64,000 bases of DNA from Sacculina carcini (taxonomy: Eukaryota; Arthropoda; Thecostraca; Sacculinidae): assembly GCA_916048095.2 (NCBI GenBank), contig OU696571.1:8258501-8322500 (forward strand). The letters run 5' to 3'. Made by a program: the position numbers and the translations under genes. Below the pieces are notes generated by a model. It ran no database searches, had not been told where the DNA came from, and saw only the letters and a program-made list of their open reading frames with translations. Positions 1 to 64,000 of the stretch are shown here, piece after piece. Each line of letters opens with the position of its first letter. The first letter of the stretch is position 1.

Positions 1-1418
1 GACGGTTAGTTTCAGGGATATTCATGCACTCGAAATCATAAAAAATATACAATTGCTTCTGATTAATTGCAGCAGGTTTAAGCGGTTGCAGAAAGCATCG
101 GTGTGGGGTGGTGGAAACCTCCTGCTTCGCGACCCGCTCCGTACAAAATGGACACAAATATGTCCCACACACATGATGTTTCTTACTATCAGATTTGTAC
201 GTGACGTCACCACAAGTACGACATCCACGGCGCACACAACAACGAACATTCTTGTGGGCCGCGAAACAAGAGGCTGAGATAAAGCTCAAATTACAATCGG
301 GACAGTGGACCAGAGCACCTTCCCTCACGCATTTTGTTGGTGATCCGCAGTCGTGGCATCCTCCGGCACAAGTGTGTTCGTTTTTATTCTTGTACGATGT
401 TTGACAGTGGTGGCAAAAGTAGTCTGTGGAAAGGAATGCAGTGATAGAGGTGATTACGTCAAAATGTTCGTGCGTGTGATACAGGTACAGGTGTGTGTTT
501 CCCGTGCCGGAGGTGTGTACGTGTTTGTGCATGTGTTCTGACGAGTAAATGTGTACTGTGTAGTCGTGCAGGTGTTGTGTGAAAATGTCCACTTCCCTTG
601 TCCCCATCCGTGCCGTCCAGTCCAGTTGCGATGCCATGCACAGTCGTTTCGCCTCCTCCTCAAACGAATTTGTTCTTTCCTCCAACCTCTTCATGCCTTG
701 GCGGTGTCGTGCACTTTTGTCTGTGTTGTTGTGTATGTATATGGCGGCTGCCAGAGCTCGTGGGAGACAGTGAGTCCCGGCAATCCGAAAGAAACATTTC
801 TTGTTGGTAAACCAGGACTTCACGTCCCCCTTGAGCTTTAGCCTAGCAGCGCCGTGAATGTCGATATCCATGGTTGATTGTTGTTTGATGTGTGTGACTG
901 TGAGGTGTAATGTGGAGTTGTTGCTGATGAATGACGCGTTTGACTGTGTGATGGATTCGAGCCTTGAAACAAACAAACAAATTCATATTTAATTTGATTA
1001 TTTAATCTCGTAAATAAAATCTAGCAAATGTAACCAAATAATAATACAAAACCGCTTACCGTTTTGACAAAAGTGACGCGTCGAAATCTCTGACGCGCCG
1101 AGGCACCAGGTATGCGTCCTGCTTGTAGTCGGCGTTGCGCAGAGTAATGCCCACATAATCGTCAGGGTTCACTCCTTGGAGCACCTGACCCACCACAGCG
1201 TCGATGGTCGCCTCAATTGAAGCAATTGCTCCAATGACGTTGTCGGGCTCCGTAAAGTTGAGCTCCAGGTGGTACGACTTTCCTTGAGCTCTGAATCGCC
1301 GAACGTACCTTGAGCTCACATCTTGCAAAACACATCGAATATTGCTCACCTCGGCAGTGTCTCCACGCTTCATTGGCGAGCCGTTGTCCTCATCACTCAA
1401 CCGATGCTTTGCAGCCAT
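1..1418 (-). CDS. Maverick/Polinton protein-primed DNA polymerase B, 5' part (partial, frameshifted)
   Basis: Family B DNA polymerase that would replicate a Polinton/Maverick transposon. Exon 1 runs 1,418 to 1,060 from ATG (MAAKHRLSD); exon 2 runs from 962 off the left edge. Without splicing, exon 1 meets TAA just after the donor; with splicing the frame stays open for about 240 codons. Visible: a segment with HFDVITS and YFCHHC, then several Cys/His pairs (CxxC, CFAAHKN, CRTCG, HHVCG, CPFC) and, at the window edge, YIFYDFEC, the Exo I motif (DxE) of family B polymerases. This order matches the N-terminal region of Polinton polymerases. One extra base near position 233, after VRCC, shifts the frame, so this copy looks broken unless it is a sequencing error. 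The polymerase domain lies outside the window. Confidence 0.8.
963..1059 (-). other. Putative spliceosomal intron in the Polinton polymerase gene
   Basis: On the minus strand the donor is ACG|GTAAGC and the acceptor is TTTGTTTCAAG|GCTC, with a T-rich tract before the AG. Length is 97 bp. Removing it eliminates the TAA that follows the donor and joins ...LLSKR to LESITQ in one frame. The consensus sites and restored frame support it; there is no transcript evidence. Confidence 0.6.
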
Positions 1419-1532
1419 CTCTCTCCCAAACAATATGGCAGCAAATATAACAAACACGAAAAAACACTGGAGCACTAAAGGCCGACCCGCACGCAACAAA
1501 CGATGAAACTAAATGATAGATGCGCACTGACT

Positions 1533-1548
1533 CGACAATTTATATACG
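1533..1548 (-). promoter_or_regulatory. TATA-like box upstream of the polymerase gene
   Basis: The minus strand reads TATATAAATT about 120 bp upstream of the ATG at 1,418, followed by GAGTCAGTGCG, which resembles a TCAGT initiator. The gap between them is shorter than usual, so this is only a candidate core promoter. Confidence 0.35.
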
Positions 1549-1730
1549 CTGGATGATGACGTCAGCGCATGCGCAGTATATCAAAAACATGCACACATCA
1601 TGATACCGTGCTGACGCCTGCGCATGCGCAGTACATCAAACACATTCCCCGCTAGTCTGGCGCCATCTCAAGGTCACCTTGGCTGATGCAATACACACAC
1701 CATGATACCGTGCTGACGTCAGCAGTCCTG
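1548..1730. repeat. Imperfect direct repeats with CRE-like sites upstream of the polymerase gene
   Basis: The words CGCATGCGCAGTA and ATGATACCGTGCTGACG each occur twice, and TGACGTCAGC occurs at both ends. The palindromic TGACGTCA is the classic CRE/bZIP core. The spacing suggests duplicated blocks of about 60-110 bp. Position suggests promoter or subterminal Polinton sequence; neither is proven. Confidence 0.5.
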
Positions 1731-1904
1731 ACTCAACACTGCATTCCATCACACCGTAAAAGTACATGCGTACCCATGACCTCGGTGCACATTACACGCC
1801 CATTGTTATGGACATCTACTGCCATCCACCGACTATTCACCCCGTTTAAACACACTTGATAAATATTTTTTCAAAGAATTTCAATATTTTTAAATCAACT
1901 TGTT

Positions 1905-2470
1905 TTAACACAATTAATTAACATAACCTAATATAATATACCAAATACGCGCGCCACTAATGTATCATGTGCGCCACAAGTGTCTCACAAATCTATAAAT
2001 TAATTTAATTCTCATAACCAAATATAATAAACATTAATACGTGCGCCACAATTGTATCATGTGCGTCACAAGTGTCTCACAATTCTATAAATTAATTAAC
2101 ATAACCAAATATAATAAACATTAATACGTGCGCCATAATTGTATCATGTGCGCCACAAGTGTCTCACAATTCTCTAAATTAATTAATTGGCATAACCAAA
2201 TATAATAAACATTAATACGTGCGCCATAATTGTATCATGTGCGTCACAAGTGTCTCACAATTCTATAAATTAATTAATTAGCATAACCAAATATAATAAA
2301 CATTAATATACCTAATACGCGCCACAATTGTATAATATGCGCCACAAGTGTCTCACAATTCTATAAATTAATTAATCAGCATAACCAAATATAATAAACA
2401 TTAATACGCGCGCCATAATTGTATCATGTGCGTCACAAGTGTCTCACAATTCGAAATTAATTTAATTGTA
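1905..2470 (+). repeat. Six-copy tandem array, about 90-bp unit
   Basis: Six head-to-tail copies share the blocks CATAACCAAATATAATAAAC, TGTATCATGTGCG, CACAAGTGTCTCACAATTC and TAAATTAATT. The first copy is the most diverged, and the fifth carries a short insertion (TATACCTAATAC). No open frame is conserved. It lies between the Polinton polymerase gene and a SINE-like segment and may be part of a Polinton end. Confidence 0.8.
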
Positions 2471-2519
2471 CACTCGTGCTTGCGCACTATATATACCACA
2501 TTTAAACCATCTCTCTTGA

Positions 2520-2640
2520 ACCTCTACAATAGCCGAACTGCGTAAGACTCTGCTCGAACCCCGAGGACCTCGGTTCGAATCCCAGCCAGGTAAAAAACTT
2601 TCTTCACTCGACACTACACTCTACACACAAATAATCGAAA
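2520..2640 (+). repeat. tRNA-like (B-box) segment, possible SINE head
   Basis: GGTTCGAATCC at about 2,572-2,582 is a perfect pol III B box, and TAGCCGAACTGCG about 45 bp upstream resembles an A box. The T arm mostly pairs, but the acceptor ends do not, so this is not a functional tRNA gene. An A-rich (AAATA)n tail follows, which fits a tRNA-derived SINE. A chance B box is possible. Confidence 0.35.
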
Positions 2641-2756
2641 TAAATAAGATGAATTAAATAAAATAAATAAATAAATAAAATAAAATAAATAAATAAATAA
2701 AATAAAATAAATCAATAAAATAAATAAATGAATTATTAAATAAATAAATTGATTCA
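2636..2756 (+). repeat. (AAATA/AAAT)n simple repeat
   Basis: About 120 bp of AAATAAATAAAATA-type repeats directly after the tRNA-like segment. It could be a SINE tail or an independent microsatellite. Confidence 0.8.
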
Positions 2757-2816
2757 AATATGTATAGATGTCGCTGCTGCGTTCACAGGTACCGACGCTC
2801 ACCATAGATGGCACCA

Positions 2817-3030
2817 CTTCCGGTCAGGTCAGGTATAGGCGGCGCTACTGGTCAAGTATAGAGGGCGCCACTTCCAGTATAGAGGGCGCCACCGGTCAGG
2901 TATAGAGGGCGCCACCTGACTGTGCAAAAATGACGTCATAAGGGGGCGGGGCCTAAACCGTGCAAAAACCTGTGACGTCATAAGGGGGCGGGGCCTAAAC
3001 CGTGCAAAAACCCCCCTCCCCCTCCCCCCT
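2817..3030 (+). promoter_or_regulatory. Tandem GC-rich modules with CRE and GC-box motifs
   Basis: Three copies of TATAGAGGGCGCCAC-type units (2,856-2,925) precede two near-identical modules of about 47 bp (2,927-3,018). Each of those contains TGACGTCATAAGGGGGCGGGG followed by CCTAAACCGTGCAAAAA. A CRE core abutting a GC box is typical of strong animal promoters, but no gene follows except the E1 LTR at 3,190, so a function is inference. The stretch to 3,189 shows nothing else. Confidence 0.45.
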
Positions 3031-3189
3031 TCCCCCACTCTGTGCAAATGTCACAAAGTACCCCGGTCTACTCCTATAATGTGTCTGAAAGCCCTAATAT
3101 CATTCTTTACACGGTACTGTGCGGCACTTCTATGTACAGTAAGGTTTTGCATTCAATTATTGAGTTAGTCATTGTGTAAGAAAGCAGGG

Positions 3190-3810
3190 TGTAATGGAAA
3201 TCGGACGTGGCGGTAGCGATGAGTCGATCAGTGAACGGAGGCGGGGCTTCATATCTTGTGTTTGTGTATCGTTGCATGTGTGAGTGTGTATGTTTGTGTG
3301 CGTGTGAGTGCGCAGGCGTCAGCGACGTAAGCAGCGCGCTGTGATCTGATTGGTGGATTCGAAGTTCTGTAAACGAACGGCCGTTAACGGCGGGCGATTT
3401 GAATATGTGGCCTGCACTGTGAATGCGGGGCAGTGGGTTGTGAGAGAGTGTGCGGTTCGGTGGCCCTGCAGTGCACTGTGTTGGATGAGCTTTTCCTTGG
3501 TGTTGCGGTGCACAGTGATAAGTGCATATTTATTTTGTGTTGCGGTGTACAGTGATAAGTGTATGGTTATTTTGTGCTGCGGTGCGCAGTGATAAGTGTG
3601 GTCTGCTTGTGCTACGGTATATTGTGTTTGGCGCCGTCTTGGACTGCTTCGTCGGCTCACTGAAAGTCAGTGCGGATTCAGCTGTGATCATTCGTCTATT
3701 TAATATTGTGATTAACCAAGTGTCATTATACGTTACATTGTTCGATCGTCTTTGCGGTCTGGGCATCGAGGTGATAGAATGGCTTTCAGCGACGCGAACA
3801 TGGAACCAAA
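3190..3810 (+). repeat. E1 5' LTR
   Basis: Starts TGTAATGGAAATCGGA and ends ...GGAACCAAA, exactly where identity with the 3' LTR stops and the PBS-like AACTATTTCGGC begins. It lacks a canonical CA end. The last 32 bp contain the gag start codon. Confidence 0.88.
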
Positions 3811-4568
3811 AACTATTTCGGCAGCATATGAAACGTCGTTCGATTTGAGGCTGGTGCCGGAGTATGACGGGAAACATGACCCCACGGAATGGCTAGAAAA
3901 AGTGCGGAAAATGTGTCGACTTCGCGGTGTACATGATGTAGCGCAGGTAGTGGGTATGCGAATCACTGACGATGCAAATGCCGTCGTTGATTGCCTCTCT
4001 GATGAGGACCAGTTGGACATCAGCAAAGTGGAGCAGGCACTTCAGACTGCGTTCGGCATGGACACTTTTGGTGCGTATGACGCGTTTGTGAAACGAATAT
4101 TAACTGAAGGTGAATGTGTCGATGTGATGATCTCTGATCTATGCAGACTGGGAGCCAGATGCAACATCACTGACCCAGTGTCCATCAAGTGTGCGTTTAT
4201 ATCAGCCATTCCTCTATCAGTGCGACACGTGCTCAGGGCTAATGTGAAGTTGGACTCCATGACAGTATCGGATGTTGTCAGCAGAACTAGAGTGATATTG
4301 TCAGAAACGGGTCAAAATATTGATACTGGACTATCTGCTTCTGCTCCTGAGCCTGGCCCACCGGCACGGCTGTCTTCAGGAAAAATGTTGTCAGGTGCTC
4401 TCAGGTGTTTTCTGTGTAACCGATCAGGGCATTTTGCACGCGGATGCCCCCGTCGAATGAATCGGGCTTGAGGCGAAGAAAGGAATGGTGTCAAATGTTT
4501 CAAGTGTGGCACGTTCGGACACGTCAGCCCAAATTGTCCGGGAAACGACCAAGGAGGAGAGGCATAGG
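3779..4568 (+). CDS. gag: E1 gag (capsid/nucleocapsid) with an in-frame TGA
   Basis: Structural protein that would package element RNA. The first ATG of the frame is 3,779 (MAFSDANMEPK); a second is at 3,800. Both lie inside the 5' LTR, so the first ten residues are LTR-encoded and the next codons run through the primer-binding region. The body (VPEYDGKHDPTEWLEKV) resembles the E2 and E3 gag (EYDGTGDIVEWW). The first CCHC knuckle is CFLCNRSGHFARGC; then comes TGA at 4,469-4,471; then the same frame gives CFKCGTFGHVSPNC and ends at TAG 4,566-4,568. E3 has both knuckles without a stop between them, so the TGA (GCT TGA GGC) probably arose from CGA. The slippery heptamer at 4,540 lies after the TGA, so pol expression would need readthrough here. 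Confidence 0.8.
3811..3822 (+). promoter_or_regulatory. E1 putative primer-binding site, complementary to a tRNA-Phe 5' end
   Basis: AACTATTTCGGC follows the LTR directly. The reverse complement of nucleotides 1-12 of eukaryotic tRNA-Phe(GAA), recalled as GCCGAAATAGCT, is AGCTATTTCGGC: 11 of 12 match. A normal TGG-starting PBS is absent at this position. Here the site is also gag coding sequence. Confidence 0.5.
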
Positions 4569-7500
4569 TGCCAGTCTCTTCTCCTCGAACGTAACGGCGC
4601 CGCTGGTTACGACAACTGTGATGGTCAATGGTGTTCAATGTCTTGCGCTCGTCGATACGGGCTGTTCCAGAAGCTTGATTTCTGAGTTCCTGTGTAGAGA
4701 GCGAGTGGAATCTCGCGGTGAGTGGCTGGTGATGATTAGCGGAGATCGTATGAGATGCCAAGGTAGCTGCGCAGTTACGGTTACCATGAACAATAGAAAG
4801 GCATTTGAGCTCAACGTATTTGTGGTGAAACATAGACCAGCCGGTTTTGACTTTGTTCTTGGTATTGATGGCATTGTATCTATGGGTGGCATGGTGTTGG
4901 ATTCGGAGAGAAATTTGACATGTGGTGTTGAGAAAAATGGCTGCGTTCATCTGGAATCGGGAGTAGCAGCAGCAGCAAGTGGAAACAGTATAACAAGTAG
5001 TTATGAGCTTGAAGGCAAAGATTTCCTGGCTACATTCGATGCAGAGAAAAGGTCATGGAGAGTGAGATGGAAGTGGTCGCAGCGTCCGGGTGTCTTGGAG
5101 AATCGAACCGCCGAGTACGCAATAGCGCCGCATGCCCGTAACGAGTATCAGGCAGAGTTAAAATCATGGATTGACGCTGGATGGCTTGTTGAGTACAACG
5201 AACAAACCCACGGATCAGTCAAAGGGCTGATTCCGCTTATGGCAGTCAGTCAGAAGAATAAGTGCAAAGTCAGGCCGGTGATGGATTTTCGCCAACTTAA
5301 TCGGTTTGTTGAAACTCACACGGTGGATGTCGACGTCTGTCACCAGAAAGTGAGAGATTGGAGGAGGCGGGGGGATCGCATAGCATTGTTGGACCTGACG
5401 CGCGCCTACCTTCAGATTGAAATTGAGCCTGCGCTCTGGTGTTACCAGACGGTGTTGATATCCGACAAGCGGTATTGCTTGACTCGACTGGGTTTCGGCT
5501 TAAGTGCAGCTCCGATCATCATGAAGGAGATTGTCAACTTCGTGTGTCGGCAAGATGCTGAGGTCGAGAGAGCCACTTCATCATACATTGATGATATTTT
5601 GGTGGACGAGTCGGTGTTGAGCGCGGAAAGAGTCAGCGAACACTTCTCGAGATACGGGCTGACCTGCAAACCTGCGGAACGGGCCGACCCATCATGTCGT
5701 GTGCTAGGTCTGAGTGTTTCGCGCCAGGCAGACGGATTGGTGTGGAGAAGAGACAATCCTGTGGCGGAAATTGTTGAGCCAATAACTCGACGGTCAGTTT
5801 TCTCGTGGTGTGGCCGGTTAGTCGCACATTTGCCGGTGGCTGGGTGGCTGAGGCCTGCCACCTCCTGGATAAAGCGATGCGTCAACTCTGTGACAAAAGG
5901 ATGGGACGATGTTGTGGAGGATCCATCCGTGAAGAATAAGATTTTGTTTGTGATCGACAAACTTGCTAATGAGGATCCAGCACGGGGAGTGTGGCGAGTG
6001 ACCGAAGATGAGGCAACCGTGTGGACTGATGCCAGTTCGATTGCTGGGGGAGTTGTGTTGGAGACTCAGGATTCAGGAGTAATCGAAGACGCGTGTTGGC
6101 TCCGCCGAGATGACACTACCCATATCAATATGGCCGAGCTGGACGCCGCGATCAAAGGCATTAACATGGCGGTCTCGTGGGGCATGAAGTCAATCAATCT
6201 CTGCACAGATTCTGCCACGGTTCATCGGTGGGTTGATGATGCTTTGAGTGGCCGTGCTAGGCTTCGAACGAAAGCGCACGGTGAACTCCTGATCCGTAGC
6301 AGAGTGAATATCATCAGACAGATGGTCGATGAACTTGATATTCAGATCAAGGTGCGACTTGTTCGGTCCGCGGAAAACTTGGCAGATGTCCTCACGCGTG
6401 TGCCGAAAAATTGGATTGGTGGCGAACCACTGGCCGTCGGTGCGGCAGCAACAACTTCAACAGCTCGCAGCTCAGTCGCTGAGCAAATTGCTAGCATTCA
6501 TGCACGAGCGGGGCATACAGGAATTCGTCGGACCTTGTACTTTGCTAGACGCGATCTCGCTAAACCGGTCAAGCGATCGCAAGTGCGCCAGGTGGCTCAT
6601 GGTTGTGACATATGTAATTCGATTGACCCAGCTCCGGTAAAATGGCGTCACGGTACACTCAGTGTTGCCCACGTGTGGCATCGCTTGGCAATTGACATCA
6701 GCCACTACAAGAACCAGCCGTACTTGACGGTTATTGATTGCGGTCCTTCACGGTTTAGCCTGTGGAGGCAACTACGAGCAGCGGACAGTGAGCAAGTGAT
6801 TCAGCACTTGGAGCGAATTTTCCTTGAAAGAGGAGCCCCAGTTGAGCTGCTCTGTGACAATGATACTGTGTTCAGAGGTCGGTCATTCGCAGCGCTAGCA
6901 GCGAGATGGAACATTAGATTGCGCTTCAGAGCAGCGTACGCTGCCAGTGGTAATGCGATCATCGAACGCAACCACAAGACCGTAAAAGTCATCGCAGCAC
7001 GAAAATCATGCGGTATCGCTGAGGCTGTACATCTCTACAACTCTACTCCTCGCGATGGAGAAAATGAGAATTCTGCGCCGGCCAATGGCGTCTACCGCTA
7101 CAGGATACGCGACTGCACGAGACCTAGAACAAATCAGTTTGGCCAGGAGTCGTCTGGTGGTAAACGCGCAAGGTTCGCTGTTGGTGAGGCAGTATGGGTT
7201 CGCCAGCGTGGAAGCAGATGCACCAACCGATCAGCGCAGGGAGTCGTGAGTGGCGTCGTTTCAGAGCAAGTGGTGGAGGTTGATGGTGTGCCGCGTCACG
7301 TCCGAGACCTCCGACGAAGAGTCCAGAACGGTGTAGGCGACGATCAATCAGGTGACACAAGATCATCCGACGAACCTCCTCTCTGGATTGGTCATCCAGA
7401 GTCTCATCCCAGGTCGGGTTCTGTTGTGTCAGAACCAGCTTCGTCATCAGCGCAAGAGCGGACTGATACAGCCGGGGCGTTTGATGATGCAAGCCCTGCA

Positions 7501-7629
7501 ATTGATGGCGTTGATCGACAAGAGCCTATTGTTACACCGACAGACAGACTACGTCGGGGGGAGCGGTTACGGCGACCGCCTCGTCGGTATTTTTCATGTT
7601 GTGATCTTGAAGATCAAGGAGGGGTGTAA
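4444..7629 (+). CDS. pol: E1 pol: protease, reverse transcriptase, RNase H, integrase
   Basis: Uninterrupted open frame of 1,061 codons, in the -1 frame of gag; translation probably enters at 4,546, so the first residues are unlikely to be natural. In order: aspartic protease LVDTGCSRS; RT with VMDFRQLNRF, LLDLTRAYLQIE, CLTRLGFGL and catalytic YIDDILV; connection SWCGRLVAHLPVAGWLRP; RNase H VWTDASS, HINMAELDA, CTDSATVH (D-E-D); integrase HHCC zinc finger (HARAGHTG, CDIC) and DDE core with D in AIDIS, D in CDNDTVF and E in IIERNHK, the last two 35 residues apart. No chromodomain is seen. All catalytic residues are present. The stop lies just inside the 3' LTR. Confidence 0.93.
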   Translation: MPPSNESGLRRRKEWCQMFQVWHVRTRQPKLSGKRPRRRGIGASLFSSNVTAPLVTTTVMVNGVQCLALVDTGCSRSLISEFLCRERVESRGEWLVMISGDRMRCQGSCAVTVTMNNRKAFELNVFVVKHRPAGFDFVLGIDGIVSMGGMVLDSERNLTCGVEKNGCVHLESGVAAAASGNSITSSYELEGKDFLATFDAEKRSWRVRWKWSQRPGVLENRTAEYAIAPHARNEYQAELKSWIDAGWLVEYNEQTHGSVKGLIPLMAVSQKNKCKVRPVMDFRQLNRFVETHTVDVDVCHQKVRDWRRRGDRIALLDLTRAYLQIEIEPALWCYQTVLISDKRYCLTRLGFGLSAAPIIMKEIVNFVCRQDAEVERATSSYIDDILVDESVLSAERVSEHFSRYGLTCKPAERADPSCRVLGLSVSRQADGLVWRRDNPVAEIVEPITRRSVFSWCGRLVAHLPVAGWLRPATSWIKRCVNSVTKGWDDVVEDPSVKNKILFVIDKLANEDPARGVWRVTEDEATVWTDASSIAGGVVLETQDSGVIEDACWLRRDDTTHINMAELDAAIKGINMAVSWGMKSINLCTDSATVHRWVDDALSGRARLRTKAHGELLIRSRVNIIRQMVDELDIQIKVRLVRSAENLADVLTRVPKNWIGGEPLAVGAAATTSTARSSVAEQIASIHARAGHTGIRRTLYFARRDLAKPVKRSQVRQVAHGCDICNSIDPAPVKWRHGTLSVAHVWHRLAIDISHYKNQPYLTVIDCGPSRFSLWRQLRAADSEQVIQHLERIFLERGAPVELLCDNDTVFRGRSFAALAARWNIRLRFRAAYAASGNAIIERNHKTVKVIAARKSCGIAEAVHLYNSTPRDGENENSAPANGVYRYRIRDCTRPRTNQFGQESSGGKRARFAVGEAVWVRQRGSRCTNRSAQGVVSGVVSEQVVEVDGVPRHVRDLRRRVQNGVGDDQSGDTRSSDEPPLWIGHPESHPRSGSVVSEPASSSAQERTDTAGAFDDASPAIDGVDRQEPIVTPTDRLRRGERLRRPPRRYFSCCDLEDQGGV
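4540..4546 (+). promoter_or_regulatory. -1 frameshift slippery site G GGA AAC (gag to pol)
   Basis: In the gag frame the codons are CCG GGA AAC, the X XXY YYZ pattern of a -1 programmed frameshift. Pol lies in the -1 frame and would be entered at 4,546. E2 and E3 have the same heptamer in the same register just after the last zinc knuckle. I did not identify a downstream pseudoknot. Confidence 0.65.
7612..7624 (+). promoter_or_regulatory. E1 polypurine tract
   Basis: GAAGATCAAGGAGGGG directly precedes the 3' LTR start TGTAATGG. E2 and E3 have AATCAGGAGG and AATCAGGGGG in the same place. It would prime plus-strand DNA synthesis. Confidence 0.7.
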
Positions 7630-8244
7630 TGGAAATCGGACGTGACGGTAGCGATGAGTCGATCAGTGAACGGAGGCGGGGCTTATATCTTGTGTTTGTG
7701 TATCGTTGCATGTGTGAGTGTGTATGTTTGTGTGCGTGTGAGTGCGCAGGCGTCAGCGACGTAAGCAGCGCGCTGTGATCTGATTGGTGGATTCGAAGTT
7801 CTGTAAACGAACGGCCGTTAACGGCGGGCGATTCGAATATGTGGCCTGCACTGTGAATGCGGGGCAGTGGGTTGTGAGAGAGTTTGCGGTTCGGTGGCCC
7901 TGCAGTGCACTGTGTTGGATGAGCTTTTCCTTGGTGTTGCGGTGCACAGTGATAAGTGCATATTTATTTTGTGTTGCGGTGTACAGTGATAAGTGTATGG
8001 TTATTTTGTGCTGCGGTGCGCAGTGATAAGTGTGGTCTGCTTGTGCTACGGTATATTGTGTTTGGCGCCGTCTTGGTCTGCTTCGTCGGCTCACTGAAAG
8101 TCAGTGCGGATTCAGCTGTGATCATTCGTCTATTTAATATTGTGATTAACCAAGTGTCATTATACGTTAAATTGTTCGATCGTCTTTGCGGTCTGGGTAT
8201 CGAGGTGATAGAATGGCTTTCAGCGACGCGAACATGGAACCAAA
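7625..8244 (+). repeat. E1 3' LTR
   Basis: About 99% identical by eye to 3,190-3,810, including the gag start region at its end (ATGGCTTTCAGCGACGCG). It contains the pol stop codon in its first bases. Confidence 0.88.
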
Positions 8245-9475
8245 CATGGTTTGATAACCGTTTTTTATGCTTAAATCTGAAACTGTCTTAAAAAAACAAC
8301 AGGTGGCATAATTTATTCTTACTTTTTACATATTACCTTTTTCCTACCAGAAATTAACTACGTTGATTATAATAAGTTTCATCATTTGATTCAGCAGATC
8401 AATTATTTGCAAATATAAAAGTACAAGCACTGCATATTTGTACACAGATACTACAAATATACACACAAACTTAGTGTCCCTAATGAGACTACGAATAAAA
8501 ACGGGTCGCATAAATCAGAGTGGCAATCCTGACCAGAAAAACAGGCAATATTTTCGTGTAGGAAAAAAAACACTGAGGAGATATATTTAATGTACAAAAA
8601 GGTATTTGAACACAAATAACTACATCAAAGAAACCATCATCCATAAAACCAGTTCTAAAAACAGGTTACAAATAAAAAAAACAATAAAATTAGTTCAACA
8701 ACTTGATCTGCCGCCAATTTTTTCCTAAATCTCTACATCTACGAAAACCATTTAAAAAAATGATTTAAAAAATATGCATTAAAAACAGTATAAATCAAGT
8801 GGTTTAACCAACCGCTTATACGTACCGGCAGGCTACTTACTATACAAAAGCTATTTGAACGTACATCAATCAAATTATATTACATAGATACTGTTTTAGA
8901 AAACATTGCTTCATTAAAAAAGTGTTAGTTTAGAACAACGTTTTTTGAAAAAAAAGAGTTGTCCAGCCAATTAACTTGTCTTGTTCTGCTGTCAACATTT
9001 TCTGAATCTGTACATTAATAAACCGAATTTAAAACCAATTTGAAAAACATTATTCCAACAACACGAAACACAAGATCAACAACAAGAAAAAACACCTGAT
9101 TACTCAATGAATTTGTTTTGTTCTGCTGACAAATTATTTCAAATATCCACATCATTAAAACCATCTTTAAAAACATGGGTTCTCCAATGAAAAAATCCTA
9201 AATTACCGGACCCGGATGCACATTCAAACAGTCTTTTGAGGTATTTATTGATAAATATTTTTGTTTTTTTATATTATTATCAAATTTACTTTGAAATGAG
9301 ACACGCAAAGATGTACAAAACGTCAATAAACTCGTTTCTATGTACTAACCGCAACCAAAAAAGACGTTTTTTTGCATCAATAGGAGGACACCGTCTCAAT
9401 CTATCGAGTAAAGCCAGCTGCGATTGAAGACGGTAAGTAGTAAGAAATTTTATTATCCATGATTATGATTGTTGG
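8245..9475. other. AT-rich intergenic remnant, no gene recognised
   Basis: About 1.2 kb of AT-rich sequence with many A/T homopolymers and words such as AAAACCATTTAAA and GGTTTAACC. It recalls the interior of the hAT MITE at 26,741-27,767 and may be a decayed hAT body, but I cannot show a coding region or a left terminus. Confidence 0.5.
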
Positions 9476-9562
9476 GGGGGCTTAGGGGGAGGCTTGGCAT
9501 TTTTCTGGGGGTCTCCAGCCCCCCCCCCCCCCCCCCAAGCCTCCCCCTTGGCGCCACCACTG
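9476..9562 (-). repeat. hAT-like terminus with G/C homopolymer and 13-bp inverted repeat
   Basis: On the minus strand it starts CAGTGGTGGCGCCAAGG, the type of end seen in many hAT elements, then runs into a long G tract. GGGGGAGGCTTGG near 9,486 and CCAAGCCTCCCCC near 9,534 are perfect inverse copies and could form a hairpin. It interrupts a LINE endonuclease at 9,563. The opposite end is not identified. Confidence 0.45.
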
Positions 9563-10097
9563 GTTACAAACATGTAAGCTGTAATCGTCTAGTAATTTGA
9601 ATAACTTGATACATTCACCTTCTTCGCTGAGAAAACAACAGTTAAATTCCACACCAATAACAATCTTGTCATAGGCAAATCGACATATCATATGTTGAAT
9701 ATCCAGTTCTAAATTATCCAAGTCTGCGTCTACTTGTTTATTTGTGTACACAGGCGGTCTATAAGCACTTTTAAAAATGATAGTATTCCGTTTTGTAGTT
9801 ACAATTCTGACCCACATATTCTATAGATTGTTCTGCATTTGTGCGTTGCATGTTTTAAATATCTCATATTTATATTGGTTTCCCAACAGTACCGCTACGC
9901 CTCCGTAGCCAGTAGGTTGAGTTGATGTCGCAGGTCTATCGCGTCTTATAAGAGTATATCCCGATACAGTGAGAATACGATTAGGCGTTTTAGGTTTCAA
10001 CCACGTTTCGTTTAATAACATAGTGTCACAATTATGAACGGATTCGAGGTCAAATCTTATGGCAGGCAACTTACCAATCAGTGCATGTACATTAAGT
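9563..10097 (-). pseudogene. LINE ORF2 endonuclease (EEP) domain, truncated
   Basis: Reads LNVHALIGKL (conserved Asn), then LLNETWLKP (catalytic Glu), GGVAVLL, one in-frame stop near 9,818-9,820, then KSAYRPP and KIVIGVEFN. In the last motif the family usually has GDFN, so the catalytic Asp is probably lost. The frame ends in the hAT-like terminus. This domain nicks target DNA in LINE integration. Confidence 0.75.
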
Positions 10098-10237
10098 TAA
10101 ATACAGGTGAAAAATGCAGACTGCTCCAAATCGTTCGAATCACTGGGCAATTGGGTATTCACTGGGCAAGAGGGTACATTGTCGCTTAGACACAGGTACA
10201 TTCGGTTTTTGTCGTTCTTTTGTGGAGGTGCCCGCCA

Positions 10238-11157
10238 ACGTCAAAAAAGGCACCCATGTGGCCAGATGACCGGGTTCATGAAGACAGAAGGGTCTCGACA
10301 CCAGCTCGACACACGGAAGCTGCTGTAGGAGGAGTGCTTCGTGTCCAACTTTTCGGCCTCAATTGTATCGGGCCCGACATCTAATGCCTGTGCTAGGTGA
10401 CCAATTACGCCACAGGCAGAAACATCACTGTGAAATCGTGTCGCAAATATGTTCGCATGGAAGATATGCGGTACAGTTCGAAGTGTTGTCGCTGTTGCCT
10501 CTCCAGTGTTCATTTTTTTATCGGCCTCGTTCTTCTGTTGAGTCGGTTGTCAGTTTTGCGTTGGTCGCTGAACTCGCTACATTCATCAGAGAGTGACTGC
10601 TTTCGATCTTTTGCAATGTGTGTGGCTATCTTAGCGCCATTCCGTCCATTTTTCCGCTTGACTACCTCAATCCATGAAGCAGTGGTCTTTTGTTTCGTCA
10701 TGTCACGAACAGTAGCATCATCTTCAGGGCCCTGCTGGGTGGCGTGCTCAGGAATCGTTACTATATGGTCATCGTCAGGCTTGGTCTTCACGACATGCTT
10801 TGAAATCACTACGGGCTGGGTACCGTCAGACTTGGATTCCAAGTTAGAAGTAGTTGCCACCTTAGATTCCACGGTGGCAATCTTCGATTGAATTACCCGA
10901 ACCATTTCGTCTGCTTTGACTGTCATTTGTTGCAAATCCTTTTTGATGTCATGAAGATCTTCCACGAGGTGTTTCATATATTTCACTTTATCAAAAAATA
11001 CATCACATATATATCTCACCTGTGATATGTTTTCTGACTTGATTCCACGCATGAATATGCACTTTGTGTGTGCCTTGTGTGAGCACAGACAACATCCTAC
11101 CAATTGGTAGGTATCGCCCGTGCTCGTTTCGCACTTGTAATAATACATGAACAACAC
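10238..11157 (-). pseudogene. LINE ORF1 protein: zinc finger, coiled coil, C-terminal RNA-binding-like domain
   Basis: The N-terminus has a Cys/His cluster (LVGCCLCSHKAHTKC) like a PHD-type finger, followed by a charged helical segment (HLVEDLHDIKKDLQQM) likely to form a coiled coil. At about 10,510 the frame shifts at a run of seven A; the other frame continues with KLDTKHSSYSSFRV and MNPVIWPHG, matching the C-terminal block of CR1/L2-type ORF1 proteins. The homopolymer shift could be mutation or sequencing error. Confidence 0.65.
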
Positions 11158-11439
11158 AAGAGCACTTCGTCACTCAACCACAGTCACAGTCACGCGCGAG
11201 TGTGTGTGTGTATGTGTGTGTTATATACCTGCACCCAGAGCAGTGAATGTGCAATTATGTAATCGCACAAGCAGTGTATACTAATCACCGATTGAATCCG
11301 GACATTTCAAACATCTGCGTTGATATTACTAAGGTATTACATCTGAACAATTATTGACAAGTCTCTCCTTTCTAGTTGACACAAATTGAAATGTAGGGCA
11401 ACAACATTTTCCCATACAACACAGGAGCCCCCCTCCAGT

Positions 11440-11781
11440 TCAAGGAGAAAAACGGACTGAGGGGCGGACTACACGGCCGGAACGTATGATTTGCGTACGC
11501 AGAACCGGGAATCTTGATGTGGAGCAGATTGATGTCGCAGGTGTCGAATTGAGCAGGTGTTGCACTGCTGCTGCGATGCTGAGCGTGCTGCTGCGTTGTT
11601 GCACGTGTTGCTGCGTTGTTGCTCGTGTTGCTGCGTTGTTGAACGTGCTGCTGCGTTGTTGCGCGTGCTGCTGCGTTGTTGCGCTTGTTGCTGCGTTGTT
11701 GCGCGTGTTGCTGCGTTGTTGCGCTTGTTGCTGCGTTGTTGCGCGTGTTGCTACGCTGTCACGCGTGTTGCTGTGTTGCAA
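11440..11781 (-). pseudogene. E4 pol C-terminal tail with Gln/Ala/Thr repeats
   Basis: The frame consists of repeated ATTQQHAQQRS-like units, then RSGRVVRPSVRFSP and stop. E6 pol ends with a similar RTRSVKAVKPPVRFSP. The repeat part is encoded by the 20-bp minisatellite; a period of 20 is not a multiple of three, so the frame is open by composition. No catalytic domain remains. Confidence 0.6.
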
Positions 11782-11810
11782 AGCGTGTTGCTGCTGAGTT
11801 GTTGCGCGTT
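11571..11810 (+). repeat. 20-bp minisatellite, about 12 copies
   Basis: Unit close to TTGCTGCGTTGTTGCGCGTG; copies are in exact 20-bp register over 11,600-11,740 and degrade after 11,750. Changes are mostly in the GCGCGT part. Long Cys/Val-rich plus-strand frames here are artefacts of the repeat. Confidence 0.88.
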
Positions 11811-11902
11811 ATACCGCACTGCAGCACGAAGCCAAGTGAATTTGCAACAATAGCGTCGACCTCGTGCTGCACATTCGGTGGCAAACTCGGAGGTGTATGC
11901 AA

Positions 11903-12038
11903 ATCACGTCGGGTGATGCGCGTTGAGCGTGATGTTGCTTCCATCTGTAACCGATGAGCTGAATGAAGTGATCACGTCGGGTGATGCGCGTTGAGAGTGA
12001 TGTTGCTCCCACCTGTAACCGATGAGCTGAATGAAGTG
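11903..12038 (+). repeat. 68-bp tandem duplication
   Basis: ATCACGTCGGGTGATGCG begins at 11,903 and again at 11,971, with ATCAAGTCGGGG starting a third partial unit at 12,039. It lies just inside the E4 PBS, in what would be leader/gag. Confidence 0.85.
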
Positions 12039-12043
12039 ATCAA

Positions 12044-12056
12044 GTCGGGGTCACCA
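12044..12056 (-). promoter_or_regulatory. E4 primer-binding site, tRNA-Trp type
   Basis: The minus strand reads TGGTGACCCCGAC, the complement of the tRNA-Trp 3' end as I recall it (GTCGGGGTCACCA). CsRn1-family elements are known to use tRNA-Trp. The putative LTR end TGTTGTGATCC lies at 12,060 on the plus strand. Confidence 0.6.
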
Positions 12057-12060
12057 CTTT

Positions 12061-12874
12061 GTTGTGATCCCTATGGGTCTGGCGAACGACACAATGGGGG
12101 ACGACAACACAATATACTTACAAGAGATCACTACATTCACAGTCTGGTTAATTACAGTGGCGGAATCAAAACACAAGAAATGGACTGAAACCTGCGAACA
12201 ACGATATCGGTACAGTGATGCACAACAAGATGGATGATCGCACGAATGGGCGAACGCAAACGCGAGCAGCAGGGTAAGCAGCAGGGCGAGACAACAGCTG
12301 GGTGGACTCTGTTGTCTGTCTGCCAGGGAAGAGTGTGTGTGACGGCGTTATATACAGCGCTGTGTGTGGTTGGGAATGTGTGTGTATGTGCGTATGTCAT
12401 CGCCGGTGGTGTTCTGGGACACATATGGTCTAGGCACACGGATGTCGACCAGATGTTGCCCTCGATGGCTGCTTCGTTCCTGGGTGAAGTTGAGGCCAGG
12501 TGGAGTGGGTGCGCGCTGCCTGGCGTTTGGATTGGTGCGCGCTAACAGGTGTTTTGGCTTGGTGTATGTCCGTGTGCAGAGGACATTCACCTCAGGGACG
12601 CGTATCGCTGAAGCACTGGTGGGGTGTGTGTTTGTGGTGTATGGGCAAATGTTGTTCCCCTACATTTGCGCAGACGCCACAGGAGTGTATCATATCAAGC
12701 TGCACGTTGCCTGAAAATTTGTACGTGTGTGTGTGTATGTGAGGCAGCATATGTACTAGTGCGTATGTGTGTATAGTAATAGTAATAGTAATGTATTGCC
12801 ACAGCAAGCACAATAAAAGTAATAGTAATGTATTGCCACAGCAAGCACAATAAAAGTAATATTAATAAAGCGCA
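12061..12874. other. Non-coding stretch, possible decayed LTR; 37-bp duplication near its end
   Basis: No gene recognised. The start may be the E4 5' LTR. TGTATGGGCAAATGTTGTTCC near 12,638 resembles the sequence after the E4 polypurine tract but in the opposite orientation. At about 12,785-12,858 a 37-bp unit (ATGTATTGCCACAGCAAGC...) is duplicated. E2 inserted right after it. Confidence 0.5.
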
Positions 12875-13235
12875 TGTTGTGTGCAGCCCGGGTTTGTGGA
12901 CCTGAGCGCGCGCGTGTGCGCGTTTGCGGTTGTTTCAAGGTGATGGTAGTGTTACCGACGCGAGGACAAAGCGAGTAGGTGTGCGTGCGGGTGTATTTTT
13001 GGGAGTGCCGCTTGAAGCGTTGTTGCGCGTGTTGGTCGTGCTGCCATAGCGAGTGTTGACTTCGTGCGTTGAGTATTGAGGAGACGCGGTGTGAGATATG
13101 TTGTAGTTTCTCACTGAGTGCATTGTGATACATATTTGTGCATTGTGATACTAGTGTGTGTTCTGTGTTATGGTGTGTGTGCTTGCGTGCTTGTGCGAGT
13201 ACACGAACATTTTTTCCTTTGCATTTGACCTTACA
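12875..13235 (+). repeat. E2 5' LTR
   Basis: TGTTGTGTGCAG...GACCTTACA, with canonical TG/CA ends, preceded by GCGCA. Confidence 0.92.
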
Positions 13236-13247
13236 AGCTATTTCGGC
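13236..13247 (+). promoter_or_regulatory. E2 putative primer-binding site, perfect complement of tRNA-Phe nucleotides 1-12
   Basis: AGCTATTTCGGC starts at the first base after the LTR. It equals the reverse complement of the 5' end of tRNA-Phe as recalled, 12 of 12. The match ends at the LTR boundary; the next LTR bases (ACA) do not continue it. Confidence 0.55.
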
Positions 13248-13252
13248 TCAAC

Positions 13253-13726
13253 ATGAATCCCAATGTAAAGATGTTTGGCGACGAGCGACATGATCAGCCA
13301 CTTGACGTCCACGTCATGCCTGAGTACGACGGGACAGGTGACATCGTGGAGTGGTGGTCGCGGTGTAATCTGCTGTGCCAGCTGCGAGGAGTTCCTGTGA
13401 TATCGGTGGTGCCTCAGCGACTAACTGGTGGGGCCTTTTCTGTGTGGTCGGAAATGCCGCCTGTACAAAGGGGCAATGCTGACGCCCAACGCTGACGCGA
13501 CCAACGAACTCCACAAAAGTTCACCGTGGGCTGTACAGCTGCAGCCACCGGACGAAAAGAGGAACGTGTCCCAGTTTCTTCGCCTGGGTCACAACATCGT
13601 GGAAGGCAGAATCGGTAAATTTGTTGGAACTGTGGGTTAAAAGGACATTTTGCCAGATCGTGTCCCAAGCGGGGAAACGCCAAAGGGAGCGGTGCGTCAG
13701 CGCCAGCGTCCGCTCCCGGTCATTAA
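13253..13726 (+). pseudogene. E2 gag, internally deleted
   Basis: Starts at ATG after the PBS (MNPNVKMFGDERHD). The N-terminal part (PEYDGTGDIVEWW) matches E3 gag. After VWSEMPP the sequence jumps, with stops at 13,493 and about 13,615, to one remaining CCHC knuckle, CWNCGLKGHFARSC, then ends at TAA 13,724. About 100 codons shorter than E1 gag, which has two knuckles. Confidence 0.75.
13672..13678 (+). promoter_or_regulatory. E2 -1 frameshift slippery site G GGA AAC
   Basis: Codons AAG CGG GGA AAC follow the zinc knuckle; pol is in the -1 frame. Same heptamer and register as E1 and E3. Confidence 0.6.
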
Positions 13727-16700
13727 TCTGTGATGGCGCCCTCCCAGTTGTCATGCTGACTATTGACCTGAGGCTGTGTCGATGCCTAGTGGATACAGGG
13801 TGCACCGACACGCTGGTCCGTAGATCTTGGTGTCGCGGCTCTAAGGCTGGATGTGTCAGCCTTGTCACATTGGGTGTCGGCAGTATGACATGCAGAGGGA
13901 CCACCACTGTCAGTGTGAGTACCAGCGACGGTGCCGCAGTTCAGCTGGAAATGTTCGTGGCGGACCAACTTTTGCTGGATGTTGACGTGATATTGGGGAT
14001 GACCGGCATTTCAGCTCTGGGAGGAGTCAGCCTGTCTGCGGAGGGTAGCGTCACACTGGGCGGAGAGCACGTGTGTGCAGCGCGCGGGAAGCTATCGGGC
14101 GCCGATTGGAAGAAAACGGCTTTTGTTATCGCTGCTAGGGATGCTGGTGCACAAAATGAATCTTTTCTTGGGCCTATGTCAGACATAGAAACTGCAGATT
14201 ATACGGTGCATTTTGATCACGTTAAGCCGACATGGACAATGAGCTGGAAATGGGCAGGCGGCGCTTCACTGGCGGTCCTTCAAAACTCAACATCTTTGTA
14301 CGGAATGCGGGCTTCCGTTCGCCACAAATTCAACAGTGAGTTGAAGACATGGATTGGTCGAAAGTTGTTGGTTCCGTATGACAAGCGAGCTTACGGTGAG
14401 CCTTGCGGGCTAGTGCCCTTAATGGCCTTAGAACAGCGTGATCAAACGCGTGTGCTCGTTCGACTTCCGTACTCGATTTCCGCGAGCTGAACAGCTACTT
14501 GCCTCCTCATACTGCAGAAGCTGTAGTGTATGCCAAACAATTGAGGAAGTGGAGGCGGCAGGGAGACAATGTGGCTGTTGTTGATTTAAAGAGCGCCTAC
14601 CTGCAAGTGCATGTGGCTTCCAATCTATGGCCGTATCAGACCGTGCGCGTGAACAATCGTCTATATTGTCTGACTAGACTGGGGTTCGGTCTCAGTGTTA
14701 CCCCGTTGGTGACGAATTCGATTATGCGCACAGTGCTGGACCAGGATCCGGTAATTTGTAGCGCTGTGCTGCCATACGTCGACTACCTGTTGGTTAACGA
14801 AGAACGAGTCAGCGCTGAGAGTGTAGTCGCCCACTTCCGTCGCTATGGTTTTGAATGCAAGTCGCCTGAGAGGGTGGTCGATGAAGCTAGACTCCTCGGA
14901 TTGCGTGTTAAATTGTGTGAAGGCACACTTCAGTGGCAGCGTGATACGACCATCGCGGCGCGTCCCACCAGACTCACTCGGCGCGCTTCGTTTTCGTGGT
15001 GCGGTCGGTTTATCGCGCACGTGCCTGCTTGTGGTTGGCTGCGTCTGGCTGCGGCGCGGCTGAAAAGAAGAGCCAACTCGGTTTCGTCTGGTTGGGACGA
15101 CGTTATACAGGACGATGCGCTCACTGCTCAGTTGGCCTGGGTTCACTCACGAGTGTCATATGACGATCTGCCCATGGTGTGTGGTCAGTCGGCGGCAACA
15201 GAGTTACTGTTTGGACTGATGCGAGCTCGTTGGCCACCGGTGTGGTTCTTGAGTCAACAGAAGGTGCAGTGATTGAGATGTGAGCTGGCTGCGTCAGGAT
15301 GAATCGGCACACATCAACATGGCTGAGCTCGACGCGATGGTACGAGGACTCAATATGGCCATTGCGTGGAAGTTTGACACCATTGAATTGAAGACTCATT
15401 CAGCCACTGTTCATGGCTGGATAACTGACGCGCTGGACGGAAAGGCTCGCTTGCGCACTAAAGCACATGGCCAGATGCTCATTTGACGTCGTGTTGACCT
15501 GATATGTCAGCTGAAACGCGAGCTGTCGCTGAATTTGACAGTTGCCCTGGTGCGTTCAGACAATGATAAAGCGGATCAGCTGACGAGGATTCCAAAAAGT
15601 TGGTTACACGACAGACGCTGTGATGACCGTTTGAATGGTGCAGCTGGGGTGCATGACGACCGTGACGCTGATGACGCCATTGTACGCATTCATGTGGAGG
15701 CAGGACATCCTGGAGTGCGCCGGACGCTGCATTTCGTAAAAAGTCATCGACTGAACGTTACGAGACGACAAGTTCAACGGATGGTATCCTCCTGTCAGAT
15801 ATGCCGGTCAATCGATCCGGCCCCCGTGAAATGGCGGCGCGGAGACTTGAGTGTGCCAAGAATATGGGAACGTGTAGCCATGGATTTCACGCATCACAAC
15901 GGGCATGTCTATTTGACACTCATCGACTGTGGTCCGTCGAGGTTTGTATTGTGGCGCCAAGTACCTGCAGAGACAGCGCAGCATCTAACGCGTGAACTCG
16001 AGTCGGTGTTTTTTGAGCGCGGTGTGCCCCCGGAGATTGTATCAGATAATGGTACTGCTTTTCGTAGCCGAGAGTTCCTCTCCTTTTCCGCCAAATGGGG
16101 CGTCAGACTCAGATTCCGATGTGCCTATGTGCCGTCTGGGAGCGTCATTGTGGAACGTTGTCACCGAAGCGTGAAAACCATTTCTGCCCGAAAGCAATGC
16201 TCTGTGCTCGAGGCTGTGTATCTCCACAACATAACCCCTAGAGACGACGTCACGCCTGCTACAGCTCCAGCTAACGCCATTTACCAATACTTCATGCGTG
16301 TCAGGAGCATCGGTCGGGAGAAAGAGCTGGACGCACCTGATATTGCTTGTCGCTTCCAGGTTGGCGATCGCGTATGGGTGAAACCCCCCGGAGCGTGCGG
16401 CACGAGTCGGTGTTTCTGTGGCAGAGTGAGCGCTATAATCTCAGAACAGGCTGTAGATGTCGACGGTGTTACTCGGCACTTGCGCGACCTGAGAATCAGG
16501 AATCGTCAAAGTGAGGCGCAAGGGACCACTGATGCAGGCGCGCAGGATCCGCAGCAGCGCTCAATGGAGACTGACAACGAGGCCCCCATGTTTGTGTCCG
16601 TCGCACCTCTGATAGAAGATGAAGAATTTACTACTCCAACCGAGTCAGCGACGCCGGTGAATGAACGCCGCATCGCCCCGGATGTTGATGCGCTACCTCG

Positions 16701-16755
16701 GAGATCCTCCCTTGAACGCAGACCACCCCCGTGGCATCGGGATTATGATTTTTGA
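13679..16755 (+). pseudogene. E2 pol (PR-RT-RH-INT), inactivated
   Basis: Protease CLVDTGCTDTL; RT with VDLKSAYLQV, CLTRLGFGL and PYVDYLLV, where the second catalytic Asp of YxDD is Tyr; connection SWCGRFIAHVPACGWLRL; RNase H region frameshifted near 15,200 and interrupted by TGA at 15,484-15,486; integrase HVEAGHPG and CQIC, with DDE residues in AMDFTHH, SDNGTAF and VERCHRS intact, to the stop at 16,753. Comparison with E1 places the frameshifts near 14,460 and 15,200. It could not reverse transcribe. Confidence 0.85.
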
Positions 16756-16769
16756 TAATCAGGAGGCGG
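16754..16769 (+). promoter_or_regulatory. E2 polypurine tract
   Basis: GATAATCAGGAGGCGG directly before the 3' LTR; related to the E1 and E3 tracts. Confidence 0.65.
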
Positions 16770-17154
16770 TGTTGTGTGCAGCCCGGGTTTGTGGACCTGA
16801 GCGCGCGCGTGCACGCGTTTGCGGTTGTGCCAAAGTCATGGTGGCGGTCATGGTCAAGGTCATGGTAGTGTTACCGACGCGAGGACAAAGCGAATAGGTG
16901 GGCGTGCGGGTGTATTTTTGGGAGTGCCGCTTGGGACGCTGTTGCGCGTGTTGGTCGTGCTGTCACAGCGAGTGTTGACTTCGTGCGTTGAGTATTGAGG
17001 AGACGTGGTGTGAGATATGTTGTAGTTTCTCACTGAGTGCATTGTGATACATATTTGTGCATTGTGATATTAGTGTGTGTTCTGTGTTCTGGTTTGTGTG
17101 CTTGTGTGTTTGTGCGAGTACACGAACATTTTAACCTTTGCATTTGACCTAACA
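16770..17154 (+). repeat. E2 3' LTR
   Basis: TGTTGTGTGCAG...GACCTAACA followed by GCGCA. The 24-bp insertion relative to the 5' LTR looks like local duplication of TCATGGT-type words. Confidence 0.92.
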
Positions 17155-17159
17155 GCGCA

Positions 17160-17510
17160 ATAGCATAGTCTGTGAAGCCAGTTTTTTGACTTCTCAACAG
17201 AAAAAAACGTTATGCAAAAAACTTAGCAAAAAACCTTCAAACTAATTAAACTTGATAACTTATAATATATACAAATACAACATGACAACAATACGAGACA
17301 TACAACCATTAACAAAAACAAGGCATACAACCGTTAACAACAATTAGAGACGTCACAATCACAAATTGCAGGACACAACAGCACAGTGTGAGTTCTCAAC
17401 ACCGAGTGCAAATGCAATGGCTATCAAACAGAACATGAGAACATGTCAACACACAATGAGCGTAGACGAACACGACTACGAGAGCAATTGCATTTAGTAT
17501 GAACATAATT
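17160..17510. other. AT-rich spacer, no gene recognised
   Basis: Contains short near-repeats such as GACATACAACC/GGCATACAACCGTTAACAA (17,295-17,345). Nothing coding can be supported. Confidence 0.4.
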
Positions 17511-17800
17511 AATATTGGTTAACAAGAAAATGTTTTCGTATCTGCTTTTTGAACCGATGCGGATTGCTACAATTCACTAGAGCTTATATTTCAGTAGGCA
17601 AGCAGTTGAACAATTCCGGTCCGTAACTCACCACACTCATTTTTAACAGTGTGGTCCCAAACTTCGGTAAAGACAAGTTCAAGTTACGTCCTATAAATTT
17701 GTATATAAGGAGGATTGTGAAGTACTTATGGATTGATGAGAACTTGGGAATGTCTTTGTTCCTGAATTATAAGAAATTACCATCGCTGTATCGCTATGGC
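17511..17800 (-). pseudogene. LINE ORF2 C-terminal fragment
   Basis: On the minus strand: IPKFSSIHKYF, LIYKFIGRNLNLS, FGTTLLKM, YGPELFNCLPTEI, then a stop, then HRFKKQIRKHFLVNQY and stop. The pattern G..lWN.LP..i....FKk.lk resembles the C-terminus of many non-LTR reverse transcriptases. The 5' part is missing. Confidence 0.5.
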
Positions 17801-17891
17801 ATTCATTGTACAAACTGAGTGCACTTCTGCACCTCGCGCATTCCTCAATTTGGTCAGTTCGTGTTTGGTTTGAAATTCGCGTCGAGCAAGA

Positions 17892-18700
<809 letters not shown>

Positions 18701-18709
18701 GTGTCATCA

Positions 18710-19438
18710 TGAATTTCGATATTTCTTCTGGGGAGCTCCAGTCAAATCAATTTTCGAGGGAAACAAATTGTGTCTATCGTCGGTAAAAGCAAGAATGACA
18801 CCAAAGACCTAGTGAGGAAGAGGGGCAGTAAACGTCGGTCTATCTCTCTCAAGCTGAAGAAGCTCTAGGAGGCTCAGGATGAGGATTGTCCCAATGTTCA
18901 CTTCATTGTGGGGCAATTATTAGAAGTGGATAAGTTTTTTCCGGACATTCAATCTATAGATGAGGAATTGATCCAAGTGTGTGAGAACAACTCGATATAT
19001 GCTGTCAGTGAGTCCTTTTTGGAAAAACATGAGGAGGAAAATGGGACCTATATATTATCAATTAAGCCAGAAATTGGAATGTTGAGGAGGAAGCTTGTCA
19101 CTGCGTCAGACAGAACCAAGTCGATCCGTGTAGAGGGGACAGCTCCTACCAGGACTCACGTCAATGGGCCCCACATTGATTGCAGTACCTTCGATGGCTC
19201 ACAAGATTTTGAGTCGTATTTTTCGATATTTGACAATGTAGTTGGGGATCGCAATGATTTGTCTGAGTCGATCAAACTGACCTACTTGAAATCGTATTTG
19301 AGGGGACACGCCGCAAAAGTGGTTCAACATCTATCCATTCAGAATCAAAACTACACCGTGGCTCGTGAATTGCTAAAAAATGAATTCTATGACGAAAATT
19401 TAATTAAGGGCAACTTGTTTGAAAAGTTTTTGACTATG
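18710..19438 (+). pseudogene. BEL/Pao gag, first part (split by E3)
   Basis: Starts near ATG 18,710 (MNFDISSGELQ), with early stops, then a long open stretch from 18,908. Core motif CSTFDGSQDFESYFSIFDN, then LTYLKSYLRGHAAKVVQ and YTVARELLKNEF, matching the BEL/Pao gag pattern (F.G...eW..F...F; K..YL...L.G.A...i.....Y..a...L...F). It stops at CTATG, where E3 inserted; it resumes at 28,125. Confidence 0.75.
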
Positions 19439-19808
19439 TGTATTATGTTTATTGTATATTGCATTGTATTATATTTTATACTATATATAATTGTGTGTGC
19501 GTGCATATGTATTTGTGTGCGTAAGTGGGAGTTTGATTTTGTGTACGTTGTTGTATGCGCGCGCGGAGGTAGCTGCGTCACACAAGCGCGAGCGATGAGT
19601 GCATGCATGCGCGGGTGGTATCCGCCCGGACTCAACGGTCGCTCGTGCATGTTGGGCAGTGCGTTACTGGTTAAGTGAGAGTGTGGTGTGTGTGTGGTGG
19701 TTTAGTGTTGTTCGGTGGAGAGAGTAGTATTTAGTGCATTGTGTTGCGGTGTGATCGTGTGGAATTGTGCTTTCTTGTTCTTTTTTTTCGTGCTTACATT
19801 CAAATACA
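19439..19808 (+). repeat. E3 5' LTR
   Basis: TGTATTATGTTTATTG...TTCAAATACA, with TG/CA ends. It contains purine/pyrimidine-alternating words (GCGCGCGCGG, TGCATGCATGCGCG). Confidence 0.92.
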
Positions 19809-19820
19809 AGCTGACCGGCC
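19809..19820 (+). promoter_or_regulatory. E3 putative primer-binding site, complement of tRNA-Ile 5' end
   Basis: AGCTGACCGGCC starts at the first base after the LTR. The reverse complement of tRNA-Ile(AAU) nucleotides 1-12, recalled as GGCCGGTTAGCT, is AGCTAACCGGCC; the single difference is a G that can wobble-pair with U8. So the complement is complete if wobble is allowed, with a different tRNA from E1 and E2. Confidence 0.5.
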
Positions 19821-19829
19821 CTTCCGAAA

Positions 19830-20532
19830 AACGGAGTCTTCATGTGGTTTCGACGCTCGCGTGATACCAGAATTTGATGGTCAGAGTGACATTGTGGAAT
19901 GGTGGACTCGCACGGAGATGATGTGTCAGCTCAAAGGCGTCGATGTGATGAGCGTAGTGCCACTACGTCTCTCAAAAGGCGCGTTTGTTGTGTGGTCCCA
20001 ACTGCTGGATGAAATTCGCGTTTGTGCGAAAGGGATTTGCAGCGCTTTGTTCTCGGCGTTTGGAGTGGACAGATTCCGTGCATACGCTCTGTTCACCAGT
20101 CGTCGTCTGTAAAAAGGTGAGTCGCCTGACGTATATTTAGCAGATTTGAAAAAACTCGCTGTTTCATTCGGTGGCGTATCCGATAATCTGCTGATATGTG
20201 CCTTTGTAAATGGCCTACCCGAGCAGGTGGCCACCGGTATTCGTGCAAGCACAGTGTCAGAGTCTGTGTCTTTGAGTAATATTATGAGCAGAACTCGCAT
20301 GGTGTTACAAACGATAAAAAGCCCATCAAACTGTCTAGCCGCCAATGCCGGGTCGCTTTCACCTTGAAAATGCTATATTTGCAATCAGACTGGTCATTTG
20401 AGTAGAGAGTGCCCCAAAAGGAAATATCGGATACGATGTTATAATTGTTCCAAATTGGGTCACATGGCGAAGGACTGTCAGGGAAACGAGGAAGTAGAGG
20501 GCTCGTCAGCGCCAGCACCCTCTCCTCAGTGA
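19830..20532 (+). pseudogene. E3 gag with two CCHC knuckles and stops
   Basis: The frame is open from inside the LTR through the PBS; no clear ATG. Motifs: IPEFDGQSDIVEWW, LKGVDVMSVVPLRL, stop at 20,110, LADLKKLAVSFGG, FVNGLPEQVATGI, TGA at 20,365, then CYICNQTGHLSREC and CYNCSKLGHMAKDC, ending at TGA 20,530-20,532. The layout matches E1 gag. Confidence 0.8.
20481..20487 (+). promoter_or_regulatory. E3 -1 frameshift slippery site G GGA AAC
   Basis: Codons CAG GGA AAC right after the second knuckle. The -1 frame is then open for about 35 codons (GLVSASTLSS) up to the protease. Confidence 0.65.
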
Positions 20533-23403
20533 GCAATGAGGCGCTTAATTCAGTCACTGTGTTTATTGATATAACGGGAGTCTTGTGTGCTTGTTGATAC
20601 CGGTTGTTCTCGCTGTATTGTGTGGAGTGGTGTTTGTAAAACGTGGACACCAGTAACGACTCATGTGAATAATCTGGGTGGCATGAGCTTTGACTGTTCG
20701 GGTGTTGGTGAATGTTATGTGAGTGTCGAGGAACAGTCAGTTGTGGTGAAAGCCCTCGTTGTGCAGCACAGGCCGACGGGATATGATGCGATTCTGGGAA
20801 TGAACGCCATATCAGCGCTGGAGGTGTTTGTGTAAGTGCTGACGGTAGGGTGCGTTTTCAAGTGAGTGCCAAGGCCGCATACTGTGCTGCGGCTGGTGAT
20901 ATTTTTGAGTCAAAACCTGGGCATGAGGCACGGTTTGATGCAGTTAAAAACATGTGGACTTGCAAGTGGAAGTGGCTTGACGACCACGAGCCTCATCGTT
21001 TGACAAACGAAACTGCACAATATCATGTGAGGCAACACGCCAAGGAGGCATTTGACAGAGAGATCAATGAGTGGATCAGCAACAAATGGTTGACTCCCTA
21101 TGATGAGAGTGTACATGGGCCTGCTCGCTGTTTAATTCCTCTGATGGCAGTGACCCAAAAGAACAAGAACAAAGTGAAACCGGTCCTTGATTTCCGAGAA
21201 TTAAATAAACACATTGACACCTCGTTCTGCAGATGCTGACGTATGCAATGAGAAGCTGAGTGAATGGCGGATGAAGGGAGACAATGTGTTTATCATGGAC
21301 CTCAAGAAAGCCTACCTGCAGATATCAGTGGTCAGTTCGTTGTGGCCTTTCCAGACGGTGAAGTTCAATGGTGTGCTGTACTGCTTGACCAGGCTTGGAT
21401 TCGGGTTGAGTCAGGCGCCCATGATCATACATACGGTGGTTGACTTGGTGATGGCACAAAACGACCAGATAAGACGTGGTACATCGGCATATGTTGACGA
21501 TGTCCTCATTGATGGCAACATTGTGTCACCCGAAGCAGTGAAGGAGCACTTTGCCAAGTACGATCTTGAATCGAAGGAGATTCAAACGCTCTCTGACGGA
21601 ACACGTGTGCTCGGCTTATACGTGTTTTCATCAGAGTGTGGCAAGTTGATGTGGAAAAGGGACAATGCTGTGGGTGAGTGTCCGCAACAGCTCACGAGAC
21701 GAGTCGTGTTTTCTTTGTGCAGTACTTTGGTGTCGCATTATCCTGTCGGTGGCTGGTTGCGAGTTGCCGCTTCGTACATCAAGCGACTTGCTTCCGAAGC
21801 GACAAACAGCTGGGACGAACCGATTTGTGACTCAGCAATCAATAGTCATGTGAACGAGGTGATGTCGAAACTGCAGCATAGAGATCCCGTGAGAGGCGTG
21901 TGGAAGATCGATGATGATTTGGCGAATGTATGGGTGGACACCAGCAACATTGCCACTGGTGCGTTGGTTGAGGTAAATGGCGATACAGTGGAAGATGCTT
22001 GCTGGTTGAGAAGGGACAGCCACCATATAAACCTTAGTGAGCTAGAGGCCGTGATAAAGGGTCTTGGTCTGGCGATTAAGCTAAAATTTCGAAAAATTCG
22101 GCTTTTCACAGATTCATCCACGGTGCATTTATGGCTCAGAGGACTTCTAACGGCAAAAGAACTTGTCAGGACAACTGCCTGTAGTGAGTTGTTGATCAGG
22201 CGCCGACTAGAGATCATTGGTGGATTGTTGGACGAGTACAACTTGACTGTTGAAGTAATGAAGGTGGCGCCTGAGAGGAATAAAGCAGATTGCCTGACTC
22301 GTGTGCCTGGCCACTGGTTAAAGCAGGTCAAATCAGTGTGTGCCGCAGGTGCTCAACCGACTGACGTGAGTTCTCGCATCAGGAAGATTCACCACGACTC
22401 CGGACATCCGGGCATCCACCGAACGCGGTACTTTTGCCGGAGGAAAAAGCTTTATGTCAGCAAGAGGGAAGTCGCAGAGACTGTGAGGTCGCGTGACATC
22501 TGCAATTCGATTTGTCCGGCGTCAGTGAAATGGAGACACGGGAATCTGAGCGTGAATCAAAACTGGCACCGACTGACACCAGATTTTGTGCATGTGCGTG
22601 ATTTGTTGTATGTGTCTGTCATCGATTGTGGCCCTTCGAGGTTTTCTCTCTGGCGCAAGGTTCGCACTCGCAGCAGCGATGAAGTGGCTGACATTTTCGC
22701 TGACATTTTTAGTGAGCGTGGACCCCCAAATGAGATACTTCTGGACAACGACACATCTTTTCGTGGACAGGCTTTTGTGCGGGCGATGGAATGTTGGTGT
22801 GTGAACATTCGATATCGGTGTGCCTTTCGCCCAAAAGGAAACGGCATAGCGGAGAGGTCGCATCGGACAGTGAAGACCATTGTTGCGAGGAAACAGTGCA
22901 GTGTGGGAGAGGCTGTGATGTTGCACAATTTGACGCCAAGCGATGATGCCGGTCGCAGACCTGTTGATTGTGTGTATCGATACATAGTGCGAATGCGTGA
23001 TGAACTCCTGCGACAGCGCAGCACATCTGTTCGTGGCTGCGATTAAGAGGGCGGCGATCCTGTCTGGGTGAGGCAGAGCGGAGATCGGTGTGATGCTGTT
23101 GGTCGCAGGGGTACCGTCACAAGTGTCGTGTCAGACCTTGTTGTCGCCGACGATGGCATCAACAGGCACGTGGGTGATATCAGACCACGGGCGGAGACGG
23201 AGAACGGTGGCGGCACGAACTCATTGGACGAGGCGAGCGGTGACGTGGCGGACGACGGCGAGCCTGCCGTCATGGTGTACGGCGAGAGGACTGCCGGGAC
23301 TGATCCGGCGAGTAGCGGTCAGCAGCAGACGCGACCACAGCGACAGAGTCAGCGTCCGGCGCGGTTCAATGATTATGTTGTTTTTAATTCTAATCGGGCA
23401 TAG
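20488..23403 (+). pseudogene. E3 pol (PR-RT-RH-INT), few lesions
   Basis: Protease LVDTGCSRC (an indel just before it near 20,585), frameshifts near 20,825 and 21,225, then 610 open codons: RT MDLKKAYLQI, CLTRLGFGL, AYVDDVLI (intact active site); connection SLCSTLVSHYPVGGWLR (usual Trp-Cys-Gly altered); RNase H VWVDTSN, HHINLSELEA, FTDSSTVH; integrase HHDSGHPG and CNSICPA, with D in TPDFVH, D in LDNDTSF and E in IAERSHR. Asp replaces the usual second Cys context (RDICNS), so the zinc finger may be affected. TAA at 23,044 interrupts the C-terminus, which continues in frame to 23,401. Confidence 0.85.
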
Positions 23404-23426
23404 TGATTCTTAGAATCAGGGGGATA

Positions 23427-23632
23427 TGTATTATGTTTATTGTATATTGCATTGTATTATATTTTGTACTATATATAATTGTGTGTGCGTGCATATGTAT
23501 TTGTGTGCGTACATGGGGTGTGATTTTGTGTACGTTGTTGTATGCGCGCGCGGAGGTAGCTGCGTCACACAAGCGCGAGCGATGAGTGCATGCATGCGCG
23601 GGTGGTATCCGCCCGGAGTCAACGGTCGCTCG
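23427..23632 (+). repeat. E3 3' LTR, left part
   Basis: Follows the polypurine tract AGAATCAGGGGGATA. Matches the 5' LTR to ...AACGGTCGCTCG and is then interrupted by hAT-A. Confidence 0.92.
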
Positions 23633-24299
23633 CAGAGAATGAAGCACGGTACGGTACGATTGGTTTTTCGTGATTCGTACCAACGAAAAAATTTCGTACC
23701 GTACTTTCGTACCGTACCTCATTTTTGCAATCGTACCGTACTAGTACGAAAAAAATTTCGTACCGTAATTTTGTACCTTTTTCGTACCTTCAGCAATCGT
23801 TCTCACAGGACTTGAATCGATATTTGCTGTCCCCATATGTGGAATTCTATAATATACATTATCACACACTTGATATTATATTTTACTATAAATTTAATAC
23901 TAAATGAAATACGAAATGTATATGAAATACGTTTATTTAACTTCACATTATAAAAATAAAACGTTAAATGGGACCCTTCGACATCAAGTAAAATTACTTT
24001 ATCGGTATATTCACTTTATTGGTAAAATTACTGAAAGCCCTGGCGAATTCAGTGAGTTGGTTGTATATGCTTATGATAATATGGCGCGGCTGAAGCAAAT
24101 ACAAACACAATGATGAGGTTTCTGCGTCATGTTCATACAGTCATTATACGCGAGTAAAATATGAACTCTTTTAGATACCGGGTTCCATGGAAATAGTCAA
24201 TGAGTCAGCATGTCATTCGCCTATTATTTCTCACAGGCATGTACTTTCTCATACGGTTTTATTGTGTACCTCCCATCCGATTCCTGGAATTGTGCTCAA

Positions 24300-24470
24300 A
24301 CAAATGCAACTGTATGCAACTGTATGTAACTGCATGCAACTGTATGTAACTGCATGCAACTGTATGTAACTGCATGCAACTGTATGTAACTGCATGCAAC
24401 TGTATGTAACTGCATGCAACTGTATGTAACTGCATGCAACTGTATGTAACTGTATGTAACTGTATGCGGG
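24300..24470 (+). repeat. Minisatellite of 10/20-bp units (left block)
   Basis: Alternating CTGTATGTAA and CTGCATGCAA decamers, about 16 copies. The same repeat returns at 26,414, on the other side of a LINE tail. Confidence 0.9.
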
Positions 24471-24547
24471 GCAGATGTAGCAGAACCCCACGAAACGAAA
24501 GAACATTCGCTTGCGGAAAAAACGAAATACAGACTGAACAACACCTC

Positions 24548-24974
24548 TGTGGTGTGATCGTGTGCAGTGAGAGAGAGTGTGTGTGTGAAAGATTGTGTGT
24601 GCGTGAACGTGTTAGTGTGTCTATATGTGATCGTGTATGGTTGAATTGTATATTGCGTGCGAGAGTGTGTGAGCGAGTGTGTATAGCTGTGTCGGTGAGT
24701 GTGTGCAGTTGTTTCGGTGTGTGTGTGTATGTGTTTGTAGAGTATGCTTGTCCCGCGGCGGCGAGCAATTGACCGGCTCGCCGCTGCTTGGCTGTTGCGG
24801 CGGGTGAGGACTGTGTGCGCGTATGTGTGTCCGTGTGTGCTCCCGTGTGACACGGTGTGAGCGTAGAGTCCTGTTTGAGCTGCGGTTGTGGCGTGACGTC
24901 TTGTAGGCGCGCGTGGGGCAGTGATGCCCGCGCGCGTCTGTCTCTAATATATTTTAGTCTTTTTGTTTTCTACA
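24548..24974 (+). repeat. Mini-LTR 5' LTR
   Basis: TGTGGTGTGATCGTG...TTTTCTACA. Confidence 0.93.
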
Positions 24975-24986
24975 AGCTATTTCCGC
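24975..24986 (+). promoter_or_regulatory. Mini-LTR putative primer-binding site, tRNA-Phe 5'-end type
   Basis: AGCTATTTCCGC follows the LTR directly; 11 of 12 match the complement of tRNA-Phe nucleotides 1-12 (AGCTATTTCGGC). Confidence 0.5.
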
Positions 24987-25665
24987 CTTTTTGTTTTGGA
25001 ATTATTTTTGTCTGCGACCCGGCTTCAGCAGCGGAGATGGTGCCTTCCAGCATCAGTAGCGGCCTACCAGCGGAGAACAGCGGCTGAGGTGCTCGGCGGC
25101 GTGTCAGGTTGGTGTGCAGGGGGACGGCAGTGCAGGATGATGCCGGCGGGAGGCAGCTGAGGAGCTGTGGCCGAGGGATGCTGGTCGTCTCGCCTGCACT
25201 GGTGTTAGACTCGTCGCCGGGCAGATAGAAGATCGCTGGTGGAGGCTGCTGGTGCTGGAGGGCATGTGAGTGAAAGGAGCTGCTGAAGCCGGAGGAGAAA
25301 TGATGAACGCCGACGACGGTGCGGCTTGCGTGTGCGGCGGAGTCACGGCTGTCTGCGACGGGGTGCTGAATAGCACGGGTGTCGGCGGGAGCACGGTGGG
25401 TGCTGGGGCCGAGGTGCTGTGCCCTGTCGCGGCAGCCGGTGATGAAGAAGACGGCAGGCTGCGGCGAAGCACTGAAGAGCACGGGCGAGGCGGGAGCGTG
25501 GTGGATGCTGGGGCCTGACGTGTTGTGCTTCGCCGCAGCCACGGTGTGTGCATCTGGTGGAGGCCGTCGTCGAGTTAGGTTTTTTATTGGTTCCTGGTTT
25601 GCTTGATCGCGTTTTTTAATTGTCTGTTCTTTTGTTGATTTATGTTTCTTTAAAACAGGTGGAGG

Positions 25666-26092
25666 TGTGGTGTGATCGCGTGCAGTGAGAGAGAGTGGGT
25701 GTGTGAAAGTTTGTGTGTGCGTGAACGTGTTAGTGTGTCTATATGTGATCGTGTATGGTTGAATTGTATATTGCGTGCGAGAGTGTGTGAGCGAGTGTGT
25801 ATAGCTGTGTCGGTGAGTGTGTGCAGTTGTTTCGGTGTGTGTGTGTATGTGTTTGTAGAGTATGCTTGTCCCGCGGCGGCGAGCGATTGACCGGCTCGCC
25901 GCTGATTGGCTGTTGCGGCGGGTGAGGACTGTGTGCGCTCATGTGTGTCCGTGTGTGCTCCCGTGTGACACGGTGTGAGCGTAGAGTCCTGTTTGAGCTG
26001 CGGTTGTGGCGTGACGTCTTGTAGGCGCGCGTGGGGCAGTGATGCCCGCGCGCGTCTGTCTCTAACATATTTTAGTCTTTTTGTTTTCTACA
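25666..26092 (+). repeat. Mini-LTR 3' LTR
   Basis: Same length as the 5' copy; followed by ACCTC. Confidence 0.93.
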
Positions 26093-26413
26093 ACCTCTTG
26101 ATACGTTGTGAACATACAGCCGAATACAGAAAGGAATATAAAAACAGATTAGACTTTGAAAGTATTGCAAATCTGCTTGAAAATTGTACCAGATATGAAG
26201 TGTTATGCGAATATATATTTAAGTGCCTAAATTTGATAAGGGAGGTAGAAATTTAAATGTGTTATTTTGTTACCGTGTTATGGTATTGTTATGTGATTTC
26301 TTCTTTTTTTGTTGATGTTATACATGTTATACGATTCTTGATATGCTATACTCGAACTCGAGCCATATGTATTATTGTTGGACCTTGTGTCAATAAACTA
26401 CTAATACTACTAT

Positions 26414-26557
26414 GTAACTGTATGCAACTGTATGTAACTGTATGTAACTGTATGTAACTGTATGCAACTGTATGTAACTGTATGTAACTGAATGCAACTG
26501 TATGTAACTGTATGTAACTGTATGTAACTGTATGTAACTGTATGCAACTGTATGTAT
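26414..26557 (+). repeat. Minisatellite of decamers (right block)
   Basis: CTGTATGTAA/CTGTATGCAA units, about 14 copies; same family as 24,300-24,470. Confidence 0.9.
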
Positions 26558-26740
26558 GCATACTTTTCATTGACGTAATTTCATTGGCGTCTTTTCATTG
26601 TTGTAATTGAAGGGTGATAAAATGGTAAAGGATTCCATGCAATTGGCCAACTGAGCAAGCCTTGAACACTAATGAATGATAGGTGTCTTGCCCCGAGTCT
26701 CGAGTTAAAGTCGAGGTCTCGAGTTAAAGTCGATTTAAAC

Positions 26741-27767
26741 CAGGGTTTGAAAAAAACCGGATTTTTTTCAAAAACAACAAAAACCATGTTTTTTTAGAAA
26801 AAAACAAAAAAACATTGTTTTTATGTTTATTTGGTTTTTTTACACTTTGCACACACAAATCAAAAAAAGGATTGTACCATGCTATTTAGTACATAGTTAA
26901 ACATATATTAGTACCACTTACCATGGGTTTTGTAAATATTTAAAAAAGATAAAAATAATATCATAAAAATGTACACACAGGATCTTGAATTTCACCTTGT
27001 AGCATCTATAGGCAACGGAAGTTTTAAACCGCTTCCAAGTGCGAAAGCAGTCGATTGTAAACACCCACATATGTTTGCAAAGTCCAATCCATATACCCAG
27101 TGGTCATATTTATGAAAATCTAGTGACTAAAAATCGTTTTTTCCATGGAGGTTAATTCATGTTTGTTTTCAGAGTAAACACAGTTTATATTAACTCAGAG
27201 GTTTTTGAAAATAGTGTTTTTAATGGAAATTCAATTGTTTTGTCGTAAATATTTAGGATTTCTCATAAATACCAACTACAATGTTTCCCCAGCAAAAACC
27301 AAAAATGTTAATAAAAATGTTTCCCATATCGTGCAAACCCCTAAAATCATGCCAAAAAGTACTATTTATGAAGATTTAATACTGTATTAATGAACTCATT
27401 TACTATTTCTGAAAATAGTTGATCATTCCTATATTAGAAAAATCATTTCTGTCAAAAAAAACAATTTAAAAAAACATGTTTTTTTTATAAAAATACACTT
27501 GGTTTAAACCAAACAAACCCTGGTATAAGCCAAACAAACCCTGCATAAAATCATGTCAAAAAGTAATATTTATGAAGATTTAAAACTGCATTAATTAACT
27601 CTTTTACTAATTCTAAAAATATTTTATCATTCCTATATGAGAAAATTCATTTTCTGTCAAAAAAACAATATTGAAAAAAACCATGTTTTTTTATAAAAAA
27701 AACACTTGTTTTAAACCATGGTTTAAACCATGGCTTAAACCAAATGGTTTAAACCAAACAAACCCTG
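26741..27767 (+). mobile_element. hAT-B: 1.0-kb hAT MITE
   Basis: Ends CAGGGTTTG...CAAACCCTG; 8-bp target duplication ATTTAAAC at 26,733-26,740 and 27,768-27,775. AT-rich interior with GGTTTAAACC-like words and no transposase. The terminal motif CAAACCCTG also occurs internally near 27,516 and 27,535. Confidence 0.85.
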
Positions 27768-27957
27768 ATTTAAACCCATTATCTTTAGTACCAAAAAGGT
27801 ACGGTAAGGTACGAATATTTTTTCGTACTTTCGTACCGTACCGTACTTCGGAAAAAATTTCGTACCGTAATTTCGCACCGTACTTTTGCCCGAAATTCAA
27901 TCGTACCGTACTGTAATTTCGTACCGTACCGTACCGTACCCATACTCTGGTCGCTCG

Positions 27958-28124
27958 TGCATGTTGGGCAGTGCGTTACTGGTGAAGAGAGAGTGTGGTG
28001 TGTGTGCGGTGGTATAGTGTTGTTCGGTGGAGAGAGTAGTATTTAGTGCATTGTGTTGCGGTGTGATCGTGTGGAATTGTGCTTTCTTGTTCTTTTTTAT
28101 TCTTCGTGCTTACATTCAAATACA
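27958..28124 (+). repeat. E3 3' LTR, right part
   Basis: Resumes with TGCATGTTGGGCAGTGCG and ends TTCAAATACA|CTATG, matching the end of the 5' LTR. Confidence 0.92.
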
Positions 28125-29490
28125 CTATGTCAGTGGGGAAAAAGCAGGACTCATTCGTGAATGTGAAGAAATTCGTGTGTGATATCAAGGGCGTGTTGCA
28201 CGAATTCCAGTGTCATGATGTCGACTTGTTGCGTTCCAACACTGGGGGCTATCATTTGGTGAGTCATTGCCATCATCAGTCATCTGGTGTTCGAGCGATT
28301 GCCGTCGTGTGTTCAGAGTGAGTTGACTCACAGGTTGAGCTCAAATTGCCCCACCCTTATGAAATTGTCCATAACTGCAGTGGATGTTTAAAGACACTGT
28401 CGCGGGTGAATTCAAATACGTGTTCTGCTGGTGTTGTACAACGACAGCCCAGCGTTCGACCGGCCTTGCAGAGTTTTCATATTAGCAGGCCCGAGCCAGT
28501 GAACATACGGAGGCCGTGCAAACTCTGTAACCAACTGTCTCACTGGATGCAGAACTGTCCGAAGTACGTCTCGGTGAAGCGAAAATTTGATCGCTGTGAG
28601 TAGTTGGGTTTTTCTTCATTTTGCAGCAGCAATCGCCACATTTCAACTGAATGACAGGCCTACAAAAGTACGGTGAAATTATCATATTCATGTAAATCAT
28701 GCGGACTGTACACGCATATCACACCTTTTTGTCGCAGTCTCAGTGAGCAGGAAAGAAGTCGACTTGTGACGTCGAATTGGTGTATGGCCAGCCGACATGA
28801 GTCATCTTCATCGGAAAGCTTGTTTCTTCTACCGTCTTTGACATTAGGCGTCGGCATTGGTGCGAAAAAAACGGAGGTTCGTGTCCTGATAGGCAGCGGT
28901 AGCCAACGCTCGTACATTTCAACATCGGTTAAGAATCGCATGAATCTTGTCGCAGCGCGTCATCGAAGTCGTCTTATCAGCTGCGCACCTTCAATTCTTC
29001 AACATCGGTGGAACTCATCGAGCCTGTCGTCGACATTAATTTCAAATCGTCTTTGTTGAAGGTGCCAGTTTTGTTACACGAGGATCTTTGCACCAAATTT
29101 TCAGTTCATGAACTGCGAGCGGCTATTGCCAACATCTCCAGGCAAGGCTTTTCTCTTGCAGACGAATCGTTTTTGTCGCAAAATTCGAACTGTATTCTGT
29201 TGGAGGGTATTTTTGAAGTGGACATTCTGCAATACTTAAATTTGGAAACTGTCCCACTCATGAAAGATTCAGCATTGCATATTGCAGCTGAGGTTCCCTT
29301 CGGAAACGTGGAACATTATCTGGATGAATCGCAGTTCTTGGGTGCTTCTATACAAAAAAGTTGTTTGCTTGTCCCGATTCGATTCAACACAGTCACATGT
29401 AGTATCCACTCTAGTGAAAAATATGATGCCACCTGGCACGTCGTATTTTGATCCCCTTTCGGCTACTCTACATGATTCGTTTGTGGAGGC
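28125..29490 (+). pseudogene. BEL/Pao gag end and protease region (continues 18,710-19,438)
   Basis: After CTATG the frame resumes as MSVGKKQDSF. Zinc-knuckle-like CKLCNQLSHWMQNC and CKSCGLYTHITPFC follow, then a protease-like VRVLIGSGSQRSYIS, where BEL proteins typically have DSGSQ, so the catalytic Asp is replaced by Gly. The next open part (LIEPVVDINFKSSLL...) has frameshifts and ends near 29,450. No RT, integrase or 3' LTR follows: the element is truncated where a LINE fragment begins. Confidence 0.7.
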
Positions 29491-29496
29491 ATATTC

Positions 29497-29835
29497 GTAG
29501 ACTTTTTAAAAGCATTTGATAAAATTAACCATTCAAAACTAGTATACAAATTGAAACATTGGAACGGATATAAGGGGCATTGCCTACAAAATATTAGAAA
29601 ATTATCTGATAAATCGAGTACAGAGAGTGTACTGTAACAAGTGTTACTCATTTGTCAAAAAATAAGTAATGGGGTACCACAGGGCTCGGTTATGGGGCCC
29701 ATACTTTTTTTAGTTTACATAAATGATATTGTTAACTCTAGTTCTAAAATTCACTTCACAATATATGCAGACGACACAACTTTACTATTAAAAGAAGATA
29801 ATGCAGCTGATTTACATCATACAATAAGCAAATAA
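29497..29835 (+). pseudogene. LINE reverse transcriptase fragment
   Basis: VDFLKAFDKINHSKLVYKL, then after a frameshift ISNGVPQGSVMGPILFLVY and YADDTTLLL: the RT palm A, B and C motifs of a Jockey/CR1-like non-LTR retrotransposon, with YADD intact. The spacing is too short, so an internal deletion is likely. Confidence 0.75.
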
Positions 29836-29872
29836 CTCAAAAATATATATAACTGAGCTCAGGCCAATGATC

Positions 29873-30087
29873 TGATCAATGATCAATTGTTTGGTGGCCT
29901 TTGTTTCAGATGTGCATGTGTGTGTGGTGTTATTCCTTGAAATAAAACCTTACTTAGGTTTCGCGGCTTACAACAATATATTTCACGGAATTATATTTTT
30001 CAGCAATTACTATGGTTAAGTATTTGCGCCCTGAAAGGATGGACGTTGATCCAAGCAGCAGTGACGCCAGCAGAGTGTGAAAACACT
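29873..30087 (+). pseudogene. Ty3/gypsy leader and gag start (5' fragment)
   Basis: After about 140 bp that may be an LTR end, ATG at 30,012 gives MVKYLRPERMDVDPSSSD, matching the start of a common Ty3/gypsy gag type (RPER.D.DP.S). A stop follows, and the LINE copy begins at 30,088. The gag middle resumes after that LINE, near 32,335. Confidence 0.55.
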
Positions 30088-32310
30088 GAGTCGAATTGGT
30101 CCGCCTACTGCTCGTCTCGTGCAGCTTATCTGGCCGCTCTCTCTGATGCTAAGTGCTCTTTCTACAAATCTAAACTGACCTCACTTTCGATCTCACAGAA
30201 ACTACTCTGGTCGACTCTAAACACTATTTCTGGCCGTCTTTCCACATCTACAACCTGTTCAACCACTGATTCTGAATTTGCAACGTTCTTCTGGAACAAA
30301 GTAAAAACTACAGATGAAAGCATTCCAGCTACACATCACAAAATCACACACTCTACTTCATCAACTACTCTCTCTTCCTTTACTCATGTCGTCCTCTCTG
30401 ATATCCTAGCCTTACTTTCATCAATAAAAATATCTGCCTCTACCGCCGATCCTATTAATTTTAAGGCCTTCTCTCACTCGATTACTCTATTCGCTCCCTA
30501 TTTTTTGTATATAGTAAATCTCTCATTACCTCATGGTTCTTTTATACCTGAAAAACATGCTATTGTCTACCCAATTTTGAAAAAAACAACACTTGATTCT
30601 TCCATCATCAAAAATTATCGTCCTGTTTCAATTATCAATCTCACCTCCAAGTTGTTAGAATCCGTTATTTTCTCCCAACTTTCTCCTCTTATTAACGATG
30701 TTTTAGATCCTTACCAGTCTGGCTTCCGACCTTTCCATTCAACTGAGTCTGTTCTCACATCTGTTGTTGACGTTGTGTTATGTCATTTCTCCTTCCGCCA
30801 TTCTGTCCTAATTGTTGGATGTTGAATTGTTGAATTGTTGATTGTTGAATTGTTGATTCTGTCCTAATTGTCCTAAATGTTGGATATGTCATCAGCGTTT
30901 GATTTAGTAAACCACAAAATCTTGCTTGATGATTTATCGCATCTTGGTCTCTCTTCCACGGCATTTTCGCTCATGCGCTCATATCTTTTAGGCCGTTCTT
31001 ACTCCGTTAAATTTAATTCTGTTGTTTCCGATCGTGTTCCTTTAAATTCAGGAGTTCCTCATGGCTCAATTCTCGGTCCCACTCTTTTCAACCTGTATAT
31101 GTCCTCACTGTGTCCTATTCTAAAACGTTATTCTGTGGCTTTTCATATCTATGCCGACGACATTCAACTGCCTTGTCCACTTCCGTCTCCCTACTCATCC
31201 TATATGTCTGAACTTCTATCGGATATTTCATCATGGGCTGCTTCTCGTCGTCTTCTCATAAATTCTTCAAAAACTGAATTCATGGTTTTTCACCCTCCTC
31301 GTCTAACTCCACCTACTCTTCCATTTCCTTTACGTTCGTCAGTGCGAAACTTGGGTGTAATTATGGATTCCTCTCTCATCTTTAGCAATAATATTAGTTC
31401 TGTCAGACGTACATGCCGTCTTATTCTACGCGCGCTGTATCCCATACGTCCATTCCTCGACCAAGCGTCTGCCATCAAGCTCATCAAAACACTGGTTTTT
31501 CCTCGTATAGATTATTGTATTGTTTTATATTTCAACACTCCGCGATGCTATTTGAAACCATTTCAGACGGTGATCAATCAATGCTGTAGATTTGTCCTCT
31601 CTCCCGTTGTTTGTGTTCATACATCTCAACATTTGTACAATCTTCGTTGGCTACCTATTATTCCGCGAATTCATTTCCGTCTCTCCTGTATTATTTTCAA
31701 ACTGCTGAACGGCATCAATCAGCCTGAATATCTTGTACGCTTGTTATCTCGTGTCTCAAATCCCAACACCCGTATTTCACGTCCTCTACAATGTCCTAGA
31801 GCGTTGTGTGAATCTCCCTGGTCAACAAAATCATTTACCTTTTTTGCCCCTCGTTTCTATAACTCACTTCCATCTCATGTCCTTCTATCTCCCTCTTTCT
31901 CTTCTTTCACTTCATCTCTGCGCACATACTTATTCTCTAAATCTTTTGATCGCTCATCTCATTGCCTTACACCATATGCCAAGATTTAGCTGCTCAAAGT
32001 GCACTCTCATCTTTTGCTTGCCTTTGTTTTTTTGCATTCACGTGTTTTTTTGTGTCCTGTAAGCAATTTTTCTATCTCCTATCTCTACCTGATTATCTTT
32101 GTACTGAAAATGTGTGTAGATTTCTTATTCTTACTGTGTGTGTATGTTTTATTCTGATGATTATTTATTGCGCTCAATGTTTGTTTCATATTGCATCGAC
32201 GTGTAGCTTTTGATTTTTTTCTGTGCTATTTTTGTTCTTTTGTAATCACGCCATTGTTGCTATGTGCGCTAAATCAAATACATGTTGTTGTTGTTGTTGT
32301 TGTTTTGTAC
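30088..32310 (+). mobile_element. LINE-2 family copy, 5'-truncated, two frames
   Basis: Nearly identical to 51,602-53,757. ORF2 starts in the linker after the endonuclease (SNWSAYCSSRAAYL), contains RT motifs DMSSAFDLVNHKIL, GVPHGSILGP (PQG changed to PHG) and IYADDIQL, and ends at 31,989. A local expansion of ATTGTTGAATTG-like words at 30,820-30,875 breaks the frame. The tail is (GTT)n. It inserted in a gypsy gag. Confidence 0.9.
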
Positions 32311-32334
32311 CTTTGATATATTTCTGAGCTCAGT

Positions 32335-32825
32335 TAGCAAGCATAGCCCAGATAAATTGAGTGTACTGTATAATTATGTGTCTCCCGTAATATTTGAGTA
32401 TATTTCTGAATGTCAGAGCTACGAGGGTGCTATATCGATTCATTTGTGAAGACACCCAGTGAAGTTTTTGCTTGTCATCTCCTGTATACTAGATCACAAA
32501 AGAACGGTGAATCTGTGGATCATTATGTACTAGCGCTGAAGCAACTGAGTGCCGATTGTAATTTCAAGGCAGTTTCAGTTGCCGTGTACCGAGACGAAAG
32601 TATTCGTGACGCATTTATTCGGTGTCTATCTTCTCGGAACATGAGACAACGTCTATTGGAGAACAAGCGTATCAGTCTGGAGACTGTCTGGATTTTATCA
32701 CTGCTTGATAAAGCCGTAAGGCGAAACGTTGTGGTAAAAAAATACATACTTGTGTCTGAATTAGTTCAACTTCATCTTATATCATTTATCCACCAGACAC
32801 GTGAGTACTCCATACATTTTGGATC

Positions 32826-32828
<3 letters not shown>
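32335..32828 (+). pseudogene. Ty3/gypsy gag fragment (middle part)
   Basis: SPDKLSVLYNYVSPVIFEY, then SFVKTPSEVFACHLLYTRSQ, LKQLSADCNFKAVS, DESIRDAFIRCLSS and RQRLLENKRISLE. This is the capsid region of a widespread gypsy gag family (ATRRQ...L.K.CNFKAV...ESIRDAFI.G). It has at least one frameshift near 32,445 and ends in an AT microsatellite. Confidence 0.7.

Positions 32829-32889
<61 letters not shown>
32829..32889 (+). repeat. (AT)n microsatellite; E5 insertion site
   Basis: About 30 AT units. It continues as ATATATATATT after E5 at 37,627, so E5 inserted inside it and the target duplication cannot be resolved. Confidence 0.92.
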
Positions 32890-32895
<6 letters not shown>

Positions 32896-33082
32896 GACGT
32901 GTGCTAAATGTAATAATAAGCTAGTAACGTTCCAGACTGAGCGCTTTCGGCGCATGTGGGACAATTGTGTACTGGGGAGAAGCACGTTGCTTACGTTCCA
33001 TTATTTGCTTGTTATATTTGAGGATTTAAATATATTCCGTTGTGTTATGTTGCTGGTTCTGTAAGAAATGCGATACACAACA
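32890..33082 (+). repeat. E5 5' LTR
   Basis: TGTTGTGACGTGTGC...GATACACAACA, 193 bp. Confidence 0.93.
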
Positions 33083-33087
33083 GAAAA

Positions 33088-33105
33088 TGGCGACGAGGAT
33101 GGGAT
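33088..33105 (+). promoter_or_regulatory. E5 primer-binding site (tRNA-Ser)
   Basis: TGGCGACGAGGATGGGAT, five bases after the LTR, is the complement of the 3' end of tRNA-Ser(GCU) including CCA, as I recall it. It is a conventional 3'-end PBS, unlike E1-E3. Confidence 0.75.
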
Positions 33106-33253
33106 AATTCCAATTACTGTATTGTTTTGAACATCGCTACTTTGTTTTCTACGTTGTGTTCATCAAATGATTGGTATTTTGTATGTTTATGTCACTTTGA
33201 GTGTATACTGTAATTTTACGTGCAACGTTTCGGCATATACGTACATTTTCACA

Positions 33254-34127
33254 ATGGCTGAGGTTGGTGAACTCTTGAAGCTCATGCAAAAACAAATGGA
33301 GCAACAGCAGGAACAGATGAGACAATACCAGGAACAAATGCATACTGTACTCAGTTCTATCAGTGTTGCTAATTCAAGTACCACCACTGCCGTACCAGCT
33401 TTTGCGAGTTTTGATTCTACAACTGAGTTGTGGACCGATTACTGGTCTAGATTCTGCACTTTTTTGCGGTGCCAATTCCGTGTCTGAGGATAAACAGGCA
33501 CAAGTGCTTCTCACTAATCAGTCGCAAATGATATACAAGATGCTGTCAAACCTCCCTGCTCAAGAGTCTCCTCCGCGGGAAGTGAATTCTCTCACTATCT
33601 CAGATATCTGCAACTACATGAAAACGCAGTTTGACCCAAAAAGGTTTGTCGTGCGCGAGCGGTATAAATTCTGGACGAATACCGAGCGTAAGCCAGGAGA
33701 GACGGTCCAGGAGTTAGCGTCGCGTATACGTCAGGGTGCCGTGACATGTGACTTTTCTTCCATCCGAGATCCGTTGAATGAAGCCATGCGAACAAGATTT
33801 GTATGTTCAATAAACAACGAAGCTGTACTTAAGTCTATGTTCAAGGTCAAGGACGATGACCTAGATTTTTCAAGAGCAGTTCAATTGGCGGCAGAGGTTG
33901 AGGATGCGGCAAAAGTTGCCAAATAGACTGTATATGGGGGTGCATCACGTGTAGTTCATGTCGTTAACGATAAAGTGAACCGAAGACGTTCGAAGTCAAG
34001 TGACTCGAGAAAGCCACAATGCTGTCGTTGTGGCAAACACGGTCACAAGGCAAATGTATGCCGACATGCAGATTCGGTTTGCAATTTCTGCAAAAAGAAA
34101 GGACACTTGGAGATCATTTGCAAATAG
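33254..34127 (+). pseudogene. E5 gag
   Basis: ATG at 33,254 (MAEVGELLKLMQKQME), a Gln/Glu-rich coiled-coil start, then FDSTTELWTDYWSRF; a frameshift near 33,440 leads to QAQVLLTNQSQMIYKMLS and FDPKRFVVRERYKF; TAG at 33,924; then two CCHC knuckles, CCRCGKHGHKANVC and CNFCKKKGHLEIIC, and TAG at 34,125. Pol continues in the same frame after that TAG. Confidence 0.8.
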
Positions 34128-37100
34128 AAGAAACGAATTAATACTACTTCAGATGTCAAATGTATTACGAAACTCGAGGTTCTGAACAGAGTAAATCAGA
34201 CCGACGTGAAAATTCCCAAGCTTGAAGTTGAGGTGGAAATTGAAGGCAAAACATGCATTATGGAACTTGACACGGGATCTGCAGCCAACTTCATCACGAG
34301 GGATAACTGGATGAAGCTCGGCAAACCTGCGCTACGGGAAATCCATACACAATACGAGTCAGCCTCGAAGCACACACTGCCAATACTAGGTGGTTTCACT
34401 GGGCAGGTACGAGCTTCCATTGGAGCCAGCTGTCATATTTCGATCGTCGTGACCTATGTTGTCGGACTGAGCTTACTGGGTCGCGACGCCATAGCTGCAA
34501 TGCATATTTCAGTTGACAAAGCCGTTCAAACGATGAAAAAATCATCGGTCTACTCAGTGAAAGAAAGTGAGTCACTGACATCACTGAAAAGTGCCTGCCG
34601 TGAACTTTGTAGCGAATTTCAAGACTTGTTCAAAGATGAGTTAGGTTGCTTGAAAGACTTTGAGCTGGAAATTCAGTTCAAAGAGAGCACCAAACCTATT
34701 TTCTGCAAACCTCGACCGGTACCATTCGCTATGCAAGATGACTTGTCACAGGCCTATGAGAGAGGCATAAAGAAAGGAATATGGGAGCGAACGTCATTCA
34801 ACGACTACGGTACACCGGTGGTCCCGGTGAGAAAGAAACAGAAGAGTGAAGGGAAGTCTTCCATCCGTGTGTGCGGTGATTATTCAGCTACTGTCAACCC
34901 GCAGTTAGAGACACACCGGCAACCACTTCCAGAAGAGCTGATGAGCAGATTGCATGGCGGCTATGGATTCCCCAAGGTTGACCTCGCTGATGCGTACAAC
35001 CAAATTCGCCTCGGACCTGTCAGCCAAAGACGACTTGCTTTGAGTACTCACAAAGGTGTTATGCTTCAAAAACGGTTACCATTTGGTATCAGCTCCGCCC
35101 CCGGCTACTTCCAGAGAATAATGGAGCAACTAACGTCGGATCTACCTGGCGTCGGTGTTTTCCTCGACGACATTCTTGTCAGCGGTATGGACGAAGCGGA
35201 TCACGTACGAAATCTCCGTGGTCTTTTACAACGACTGTCTGATAATGGATTGCGATGTCGTATCGACAAGTGCCGCTTTGCGGACACCAGCGTTGAATAC
35301 CTGGGACATGTGCTATCAATGAATGGTGTGTCTAAAAGTGCAAAAGTAGATGATTTGATTCGTCTCCCTGTTCCTGAGGATGTCTCAACTTTGAAATCGT
35401 TTCTCGGTTCAGTAAACTCTTACGGGAAATTCTTGACGAATCTCTCCACTGTGTCCGAACCGTTGTAACAGCTATGCAAGAAAGGAGTCACTTGGACATG
35501 GAGTGATAAAGAGCAGGAAGCGTTTGAGAAATTGAAAGAGATGCTCGCTTCTGACGTCCTACTGACACACTTCGATCCGAGTCTTCCGATCGGTATTTCA
35601 TGCGATGCGTCCGGGGTAGGACTGGGAGCTGTTTTGTTCCATCGGTATCTAGATGATAGTGAGCGTCCATTTGCAAATGCATCAAAGACGTTAACGGATT
35701 GTCAGAGGCGATACAGCCAAGTGCAAAGAAAGGCCCTGACAATTATATTCGCGGTCCGAAAATTCTCTCAATACCTGGTCGGTCGAAAGTTCATACTGAT
35801 GACAGGCCATAAACCGCTTCTTGCCTTGTTCGGTCCAACAAATTCTACTCCGGTTTTAGCTGCAAATCGTCTTGCTCGATTGGCTCTGGAGCTGAGCCAT
35901 TATCAATATTGCACTGAGTACCGCAAAACGGCTGAACATGCCAATGCAGACGTTTTGAGCCGACTACCAGTTGGCAATGATGTTGGGTTTGACCAAGAAG
36001 AGGATGCAAACGTTGCACATGCAACGGATGCAGACGTTGATGCAGTTTATGCCATAAACGCTATTAACGATCAAGTGAAAGTAGCGAGTTCATCATCCGT
36101 ACAAGCACATTCATCGAAAGACAGAGTCATTGCTACGGTTATGCGATATACGCGTGAAGGCTGGCTTGTTCAGAAAACGGACGATGATGTCGTTGAAAGG
36201 TTCAGGAGTTGTGCAACTGCATTGTCTACGATACATGGATGCTTATTGTACGGCTCCAGGATTGTGATTCCTTCTGTTTTGCGTCCAAATGTTTTGCAGA
36301 TTCTACATTCTGGACACATGGGTATGGTGCGAATGAAGCAACTAGCCCGGACGTCAGTGTATTGGCCTCGCATCGACAATGAAATTGAATCGACTTGCCG
36401 TAGCTGTACGTCTTGTGCGGAACAGCAGAACCGTCCACCAAAACCAGCGGTACACCCTTGGATGTTACCGGAAAAGGTTTGGAGCCGAGTGCATGTGGAT
36501 CATGCTGTGAACTTTTTCGGCAAATACTGGTTGGTGATGACCGATGCGCTGTCCAAGTACCCGTTCATCCATCCGATTCAAGCCGTAACTACGAAGGCTA
36601 CGACGGAGCTTCTTGAATATGATTTTGCCCACTTTGGGTATCCGCATACAATTGTTACCGATAATGGACCTGCATTTTCAAGTGAAGAATTCCATGTGTT
36701 GTGCTGAAAGAGGAATCGTACATCTGACGGGAGCGCCGTATCATCCAGCTACAAACGGGGCGGCGGAACGTCTCATACAGACATTCAAAAGGTCTATGTC
36801 GAAAAGCCAGCTCCCGCCGAGAGCGGCACTGAGAGACTTTATCATGCAATACCGAAGAACGCCAACTTCTGGAGGATTGTCACCGAGTGAAATGCTAAAG
36901 GGTAGACAGATGCGCACTTTACTTGACACGCTATTACAGTCTCCAACACACATCATTCAAAGAAAGCAAGACCAAATCGCTTCCAGATCACAGCAGCAGG
37001 ACAAATCCAAAGAGTCATTGTATCGCCCAGGAGACGCAGCTTATGCGCTATACTGCGGACCGCGTCGAGACAGAGATCCACGATGGGTTCCTGCCATAGT

Positions 37101-37407
37101 CGTCAAACGATGTGGCAGTCGCTGTATGAATGTGAAGGTCGCACCGCGTGGTCCCCTCTGGCGACGTCACGTTGAACAACTACGCAAACGATACGCAGCT
37201 AACGACGATGCTGATCCAGGAGAAGCACCGGAAGAGTTCCAGAGCGGGAGAGCGCAGCCTCGGGAGAAACCACAGCGTTCATTCCACTCATGTACACGTA
37301 GAAGGGTACACTTCTCGAACGAACCTCCTACGGTGCAAGATAGCGAAGTCGCAGTACCAAGACGATCGAAGAGGACTCCCAAACGGCGACATTGTCCGCA
37401 TTGCTGA
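34128..37407 (+). pseudogene. E5 pol (PR-RT-RH-INT)
   Basis: Protease MELDTGSAANFIT; RT KVDLADAYNQIRL, RLPFGISSAPGYFQ, VFLDDILVSG (intact); TAA at 35,466 in the RT/RNase H linker; RNase H CDASGVGLGAVL, YSQVQRKALTI and TGHKPL (family consensus TDHKPL); integrase zinc finger HSGHMGMVRMK and CRSC..C, core D in HVDHAVN, D in TDNGPAFS; frameshift near 36,700; then E in GAAERLIQTFK. Lesions make it non-functional. The ordering and the SGHMG motif fit Ty3/Mag-type pol. Confidence 0.88.
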
Positions 37408-37433
37408 TCTATTGCTTCCAATTGGCGGGGAGG

Positions 37434-37626
37434 TGTTGTGACGTGTGCTAAATGTAATAATAAGCTAGTAACGTTCCAGACTGAGCGCTTTCGGCGCATG
37501 TGAGACAATTGTGTACTGGGGAGAAACACGTTGCTTACGCTCCATTATTTGCTTGTTTCATTTGAGGATTTAAATATATTCCGTTGTGTTATGTTGCGGG
37601 TTTTGTAAGAAATGCGATACACAACA
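37434..37626 (+). repeat. E5 3' LTR
   Basis: Preceded by polypurine GGCGGGGAGG; 193 bp, TGTTGTG...CACAACA. Confidence 0.93.
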
Positions 37627-37639
37627 ATATATATATATT

Positions 37640-37796
37640 CTCATTCAGACAAACGAGATTAAACTGGATTGCCGCTTTGCAGTTTTCAATCTTCTTCTTT
37701 GTCGTCTCGATCGCTCGTGCGAGTTTTTGATGATCGCTGTTGAGCTTGTGCAGTAATTCGCCGATGTGTAACGTTTCGGAGCAGCCGGTCTCCATC
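37640..37796 (-). repeat. Penelope terminal repeat, 3' copy
   Basis: The minus strand starts ATGGAGACCGGCTGCTCCG and stays open for over 50 codons (METGCSETLHIGELLHKLNS, coiled-coil-like). The inverse copy is at 38,850. Confidence 0.85.
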
Positions 37797-37993
37797 CTCA
37801 GACAATGTGGTCAACTAAATGCCGTTTGTTCGTTGTCGAGTGTGTGTTTATATAGGTCGTCAATTGTATGTGCTATTTTCACGCCTCGTGTATGCGCGCG
37901 GTGTGCGAAATTCGCACCTATGGTCGATGACGCCTATGGCTCACGCTACTGCGCGCCGCCGTTTTTGGCACCTCGCGCATGGGCGCGTCCAGC

Positions 37994-38413
37994 TCACTGC
38001 TTGATAGGGGGTCTTTGGGTGGGAAGAACACCATTTTCCTCCAATTGCACGTTTATTTTTGGGCGCATTGTTGTTATGTAAATTGCTTCCAAAAGTTTCA
38101 AGCGCCTGTAGTCAGTTTCGTGCGCCAATATATCTGTTCTTGCCACTATTTCTTCTCGACTAATCTTTGTATTATGCGCCGATGCATTGTGGTTTTTGAT
38201 AGCACCGTTGCTGAGATGGCAGGTCAAACGGCGCGACAGCGTTGTTGTTGTCATACCGATGTAGGAATGAGGTCCGCACCCCTCATCGTTTTCACAGGTG
38301 TACCGGTACACAACATGATGTCGCTGTAGCTTGTCTGGCCTGTCATTGCATGCTTTGTTGCGCAATATCAGACTCGATGTTTTTTGTGAACGATAATAAA
38401 TTATCAATTTCAC
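37994..38413 (-). pseudogene. Penelope GIY-YIG endonuclease domain
   Basis: HVVYRYTCENDEGCG followed by SYIGMTTTTLSRRL and NHNASAH: the paired Tyr motifs (VVY...YIG), conserved Arg and His of GIY-YIG nucleases that cut target DNA for Penelope elements. Further on, LEAIYITTMRPKIN gives the conserved Glu. It is fused to the RT tail across a run of six A at about 38,410, where one base shifts the frame. Ends at a stop at 37,994. Confidence 0.8.
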
Positions 38414-38840
38414 CTTTTTTCTGATTCAGTGGGTCTCACATTCTTCTCAACAATCTCCTTCATGACGCGTTCGTCGACTTTGTGCGCAGAAGACATAAAG
38501 TTTCTGTAGTACAAGGTGATCTGCTGTTGTGCGTCGCTCAAAGAGTTGGTCTCGAAATGTTTGTTCAGCGCTGCAGCAATCACGTCTGAAATTTGCTCGT
38601 TCGGATAGCCGTTGTTGAGCAGCACCTGTGTGACACGCTCGAGCTCTTTGTGCGTTGAAGCCCAGCTTGAGCAGTGTGTCAGTGCCCGACGGATGTATGC
38701 GCTGATTGTAGATCGCAGATATCTTGTTGGACATTCACTGATGCCATTCAGACACAGTCCCAGATTTGTCGGCTTGGTGTATACGTTTGTGCTAAACTCT
38801 CCGCTATTCAGCTGTACTAGCACATCGAGCTGTACAGCTG
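38410..38840 (-). pseudogene. Penelope reverse transcriptase C-terminus (thumb)
   Basis: LDVLVQLNSGEFSTNVYTKP, then LCLNGISECPTRYLRSTI and AYIRRALTHCSSW, the block that follows the RT palm in Penelope-like elements. The palm motifs are absent; the sequence is cut at the junction with the inverted repeat. Confidence 0.85.
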
Positions 38841-38849
38841 TACTAGCAC

Positions 38850-39008
38850 ATGGAGACCGGCTGCTCCGAAACGTTACACATCGGCGAATTACTGCACAAG
38901 CTCAACAGCGATCATCAAAAACTCGCACGAGCGATCGAGACGACAAAGAAGAAGATTGAAAACTGCAAAGCGGCAATCCAGTTTAATCTCGTTTGTCTGA
39001 ATGAGAAT
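38850..39008 (+). repeat. Penelope terminal repeat, inverted 5' copy
   Basis: Mirror of 37,640-37,796 with near-perfect identity by eye. Confidence 0.85.
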
Positions 39009-39039
39009 ATTCTTCCAGGCTACACCAATATCATATATC

Positions 39040-42000
39040 TATATATATATAAAAGAGATCCTCTGTCTGTGTGTCTGTCTCTCTGTCTGTCTGTTTGTCT
39101 GTCCCACCATCCTTGGTCCATTTTCAGCAAGCTGCTACTCGGTAACTACTTGGTGTACCCGCCAACAATTTATACGATTACGTTGGAAAATTTCTTGTCT
39201 ACACGATAGGATAAATTTAAAATTTTAAAAATAAACCCAAAAAAGTTATCGCGGTGAAAAGACATAATGAAGCCTGAAAAATGCGATTTTTTTTGTCAAT
39301 ATTCCTGCATCTACTCCTCATAAACCAGAAATGGTAAAGCCAAACAGATTATACCACTGTGTAGAGAATATTCTGTTCTACTCGGTAGGTTATAATTCAT
39401 ATCCAAAAATTAAATATAAAGTATGTAAATATGACAAAATTTCAGTCTACATTCAAAATTATATTTAAGCTCGACGCGTCCGATTTTCTGTACTTTTTTC
39501 TCTATTTCTCAGCAACTAACTATGACACATCTAAATAAATATTACCATCATGCTGGGAATTTTGTTTTCTACAGCACGGTATAATTTTTAATTTTCCAAA
39601 GTGTATTAAAAAAATGTTACGGCGGTGTGAAGTCAAAATGACAAAGTCAAAAATGCAAAATTAGCACTGAAAAACGCGAATATTTTGGTCAATATTCCCT
39701 TATCTATTCCTCATAAACCAGCAAAGTTACAGCTATAAAAATTATACTATTGTGTAGAGAATTTTGTGTTCTACAAGAAATATTCTAATTTATACCCACA
39801 AATGATACCAAAAACGTAAAATTGGCAAAATTCTCAAATACATCCAAAATTTCACTTGAACACCGGGCGACTAAAATTAATTCATTTTTCTACTATTTCT
39901 CAGTAACTATGTGTTACACATATAAATAAATTATACCATTGTTCTGGAAATTTTGTTTTCTACAATACGGTATAATGTTTTATTTTCCAAAGTGTATCTG
40001 AAAAAAGTTACGGCGGTGTAAATTCAAAAGGACATATTGCCAATTTGACAGCTATTATGCGCACTTGCGATTACACAGGAATATACTACTGTGTAGATAA
40101 TTTTGTGTTCTACAAGAAAAGGTATAATTTATACCCACAAACGATACAAAAAACTTGTAAAATTGGCAAAATTCTCAAATACATCCAAAATTAAACTTGA
40201 ACACCGGGTGACTACAATTTATTCATTGTTATACCCATTTCTCAGGAACTGTTTGTCATACATTAAAATTAATTATACCATCGTGCTATAAATTTTGTTT
40301 TCTACAGTACGGTATAATTCTTAATTTTCCAAAGTGTATCTGAAGGAAGTTACGGCGGTGTAAAGTCAAAATGTCATGTTGCCAATTTAACAGCTATTAT
40401 GCGTACTTGCGATTACACATGAATATACACTGTTTAAATTTCACTGAAGTCCAATCACAATTTACGCACTTGCGATTACACAGGAATATACTACTGTGTA
40501 GAGAATTTTGTGTTCTACAAGATAAGCTATAATTTATACCCACAAATGATACAAAAAACGTGTAAAATTGGCAAAATTCTCAAATACATCCAAAATTACA
40601 CTTGAACACCGGGCGACTAAAATTAATTCATTTTTCTACTATTTCTCAGTAACTATTTGTTACACATAAAAATAAATTATACCATCGTTCTAGAAATCTT
40701 GTCTTCTACAATACGGTATAATTTGTAATTTTCCAAAGGGTATCTGAAGGAAGTTAGGGCGGTGTAAAGTCAAAAGGACATATTGCCAATTTGACAGCTA
40801 TTATGCGCACTTGCGATTACACAGGAATATACACCGATTAAATTTCACTGAAGCCCAATCACAATTAAGAATGCATCATATTATCTCCAAGCATGGATGG
40901 TGTGGTTTTATTGCGTACAGTTTAATTAATGCTACACTATACTGAATATAAAGGCTTTATTGTCCTCAATAACGTTCCGCACGACGGGCGGGTAAAATGC
41001 TATTGGGAACAAAGTAAGCTACTGAATTTAACTGTGTAATTTAATTGGTTTAATTTCAAGTTGCATAAGCATAAGTTGCATAAGGATATCGGTTGCAACA
41101 TCATGTAATGCCAACTTATGCTGTTCTAGCGGAAGCATTAACCTGGAATTATAGAGATGACAGAAGGTTGCATTGTTTTGATAGTGTTGTGGAAAAACAT
41201 GTTTTCTAAATTGAAACATAAATTTCACATTTAGACTTTTATATTGGCTAAAACTTTCCTATGGGTTTGTTTTTCTTTTTCAATTTGCACTAATTTTTAT
41301 ATGAATTGAATATTAAATATATTTTATGAACTGTTCCGCACGACGAGCGAATTAAATGTATCTATAAAGAGTGGGTTTAAATGATAGCGAGGTATATGAT
41401 ATTTTGCTAGCAGTAAATATTCTAGCGATAAAAGTAGAACAGCTCTCAAGCAAATGATTTTGGAGAATGATGTGAACCTTTAAATATATTTTGCGATCTG
41501 ATGATATATGTATTAGGAATATTACGTAGCAGAATATAGATTGCATAATATAATATCGGCTGTAATATCAAGGGCTGTAATATCGGTGTAATCCAAAAAA
41601 TGACAACTGTATGAATATGATGCATTAGTGGAAGCATTAACCGGGAATTATGAGATAATAATTAGATAATAATAATTGAGATAATGGTGTATAATTATAT
41701 CGCATTATGCAACAAATGTGAATTTAGCTGCCTTACAGTTTGGTCCCGATACTATATTGGCGGGTTGAGAGAAAAGTATTGGTGGGCCGCGTGTTTGGGA
41801 CCCCTGGGGTAGATAATATCAGTCTTCTGATTACAAATTATGATCGCATCAGTATATTTTGTGATCACAAACTAATAAGTTAAATCACCTCAGACTAGGC
41901 TGAGAGCGGTCAAGATTGGATGATTGGGTTGGGTTGGGTAGGTTTGACTCAGGTTATATTGGGTTTTAATGATAGCGGAAAATATATAAATTTTAACAAT

Positions 42001-42770
42001 AAATATTATAGCGGAAAAAGTGAAATAGTACTTAAGCAAATGATATTGGGGAATGATGTTAAGTAATATATATAGTTTGGAAACATTCTGATGAAAAGAT
42101 TTCATCATCTTTCATTGTTTGTTTCGTGTTTGTGCTCTGAATTATACCACACGACGGGCAGATTTATATATCAGGCGGGTTGAGGGATAATATATGTCAA
42201 AATAAGAACAAAAATATTCACATTTAGACTTTTCTATTGGTTAAGATATTTATAGGTTACATTTTTTGCTTTTCAATTTGTATTCATTATATTTTATGGG
42301 TTTGATATGAATTTCATTGTATCAATTGTTCCGCACGACGGGTGGGTTTAAAAAAAAGTGTTTTTTTAGTTCATTTTTTCAAATGGTTCATTTGAAAAAA
42401 AGTATTTTTTTTTAAATAAAAATGATCCGCGGGCAGCAACTATAGACAATAGAACGTTCAATTTACCCTGTAGAATTAATCCATACACAAAACCAATGGA
42501 TTTGACTTCAAGATGCAGAACGGATCGTGTTCGAGTTCTGAATTATTCAGCACGACGGGCGGGTTTAAAAATGACTCAGGCGGACTGAGGGGAAATATTT
42601 TGTCGAAATAAAAATAATTAAACTTATAATTTTCAATTGATAAAAATTTCTATGTGTGTACCCTATTTCATTTTTATTTTTCCATATTTTTTATGAATTG
42701 AATATGAATTTCATGTTATGAATTGCTCCGCACAGCGGGCGGGTTTTAGTGCTATATATATACATAAAGA
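39040..42770 (+). repeat. R1: long AT-rich dispersed repeat with internal tandem units and conserved GC box
   Basis: Starts TATATATATAAAAGAGATCC plus a GTCTG-rich tract. At 39,200-40,850 it carries 340-400-bp units, each with TACGGCGGTGTAAAGTCAAA, GCGCACTTGCGATTACACAG, GTGTTCTACAAG and ACTTGAACACCGGGCGAC. From 40,978 it has shorter units, each with TTCCGCACGACGGGCGGGT (at 40,978, 41,336, 42,329, 42,549 and others). No protein is recognised. Copies recur elsewhere in the window, mostly inverted. Confidence 0.8.
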
Positions 42771-43228
42771 AGAAATTATCTGTCTGTCTGTGTATGTATG
42801 CTTGAATATGAGGTGACATAATTGCGCTGGTTCATGGTTCGCTGGTTAATTGATCAGGGACTTCAAACGCAAACTAAGCGATGGCTCATTTTTATGAAAT
42901 AAATATGTCCCGCGGGCAGCAATAAAACGTTCGATTTCACCGTGTAGAATGAATTCATATACAAAACTAATGGATTTGACTTCAAGAACCAGAACGGATG
43001 GTGTTCGAGTTCTGAATTATTCCTCACGTCGGGCGGGTTTAAATATGAGGCGGGTTGAGTGAAAATATTTTGTCAAAATAAAATTAAAAATAATGAAATT
43101 TAGACCTTTTAATTGACCTTTTAATTTTAATTGATTAAGGTTTTCATGACTTTGCCTTATTTATTTTTAATTTGCAATATTTTTATGAATTGCTCCGCAC
43201 AACGGGCGGGTTTTAATGCTAGTATATA
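42756..43228 (+). repeat. R1b: short copy of the R family
   Basis: Starts TATATATATACATAAAGAAG plus CTGTCTGTCTGTG, ends GGGCGGGTTTTAATGCTAG followed by (TA)n. It looks like a 5'+3' deletion derivative of R1. Confidence 0.7.
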
Positions 43229-43239
43229 TATATATATTT

Positions 43240-43293
43240 GAACCCGCCCGTCGTGCGGAACAATTCATAAAGTCAAATTCATATTCAATCCAT
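43240..43293 (-). repeat. R2 copy, 3' end (inverted), cut by E6
   Basis: AACCCGCCCGTCGTGCGG and following bases, facing R1b tail to tail. It continues at 49,505 after E6; CCAT is the target duplication. Confidence 0.75.
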
Positions 43294-44298
43294 TTTGGCG
43301 TATCATGCATATCTTATTTATTGTATATGTGTGTATATTTAAATGTGTATGCGTGCGCGTATGCGTTTATATGTATGCGCCGCACGTGTTCGTATGTTTG
43401 TGTGGCATGCCTTCCAGAATGTTCGGTGTAGGTTAGGTGACGTGTGTCTGCGTACAAACAGCAAACACGCTTGTTGCATGTGTATACGTGTGCGTATGTG
43501 TCTCTATGTTTGTGCCGCATGTGTCTGTATGTTTGTGTGGCATGCGCTCTAGAATATTTCATGTATGTTAGGTGACGTGTGTATGCGTGTTAGCTTGCGA
43601 AAATAGTTCAGCCAATCACAGTAGTCTACGTGCTGGCATGATCACATAGCTACCAATCGGGTGGTTACATTTGTCTTTTGCTATTGCCTGGCCAATTTTT
43701 GCTATTGCCTGGCCAATTGTGTTCCAATGTTCATACGCGGTCGGGTCGATGCACACGCACGGCCAAGTATATTTAAGTCCCGTCGCCTCGGTGCGCGGGC
43801 AGTTGGACTGGGACTTTGGCAATAGCTTGACTGACAGGGCTACTCTCTGTGTCTCGCTCGCCTTGTGTCAGTTCGACCCGAGCATCGTCCGACACATTGT
43901 GTTGGACAACGTGCTCGTAGCGATTGCCGCGCATTGGCCTAGGATATTACCTGTATTACTTGTAACGGTGCAGTAGCTGTTTCAGTGGAGGACTCTCTAC
44001 ACCACTGTTACGGAACTCTGTGCCGCGGCCTTCGTGCCGAGGTTTTGCTGGTCTCCGGCCTTTGATATTTATTGTGCGATTATTTCCTGTATTATTTGTA
44101 ATGGTGCAGTAGCTGTTTCAGTGGAGGACTCGCTACACCACTGTTACGGAATTCTGCGCCGCGGCCTTCGTGCCGAGGTTTTGCTCGTCTCCGGCCTTGT
44201 GATATTCTTTGTACTATTGTTACTGTGTATTTATAATATATCTGCTGTGCTACACCGCTCTTTGTTATGTGCGCGCTCTGAACGAGCTTCGCGTAACA
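43294..44298 (+). repeat. E6 5' LTR
   Basis: First bases TTTTGGCG versus TGTGGCG in the 3' copy; ends TTCGCGTAACA. It contains an internal tandem duplication of about 125 bp (GCAGTAGCTGTTTCAGTGG at 43,971 and 44,107). Confidence 0.9.
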
Positions 44299-44300
44299 AG

Positions 44301-44311
44301 TGGTGACCCCG
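44301..44311 (+). promoter_or_regulatory. E6 primer-binding site (tRNA-Trp type)
   Basis: TGGTGACCCCG, two bases after the LTR, complements 11 nt of the tRNA-Trp 3' end as recalled; the match then stops. Confidence 0.65.
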
Positions 44312-44503
44312 TATTTTATCAGTATTGTACTCGTATTATATAAGTACTGTATTATTATAGAGTCGTGTAGTTTTCAGTAGCGTTGCGTACCGTTGATAAG
44401 CTCTCGTTCGTAGTTTGTAGCTAGTTCGCAGTTTGTAGCTAGTTCGCGGTTGTGGCTCATTCGCTTGCAGTTCTTGCCGCTTACTCTCGCATACTAGCCC
44501 AGC

Positions 44504-45355
44504 ATGGATGGTGAAGTGAAATCAGACGCGGTGTCTGTTCCTGCCGTCATGGGTCCACTACCCCCATTCGTGGAAAACGACCCAAGTGTGTGGATAATTC
44601 AGCGGGATTTATATTTTGCCAGAGCAAATATTAGGCAAGAAACTCTTCGTTTCCAAACAGCCCCATCGCTTCTGCCGCCGCATCATGTCCGTGAGTTTAT
44701 AGATCTCATTCGTAAACCACCTGCAGACGCCTATACGCAGTTGTGCAACGCTCTACAGTCGCGACTGGGCGCGACGAATGAGCAAAAATTGCGTACGGTG
44801 CTGGAACAGCAGGAATTAGGCGACCGGCGGTCCAGTGAGTTTCTCCGTCACTTGCATGACCTGACAGCGCCGTATATTTCTGACAGCGAATCGCCACAGG
44901 TACGGCAAATATTTCTGAAGGCGATGTCAGATGCTGTCGCTCCATTCCTGCAATTTTTGCCACCGGAGACGCCGCTAGAAACCCTGGCTGGCACAGCGGA
45001 TCGAGTGTTGACTGCACTGCCGGGTGCCAGCCTTGCAATAAACGCAGTGAGTCCACCTGAGCACGGCTGCAATTGCGCTAAAGAGCTGGCTGAAATGCGA
45101 CAGTGTTTGAACCAGCTGCAGCGCCAAGTCAACAAGCTCGCAGTGCGGCGGACTGCCTCGCCAGCCTCGCAACAGGTGCCGTCTCGCGTAACGAGGCACA
45201 AACCTCCGCGACCGGTAAAGTCTCGGTCACACTCGGTGGCAAAAGACGAGGAATCCACCACAGATGGTGAGAAGACCAGCCTTTGTTGGTATCATTACAA
45301 TTTCGGCGAGAAAGCGCGCTCGTGCGAAAAACATTGCAGGCATTATTTAAACTGA
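44504..45355 (+). CDS. gag: E6 gag
   Basis: Intact frame of 283 codons from ATG (MDGEVKSDAVSVPAV). Capsid-like part: PPFVENDPSVWIIQRDLYF, LQSRLGATNEQKL, LEQQELGDRRSSEFLRHLHD. C-terminal finger CWYHYNFGEKARSCEKHC, the C-x3-H...C-x3-C type typical of CsRn1-like gag, not the usual CCHC. The frame ends TTA AAC TGA; the heptamer TTTAAAC touching the stop suggests -1 frameshifting into pol. Confidence 0.88.
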   Translation: MDGEVKSDAVSVPAVMGPLPPFVENDPSVWIIQRDLYFARANIRQETLRFQTAPSLLPPHHVREFIDLIRKPPADAYTQLCNALQSRLGATNEQKLRTVLEQQELGDRRSSEFLRHLHDLTAPYISDSESPQVRQIFLKAMSDAVAPFLQFLPPETPLETLAGTADRVLTALPGASLAINAVSPPEHGCNCAKELAEMRQCLNQLQRQVNKLAVRRTASPASQQVPSRVTRHKPPRPVKSRSHSVAKDEESTTDGEKTSLCWYHYNFGEKARSCEKHCRHYLN

Positions 45356-48300
45356 TCCCGAGAGGAGAATGTCTGCCAAATTCTTCTCTCGCAACCATCG
45401 CAGGCAGCCACAAAAATTCACTGTTTTTCATCCGGGACCAGGTATCAATCAATTCCTTTTTGATAGACACCGGGGCGCAGTATAGCATCGTGTCAACGCG
45501 TCATTATCCATCCAGTGACAAGTCTTCATTGTGTCTGCAAGCGGTCAATAACAGTGCTATACGCACACATGGCTCTAAAACGCTCACAGTATCACTCGGT
45601 CTGCGTAGAAATATTCCGTGGACATTTATCTTAGCTGATATTGACATATCGATAATCGGGTGTGATTTCCTTTCGCACCATGATATTAGCGTTAAGCCAA
45701 GAAAGTGCGAGATTATCGATAATACCACGCAGCTCAAGGTTCGCGGTTCTGGCTCACATGCGCCTTTGCTGATATCCGTGTCCATGTCTGGTCACCATGA
45801 GAACTATCAGGCCATTGTCAAACAATTCCCAGAGCTTTTGTCGCCTTCCGTCACTTCTGACGTTTCGAAACACGGTGTTTTTCACCGTGTAATTCATACA
45901 CATAGTAAGCCTGTGTTTTGTCGACCTCGAAAACTTGATTCTGCTAGGCTGAAAATTGCCAAAGCGGAGTTTGAAAATATGCTGGCACAGGGAGTAATAC
46001 GACCGAGTAACAGTCCTTATGCATCGGCACTCCATCTTGTTCCGAAACGGGCATCTTCCGATTGGCGGTTTCGTGGAGATTATAGAGCTCTGAATAGAGT
46101 AACAACTCCGGACAGATACACAGTGCCGTATCTGCAAGATTTTTCTGCAGCATTACATGGTTCGACTGTATTTTCGAAGATTGACCTGGTCAAAGCGTTT
46201 TTCCAGATATCTGTACACCCGGACGACATACACAAAACGGCAATCACCACGCCATTTGGTTCTTTCGAAATGTTGCGGATGCCGTTTGGATTGCGTAATA
46301 GCGCGCAGTCAATGCAACGTCTGTTGGACTCAGTACTCCGAGGCTTAAATTTCATATTCCTGTACATAGAAGACATCTTGATAGCCAGCAAAAACGAGGC
46401 AGACCACCGGTCACATCTACACACAGTTCTCAGTCGTTTGCGCGCACACGGCATCAAAATAAACATAGACAAATGCGTGTTCGGCAAGCCAAAATTGACT
46501 TTTCTCGGCCACACTATAAATATTAGCGGCATTCTTCCACAGCATGACGCAGTGAAAGCTATAATCGAATTTCCTCTTCCAAAAACGCACGAGCAACTGC
46601 GTAGGTACTTGGGCATGGTAAATTTTTACCACCGTTTTTTGCCTCATGCAGCTTCACTTCTTGCTCCCTTACACAAGCTGACAACAAATCATGCAAAAAA
46701 ATCCAAGGTTCCTGTCATACGGACAAACGAGGCTACAGATGCATTTGAAAAGTCAAAAAACGCACTTAACGAAGCCGCGTCGTTGCATCATCAGAATGAC
46801 TCCGCGCAATTAGCTCTTTTCACAGATGCCAGTGATTCCGGGATTGGTGCAGTTTTGCAGCAATGTAGTCACGGTGAGTGGCAGCCACTGGCTTTTTGGT
46901 CGAAACAGCTGACTTCAGCTCAAGCCAACTACAGTGCGTTCGGTTAAGAAGTGCTAGCCGTGTATTTATCCGTTCGACATTTCCGCCAGTATCTAGAAGG
47001 TCGAGATTTCACCATATTTACCGACCATAAGCCGCTGACTCACGCGATCCGCACTCCCACACACAACCACTCACCGAGAGAACAGCGCCATTTAGACTAC
47101 ATACTACAGTTCACTGCAGATGTGCGTCATATGAGCGGCAAGGACAATGTCGTCTCTGATGCGTTATCTAGAGTAAGCGCCGTGTCTTCAACCATTGACA
47201 TAGACTCGCTATCAAAACAGCAGCAAGCAGATACTGAACTGCAAGAACTTTTCCAAAACGAGTCAATCAGCTTGAAGCTGGAGTGGCAGAGTTTTCCTGC
47301 AGTTTCTAAACACAAAATTCTGTGCGATATTTCAACCGGAACACCGCGACCCTTGGTGCCAACCAGAATGCGTCAGGATGTTTTCCGTATTTTGCACAGT
47401 CTTTCCCATCCAGGCCGAGCTGCAACTTTGAAGCTCGTATCCGACAGATATGTCTGGCCCAACATGCGACCAGATATCGTTACTTGGACCTAACAGTGCG
47501 CACATTGTCAAACATGTAAGATCACCAGACATAATCGTTCACCAGTCGGACAATTTGAGCTGCCCTCGCGCCGGTTTCAGCATGTGCATGTAGACATAGT
47601 AGGCCCACTTCCGTGCTCCAATGGTCACCAATGTATTTTTACAGTGATTGACAGGTTTACACGCTGGCCAGAAGTATGTCCTATTCCTGACATATCGGCC
47701 GATACGGTAGCACGATATTTTATTTCAACTTGGGTGTCACGTTTCGGTGTCCCCGAGAGTATTGTCTCAGACAGAGGCACTCAATTCACAATCCACCTCT
47801 GGCGACAACTATACAACTGTTTCGGATCCAACACGCGCTTGACAACGGCGTACAATCCGGCAGCCAACGGCCTAGTAGAACGGCTTCACCGCCAGCTCAA
47901 AGGCGCACTTCGGGGTTGTAGTGACTGGACAAGCAGACTGCCAATAGTCCTGTTAGGTATTCGGTCCTGCATGAAATTACCTTTAAATTGCTCCTCCGCC
48001 GAGGTGGTATATGGTGCCAAATTGCGTTTACCAGGTGAATTGTTAAATAGACAACCACAATTGACTTACACATATTGTCAGTTTGCCAAACAATTGTCTG
48101 AACATTTCAGTGCTATCCGGCCACAGCAGACCCGTGCAGCTGAGACAGCAGTGTTCCACCTGCCCAGCTTCTCTGATGCAGATTTCGTGTTCGTGCGTCA
48201 TGACGGCCACAGACGTCCGCTGCAGCCGGTGTACCAGGGGCCGTACAAGGTGGTGAAACGTACGCCAAAAACGTTCACTATTGAGCGGCATGGACACGAG

Positions 48301-48504
48301 GTGGTCGGCATTGATCGTCTGCGTCCAGCATTTCTGGAAATTGAGAACATTTCATGCGCTCCGGAGAACGACAGCTTCGTGCATCAGGCAAAACAAAACT
48401 CCACCAAGACCACTCACACTCAGACGCACACCACACCACAATCCATTTTGTACCGTACCCGATCTGTCAAAGCTGTCAAACCTCCGGTTCGTTTCTCGCC
48501 ATGA
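45283..48504 (+). pseudogene. E6 pol (PR-RT-RH-INT) with two stops and altered RT active site
   Basis: One frame throughout, broken by TAA at 46,945 (FG*EVLAV) and 47,491 (in the integrase zinc finger). Protease FLIDTGAQYSIV; RT KIDLVKAFFQISV, RMPFGLRNSAQSMQ and LYIEDILIAS, where Glu replaces the first Asp of YxDD; RNase H FTDASDSGIGAVL and FTDHKPL; integrase HSLSHPGR, D in HVDIVGP, D in SDRGTQFT, E in GLVERLHRQLK; a GPY/F-like YQGPYKVVKR; terminal VRFSP. Apart from the lesions it matches Ty3/CsRn1-type pol well. Confidence 0.92.
45346..45352 (+). promoter_or_regulatory. E6 -1 frameshift slippery site T TTA AAC next to the gag stop
   Basis: Codons TAT TTA AAC TGA. After a -1 slip pol reads LIPRGECLPNSS. 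TTTAAAC is a well-known efficient slippery heptamer. I did not resolve a downstream structure. Confidence 0.65.
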
Positions 48505-48520
48505 TCTAAAGGGGGGCTCA

Positions 48521-49504
48521 TGTGGCGTGTCATGCATATTTTATTTATTGTATAAATGTGTGTATATTTAAATGTGTATGCGTGCGCGTATGCGTTTATA
48601 TGTATGCGCCGCACGTGTTTGTATGTTTGTATGGCATGCCTTCCAGAATGTTCGGTGTAGGTTAGGTGACGTGTGCTGCGTACAGCCAGCAAACACGCTT
48701 GTTGCATGTGTATACGTGTGCGTATGTGTCTCTATGTATGTGCCGCATGTGTCCGTATGTTTGTGTGGCATGCGTTCTAGATTATTTCATGTAGGTTAGG
48801 TGACGTGTGGTGCGTGTTAGCTTGCGAAAATAGTTCAGCCAATCACAGTAGCCTACGTGCTGGCGTGATCACATAGCTACCAATCGGGTGGTTACATTTG
48901 TCTTTTGCTATTGCCTGGCCAATTGTGTTCCAATGTTCATACGCGGTCGGGTCGATGCACACGCACGGCCAAGTTTATTTAAGTCCCGTCGCCTCGATGC
49001 GCGGGCAGTTGGACTGGGACTTTGGCAATAGCTTGACTGACAGGGCTACTCTCTGTGTCTCGCTCGCCCTGTGTCAGTTCGACCCGAGCATCGTCCGACA
49101 CATTGTGTTGGACAACGTGCTCGTAGCGATTGCCGCGCATTGGCCTAGGATATTACCTGTATTACTTGTAACGATGCAGTAGCTGTTTCAGTGGAGGACT
49201 CGCTACACCACTGTTACGGAATTCTGTGCCGCGGCCCTCGTGGCGAGGTTTTGTTGGTCTCCGGCCTTTGATATTTATTGCGCGATTATTTCCTGTATTA
49301 TTTGTAACGGTGCAGTAGCTGTTTCAGTGGAGGACTCGCTACACCACTGTTACGGAATTCTGTGCCGCGGCCTTCGTGCCGAGGTTTTGCTCGTCTCCGG
49401 CCTTGTGATATTCTTTGTACTATTGTTACTGTGTATTTATAATATATCTGTTGTGCTACACCGCTCTTTGTTATGTGCGCGCTCTGAACGAGCTTCGCGT
49501 AACA
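48521..49504 (+). repeat. E6 3' LTR
   Basis: Preceded by polypurine CTAAAGGGGGGCTCA; TGTGGCGTGTCATGC...CGCGTAACA. Same internal duplication as the 5' LTR. Confidence 0.92.
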
Positions 49505-50528
49505 CCATAAAATAAACTGAATACAAATAAAAAAGCAAAAAATATAACCTGTATATACGTTCACCACTAAAAAAAAACAAATCTGAATATTTATATTTAA
49601 AAATTGACAAAATAGTATCCCTCAATCCGCTTCATATATGAACCTGCCCGTCGTGCGGAATAGTTTTGAACACAACCACGTAACAAACAATGAAAATGCT
49701 AGCATGTAAACCCGCTCGTCGTGCGGAACGATTCATACTATTAAAATTGTATTCAATTCATAAGATAAAAGGAATATGAATTAAAAATGAATGGAGTAAA
49801 CCCATATAAAGTCTAAATTTCTATATTTTTATATTATTTTGACAAAATTGTTTGCTTAAATCGCCTCATATTTAGACCTGCCCGTCGTGCTGAATAAAGA
49901 CCTGCCCGTCGTGCTGAACTCAGACTCAACACAATGAAAAGTGACTAAACTTTTGTATCATAATGTTTTCAAAATATATTTCTAACTTATCATCACCGTA
50001 TAGCAGTGAAACCCGCCAGTTGTGCGGAACAATACATGAAGTAAAATAAATATTGAATTAATAAAAAACGATTAGAAATTTAAAAAGAAAAAGTAAGCCC
50101 ATAAAAAGTCTTAACCAATAGAAAAGTCTAAATATGAATGATTTTATTTTAGATGTGGCAAAATTTTTTCCCTCAAACAGCCTTGTATTTAAACCCGCCC
50201 GTCGTGCGGAACTATTAATAAAATGTAATGAATCAAAAAGCAAAAAGCTTATCCAATAGGAAAATATTAATGTATCAATTCTTAATTTGGTTATTGACGA
50301 AGTTTTTTCCCTTAACACTGCTCAAATTCACACCCGTCCTTCGTGTGTAGTAATTCAGAAGTGTAATACTATCAAAACAATGAAATTTCTGTCATCTCTA
50401 TAATTCCAGATGAATGCTTCCGCTAAAACAGCATATACATATAGTTGGCACTGCATGATATTACAACCCATATCCTTATGCAGCTTAAGCGTATGCAACT
50501 TGAAATAAAACCAATTAAATTACACAGT
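49505..50528 (-). repeat. R2 copy, middle part
   Basis: Inverse-orientation R units with the box CCCGCCCGTCGTGCGG at about 49,647, 49,710, 49,880, 49,903, 50,011 and 50,193, some mutated. Non-coding. It ends at the LINE-2 insertion. Confidence 0.78.
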
Positions 50529-50553
50529 AAACAGTAGCTCGGCGGTATCTGCT

Positions 50554-50559
50554 TGACTA
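50554..50559 (+). promoter_or_regulatory. LINE-2 TGA CTA: candidate readthrough stop between ORF1 and ORF2
   Basis: GCT TGA CTA; the frame is open before (to the truncation) and after for 963 codons. UGA followed by CUA is the best-known leaky stop context. LINE-3 has TGA CTT at the same place. Confidence 0.55.
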
Positions 50560-53445
50560 CCACAGCCACATTGTTTCTCCTCCACTGCCACCTCTCTTCA
50601 TCAGAATTCGTTCTCTAGTTCTCCTTCGCTCACCTTTGCTCTTTTAAATATAAGGTCTTGCCGTTACAAAGCTCACTATTTATCCCATCTCTGTTCATCA
50701 CATAATATTGATATCCTTTGCCTAACAGAAACTTGGCTTTTTGATACCGACATCTCTTCTTTTGTTGCTCATATACCTAGTAGTTTTGGTTTTCTGCACA
50801 TGTCTCGTTCAAGCCTTATCTGCTCCCGTGGCGGTGGTGTTGGTTGTATCTATGCAAAATCACTGTCCCTTTCGCTAATTCCTGATCTTAAATCTGCCTA
50901 TTCTTCTTTTGAATTCATTGCCCTTGCATTGTCCGTACCTTCTCGTCCTAAGCTCTGCATAATTGTTGTCTATCGACATAATCACCCAGGAACTACGTCT
51001 GCATTCTTTGATGAATTCTCTGATCTTCATGAATCTGTGACGAAATTATTCTCAAATAGATATCTAATCGTTGGTGACTTCAACTTCCCTTCCTCTAATG
51101 TATACTTCTCTCAGTTTTGTTCCTTCGTTGACTCTCATGCGCTTTGCTCTCCGATATCTTCCCCCACTCATTTGTCGGGTCATATTCTTGACCTGCTTCT
51201 TTTTCCTGTGCCAACTATCTCCACTGACTTAGCTGTACCGAAAGTTGAAGTTTTCCCTCCCGATCGCTCATTTTCGGATCATAGCTTATGCCTATTTGAC
51301 ATTCCGTTACCTTCTAAATCATCTAGTATGTTTCTTCATTCATTCAGATCGTATAGAAACTTTGATCCTGGTGTATTCTTATCATTTCTTACATCTCGGC
51401 TACCTTCTCATGTGTTTTATTCACTACCAGCTGACGAAGTATATTCTTGTTTTTCCATGGTTCTTTCTGATATTAATGATACCCTTTTTCCTTTGAAAAC
51501 TTGTTCCCGCACATACATGCCCATTCCATGGTTTAATGCTGAACTTCTCTCTTTGAAACGCTTTCAACGCCGGTCTGAACGTTTGTGGCGTCGCTCAAGA
51601 TCTGAGTCGAATTGGTCCGCCTACTGCTCGTCTCGTGCAGCTTATCTGGCCGCTCTCTCTGATGCTAAGTGCTCTTTCTACAAATCTAAACTGACCTCAC
51701 TTTCGGTCTCACAGAAACTGCTCTGGTCGACTCTAAACACTATTTCTGGCCGTCGTTACACATCTACAACGTGTTCAACCACTGCTTCTGAATTCGCAAC
51801 GTTCTTCTTGAACAAAGTGAAAACTACAGATGAAAGCATTCCAGCTACACATCACAAAATCACACACTCTACTTCATCAACTACTCTCTCTTCCTTTACT
51901 CATATCGTCCTCTCTGATATCCTAGCCTTACTTTCATCAATAAAAATATCTGCCTCTCCCGCCGATCCTATTAATTTTAAGGCCTTCTCTCACTCGATTA
52001 CTCTATTCGCTCCCTACTTTTTGTATATAGTAAATCTCTCATTACTTCATGGTTCTTTTATACCTGAAAAACATGCTATTGTCTACCCAATTTTGAAAAA
52101 ACCAACACTTGATTCTTCCATCATCAAAAATTATCGTCCTGTTTCAATTATCAATCTCACCTCCAAGTTGTTAGAATCCGTTATTTTCTCCCAACTTTCT
52201 CCTCTTATTAACGATGTTTTAGATCCTTACCAGTCTGGCTTCCGACCTTTCCATTCAACTGAGTCTGTTCTCACATCTGTTGTTGACGTTGTGTTATCTC
52301 ATTTCTCCTTCCGCCATTCTGTCCTAATTGTTATGTTGGATATGTCATCAGCGTTTGATTTAGTAAACCACAAAATCTTGCTTGATGATTTATCGCATCT
52401 TGGTCTCTCTTCCACGGCATTTTCGCTCATGCGCTCTTATCTTTCAGGCCGTTCTTACTCCGTTAAATTTAATTCTGTTGTTTCCGATCGTGTTCCTTTA
52501 AATTCAGGAGTTCCTCAAGGCTCAATTCTCGGTCCCACTATTTTCAACCTGTATATGTCCTCACTGTGTCCTATTCTTAAACGTTATTCTGTGGCTTTTC
52601 ATATCTATGCCGACGACATTCAACTGCTATGTCCACTTCCGTTTCCCTATTCATCCTATATGTCTGAACTTCTATCGGATATTTCATCATGGGCTGCTTC
52701 TCGTCGTCTTCTCATAAATTCTTCTAAAACTGAATTCATGGTTTTTCACCCTCCTCGTCTAACTCCACCTACTCTTCCATTTCCTTTACGTTCGTCAGTG
52801 CGAAACTTGGGTGTAATTATGGATTCCTCTCTCATCTTTAGCAATAATATTAGTTCTGTCACACGTACATGCCGTCTTATTCTACGCGCGCTGTATCCCA
52901 TACGTCCATTCCTCGACCAAGCGTCTGCCATCAAGCTCATCAAAACACTGGTTTTTCCTCGAATAGATTATTGTATTGTTTTATATTTTAGCACTCCGCG
53001 ATGCTATTTGAAACCATTTCAGACGGTGATCAATCAATGTTGTAGATTTGTCCTCTCTCCCGTTGTTTGTGTTCATACATCTCATCATTTGTACAATCTT
53101 CGTTGGCTACCTATTATTCCGCGAATTCATTTCCGTCTCTCCTGTATTATTTTCAAACTGCTGAACGGCATCTATCAGCCTGAATATCTTGTACGTTTGT
53201 TATCTCGTGTCTCAAATCCCAACAGCCGTATTTCACGTCCTCTACAATGTCCTAGAGCGTTGTGTGAATCCCCCTGGTCAGCAAAATCATTTACCTTTTT
53301 TGCCCCTCGTTTCTATAACTCACTTCCATCTCATGTCCTTCTATCTCCCTCTTTCTCTTCTTTCACTTCATCTCTGCGCACATACTTATTCTCTAAATCT
53401 TTTGATCGCTCATCTCATTGCCTTACACCATATGCCAAGATTTAG
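50557..53445 (+). CDS. LINE-2 ORF2: AP-type endonuclease and reverse transcriptase
   Basis: Open for 963 codons after TGA 50,554. Endonuclease: LLNIRSCRYK (Asn), CLTETWLFDTD (Glu), GGGVGCIYA, VVYRHNHPG, IVGDFNFPSS (Asp-Asn), FSDHSLCLFD (SDH). RT: KNYRPVSIINL, DMSSAFDLVNHKIL, GVPQGSILGP, HIYADDIQLL (catalytic), C-terminal thumb and FYNSLPSHV. The first in-frame ATG (50,800) lies after the endonuclease Asn and Glu motifs, so an AUG start there would give a broken nuclease. Jockey/CR1-group by motif style. All catalytic motifs are present. Confidence 0.9.
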   Translation, partial: LPQPHCFSSTATSLHQNSFSSSPSLTFALLNIRSCRYKAHYLSHLCSSHNIDILCLTETWLFDTDISSFVAHIPSSFGFLHMSRSSLICSRGGGVGCIYAKSLSLSLIPDLKSAYSSFEFIALALSVPSRPKLCIIVVYRHNHPGTTSAFFDEFSDLHESVTKLFSNRYLIVGDFNFPSSNVYFSQFCSFVDSHALCSPISSPTHLSGHILDLLLFPVPTISTDLAVPKVEVFPPDRSFSDHSLCLFDIPLPSKSSSMFLHSFRSYRNFDPGVFLSFLTSRLPSHVFYSLPADEVYSCFSMVLSDINDTLFPLKTCSRTYMPIPWFNAELLSLKRFQRRSERLWRRSRSESNWSAYCSSRAAYLAALSDAKCSFYKSKLTSLSVSQKLLWSTLNTISGRRYTSTTCSTTASEFATFFLNKVKTTDESIPATHHKITHSTSSTTLSSFTHIVLSDILALLSSIKISASPADPINFKAFSHSITLFAPYFLYIVNLSLLHGSFIPEKHAIVYPILKKPTLDSSIIKNYRPVSIINLTSKLLESVIFSQLSPLINDVLDPYQSGFRPFHSTESVLTSVVDVVLSHFSFRHSVLIVMLDMSSAFDLVNHKILLDDLSHLGLSSTAFSLMRSYLSGRSYSVKFNSVVSDRVPLNSGVPQGSILGPTIFNLYMSSLCPILKRYSVAFHIYADDIQLLCPLPFPYSSYMSELLSDISSWAASRRLLINSSKTEFMVFHPPRLTPPTLPFPLRSSVRNLGVIMDSSLIFSNNISSVTRTCRLILRALYPIRPFLDQASAIKLIKTLVFPRIDYCIVLYFSTPRCYLKPFQTVINQCCRFVLSPVVCVHTSHHLYNLRWLPIIPRIHFRLSCIIFKLLNGIYQPEYLVRLLSRVSNPNSRISRPLQCPRALCESPWSAKSFTFFAPRFYNSLPSHVLLSPSFSSFTSSLRTYLFSKSFDRSSHCLTPYAKI

Positions 53446-53757
53446 CTGCTCAAAGTGCACTCTCATCTTTTGCTTGCCTTTGTTTTTTTGCATTCACGTG
53501 TTTTTTTGTGTCCTGTAAGCAATTTTTCTATCTCCTATCTCTACCTGATTATCTTTGTACTGAAAATGTGTGTGGATTTCTTATTCTTACTGTGTGTGTA
53601 TGTTTTGCTCTGATGATTATTTATTGCGCTCAATGTTTGTTTCATATTGCGTCGACGTGTAGCTTTTGTTTTTTTCTGTGCTATTTTTGTTCTTTTGTAA
53701 TCGCGCCATTGTTGCTATGTGCGCTAAATCAAATACATGTTGTTGTTGTTGTTGTTG

Positions 53758-55345
53758 TAAAATTCAGTAGTTTACTTTGTTCCCAGTAGCATTTTACCCG
53801 CCCGTCGTGCGGAACAATTCATGTGTAAATATTGAGGACAATACAGCCTTTATATTCAGTATAGTGTAGCATTAATTAAACTGTACGCAATAAAACCAGA
53901 TCATCCATGCTTGGAGCTAATATGATACATTCTTAATTGTGATTGGGCTTCAGTGAAATTTAATCGGTGTATATTCCTGTGTAATCGCAAGTGCGCATAA
54001 TAGCTGTTGAATTGGCAATATGTCCTTTTGACTTTACACCGCCGTAACCTCCTTCAGATACACTTTGGAAAATTAAAAATTATACTGCATTGTAGAAAAA
54101 AAATTTCCAGCACGATGGTGTAATTTATTTTTATGTGTAACAAATAGTTACTGGAAAATATTAGTAAAATTAAATAATTTTAGTCGCCCGGTGTTCAAGT
54201 GTAATTTTGGATGTATTTGAGAATTTTGCCAATTTTACACGTTTTTTGTATCATTTGTGGGTATAAATTATAGCTTTCCTTGTAGAACACATATTTATCT
54301 ACACAGTAGTATATTCCTGTGTAATCGCAAGTGCGCATAATAGCTGTCAAATTGGCAACATGACATTTTGACTTTACACCGCCGTAACTTCCTTCAGATA
54401 CACTTTGTAAAATTACAAATTATACGGTATTGTAGAAAACAAGCTCTACAGCACGATGGTAGAATTTTTTTGTGTGTAACAAAAAGTTACTGAGAAAAAG
54501 TAGAAAAACGAATAAATTTTAGTCGCCCGGTGTTCAAGTGTAATTTTGGATGTATTTGAGAATTTTGCAAATTTTACACGTTTTTTGTATCATTTGTTGG
54601 TATAAATTATACCTTTTCTTGTAGAACACAAAATTATCTACACAATAGTATAATTGTTATAGCTGTACCATTGCTGGCTTATGAGGAATAGATAGCGAAA
54701 TATTGACCAAAATATTCACGTTTTTTGTGCTAATTTTGCCTTTTTGGCTTTGTCATTCACACTTCACACCGCCGTAACTTTTTTCAATACACTTTGGAAA
54801 ATTAAAAATTATACCTTGTTGTAGAAAACAAAATTCCCAGCATGATCGTATTATTTATTTATATGTGTGATGATTAGTTTTTGAGAAATAGAGAAAAAAG
54901 TATAGAAAATTGGACGCGTGGAGTTTAAATATTATTTTGAATGTAGATTTATTTTTTTCCATTTTACATGTTTTATATTCAATTTTTGGGTATGAATTAT
55001 AATTTGTTGAGTATAACAGAAACTTTTCTACACAGTGGTATAATTAGTATAGTTGTACCATTGCTGGTTTAGGACGAGTAGTCTGCAGAATATTGACCAA
55101 AATTTTCGCATTTTTCAGGGTTCATTTTGTCTTTTCACCGCTTTAACTTTTTTTGGTTTAATTTTTAAAATTTAGCATATCCTGTAGACAAGAACATTTC
55201 CAACGTAATGGTATGAATTGTTAGCGGGTAGGCCAAGTGGTTCCTGAGTAGCAGCTTGCAGAATATGGACCAAGGAGGGTGGGACACACAGACACACAGA
55301 CACACAGACACACACACACAGACACACAGAGGTTCTCTTTTATAT
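53758..55345 (-). repeat. R2 copy, 5' part
   Basis: Reverse complement of the 39,040-41,000 type, with the GC box at 53,797 and units of about 350-400 bp (TTACACCGCCGTAAC, GTCGCCCGGTGTTCAAGTG), ending in a CAGACACA-rich tract and AGAGGTTCTCTTTTATATATA. Confidence 0.8.
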
Positions 55346-55355
55346 ATATAGATAA

Positions 55356-55402
<47 letters not shown>

Positions 55403-55798
55403 CGCGTGTGTAAGTGTATATATTAGTATGTATCCTCCTGTTCGATGAACGTGTTGCGCTCCAGGATACCCCTTTAGCCACGCGCGGCACGCTCTGCACC
55501 TACACACGCTCTGCACATACAAACGCTCTACACAGACACACGCTCTTCCACCACAACGACTGCAAGCTCGTGCTATTGCCGGGGGCAACTTTCGGTGAGC
55601 TCAGCGATATTTGATATCGGTCTTTGATAATGCAGAACATTATTCGATATCGCTCGTGCAGACTGGTCATTCAGCAGCGAGACTCTTCACGCACCGCTTC
55701 TGCTCCCGCGCTGCACTAATCGCACTTCGTTTTGTCAACGCCACCTAGATACAGGCAACGCCACCTAGATACAGGCAACGCCACCTAGATACATGAAA
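55346..55798. other. (AT)n/(TG)n microsatellite and non-coding insert with 20-bp triplication
   Basis: (AT)n at about 55,365-55,392, then (TG)n. CGCTCTGCAC/ACACGCTCT words recur at 55,485-55,550, and CAACGCCACCTAGATACAGG is repeated three times at 55,738-55,795. The flanking R sequence is shared on both sides, so this segment interrupts an R copy. No gene. Confidence 0.6.
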
Positions 55799-56033
55799 AG
55801 AATATTTTCTACACAGCGCTATAATCTGTATTGCTTTATCATTTCTGGTTTAGGAGGACTCGATGGCAGAATATTGACCAAAATTTTCGCATTTTCAGGG
55901 TTCATTTTGTCTTTTCGCCGCTATAAATTTTTTTAATTTCATTTTTAAATTAAAAATGTAGCCTAAAGTGTAGACAACAAAATTTCAAACGTGATGGTAT
56001 AAATTGTTAGCGGGTAGGCTAAGTGGTGGTATA
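55799..56033 (-). repeat. R-family fragment
   Basis: Matches 55,020-55,240 (TTTCTACACAG, TATTGACCAAAATTTTCGCA, GTTAGCGGGTAGGC). It ends where the LINE-3 tail begins. Confidence 0.7.
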
Positions 56034-56327
56034 TAACAACAACAACAACAACAACAAACATGTATTTAATATAGCGCACACAATAGTTACAAGCGCGCGA
56101 CACGCAAAATAATACTGGAGCAAGTGGGAAATTTGGTCAATTGCGCAGGTTGGGTGAAGTAAAAACATGCAGCGCAGAACAGAAACACAAACATGTAGCA
56201 ATTATGAGTCCGGAATATGTAACTAAAATGTGCAAAAAAGAGATAAATCATTAAATAAAAGGAAAAACGGATTAAATCAATATCAATAGGAAGAATAAAT
56301 CAATTATAACATTGCCAACAAGTAAAC

Positions 56328-59252
56328 TTAAGAAGACTCTGAGGCCAAAGAAAGGAAATGTTTGTGCAGCTCAGAGGAGAAAGATGAGTAGGATTTCATT
56401 CGGAGGAGGCGAGGAGGAAGTGAATTATAAATGCGGGGTGCAGAAAAAAAGAATGATTTCGCAGACCAAGTGGATTGGTTCAACGCAGGGGGACAGATTA
56501 GAGGAGTAGGATGGCGACGTGAACCAGAAGTACTCTCTTGAACCAGAAGTAGTGAGCGTAGATAGGCCGGGGGTGAAGGACAGTGAAGGATTTTGTACAC
56601 CAAACAGCAAATTTTGTAGCGAATTCGGAAATGAGCAGTGAGCCAACCAAGGCGGTGAAGGTGAGCTGAAGTAGGCGTTTTGGGAGGAAGTTTAAGAACG
56701 AAGCGACAGGCAAGGTTGATAATGGATTGTAGATGGCGGATACTTTTGAGGGGAAGGTGAAAAAACAAGGAGTTACAGTAATCTAGGCGAGTGAAAATGT
56801 AAGAATTGACGAGAAGAACAGCCGAAGATTCGTCCAAAAGAGAACGTATGGGATACAATTTTCTCAGAATGAAGCGGCAAGAGCGAGTGAGTTGAGAAAA
56901 GTGTTGAGAAAATGATATTGTTGGATCAAATGTGATGCCAAGGTTGCGAATTTGAGCAGCTAGAGGCAAGGAGACAGTGGTAGGGGTTATCCTTGGAGGA
57001 TGAAAAGCTAAGTAGACAGTTTTGTCGTGATTAAGAAGGAGGTATCTGGAGGCAGCCCATGACGAAATATGGGAAAGAAGTTTAGATACTAAAGAAGAAT
57101 TATGTAAAGATAAGGGAAAGTAAATTTGTACATCGTCAGCATAGACGTGAAAGGAAATAGGGTATTCTCTGAGGACAGAACAAAGGGACGAGACGTAGAG
57201 GTTGAAAAGGAGTGGTCCCAGGAGAGAACCCTGTGGGACGCCAGAAGTCAACGGAACATTGACAGACATCCGGGAATTACAGCGGACAGAAAAGGAACGT
57301 TTATGAAGGTAGGAAGAGACAAGAGAAAGAGCTGAGGAAGAAAGGCCAATATGGGCGAGATCTTCACAAAGAATGGAATGATTGACGAGATCAAAGGCAG
57401 ATGAAAAATCTAATGATATTAGAAGAACAGATTTGCCGAAGGAAAAGTTGGAAAAAATGTCATTAGTGAGGCGAATAAGGAGAGTTTCAGTTGAATGATT
57501 TGACATGAAGCCTGATTGACAAGGATCAAGGACCGGAGTAATAATCGGACGAAGTTGTTCAAGGATAGCGTGTTCAAGAAGTTTAGAAGGAAGCGTAAGC
57601 ATAGATATAGGACGATAGTTGGAGGGGATGGCAGGATCAGCATTAGGCTTCTTCAGTATGGGTGTGATTATAGCATGCTTAGAAGCTAGAAATTGACCAT
57701 GAAGAAAAGAGGAATTAACCATATGGGTGAGAATGGGAGCAAGGAGGAGGATCGAATCAGAGAGAGCGGAAAAATTAATAGGATCCGAGGGGCTTCTTTT
57801 GTTGCGGAGTTTGAGGAGAAAACGAGATGTTTTATAGGGAGAAATTGGTACGAAGGCCGAAATAGAATTTGAGGAGGTAGGAAATGATAGAGGAAAATGA
57901 CTTTTTGGAATATTTGAGAGTATTGTATCAATTTTTTGAGTGAAAAAAGAGGAGAATTGATCAGCTGAAATCATTATTGGACTCCGGGAGGCACTACCAG
58001 TTATTGATTTCAGAGTGGACCACCGAGAGTGTGAACCCTTTCCCAGTGAGGATAGGTGAGAGGTGAAATAAATGGATTTGGCGGAAGCAAGAGAGGCGAG
58101 GAAGGAATTTCGAGCCGAGCAAAAGGTTGACCAGGACGAAGGAGAGCGAAAGCGCCTCCAGAGACGCTCCGTACGACGGCATTTGGAGCGCAGGAGGCGC
58201 AGATCTGAGGACCACCAAGGAGGGGGTGGAGATTCGCAGATAACTTTGATTTCACGGAGTGGAAAGATAAGATCATTTATATTTGAGAGGTAATCTGAGA
58301 TAAAGTTTGGGAGTGATAGAGGACTGAGGAAAACATAACTAAGAGGAGATAGGAAGCGTTCGACAAGAGAGGAGAAGTGAGAAGAATTGAAATTCTTGTA
58401 GTTGCGTGAAAGAATAACCCTAGAGGAAGATTTGGGAGAACGAGGGGACAAAAGTTGAAATGTGATAAGGCTATGGTCAGAAAAAAGAGGATCTGGGGGG
58501 TGGGTGAGTATGTCTGGGGAAATGAGTTTCGAAGAAGTCGGAGTGGAAATAATGAGATCCAGCGTGTGACCAGAAGTATGGGTAGCACCTGAGTTCAAGA
58601 CGAGAAGATCCCAAGAGTCGAGCAGAGAAATAAAATCACGTATGAGAGTTTGAGACGAAGGGCGATCAACCCAGATGTTGAAGTCGCCTAGCAGAATATA
58701 GTTATCAGAGAAATGTTGGGAAAGTAGTGAGATGAATTCGTCAAAGTCAGACAGGAAGAGTGAGGCGGTACCAGAATTATTATGACGGTATACCACTATA
58801 ATACCCAGGGTGGGAAGTGCTGGTAGAGACAGACAGAGTACTAAAAATTCGAAAGCAGGAGATGTAAAATTGAATTCTGTGAGGGTGGAGAGGGAAAGCG
58901 AGGCATTGAAAATGACGCCAACTCCACCGCCCGAAGGTTTCAATGATGAAGAAAGAGATCGACAGGCATGGAAGAAATTAAAAGACGGGGGAAGATGAGC
59001 TCTAAACGTGGGAACGTCGCTCTCCAGGAGCCATGTCTCGGTTAAGAACAAGAGAGAAAGTTGATTGGAGAGTAGTGCATCAGATATATACAAGGATTTG
59101 TTACGGGCCGATCTGGTATTGAACAAACCAAGAGAAATGTGCTTACTAAAAGGAAGAGAGTTATGAGAGGGAAGACGTTGAGAAAAGTCGTGATGAGGAA
59201 ATGAGCAATTCGGGTGCTTGATGGGTGAGGTGGAAGAATGGGCTGTAGGAAG
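56328..59252 (-). CDS. LINE-3 ORF2: AP-type endonuclease and reverse transcriptase
   Basis: Open for 974 codons, immediately after the ORF1 TGA and in the same frame. Endonuclease: LFNTRSARNKS (Asn), FLTETWLLESD (Glu), GGGVGVIF, VVYRHNNSG, LLGDFNIWVD (Asp-Asn), FSDHSLITF (SDH). RT: NYRPISMLTLPSKLL, LDFSSAFDLVNHSIL, GVPQGSLLGPLLFN, HVYADDVQIYF; C-terminal IYNSLPPRLL. I find no in-frame ATG until the linker after the nuclease (PIMISADQF), so AUG initiation could not make an active nuclease. Readthrough of the ORF1 stop is the simplest explanation. All catalytic residues are present. Confidence 0.92.
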   Translation of the reverse strand, partial: LPTAHSSTSPIKHPNCSFPHHDFSQRLPSHNSLPFSKHISLGLFNTRSARNKSLYISDALLSNQLSLLFLTETWLLESDVPTFRAHLPPSFNFFHACRSLSSSLKPSGGGVGVIFNASLSLSTLTEFNFTSPAFEFLVLCLSLPALPTLGIIVVYRHNNSGTASLFLSDFDEFISLLSQHFSDNYILLGDFNIWVDRPSSQTLIRDFISLLDSWDLLVLNSGATHTSGHTLDLIISTPTSSKLISPDILTHPPDPLFSDHSLITFQLLSPRSPKSSSRVILSRNYKNFNSSHFSSLVERFLSPLSYVFLSPLSLPNFISDYLSNINDLIFPLREIKVICESPPPPWWSSDLRLLRSKCRRTERLWRRFRSPSSWSTFCSARNSFLASLASAKSIYFTSHLSSLGKGSHSRWSTLKSITGSASRSPIMISADQFSSFFTQKIDTILSNIPKSHFPLSFPTSSNSISAFVPISPYKTSRFLLKLRNKRSPSDPINFSALSDSILLLAPILTHMVNSSFLHGQFLASKHAIITPILKKPNADPAIPSNYRPISMLTLPSKLLEHAILEQLRPIITPVLDPCQSGFMSNHSTETLLIRLTNDIFSNFSFGKSVLLISLDFSSAFDLVNHSILCEDLAHIGLSSSALSLVSSYLHKRSFSVRCNSRMSVNVPLTSGVPQGSLLGPLLFNLYVSSLCSVLREYPISFHVYADDVQIYFPLSLHNSSLVSKLLSHISSWAASRYLLLNHDKTVYLAFHPPRITPTTVSLPLAAQIRNLGITFDPTISFSQHFSQLTRSCRFILRKLYPIRSLLDESSAVLLVNSYIFTRLDYCNSLFFHLPLKSIRHLQSIINLACRFVLKLPPKTPTSAHLHRLGWLTAHFRIRYKICCLVYKILHCPSPPAYLRSLLLVQESTSGSRRHPTPLICPPALNQSTWSAKSFFFSAPRIYNSLPPRLLRMKSYSSFSSELHKHFLSLASESS

Positions 59253-59258
59253 TCACGC
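59250..59258 (-). promoter_or_regulatory. LINE-3 TGA CTT: candidate readthrough stop
   Basis: GCG TGA CTT (stop at 59,253-59,255) joins ORF1 and ORF2 in one frame of about 1,350 codons. The C after TGA is the leakiest fourth base. Confidence 0.55.
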
Positions 59259-60380
59259 AGAAGAACAATGGGAAAATGAAGGAGACTGGGCTGGAGGAGC
59301 TACAATGGTGCGCTGTCGGATCGATTTTTTCACGGCGACGAAGGAGGGACACTGAGGCGAAAACGATGAGTGATTGGCGGGGCGATCGTGTCTTACACAA
59401 TTGGCGCAACATTTTTTAGTCTTATCCGGACATTGCGAAGAATGGTGTGCCCCAGCACAGTGGCCGCATGTGATGGCATTGGAGGGGGCACAGCGGTTTT
59501 TCTTGTGGCCGAGGCCGCAGCAGTGGGAGCAGCGCGCTACCCAGAAACGATCATAGACAGTGCAGCTGCACAAATCCACGAACAGGCGGTCTCCGGCAGT
59601 TTTGATGGCCCGTCGAACCTCTGGAGAAACACCCAGAACGGCATGCGAACGACCATACTTAGGTTTTGAAATGAAAAACAGTTTCATTTGCGAATCAGGA
59701 ACTGAAGCCAAGCAGGGGTTTTTCATTTTCAAAGAGCTCAGTAGCTGATCAGGCGAAGACACTGGTGGGATGTTGGCCACAGTGATTTTGGGGAGAATTG
59801 ACGCCTGCCCCAGGACCGATACTTCCACATTGTCCAAGTTGTTGAGCGCAATCTCAGCCTCGGTTCTGGCGTGTGCAGTCGAGCAGTGCAAAACTAAGCC
59901 ACCGGTCTTTGTTTGGCGGGATTTAGCAACTGGGACTGCTTTCAGGCGACTCTTCACGTCATCCATCTTCACAGATCCGGCGCCCTTTTGCTTCACAACC
60001 AGAGGGTACGAATGCACGCCTTCCTCCTTGTTTTGCGAGTCGTTCACTTGAGAGACCGACAAGGAAGCACACACAGAAGCGTGCACAGATCTGAGGTCGT
60101 CGGTGAGTTCCTCCTTCATTTTGGCGAGGCGAGAGTCGATAACTTCGGTAATTTTCTCAACTGCCAGTGGCGCGCAGCGCGACGAAACGTAGTCAGACTT
60201 GCAAGTCACGCAAATCCAAAACAGCTTGTGTTTTCGTATTGCGTTATACGCCGGAGTGGACAAGGCAGCGCATGTGAGGTGGAAGTAGCTCCCGCATCCT
60301 TCACAGTGAATGTGCGGGGCAGAGTTGAGGAGCTCGCCACATGTGCAGGTACGGTCAGTCGGTGGAGACAGAGTGGCCAT
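59253..60380 (-). CDS. LINE-3 ORF1: PHD-finger and zinc-knuckle RNA-binding protein
   Basis: 375 residues from ATG 60,380 (MATLSPPTDRTC); the frame is open 45 codons upstream, but this is the ATG just before the first domain. PHD-like finger: CTCGELLNSAPHIHCEGC, YFHLTC, WICVTC (C4HC3). A middle region (LKAVPVAKSR, VLGVSPEVRRAIKTAGDRLF) resembles the RNA-binding part of Jockey/R1-type gag, followed by zinc knuckles CSHCCGLGHKKNRC and CGHCAGAHHSSQC and a further Cys/His cluster. It would coat LINE RNA. Ends ...SFSHCSSA, then TGA. Confidence 0.9.
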   Translation of the reverse strand: MATLSPPTDRTCTCGELLNSAPHIHCEGCGSYFHLTCAALSTPAYNAIRKHKLFWICVTCKSDYVSSRCAPLAVEKITEVIDSRLAKMKEELTDDLRSVHASVCASLSVSQVNDSQNKEEGVHSYPLVVKQKGAGSVKMDDVKSRLKAVPVAKSRQTKTGGLVLHCSTAHARTEAEIALNNLDNVEVSVLGQASILPKITVANIPPVSSPDQLLSSLKMKNPCLASVPDSQMKLFFISKPKYGRSHAVLGVSPEVRRAIKTAGDRLFVDLCSCTVYDRFWVARCSHCCGLGHKKNRCAPSNAITCGHCAGAHHSSQCPDKTKKCCANCVRHDRPANHSSFSPQCPSFVAVKKSIRQRTIVAPPAQSPSFSHCSSA

Positions 60381-60586
60381 GATGAGTGCGGGCGAGTCCG
60401 TGTGTCGAAGCGATGTGTAAGGCAGAGCAACGGAGTACAATGGTACACCCTGACAGGGAGGGTTAATCCTCTGCCGGTGGGAGAAACCAGCACAAAAACA
60501 GGGCCGCGAGAACACGGGCGCTCAAGCAAACAGGGACCAACACAAGACACAACCTAACTCGACGACAGCACAAACAAGACTGAATA

Positions 60587-60604
60587 TATATATATATATA
60601 TATA
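60587..60604 (+). repeat. (TA)n tract between LINE-3 and R3
   Basis: About nine TA units at the LINE-3 5' end and the R3 3' end. Confidence 0.8.
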
Positions 60605-62213
60605 CTAGCATTAAAACCCGCTCGTTGTACGGAGCAATTCATAACATGAAGTTAATATTCAATTCATAAGAAATATGGAAAATATAAAATGAAATAGGGT
60701 ACACACATATAAATATTTATCAATTGAAAATTCTAAATTTAATTATTTTTATTTCGACAAAATATTTCCCCTCAGTCCGCCTTAGTAATTTTCACACCCG
60801 CCCGTCGTGCTGAATAATTCAGAACTCGAACACGATCCGTTCTGGATCTTGAAGTCAAATCCATTGATTTTGTGTATGGATTAATTTTACAGGGAAAATT
60901 GAACGTTCTATTGTCTATAGTTGCTGCCCGCGGAGCATTTTAATTTAAAAAAACCTTTTCAAATGAACCATTTGAAAAAATGAACTAAAAAATGAAAACA
61001 CTTTTTTTTAAACCCACCGTCGTGCGGAACAATTCCTACAATAAAAATTCATATTAAATCTATAAAATATAATGAATACAAATTTAAAAAAAATGTAACC
61101 TATAAATATCTTAACCAAAAGAAAAGTCAAAATGTGAATATTTTTGTTTTTGTTTTGACAAATATTATCCCTCAACCCTCCTGATATATAAATATGCCCG
61201 TCGTGTGGTATAATTCAGAACACAAACACGAAACAAACAATGAATGATGATGAAATCTTTTCATCAGAATGTTTCTAAACTATATTTATTACTTAACATC
61301 ATTCCCCAACATCATTTGCTTAAGTACTATTTTACTTTTACCGCTATAATATTTATTGCTAAAATTTATATATGTGCCGCTATCATTAAAACCCAATATA
61401 ACCTGAGTCAAACCTAACCAACCCAACCCAACCATTCAATCTTGACCGCACTCAGCCTAGTCTGAGGTGATTGAACTTATTAGTTTGTGATCACAAAATA
61501 TAATGATTGGATCATAATTTGTAATCAGAAGACTGAGATTATCTACCCCAGGGATCCCAAAAACGCGGCCCACCAATACTTTTCTCTCAACCCGCCAGTA
61601 TAGTATCGGAACCAGACTGTAAGGCAGCTAAATTCACATTTGTTGCAAAATGCGATATATTTGTACACCATTTAAGTCACATTTACATTAGTGAGTCTGG
61701 ATCTTGAAGTCAAGCCCGTGAGTTTTGTATATGGATTCATTCCACACGGTAAAATTGAATGTTTGAACCCACCCGTCGTGCGGAACAATTGATAAAACAA
61801 AAGAAATACATATTTAAATGCAAACAGCCAGTCTAATAGAAAACTCTGAATTGTAAAATCTATACCAATAGAAAATTCCTGTTCTGAATTTGCATACTCT
61901 TATTCTAATAATTGACGACATATTATTCAGTCAACCCGCCTCATACTTAAGCCCGCCCGTCGTCAGGAACAATTTTGAAATGTAAACACAAAATAACAAT
62001 GATTTTTTTAGTATATAAATCAATTTTTTCCATAATATTATCTCATAATTCCCGGTTAATGCTTCCACTAATGCATCATATTAATACAGTTGTTATTTTT
62101 TGGATTACACCGATATAACAGCTCTTGATATTACAGCCGATATTATATTATGCAATCTATATTCTGCTCCGTATTATTCCTAATACATATATCATCAGAT
62201 CGCAAAATATATT
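60605..62213 (-). repeat. R3 copy of the R family, cut by E3b
   Basis: Reverse complement of 41,400-42,770. The 3' end on the minus strand is GCGGGTTTTAATGCTAG, as in R1b. GC boxes near 60,797, 61,012, 61,196, 61,772 and 61,952. Non-coding. E3b inserted at ATATATT|TGTATTTG. Confidence 0.78.
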
Positions 62214-62589
62214 TGTATTTGAATGTAAGCACGAAAAATAAAAAAGAACAAGAAAGCACAATTCCACACGATCACACCGCAACACAATGCACTAAATACT
62301 ACTCTCTCCACCGAACAACACTCTAAACCACTGCACAAACACCACACTCTCACTTCACCAGTAACGCACTGCCCAACATGCACGAGCGACCGTTGACTCC
62401 GGGCGGATACCACCCGCGCATGCATGCACTCATAGCTCGCGCTTATGCAACGCAGCTACCTCCGCGCGCGCATACAACAACGTACACAAAATCACACTCC
62501 CACGTACGCACACAAATACACATGCACGCACACACAATTATATATAGTACAAAATCCAATACCACGCAATACACAATAAACACAATACA
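62214..62589 (-). repeat. E3b 3' LTR
   Basis: On the minus strand TGTATTGTGTTTATTG...ATTCAAATACA; about 90% like the E3 LTRs by eye. Confidence 0.9.
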
Positions 62590-62612
62590 TATCCCCCTGA
62601 TTCTAAGAATCA

Positions 62613-64000
62613 CTATGCCTGACTAGAATTATACACAACATAATCATTGAACCGCGCCGGACGCTGACTCTGTCGCTGTGGTCGCGTCTGCTGCTGACCA
62701 CTACTCGCCGGACCAGTCCCGGCAGTCCTCTCACCGTACACCATGACGGCAGGCTCGCCGTCGTCCGCCACGTCACCGCTCGCCTCGACCAATGAGTTCG
62801 TACAGCCACCGTTCTCCGTCTCCGCCCGTGGTCTGACATCACCCACGTGCCTGTTGATGCCATCGACGGCGACAACGAGGTCTGACACGACACTTGTGAC
62901 GGTACCCCTGCGAACGACAGCATCACACCGATCTCCGCGCTGCCTCACCCAGACAGGATCGCCAGCCTCATAATCGCAGCCACGAACAGATGTGCTGCGC
63001 TGTCGCGGGAGTTAATCACGCATTCGCACTCTGTATCGATACACACAATCAACAGGTCTGCGACCGGCGTCATCGCTTGGCGTCAAATTGTGCAGCATCA
63101 CAGCCTCTCTCACACTGCACTGTTTCCTCGCAACAATGGTCTTCACTGTCCGATGCGACCTCTCCGCTATGCCGTTTCCTTCTGGGCGAAAAGCACACCG
63201 ATATCGAATGTTCACACCCCAACGTTCCATCGCCCGCACAAAAACCTGTCCACGAAAAGATGTGTCGTTGTCCAGAAGTATCTCATTTGGGGATCCACGC
63301 TCACTAAAAATGTCATCGAAAATGTCCGCCACTTCATCGCTGCTGCGAGTGCGAACCTTGCGCCAGAGAGAAAACCTCGAATGACCACAATCGATGACAG
63401 ACACATACAACAAATCACGCACATGCACAAAATCTGCTGCCAGTCGGTGCCAGTTTTGATTCACGCTCAGATTTCCGTGTCTCCATTTCACTGAGGCCGG
63501 ACAAATCGAATTGCAGATGTCACACGACCTCACAACATCTGCGACTTCCCGCTTGCTCACGTAAAGCTTTTTCCTCCGGCAAAAGTACCGCGTTCGGTGG
63601 ATGCCCGGATGTCCGGCGTCGTGGTGAATCTGCCGGATGCGAGAACGCACGTCAGTCGGTTCAGCACCTGCGGCACACACTGATTTGTCCTGTTTCAACC
63701 AGTGACCAGGCACACGAGTCAGGCAATCTGCTATATTCCTCTCAGACGCCACCTTCATTACTTCAACAGTCAAGTTGTACTCGTCCAACAATCCACCAAT
63801 GATCTCTAGTCGGCGCCTGATCAACAACTCACTACAGGCAGCTGTCCTGACACGTTCTTTTGCCGTTAGGAGTCCTCTGAGCCATAAATGCACCGTGGAC
63901 GAATCTGTGAAAACCCGAATTTTTCGAAATTTGAGCTTGATCGCCAGGCCAAGCCCCTTTATCACGGCCTCTAGCTCACTGAGGTTTATGTGGTGGCTGT
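62613..64000 (-). pseudogene. E3b pol, RNase H to integrase C-terminus (partial)
   Basis: Enters at the right edge with SHHINLSELEAVIKG (RNase H), FTDSSTVHLWL, then integrase HHDAGHPGIHR and CDICNSIC (an intact HHCC finger, unlike E3), D in AADFVHV, D in LDNDTSF, E in IAERSHR. TAA at 63,012 follows MRD; the frame then continues to 62,613. E3 has Glu at this stop and its own stop 13 codons later. Confidence 0.88.

Follow-up and report, generated by a model that had tools for sequence, protein, structure and literature searches.

LTR retrotransposons of the window

The window, that is, the whole 64-kb stretch of Sacculina carcini DNA analysed here, contains four elements (E1, E2, E3 and a mini-LTR element) in which the first base past the 5' LTR is also the first base of a 12-mer, the border of E1 being approximate (Table 1). 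LTR borders were established by LTR-to-LTR alignment together with the target duplications (TSD), which are of 5 bp in E2, the mini-LTR element and E3. These three have LTRs of the TG..CA type with short target duplications and E1 has them approximately, its LTR ending in AAA and its duplication being imperfect (CAGGG/CATGG, 4 of 5 bases). The 12-mer is matched three times in the window (E1, E2 and the mini-LTR element) against 0.10 matches expected, and none of 100 shuffles gave three. The initial annotation had reported 12-mers in the four elements, with a match that stops at the LTR edge; all four lie where it had placed them, and the edge is fixed by target duplications in E2, the mini-LTR element and E3 and is approximate in E1. 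It had also described the primer-binding sites (PBS) of two further elements of the same window, E5 and E6, as conventional, and TGG-type sites were found in them at 5 and 2 bases past the LTR, respectively.

Table 1. Coordinates of the elements, their LTRs and their primer-binding sites (PBS) in the window.
Feature	Position	Strand	Remarks
E1 5' LTR, probable	3190..3810	+	Putative start; in-frame gag ATGs within LTR 3' end
E1 PBS AACTATTTCGGC	3811..3822	+	Private G-to-A change; AGCT in 5/6 other E1a copies
E1 Pol reading frame	4420..7629	+	RT, DUF7047 (PF23088), RNase H-like, integrase
E1 3' LTR	7625..8244	+	Putative start, as for 5' LTR
E2 5' LTR (TG..CA)	12875..13235	+	TSD GCGCA at 12870-12874
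E2 PBS AGCTATTTCGGC	13236..13247	+	Exact complement, human tRNA-Phe nt 1-12
E2 3' LTR	16770..17154	+	TSD GCGCA at 17155-17159
E3 5' LTR	19439..19808	+	TSD CTATG at 19434-19438 and 28125-28129
E3 PBS AGCTGACCGGCC	19809..19820	+	Complement of host tRNA-Ile(AAU) nt 1-12, one private change
E3 3' LTR, second piece	27949..28124	+	First piece ~23424-23632
Mini-LTR element 5' LTR	24548..24974	+	TSD ACCTC at 24543-24547
Mini-LTR element PBS AGCTATTTCCGC	24975..24986	+	One change vs Phe 12-mer
Mini-LTR element 3' LTR	25666..26092	+	TSD ACCTC at 26093-26097

A Pfam search of the E1 Pol located the domains RVT_1 (282-395), RVT_3 (541-607), H2C2 (690-734) and rve (757-840), RVT_3 scoring above the cut-off and the other three slightly below it. 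This order of reverse transcriptase (RT), RNase H and integrase, tested on E1, is that of Ty3/Gypsy-type LTR retrotransposons. The elements are LTR retrotransposons with the Ty3/Gypsy domain order, belonging to a clade with PF23088 (DUF7047). A search with the E1 Pol gave 489 relatives at E<=0.001; among the best 120 of these, the relatives with PF23088/DUF7047 include proteins from Amphibalanus (barnacle), Trichuris (whipworm), Trichinella, Petrolisthes (porcelain crab) and Macrobrachium (prawn), which are members of the same Pol family with 43-56% identity over the covered parts. The literature searched gave no primer class for these PF23088/DUF7047 relatives.

Besides, the 3' LTR of E3 is split by an insertion (23633-27948) that contains the mini-LTR element and repeats with a 10-bp period (~24224-24528 and 26352-26626). 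By eye, the end of the mini-LTR (24548-24974) resembles the LTR end of the L087 family, and the mini element may be a non-autonomous relative. A second E3-type element lies in reverse orientation at the end of the window (62213-64000).

The 12-mer in genomic copies

The assembly that holds the window comprises 264 Mb in 43 contigs. The RT segments of E1, E2 and E3, used as queries, gave at least 144, 146 and 144 scored matches, respectively, and the DNA upstream of 70 RT matches was inspected. Thirty of these loci came from the E1 search, and 40 were picked across the three lists so as to span families, with RT identity to the query down to about 50%; the DNA of these 40 was fetched blind to the site, by a constant offset 5' of the RT match. 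The 12-mer is exact in 61 of the 70 copies, as AGCTATTTCGGC (Phe type) in 54 and as AGCTAACCGGCC (Ile type) in seven, and 65 copies are exact or one base off. The four copies with one mismatch are the E1 of the window (L038), L089, L104 and L109. The initial annotation had held that its reading would fail if many copies were devoid of complementarity to a tRNA 5' end; only five of the 70 are without the site (L041, L077, L078, L110 and L084, the last of which shows a site bearing a deletion). When 46 further copies are added, taken from families already sampled, placed by the known offset and not independent of the 70, the site is exact in 106 of 116 and within one base in 110, and six copies are without it. 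At the level of sequence, the observation extends far past the window, to most of the sampled RT-selected genomic copies.

Related to the families, AGCTATTTCGGC is present in five of the six other E1a copies (the sixth being L041) and in all 23 copies of E1b, and AGCTAACCGGCC is found in 21 of the 22 other copies of the E3 985/998-aa families, L164 being without the site. These counts refine what had been annotated from single copies. The match of 11 in 12 positions to tRNA-Phe described for E1 and the mini-LTR element stands, the mismatch of E1 being private to the window copy; the use of other tRNAs by these two elements was discarded and both sites are read as single-base mutants, from one copy only in the case of the mini-LTR element. 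Similarly, the complementarity of E3 to tRNA-Ile is retained, and its G-U wobble is a mutation of one copy, because the other copies of the E3 families read AGCTAACCGGCC in the proportion given above. The 15-mer AGCTATTTCGGCTCA occurs at seven places of the genome, six of them preceded by an end of the ..ACA type and one (L005) not. In the copy L144 the first nine bases of the PBS are tandemly duplicated, perhaps by a slip during strand transfer.

On the LTR side the match ends at nt 12 of the tRNA, the usual LTR end ACA facing C13 and A14 unpaired. On the other side, the information content is 2.0 bits at +12 but 0.17 at +13 among 12 cluster representatives, the clustering being rough (one cluster took 69 loci of several families). 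In the 23 copies of E1b the 12-mer is invariant and +13, a third codon position, ranks first in variability among 3797 scored columns (C12 G9 A1 T1); +14 is variable too. In other families +13 reads C, C, A and G in four copies, just before ATG (1005-aa family, rank 1 of 30), G4 A3 in seven copies (1086-aa family, rank 1 of 27) and G18 A3 in 21 copies (983-aa family, rank 3 of 130). No variation at +13 occurs in the two E3 families (11 and 10 copies), and all six E1a copies that have the site read A there. Judged from these positions, the 12-mer block is defined by the tRNA at both its ends.

Complementary tRNA ends and candidate primers

The host genome carries ten identical tRNA-Ile(AAU) genes, which start with GGCCGGTTAGCT, and the ten places of GGCCGGTTAGCTCAG in this genome are these ten genes. 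The comparison with tRNAs of the species itself, proposed in the initial annotation as a check, is favourable in its Ile half: the E3-type site AGCTAACCGGCC complements the 5' end of host tRNA-Ile(AAU) in 12 of 12 positions. It had also been argued that the change of tRNA in E3, with complementarity kept, is at odds with mere shared ancestry. Only E3-type families show the change from Phe to Ile, which could go back to one event.

Nucleotides 1-12 of human tRNA-Phe (PMC11706605) are complementary to the Phe-type 12-mer without a mismatch, so the match of 12 in 12 positions claimed for E2 is exact against the human molecule. Host tRNA-Phe would be expected to begin with GCCGAAATAGCT, and five pattern searches plus a DNA search of the 264-Mb assembly did not find its gene. 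There were no matches in the assembly to GACTGAAGATCTAAAG, to GCCGAAATAGCTCAG or to a pattern from the D arm to the anticodon (up to two mismatches). A second D-arm pattern (up to three mismatches) gave six places with the letters ACTGTAG, which were taken for tRNA-Tyr and rejected as tRNA-Phe; ARAGORN reported an unnamed tRNA with anticodon gt or gtag at four of them and none at two. GCCGAAATAGCTNNR is present at 75 genome places, 51 of which end in TGA and would be the PBS following an LTR that ends in TCA; the one place with a TAG continuation gave no tRNA by ARAGORN. The frequency of GCCGAAATAGCTTGA (51 of the 75 places) suggests that one more family is abundant, with the same PBS and an LTR that ends in TCA. 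C9:1629933 (L182), considered as a tRNA context for GCCGAAATAGCT, was rejected, ARAGORN finding no tRNA there. The DNA search yielded two fragments only (L068 and L069, around base 1501) that match the 3' half of tRNA-Phe; they start at about nt 38, and the preceding 120 bases hold no 5' half. In a tRNA family search 63 of 15013 candidates were scored and 51 listed, and tRNA-Phe was absent among the 40 inspected of those 51. The missing gene is probably an assembly gap; the other tRNAs look metazoan. The identification of tRNA-Phe in the initial annotation is accordingly kept as exact against the human sequence; for the host the assignment is putative, its basis being that sequence and the conservation of the 12-mer in 54 of the 70 copies.

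The reading that we favour, with a probability of about 0.8, is that a cytosolic tRNA, cleaved within its D stem (U12|C13), supplies its 5'-terminal 12 nt as the primer of minus-strand DNA. The PBS would pair with the 5'-terminal 12 nt of tRNA-Phe in most sampled families and of tRNA-Ile(AAU) in the E3 group, and the primer oligonucleotide would be GCCGAAAUAGCU in the Phe families and GGCCGGUUAGCU in the E3 families. Since the primer is first extended by the base at the LTR edge, next to the PBS, the 3'-OH of the primer would be that of tRNA U12, and a 12-mer ending at this edge implies that the intact CCA end is not the primer at this site. The priming inference of the initial annotation admitted either a 12-nt 5' tRNA fragment or an otherwise opened tRNA; the fragment is supported, and the opened intact tRNA is less likely because the LTR edge sets the primer 3' end at nt 12.

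The cut inside the D stem could take place before or after annealing. By analogy with Tf1, the tRNA might be cut once annealed, where the 12-bp duplex ends, by the RNase H of the element RT; this enzyme is a tentative choice over RNase P and tRNase Z. For tRNA-Phe, the duplex energies (-18.7 plus -14.4 versus -23.6 kcal/mol) are compatible with the 5' strand leaving the acceptor stem of the tRNA and pairing with the PBS instead. A site of 12 nt is short, and this counts against the proposal. Plus-strand synthesis would copy the primer to its 5' end, run off and add stray bases, which is a likely cause of the hypervariable +13 in some families. As a general rule, non-templated addition at +13 is supported only in part, the position being invariant in the E3 families and in E1a.

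Among the alternatives, there is a small chance that the primer is another RNA of the host or encoded by the element, with the 3' end GCCGAAAUAGCU, so that the match to tRNA-Phe is incidental or ancestral. This would agree with the failure to find a host tRNA-Phe gene with this start in the assembly. However, the E3-type 12-mer, which differs in five bases, exactly complements the 5' end of host tRNA-Ile, and a single unrelated RNA would not account for both 12-mers. Neither the four window LTRs nor the DNA fetched from before the site in 65 copies contains a complement to the PBS: the best match is 7-8 of 12 in the LTRs of E1, E2, E3 and the mini-LTR element (shuffle means 7.5-7.9) and 6-9 of 12 in the 65 copies, where the fetched DNA is often part of an LTR only. 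Self-priming in the style of Tf1 was rejected on the same figures.

It is less likely still that the tRNA stays intact, its first 12 nt anchoring it to the genome and its CCA end priming at another place, in a rearranged bipartite site. Bipartite sites and contacts between tRNA and genome beyond the acceptor are described for Ty1 and Ty3 (PMC5371799), but priming elsewhere would not set the end of U5 exactly at the 12-mer. Any other complement to the tRNA in the four window elements is at most 7-9 nt long, within the shuffle range, and an extended or bipartite tRNA contact was discarded there, nothing exceeding the shuffle level.

The least probable of these alternatives, by a little, is that the 12-mer has no part in priming and is conserved as a cis-signal or as a Gag-coding motif. 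In its favour, the gag frame of E1a, E1b and the 983-aa family includes the 12-mer, which is translated there as AIS. Against it, the 12-mer of E2 is located upstream of the first gag ATG, the Ile variant encodes different peptides and the 12-mer sits exactly at the place required for a PBS. A gag ATG upstream of the PBS, with the frame running through the site, was observed in E1 (3716-4471), E1b (L045 89-871) and the 983-aa family (L081 562-999); it lies inside the LTR in the three, the LTR border being shown for E1 only.

The Gag relatives provide a further argument against a peptide motif. Gag relatives numbered 4 in one search and 305 in another, and the sample consisted of 122 (all 4 plus the best 120 of the 305). 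In 16 of them the frame extends upstream of the Gag Met via LQAIS (8), TSYFG (6) or KLFR (2), the peptides that the 17-mer TTACAAGCTATTTCGGC gives in its three frames, with Met 1-6 residues further on; the query profile included three of the eight LQAIS proteins. The remaining 106 are without these peptides and many start at or after Met. P0177 (TSYLG) and P0146 (TSYQG) may be one-change variants, and no Ile-type peptide was found in the 122. Nine permuted control peptides gave no match in the first 90 residues of the 122 proteins; of 120 Pol proteins none had any of the three true peptides, and two of the nine controls occurred once each. DNA of the relatives was not found in viral_contigs, genome_contigs or plasmids, the Gag evidence coming from protein sequences. 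The occurrence in three frames implies that nucleotides, and not a peptide, are conserved. As judged from sequence, the genomic copies and the Gag proteins show conservation of the site across families and in other genomes.

Two known primer types were rejected: priming by a tRNA 3' end, as the site has no TGG start, AGCT stands at the LTR edge and the tRNA-Ile 5' end is matched in 12 of 12 positions, and priming by a half tRNA, as the complement comprises nt 1-12 and ends in the D stem, not in the anticodon stem-loop.

Known primer systems

The choice of primer fixes where the replication of an LTR element starts and how the LTR ends are made. Three primer types are named in a survey of plant elements: the complete tRNA, the half tRNA produced by a cut in the anticodon stem, and the self primer (PMC6317226). 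The way of starting proposed here appears to be unlike these three published types. In the literature searched on primers and on the relatives of these elements, which subscription papers mostly lay outside, no title or abstract start described a 5'-end tRNA primer. It is probable that the elements represent a fourth primer class, in which the first 12 nt of a host tRNA, freed by a cut in the D stem at the PBS, act as primer in a large animal retrotransposon clade, with a switch between Phe and Ile and a run-off mark at +13 in some families.

If true, a 5'-terminal tRNA primer would be the fourth type and would connect Tf1-style cleavage with tRNA priming. Programs that look for a PBS with tRNA 3' ends only would label such elements as PBS-less. 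Besides, a 5'-tRNA primer is directly testable in cDNA and small-RNA data.

As in retroviruses and most LTR elements, the PBS lies directly past the 5' LTR and is complementary to a host tRNA; in contrast to them, it is without a TGG start and complements the opposite end of the tRNA. In copia and Ty5 a half tRNA is the primer, and host RNase P is named as the Ty5 cutter (PMC5371799). The likeness to that system is a primer that is a tRNA fragment with an internal 3' end, as proposed here, whereas the cut is made there in the anticodon stem-loop and would be made here in the D stem after nt 12, with pairing to nt 1. In Tf1 and Tj1 the 5' end of the element mRNA pairs with the PBS and is then cut free as primer, and Tf1 RNase H is reported, in the title of a work cited there, to cut the RNA duplex that frees it (PMC4600332). 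Both systems would share a short 5'-terminal piece of RNA that pairs with the PBS and is released by cutting, a step that is putative in the present elements. On the other hand, the piece is the 5' end of the element's own mRNA in Tf1 and Tj1 and would be that of a host tRNA here, where the upstream stretches are without a complement to the PBS.
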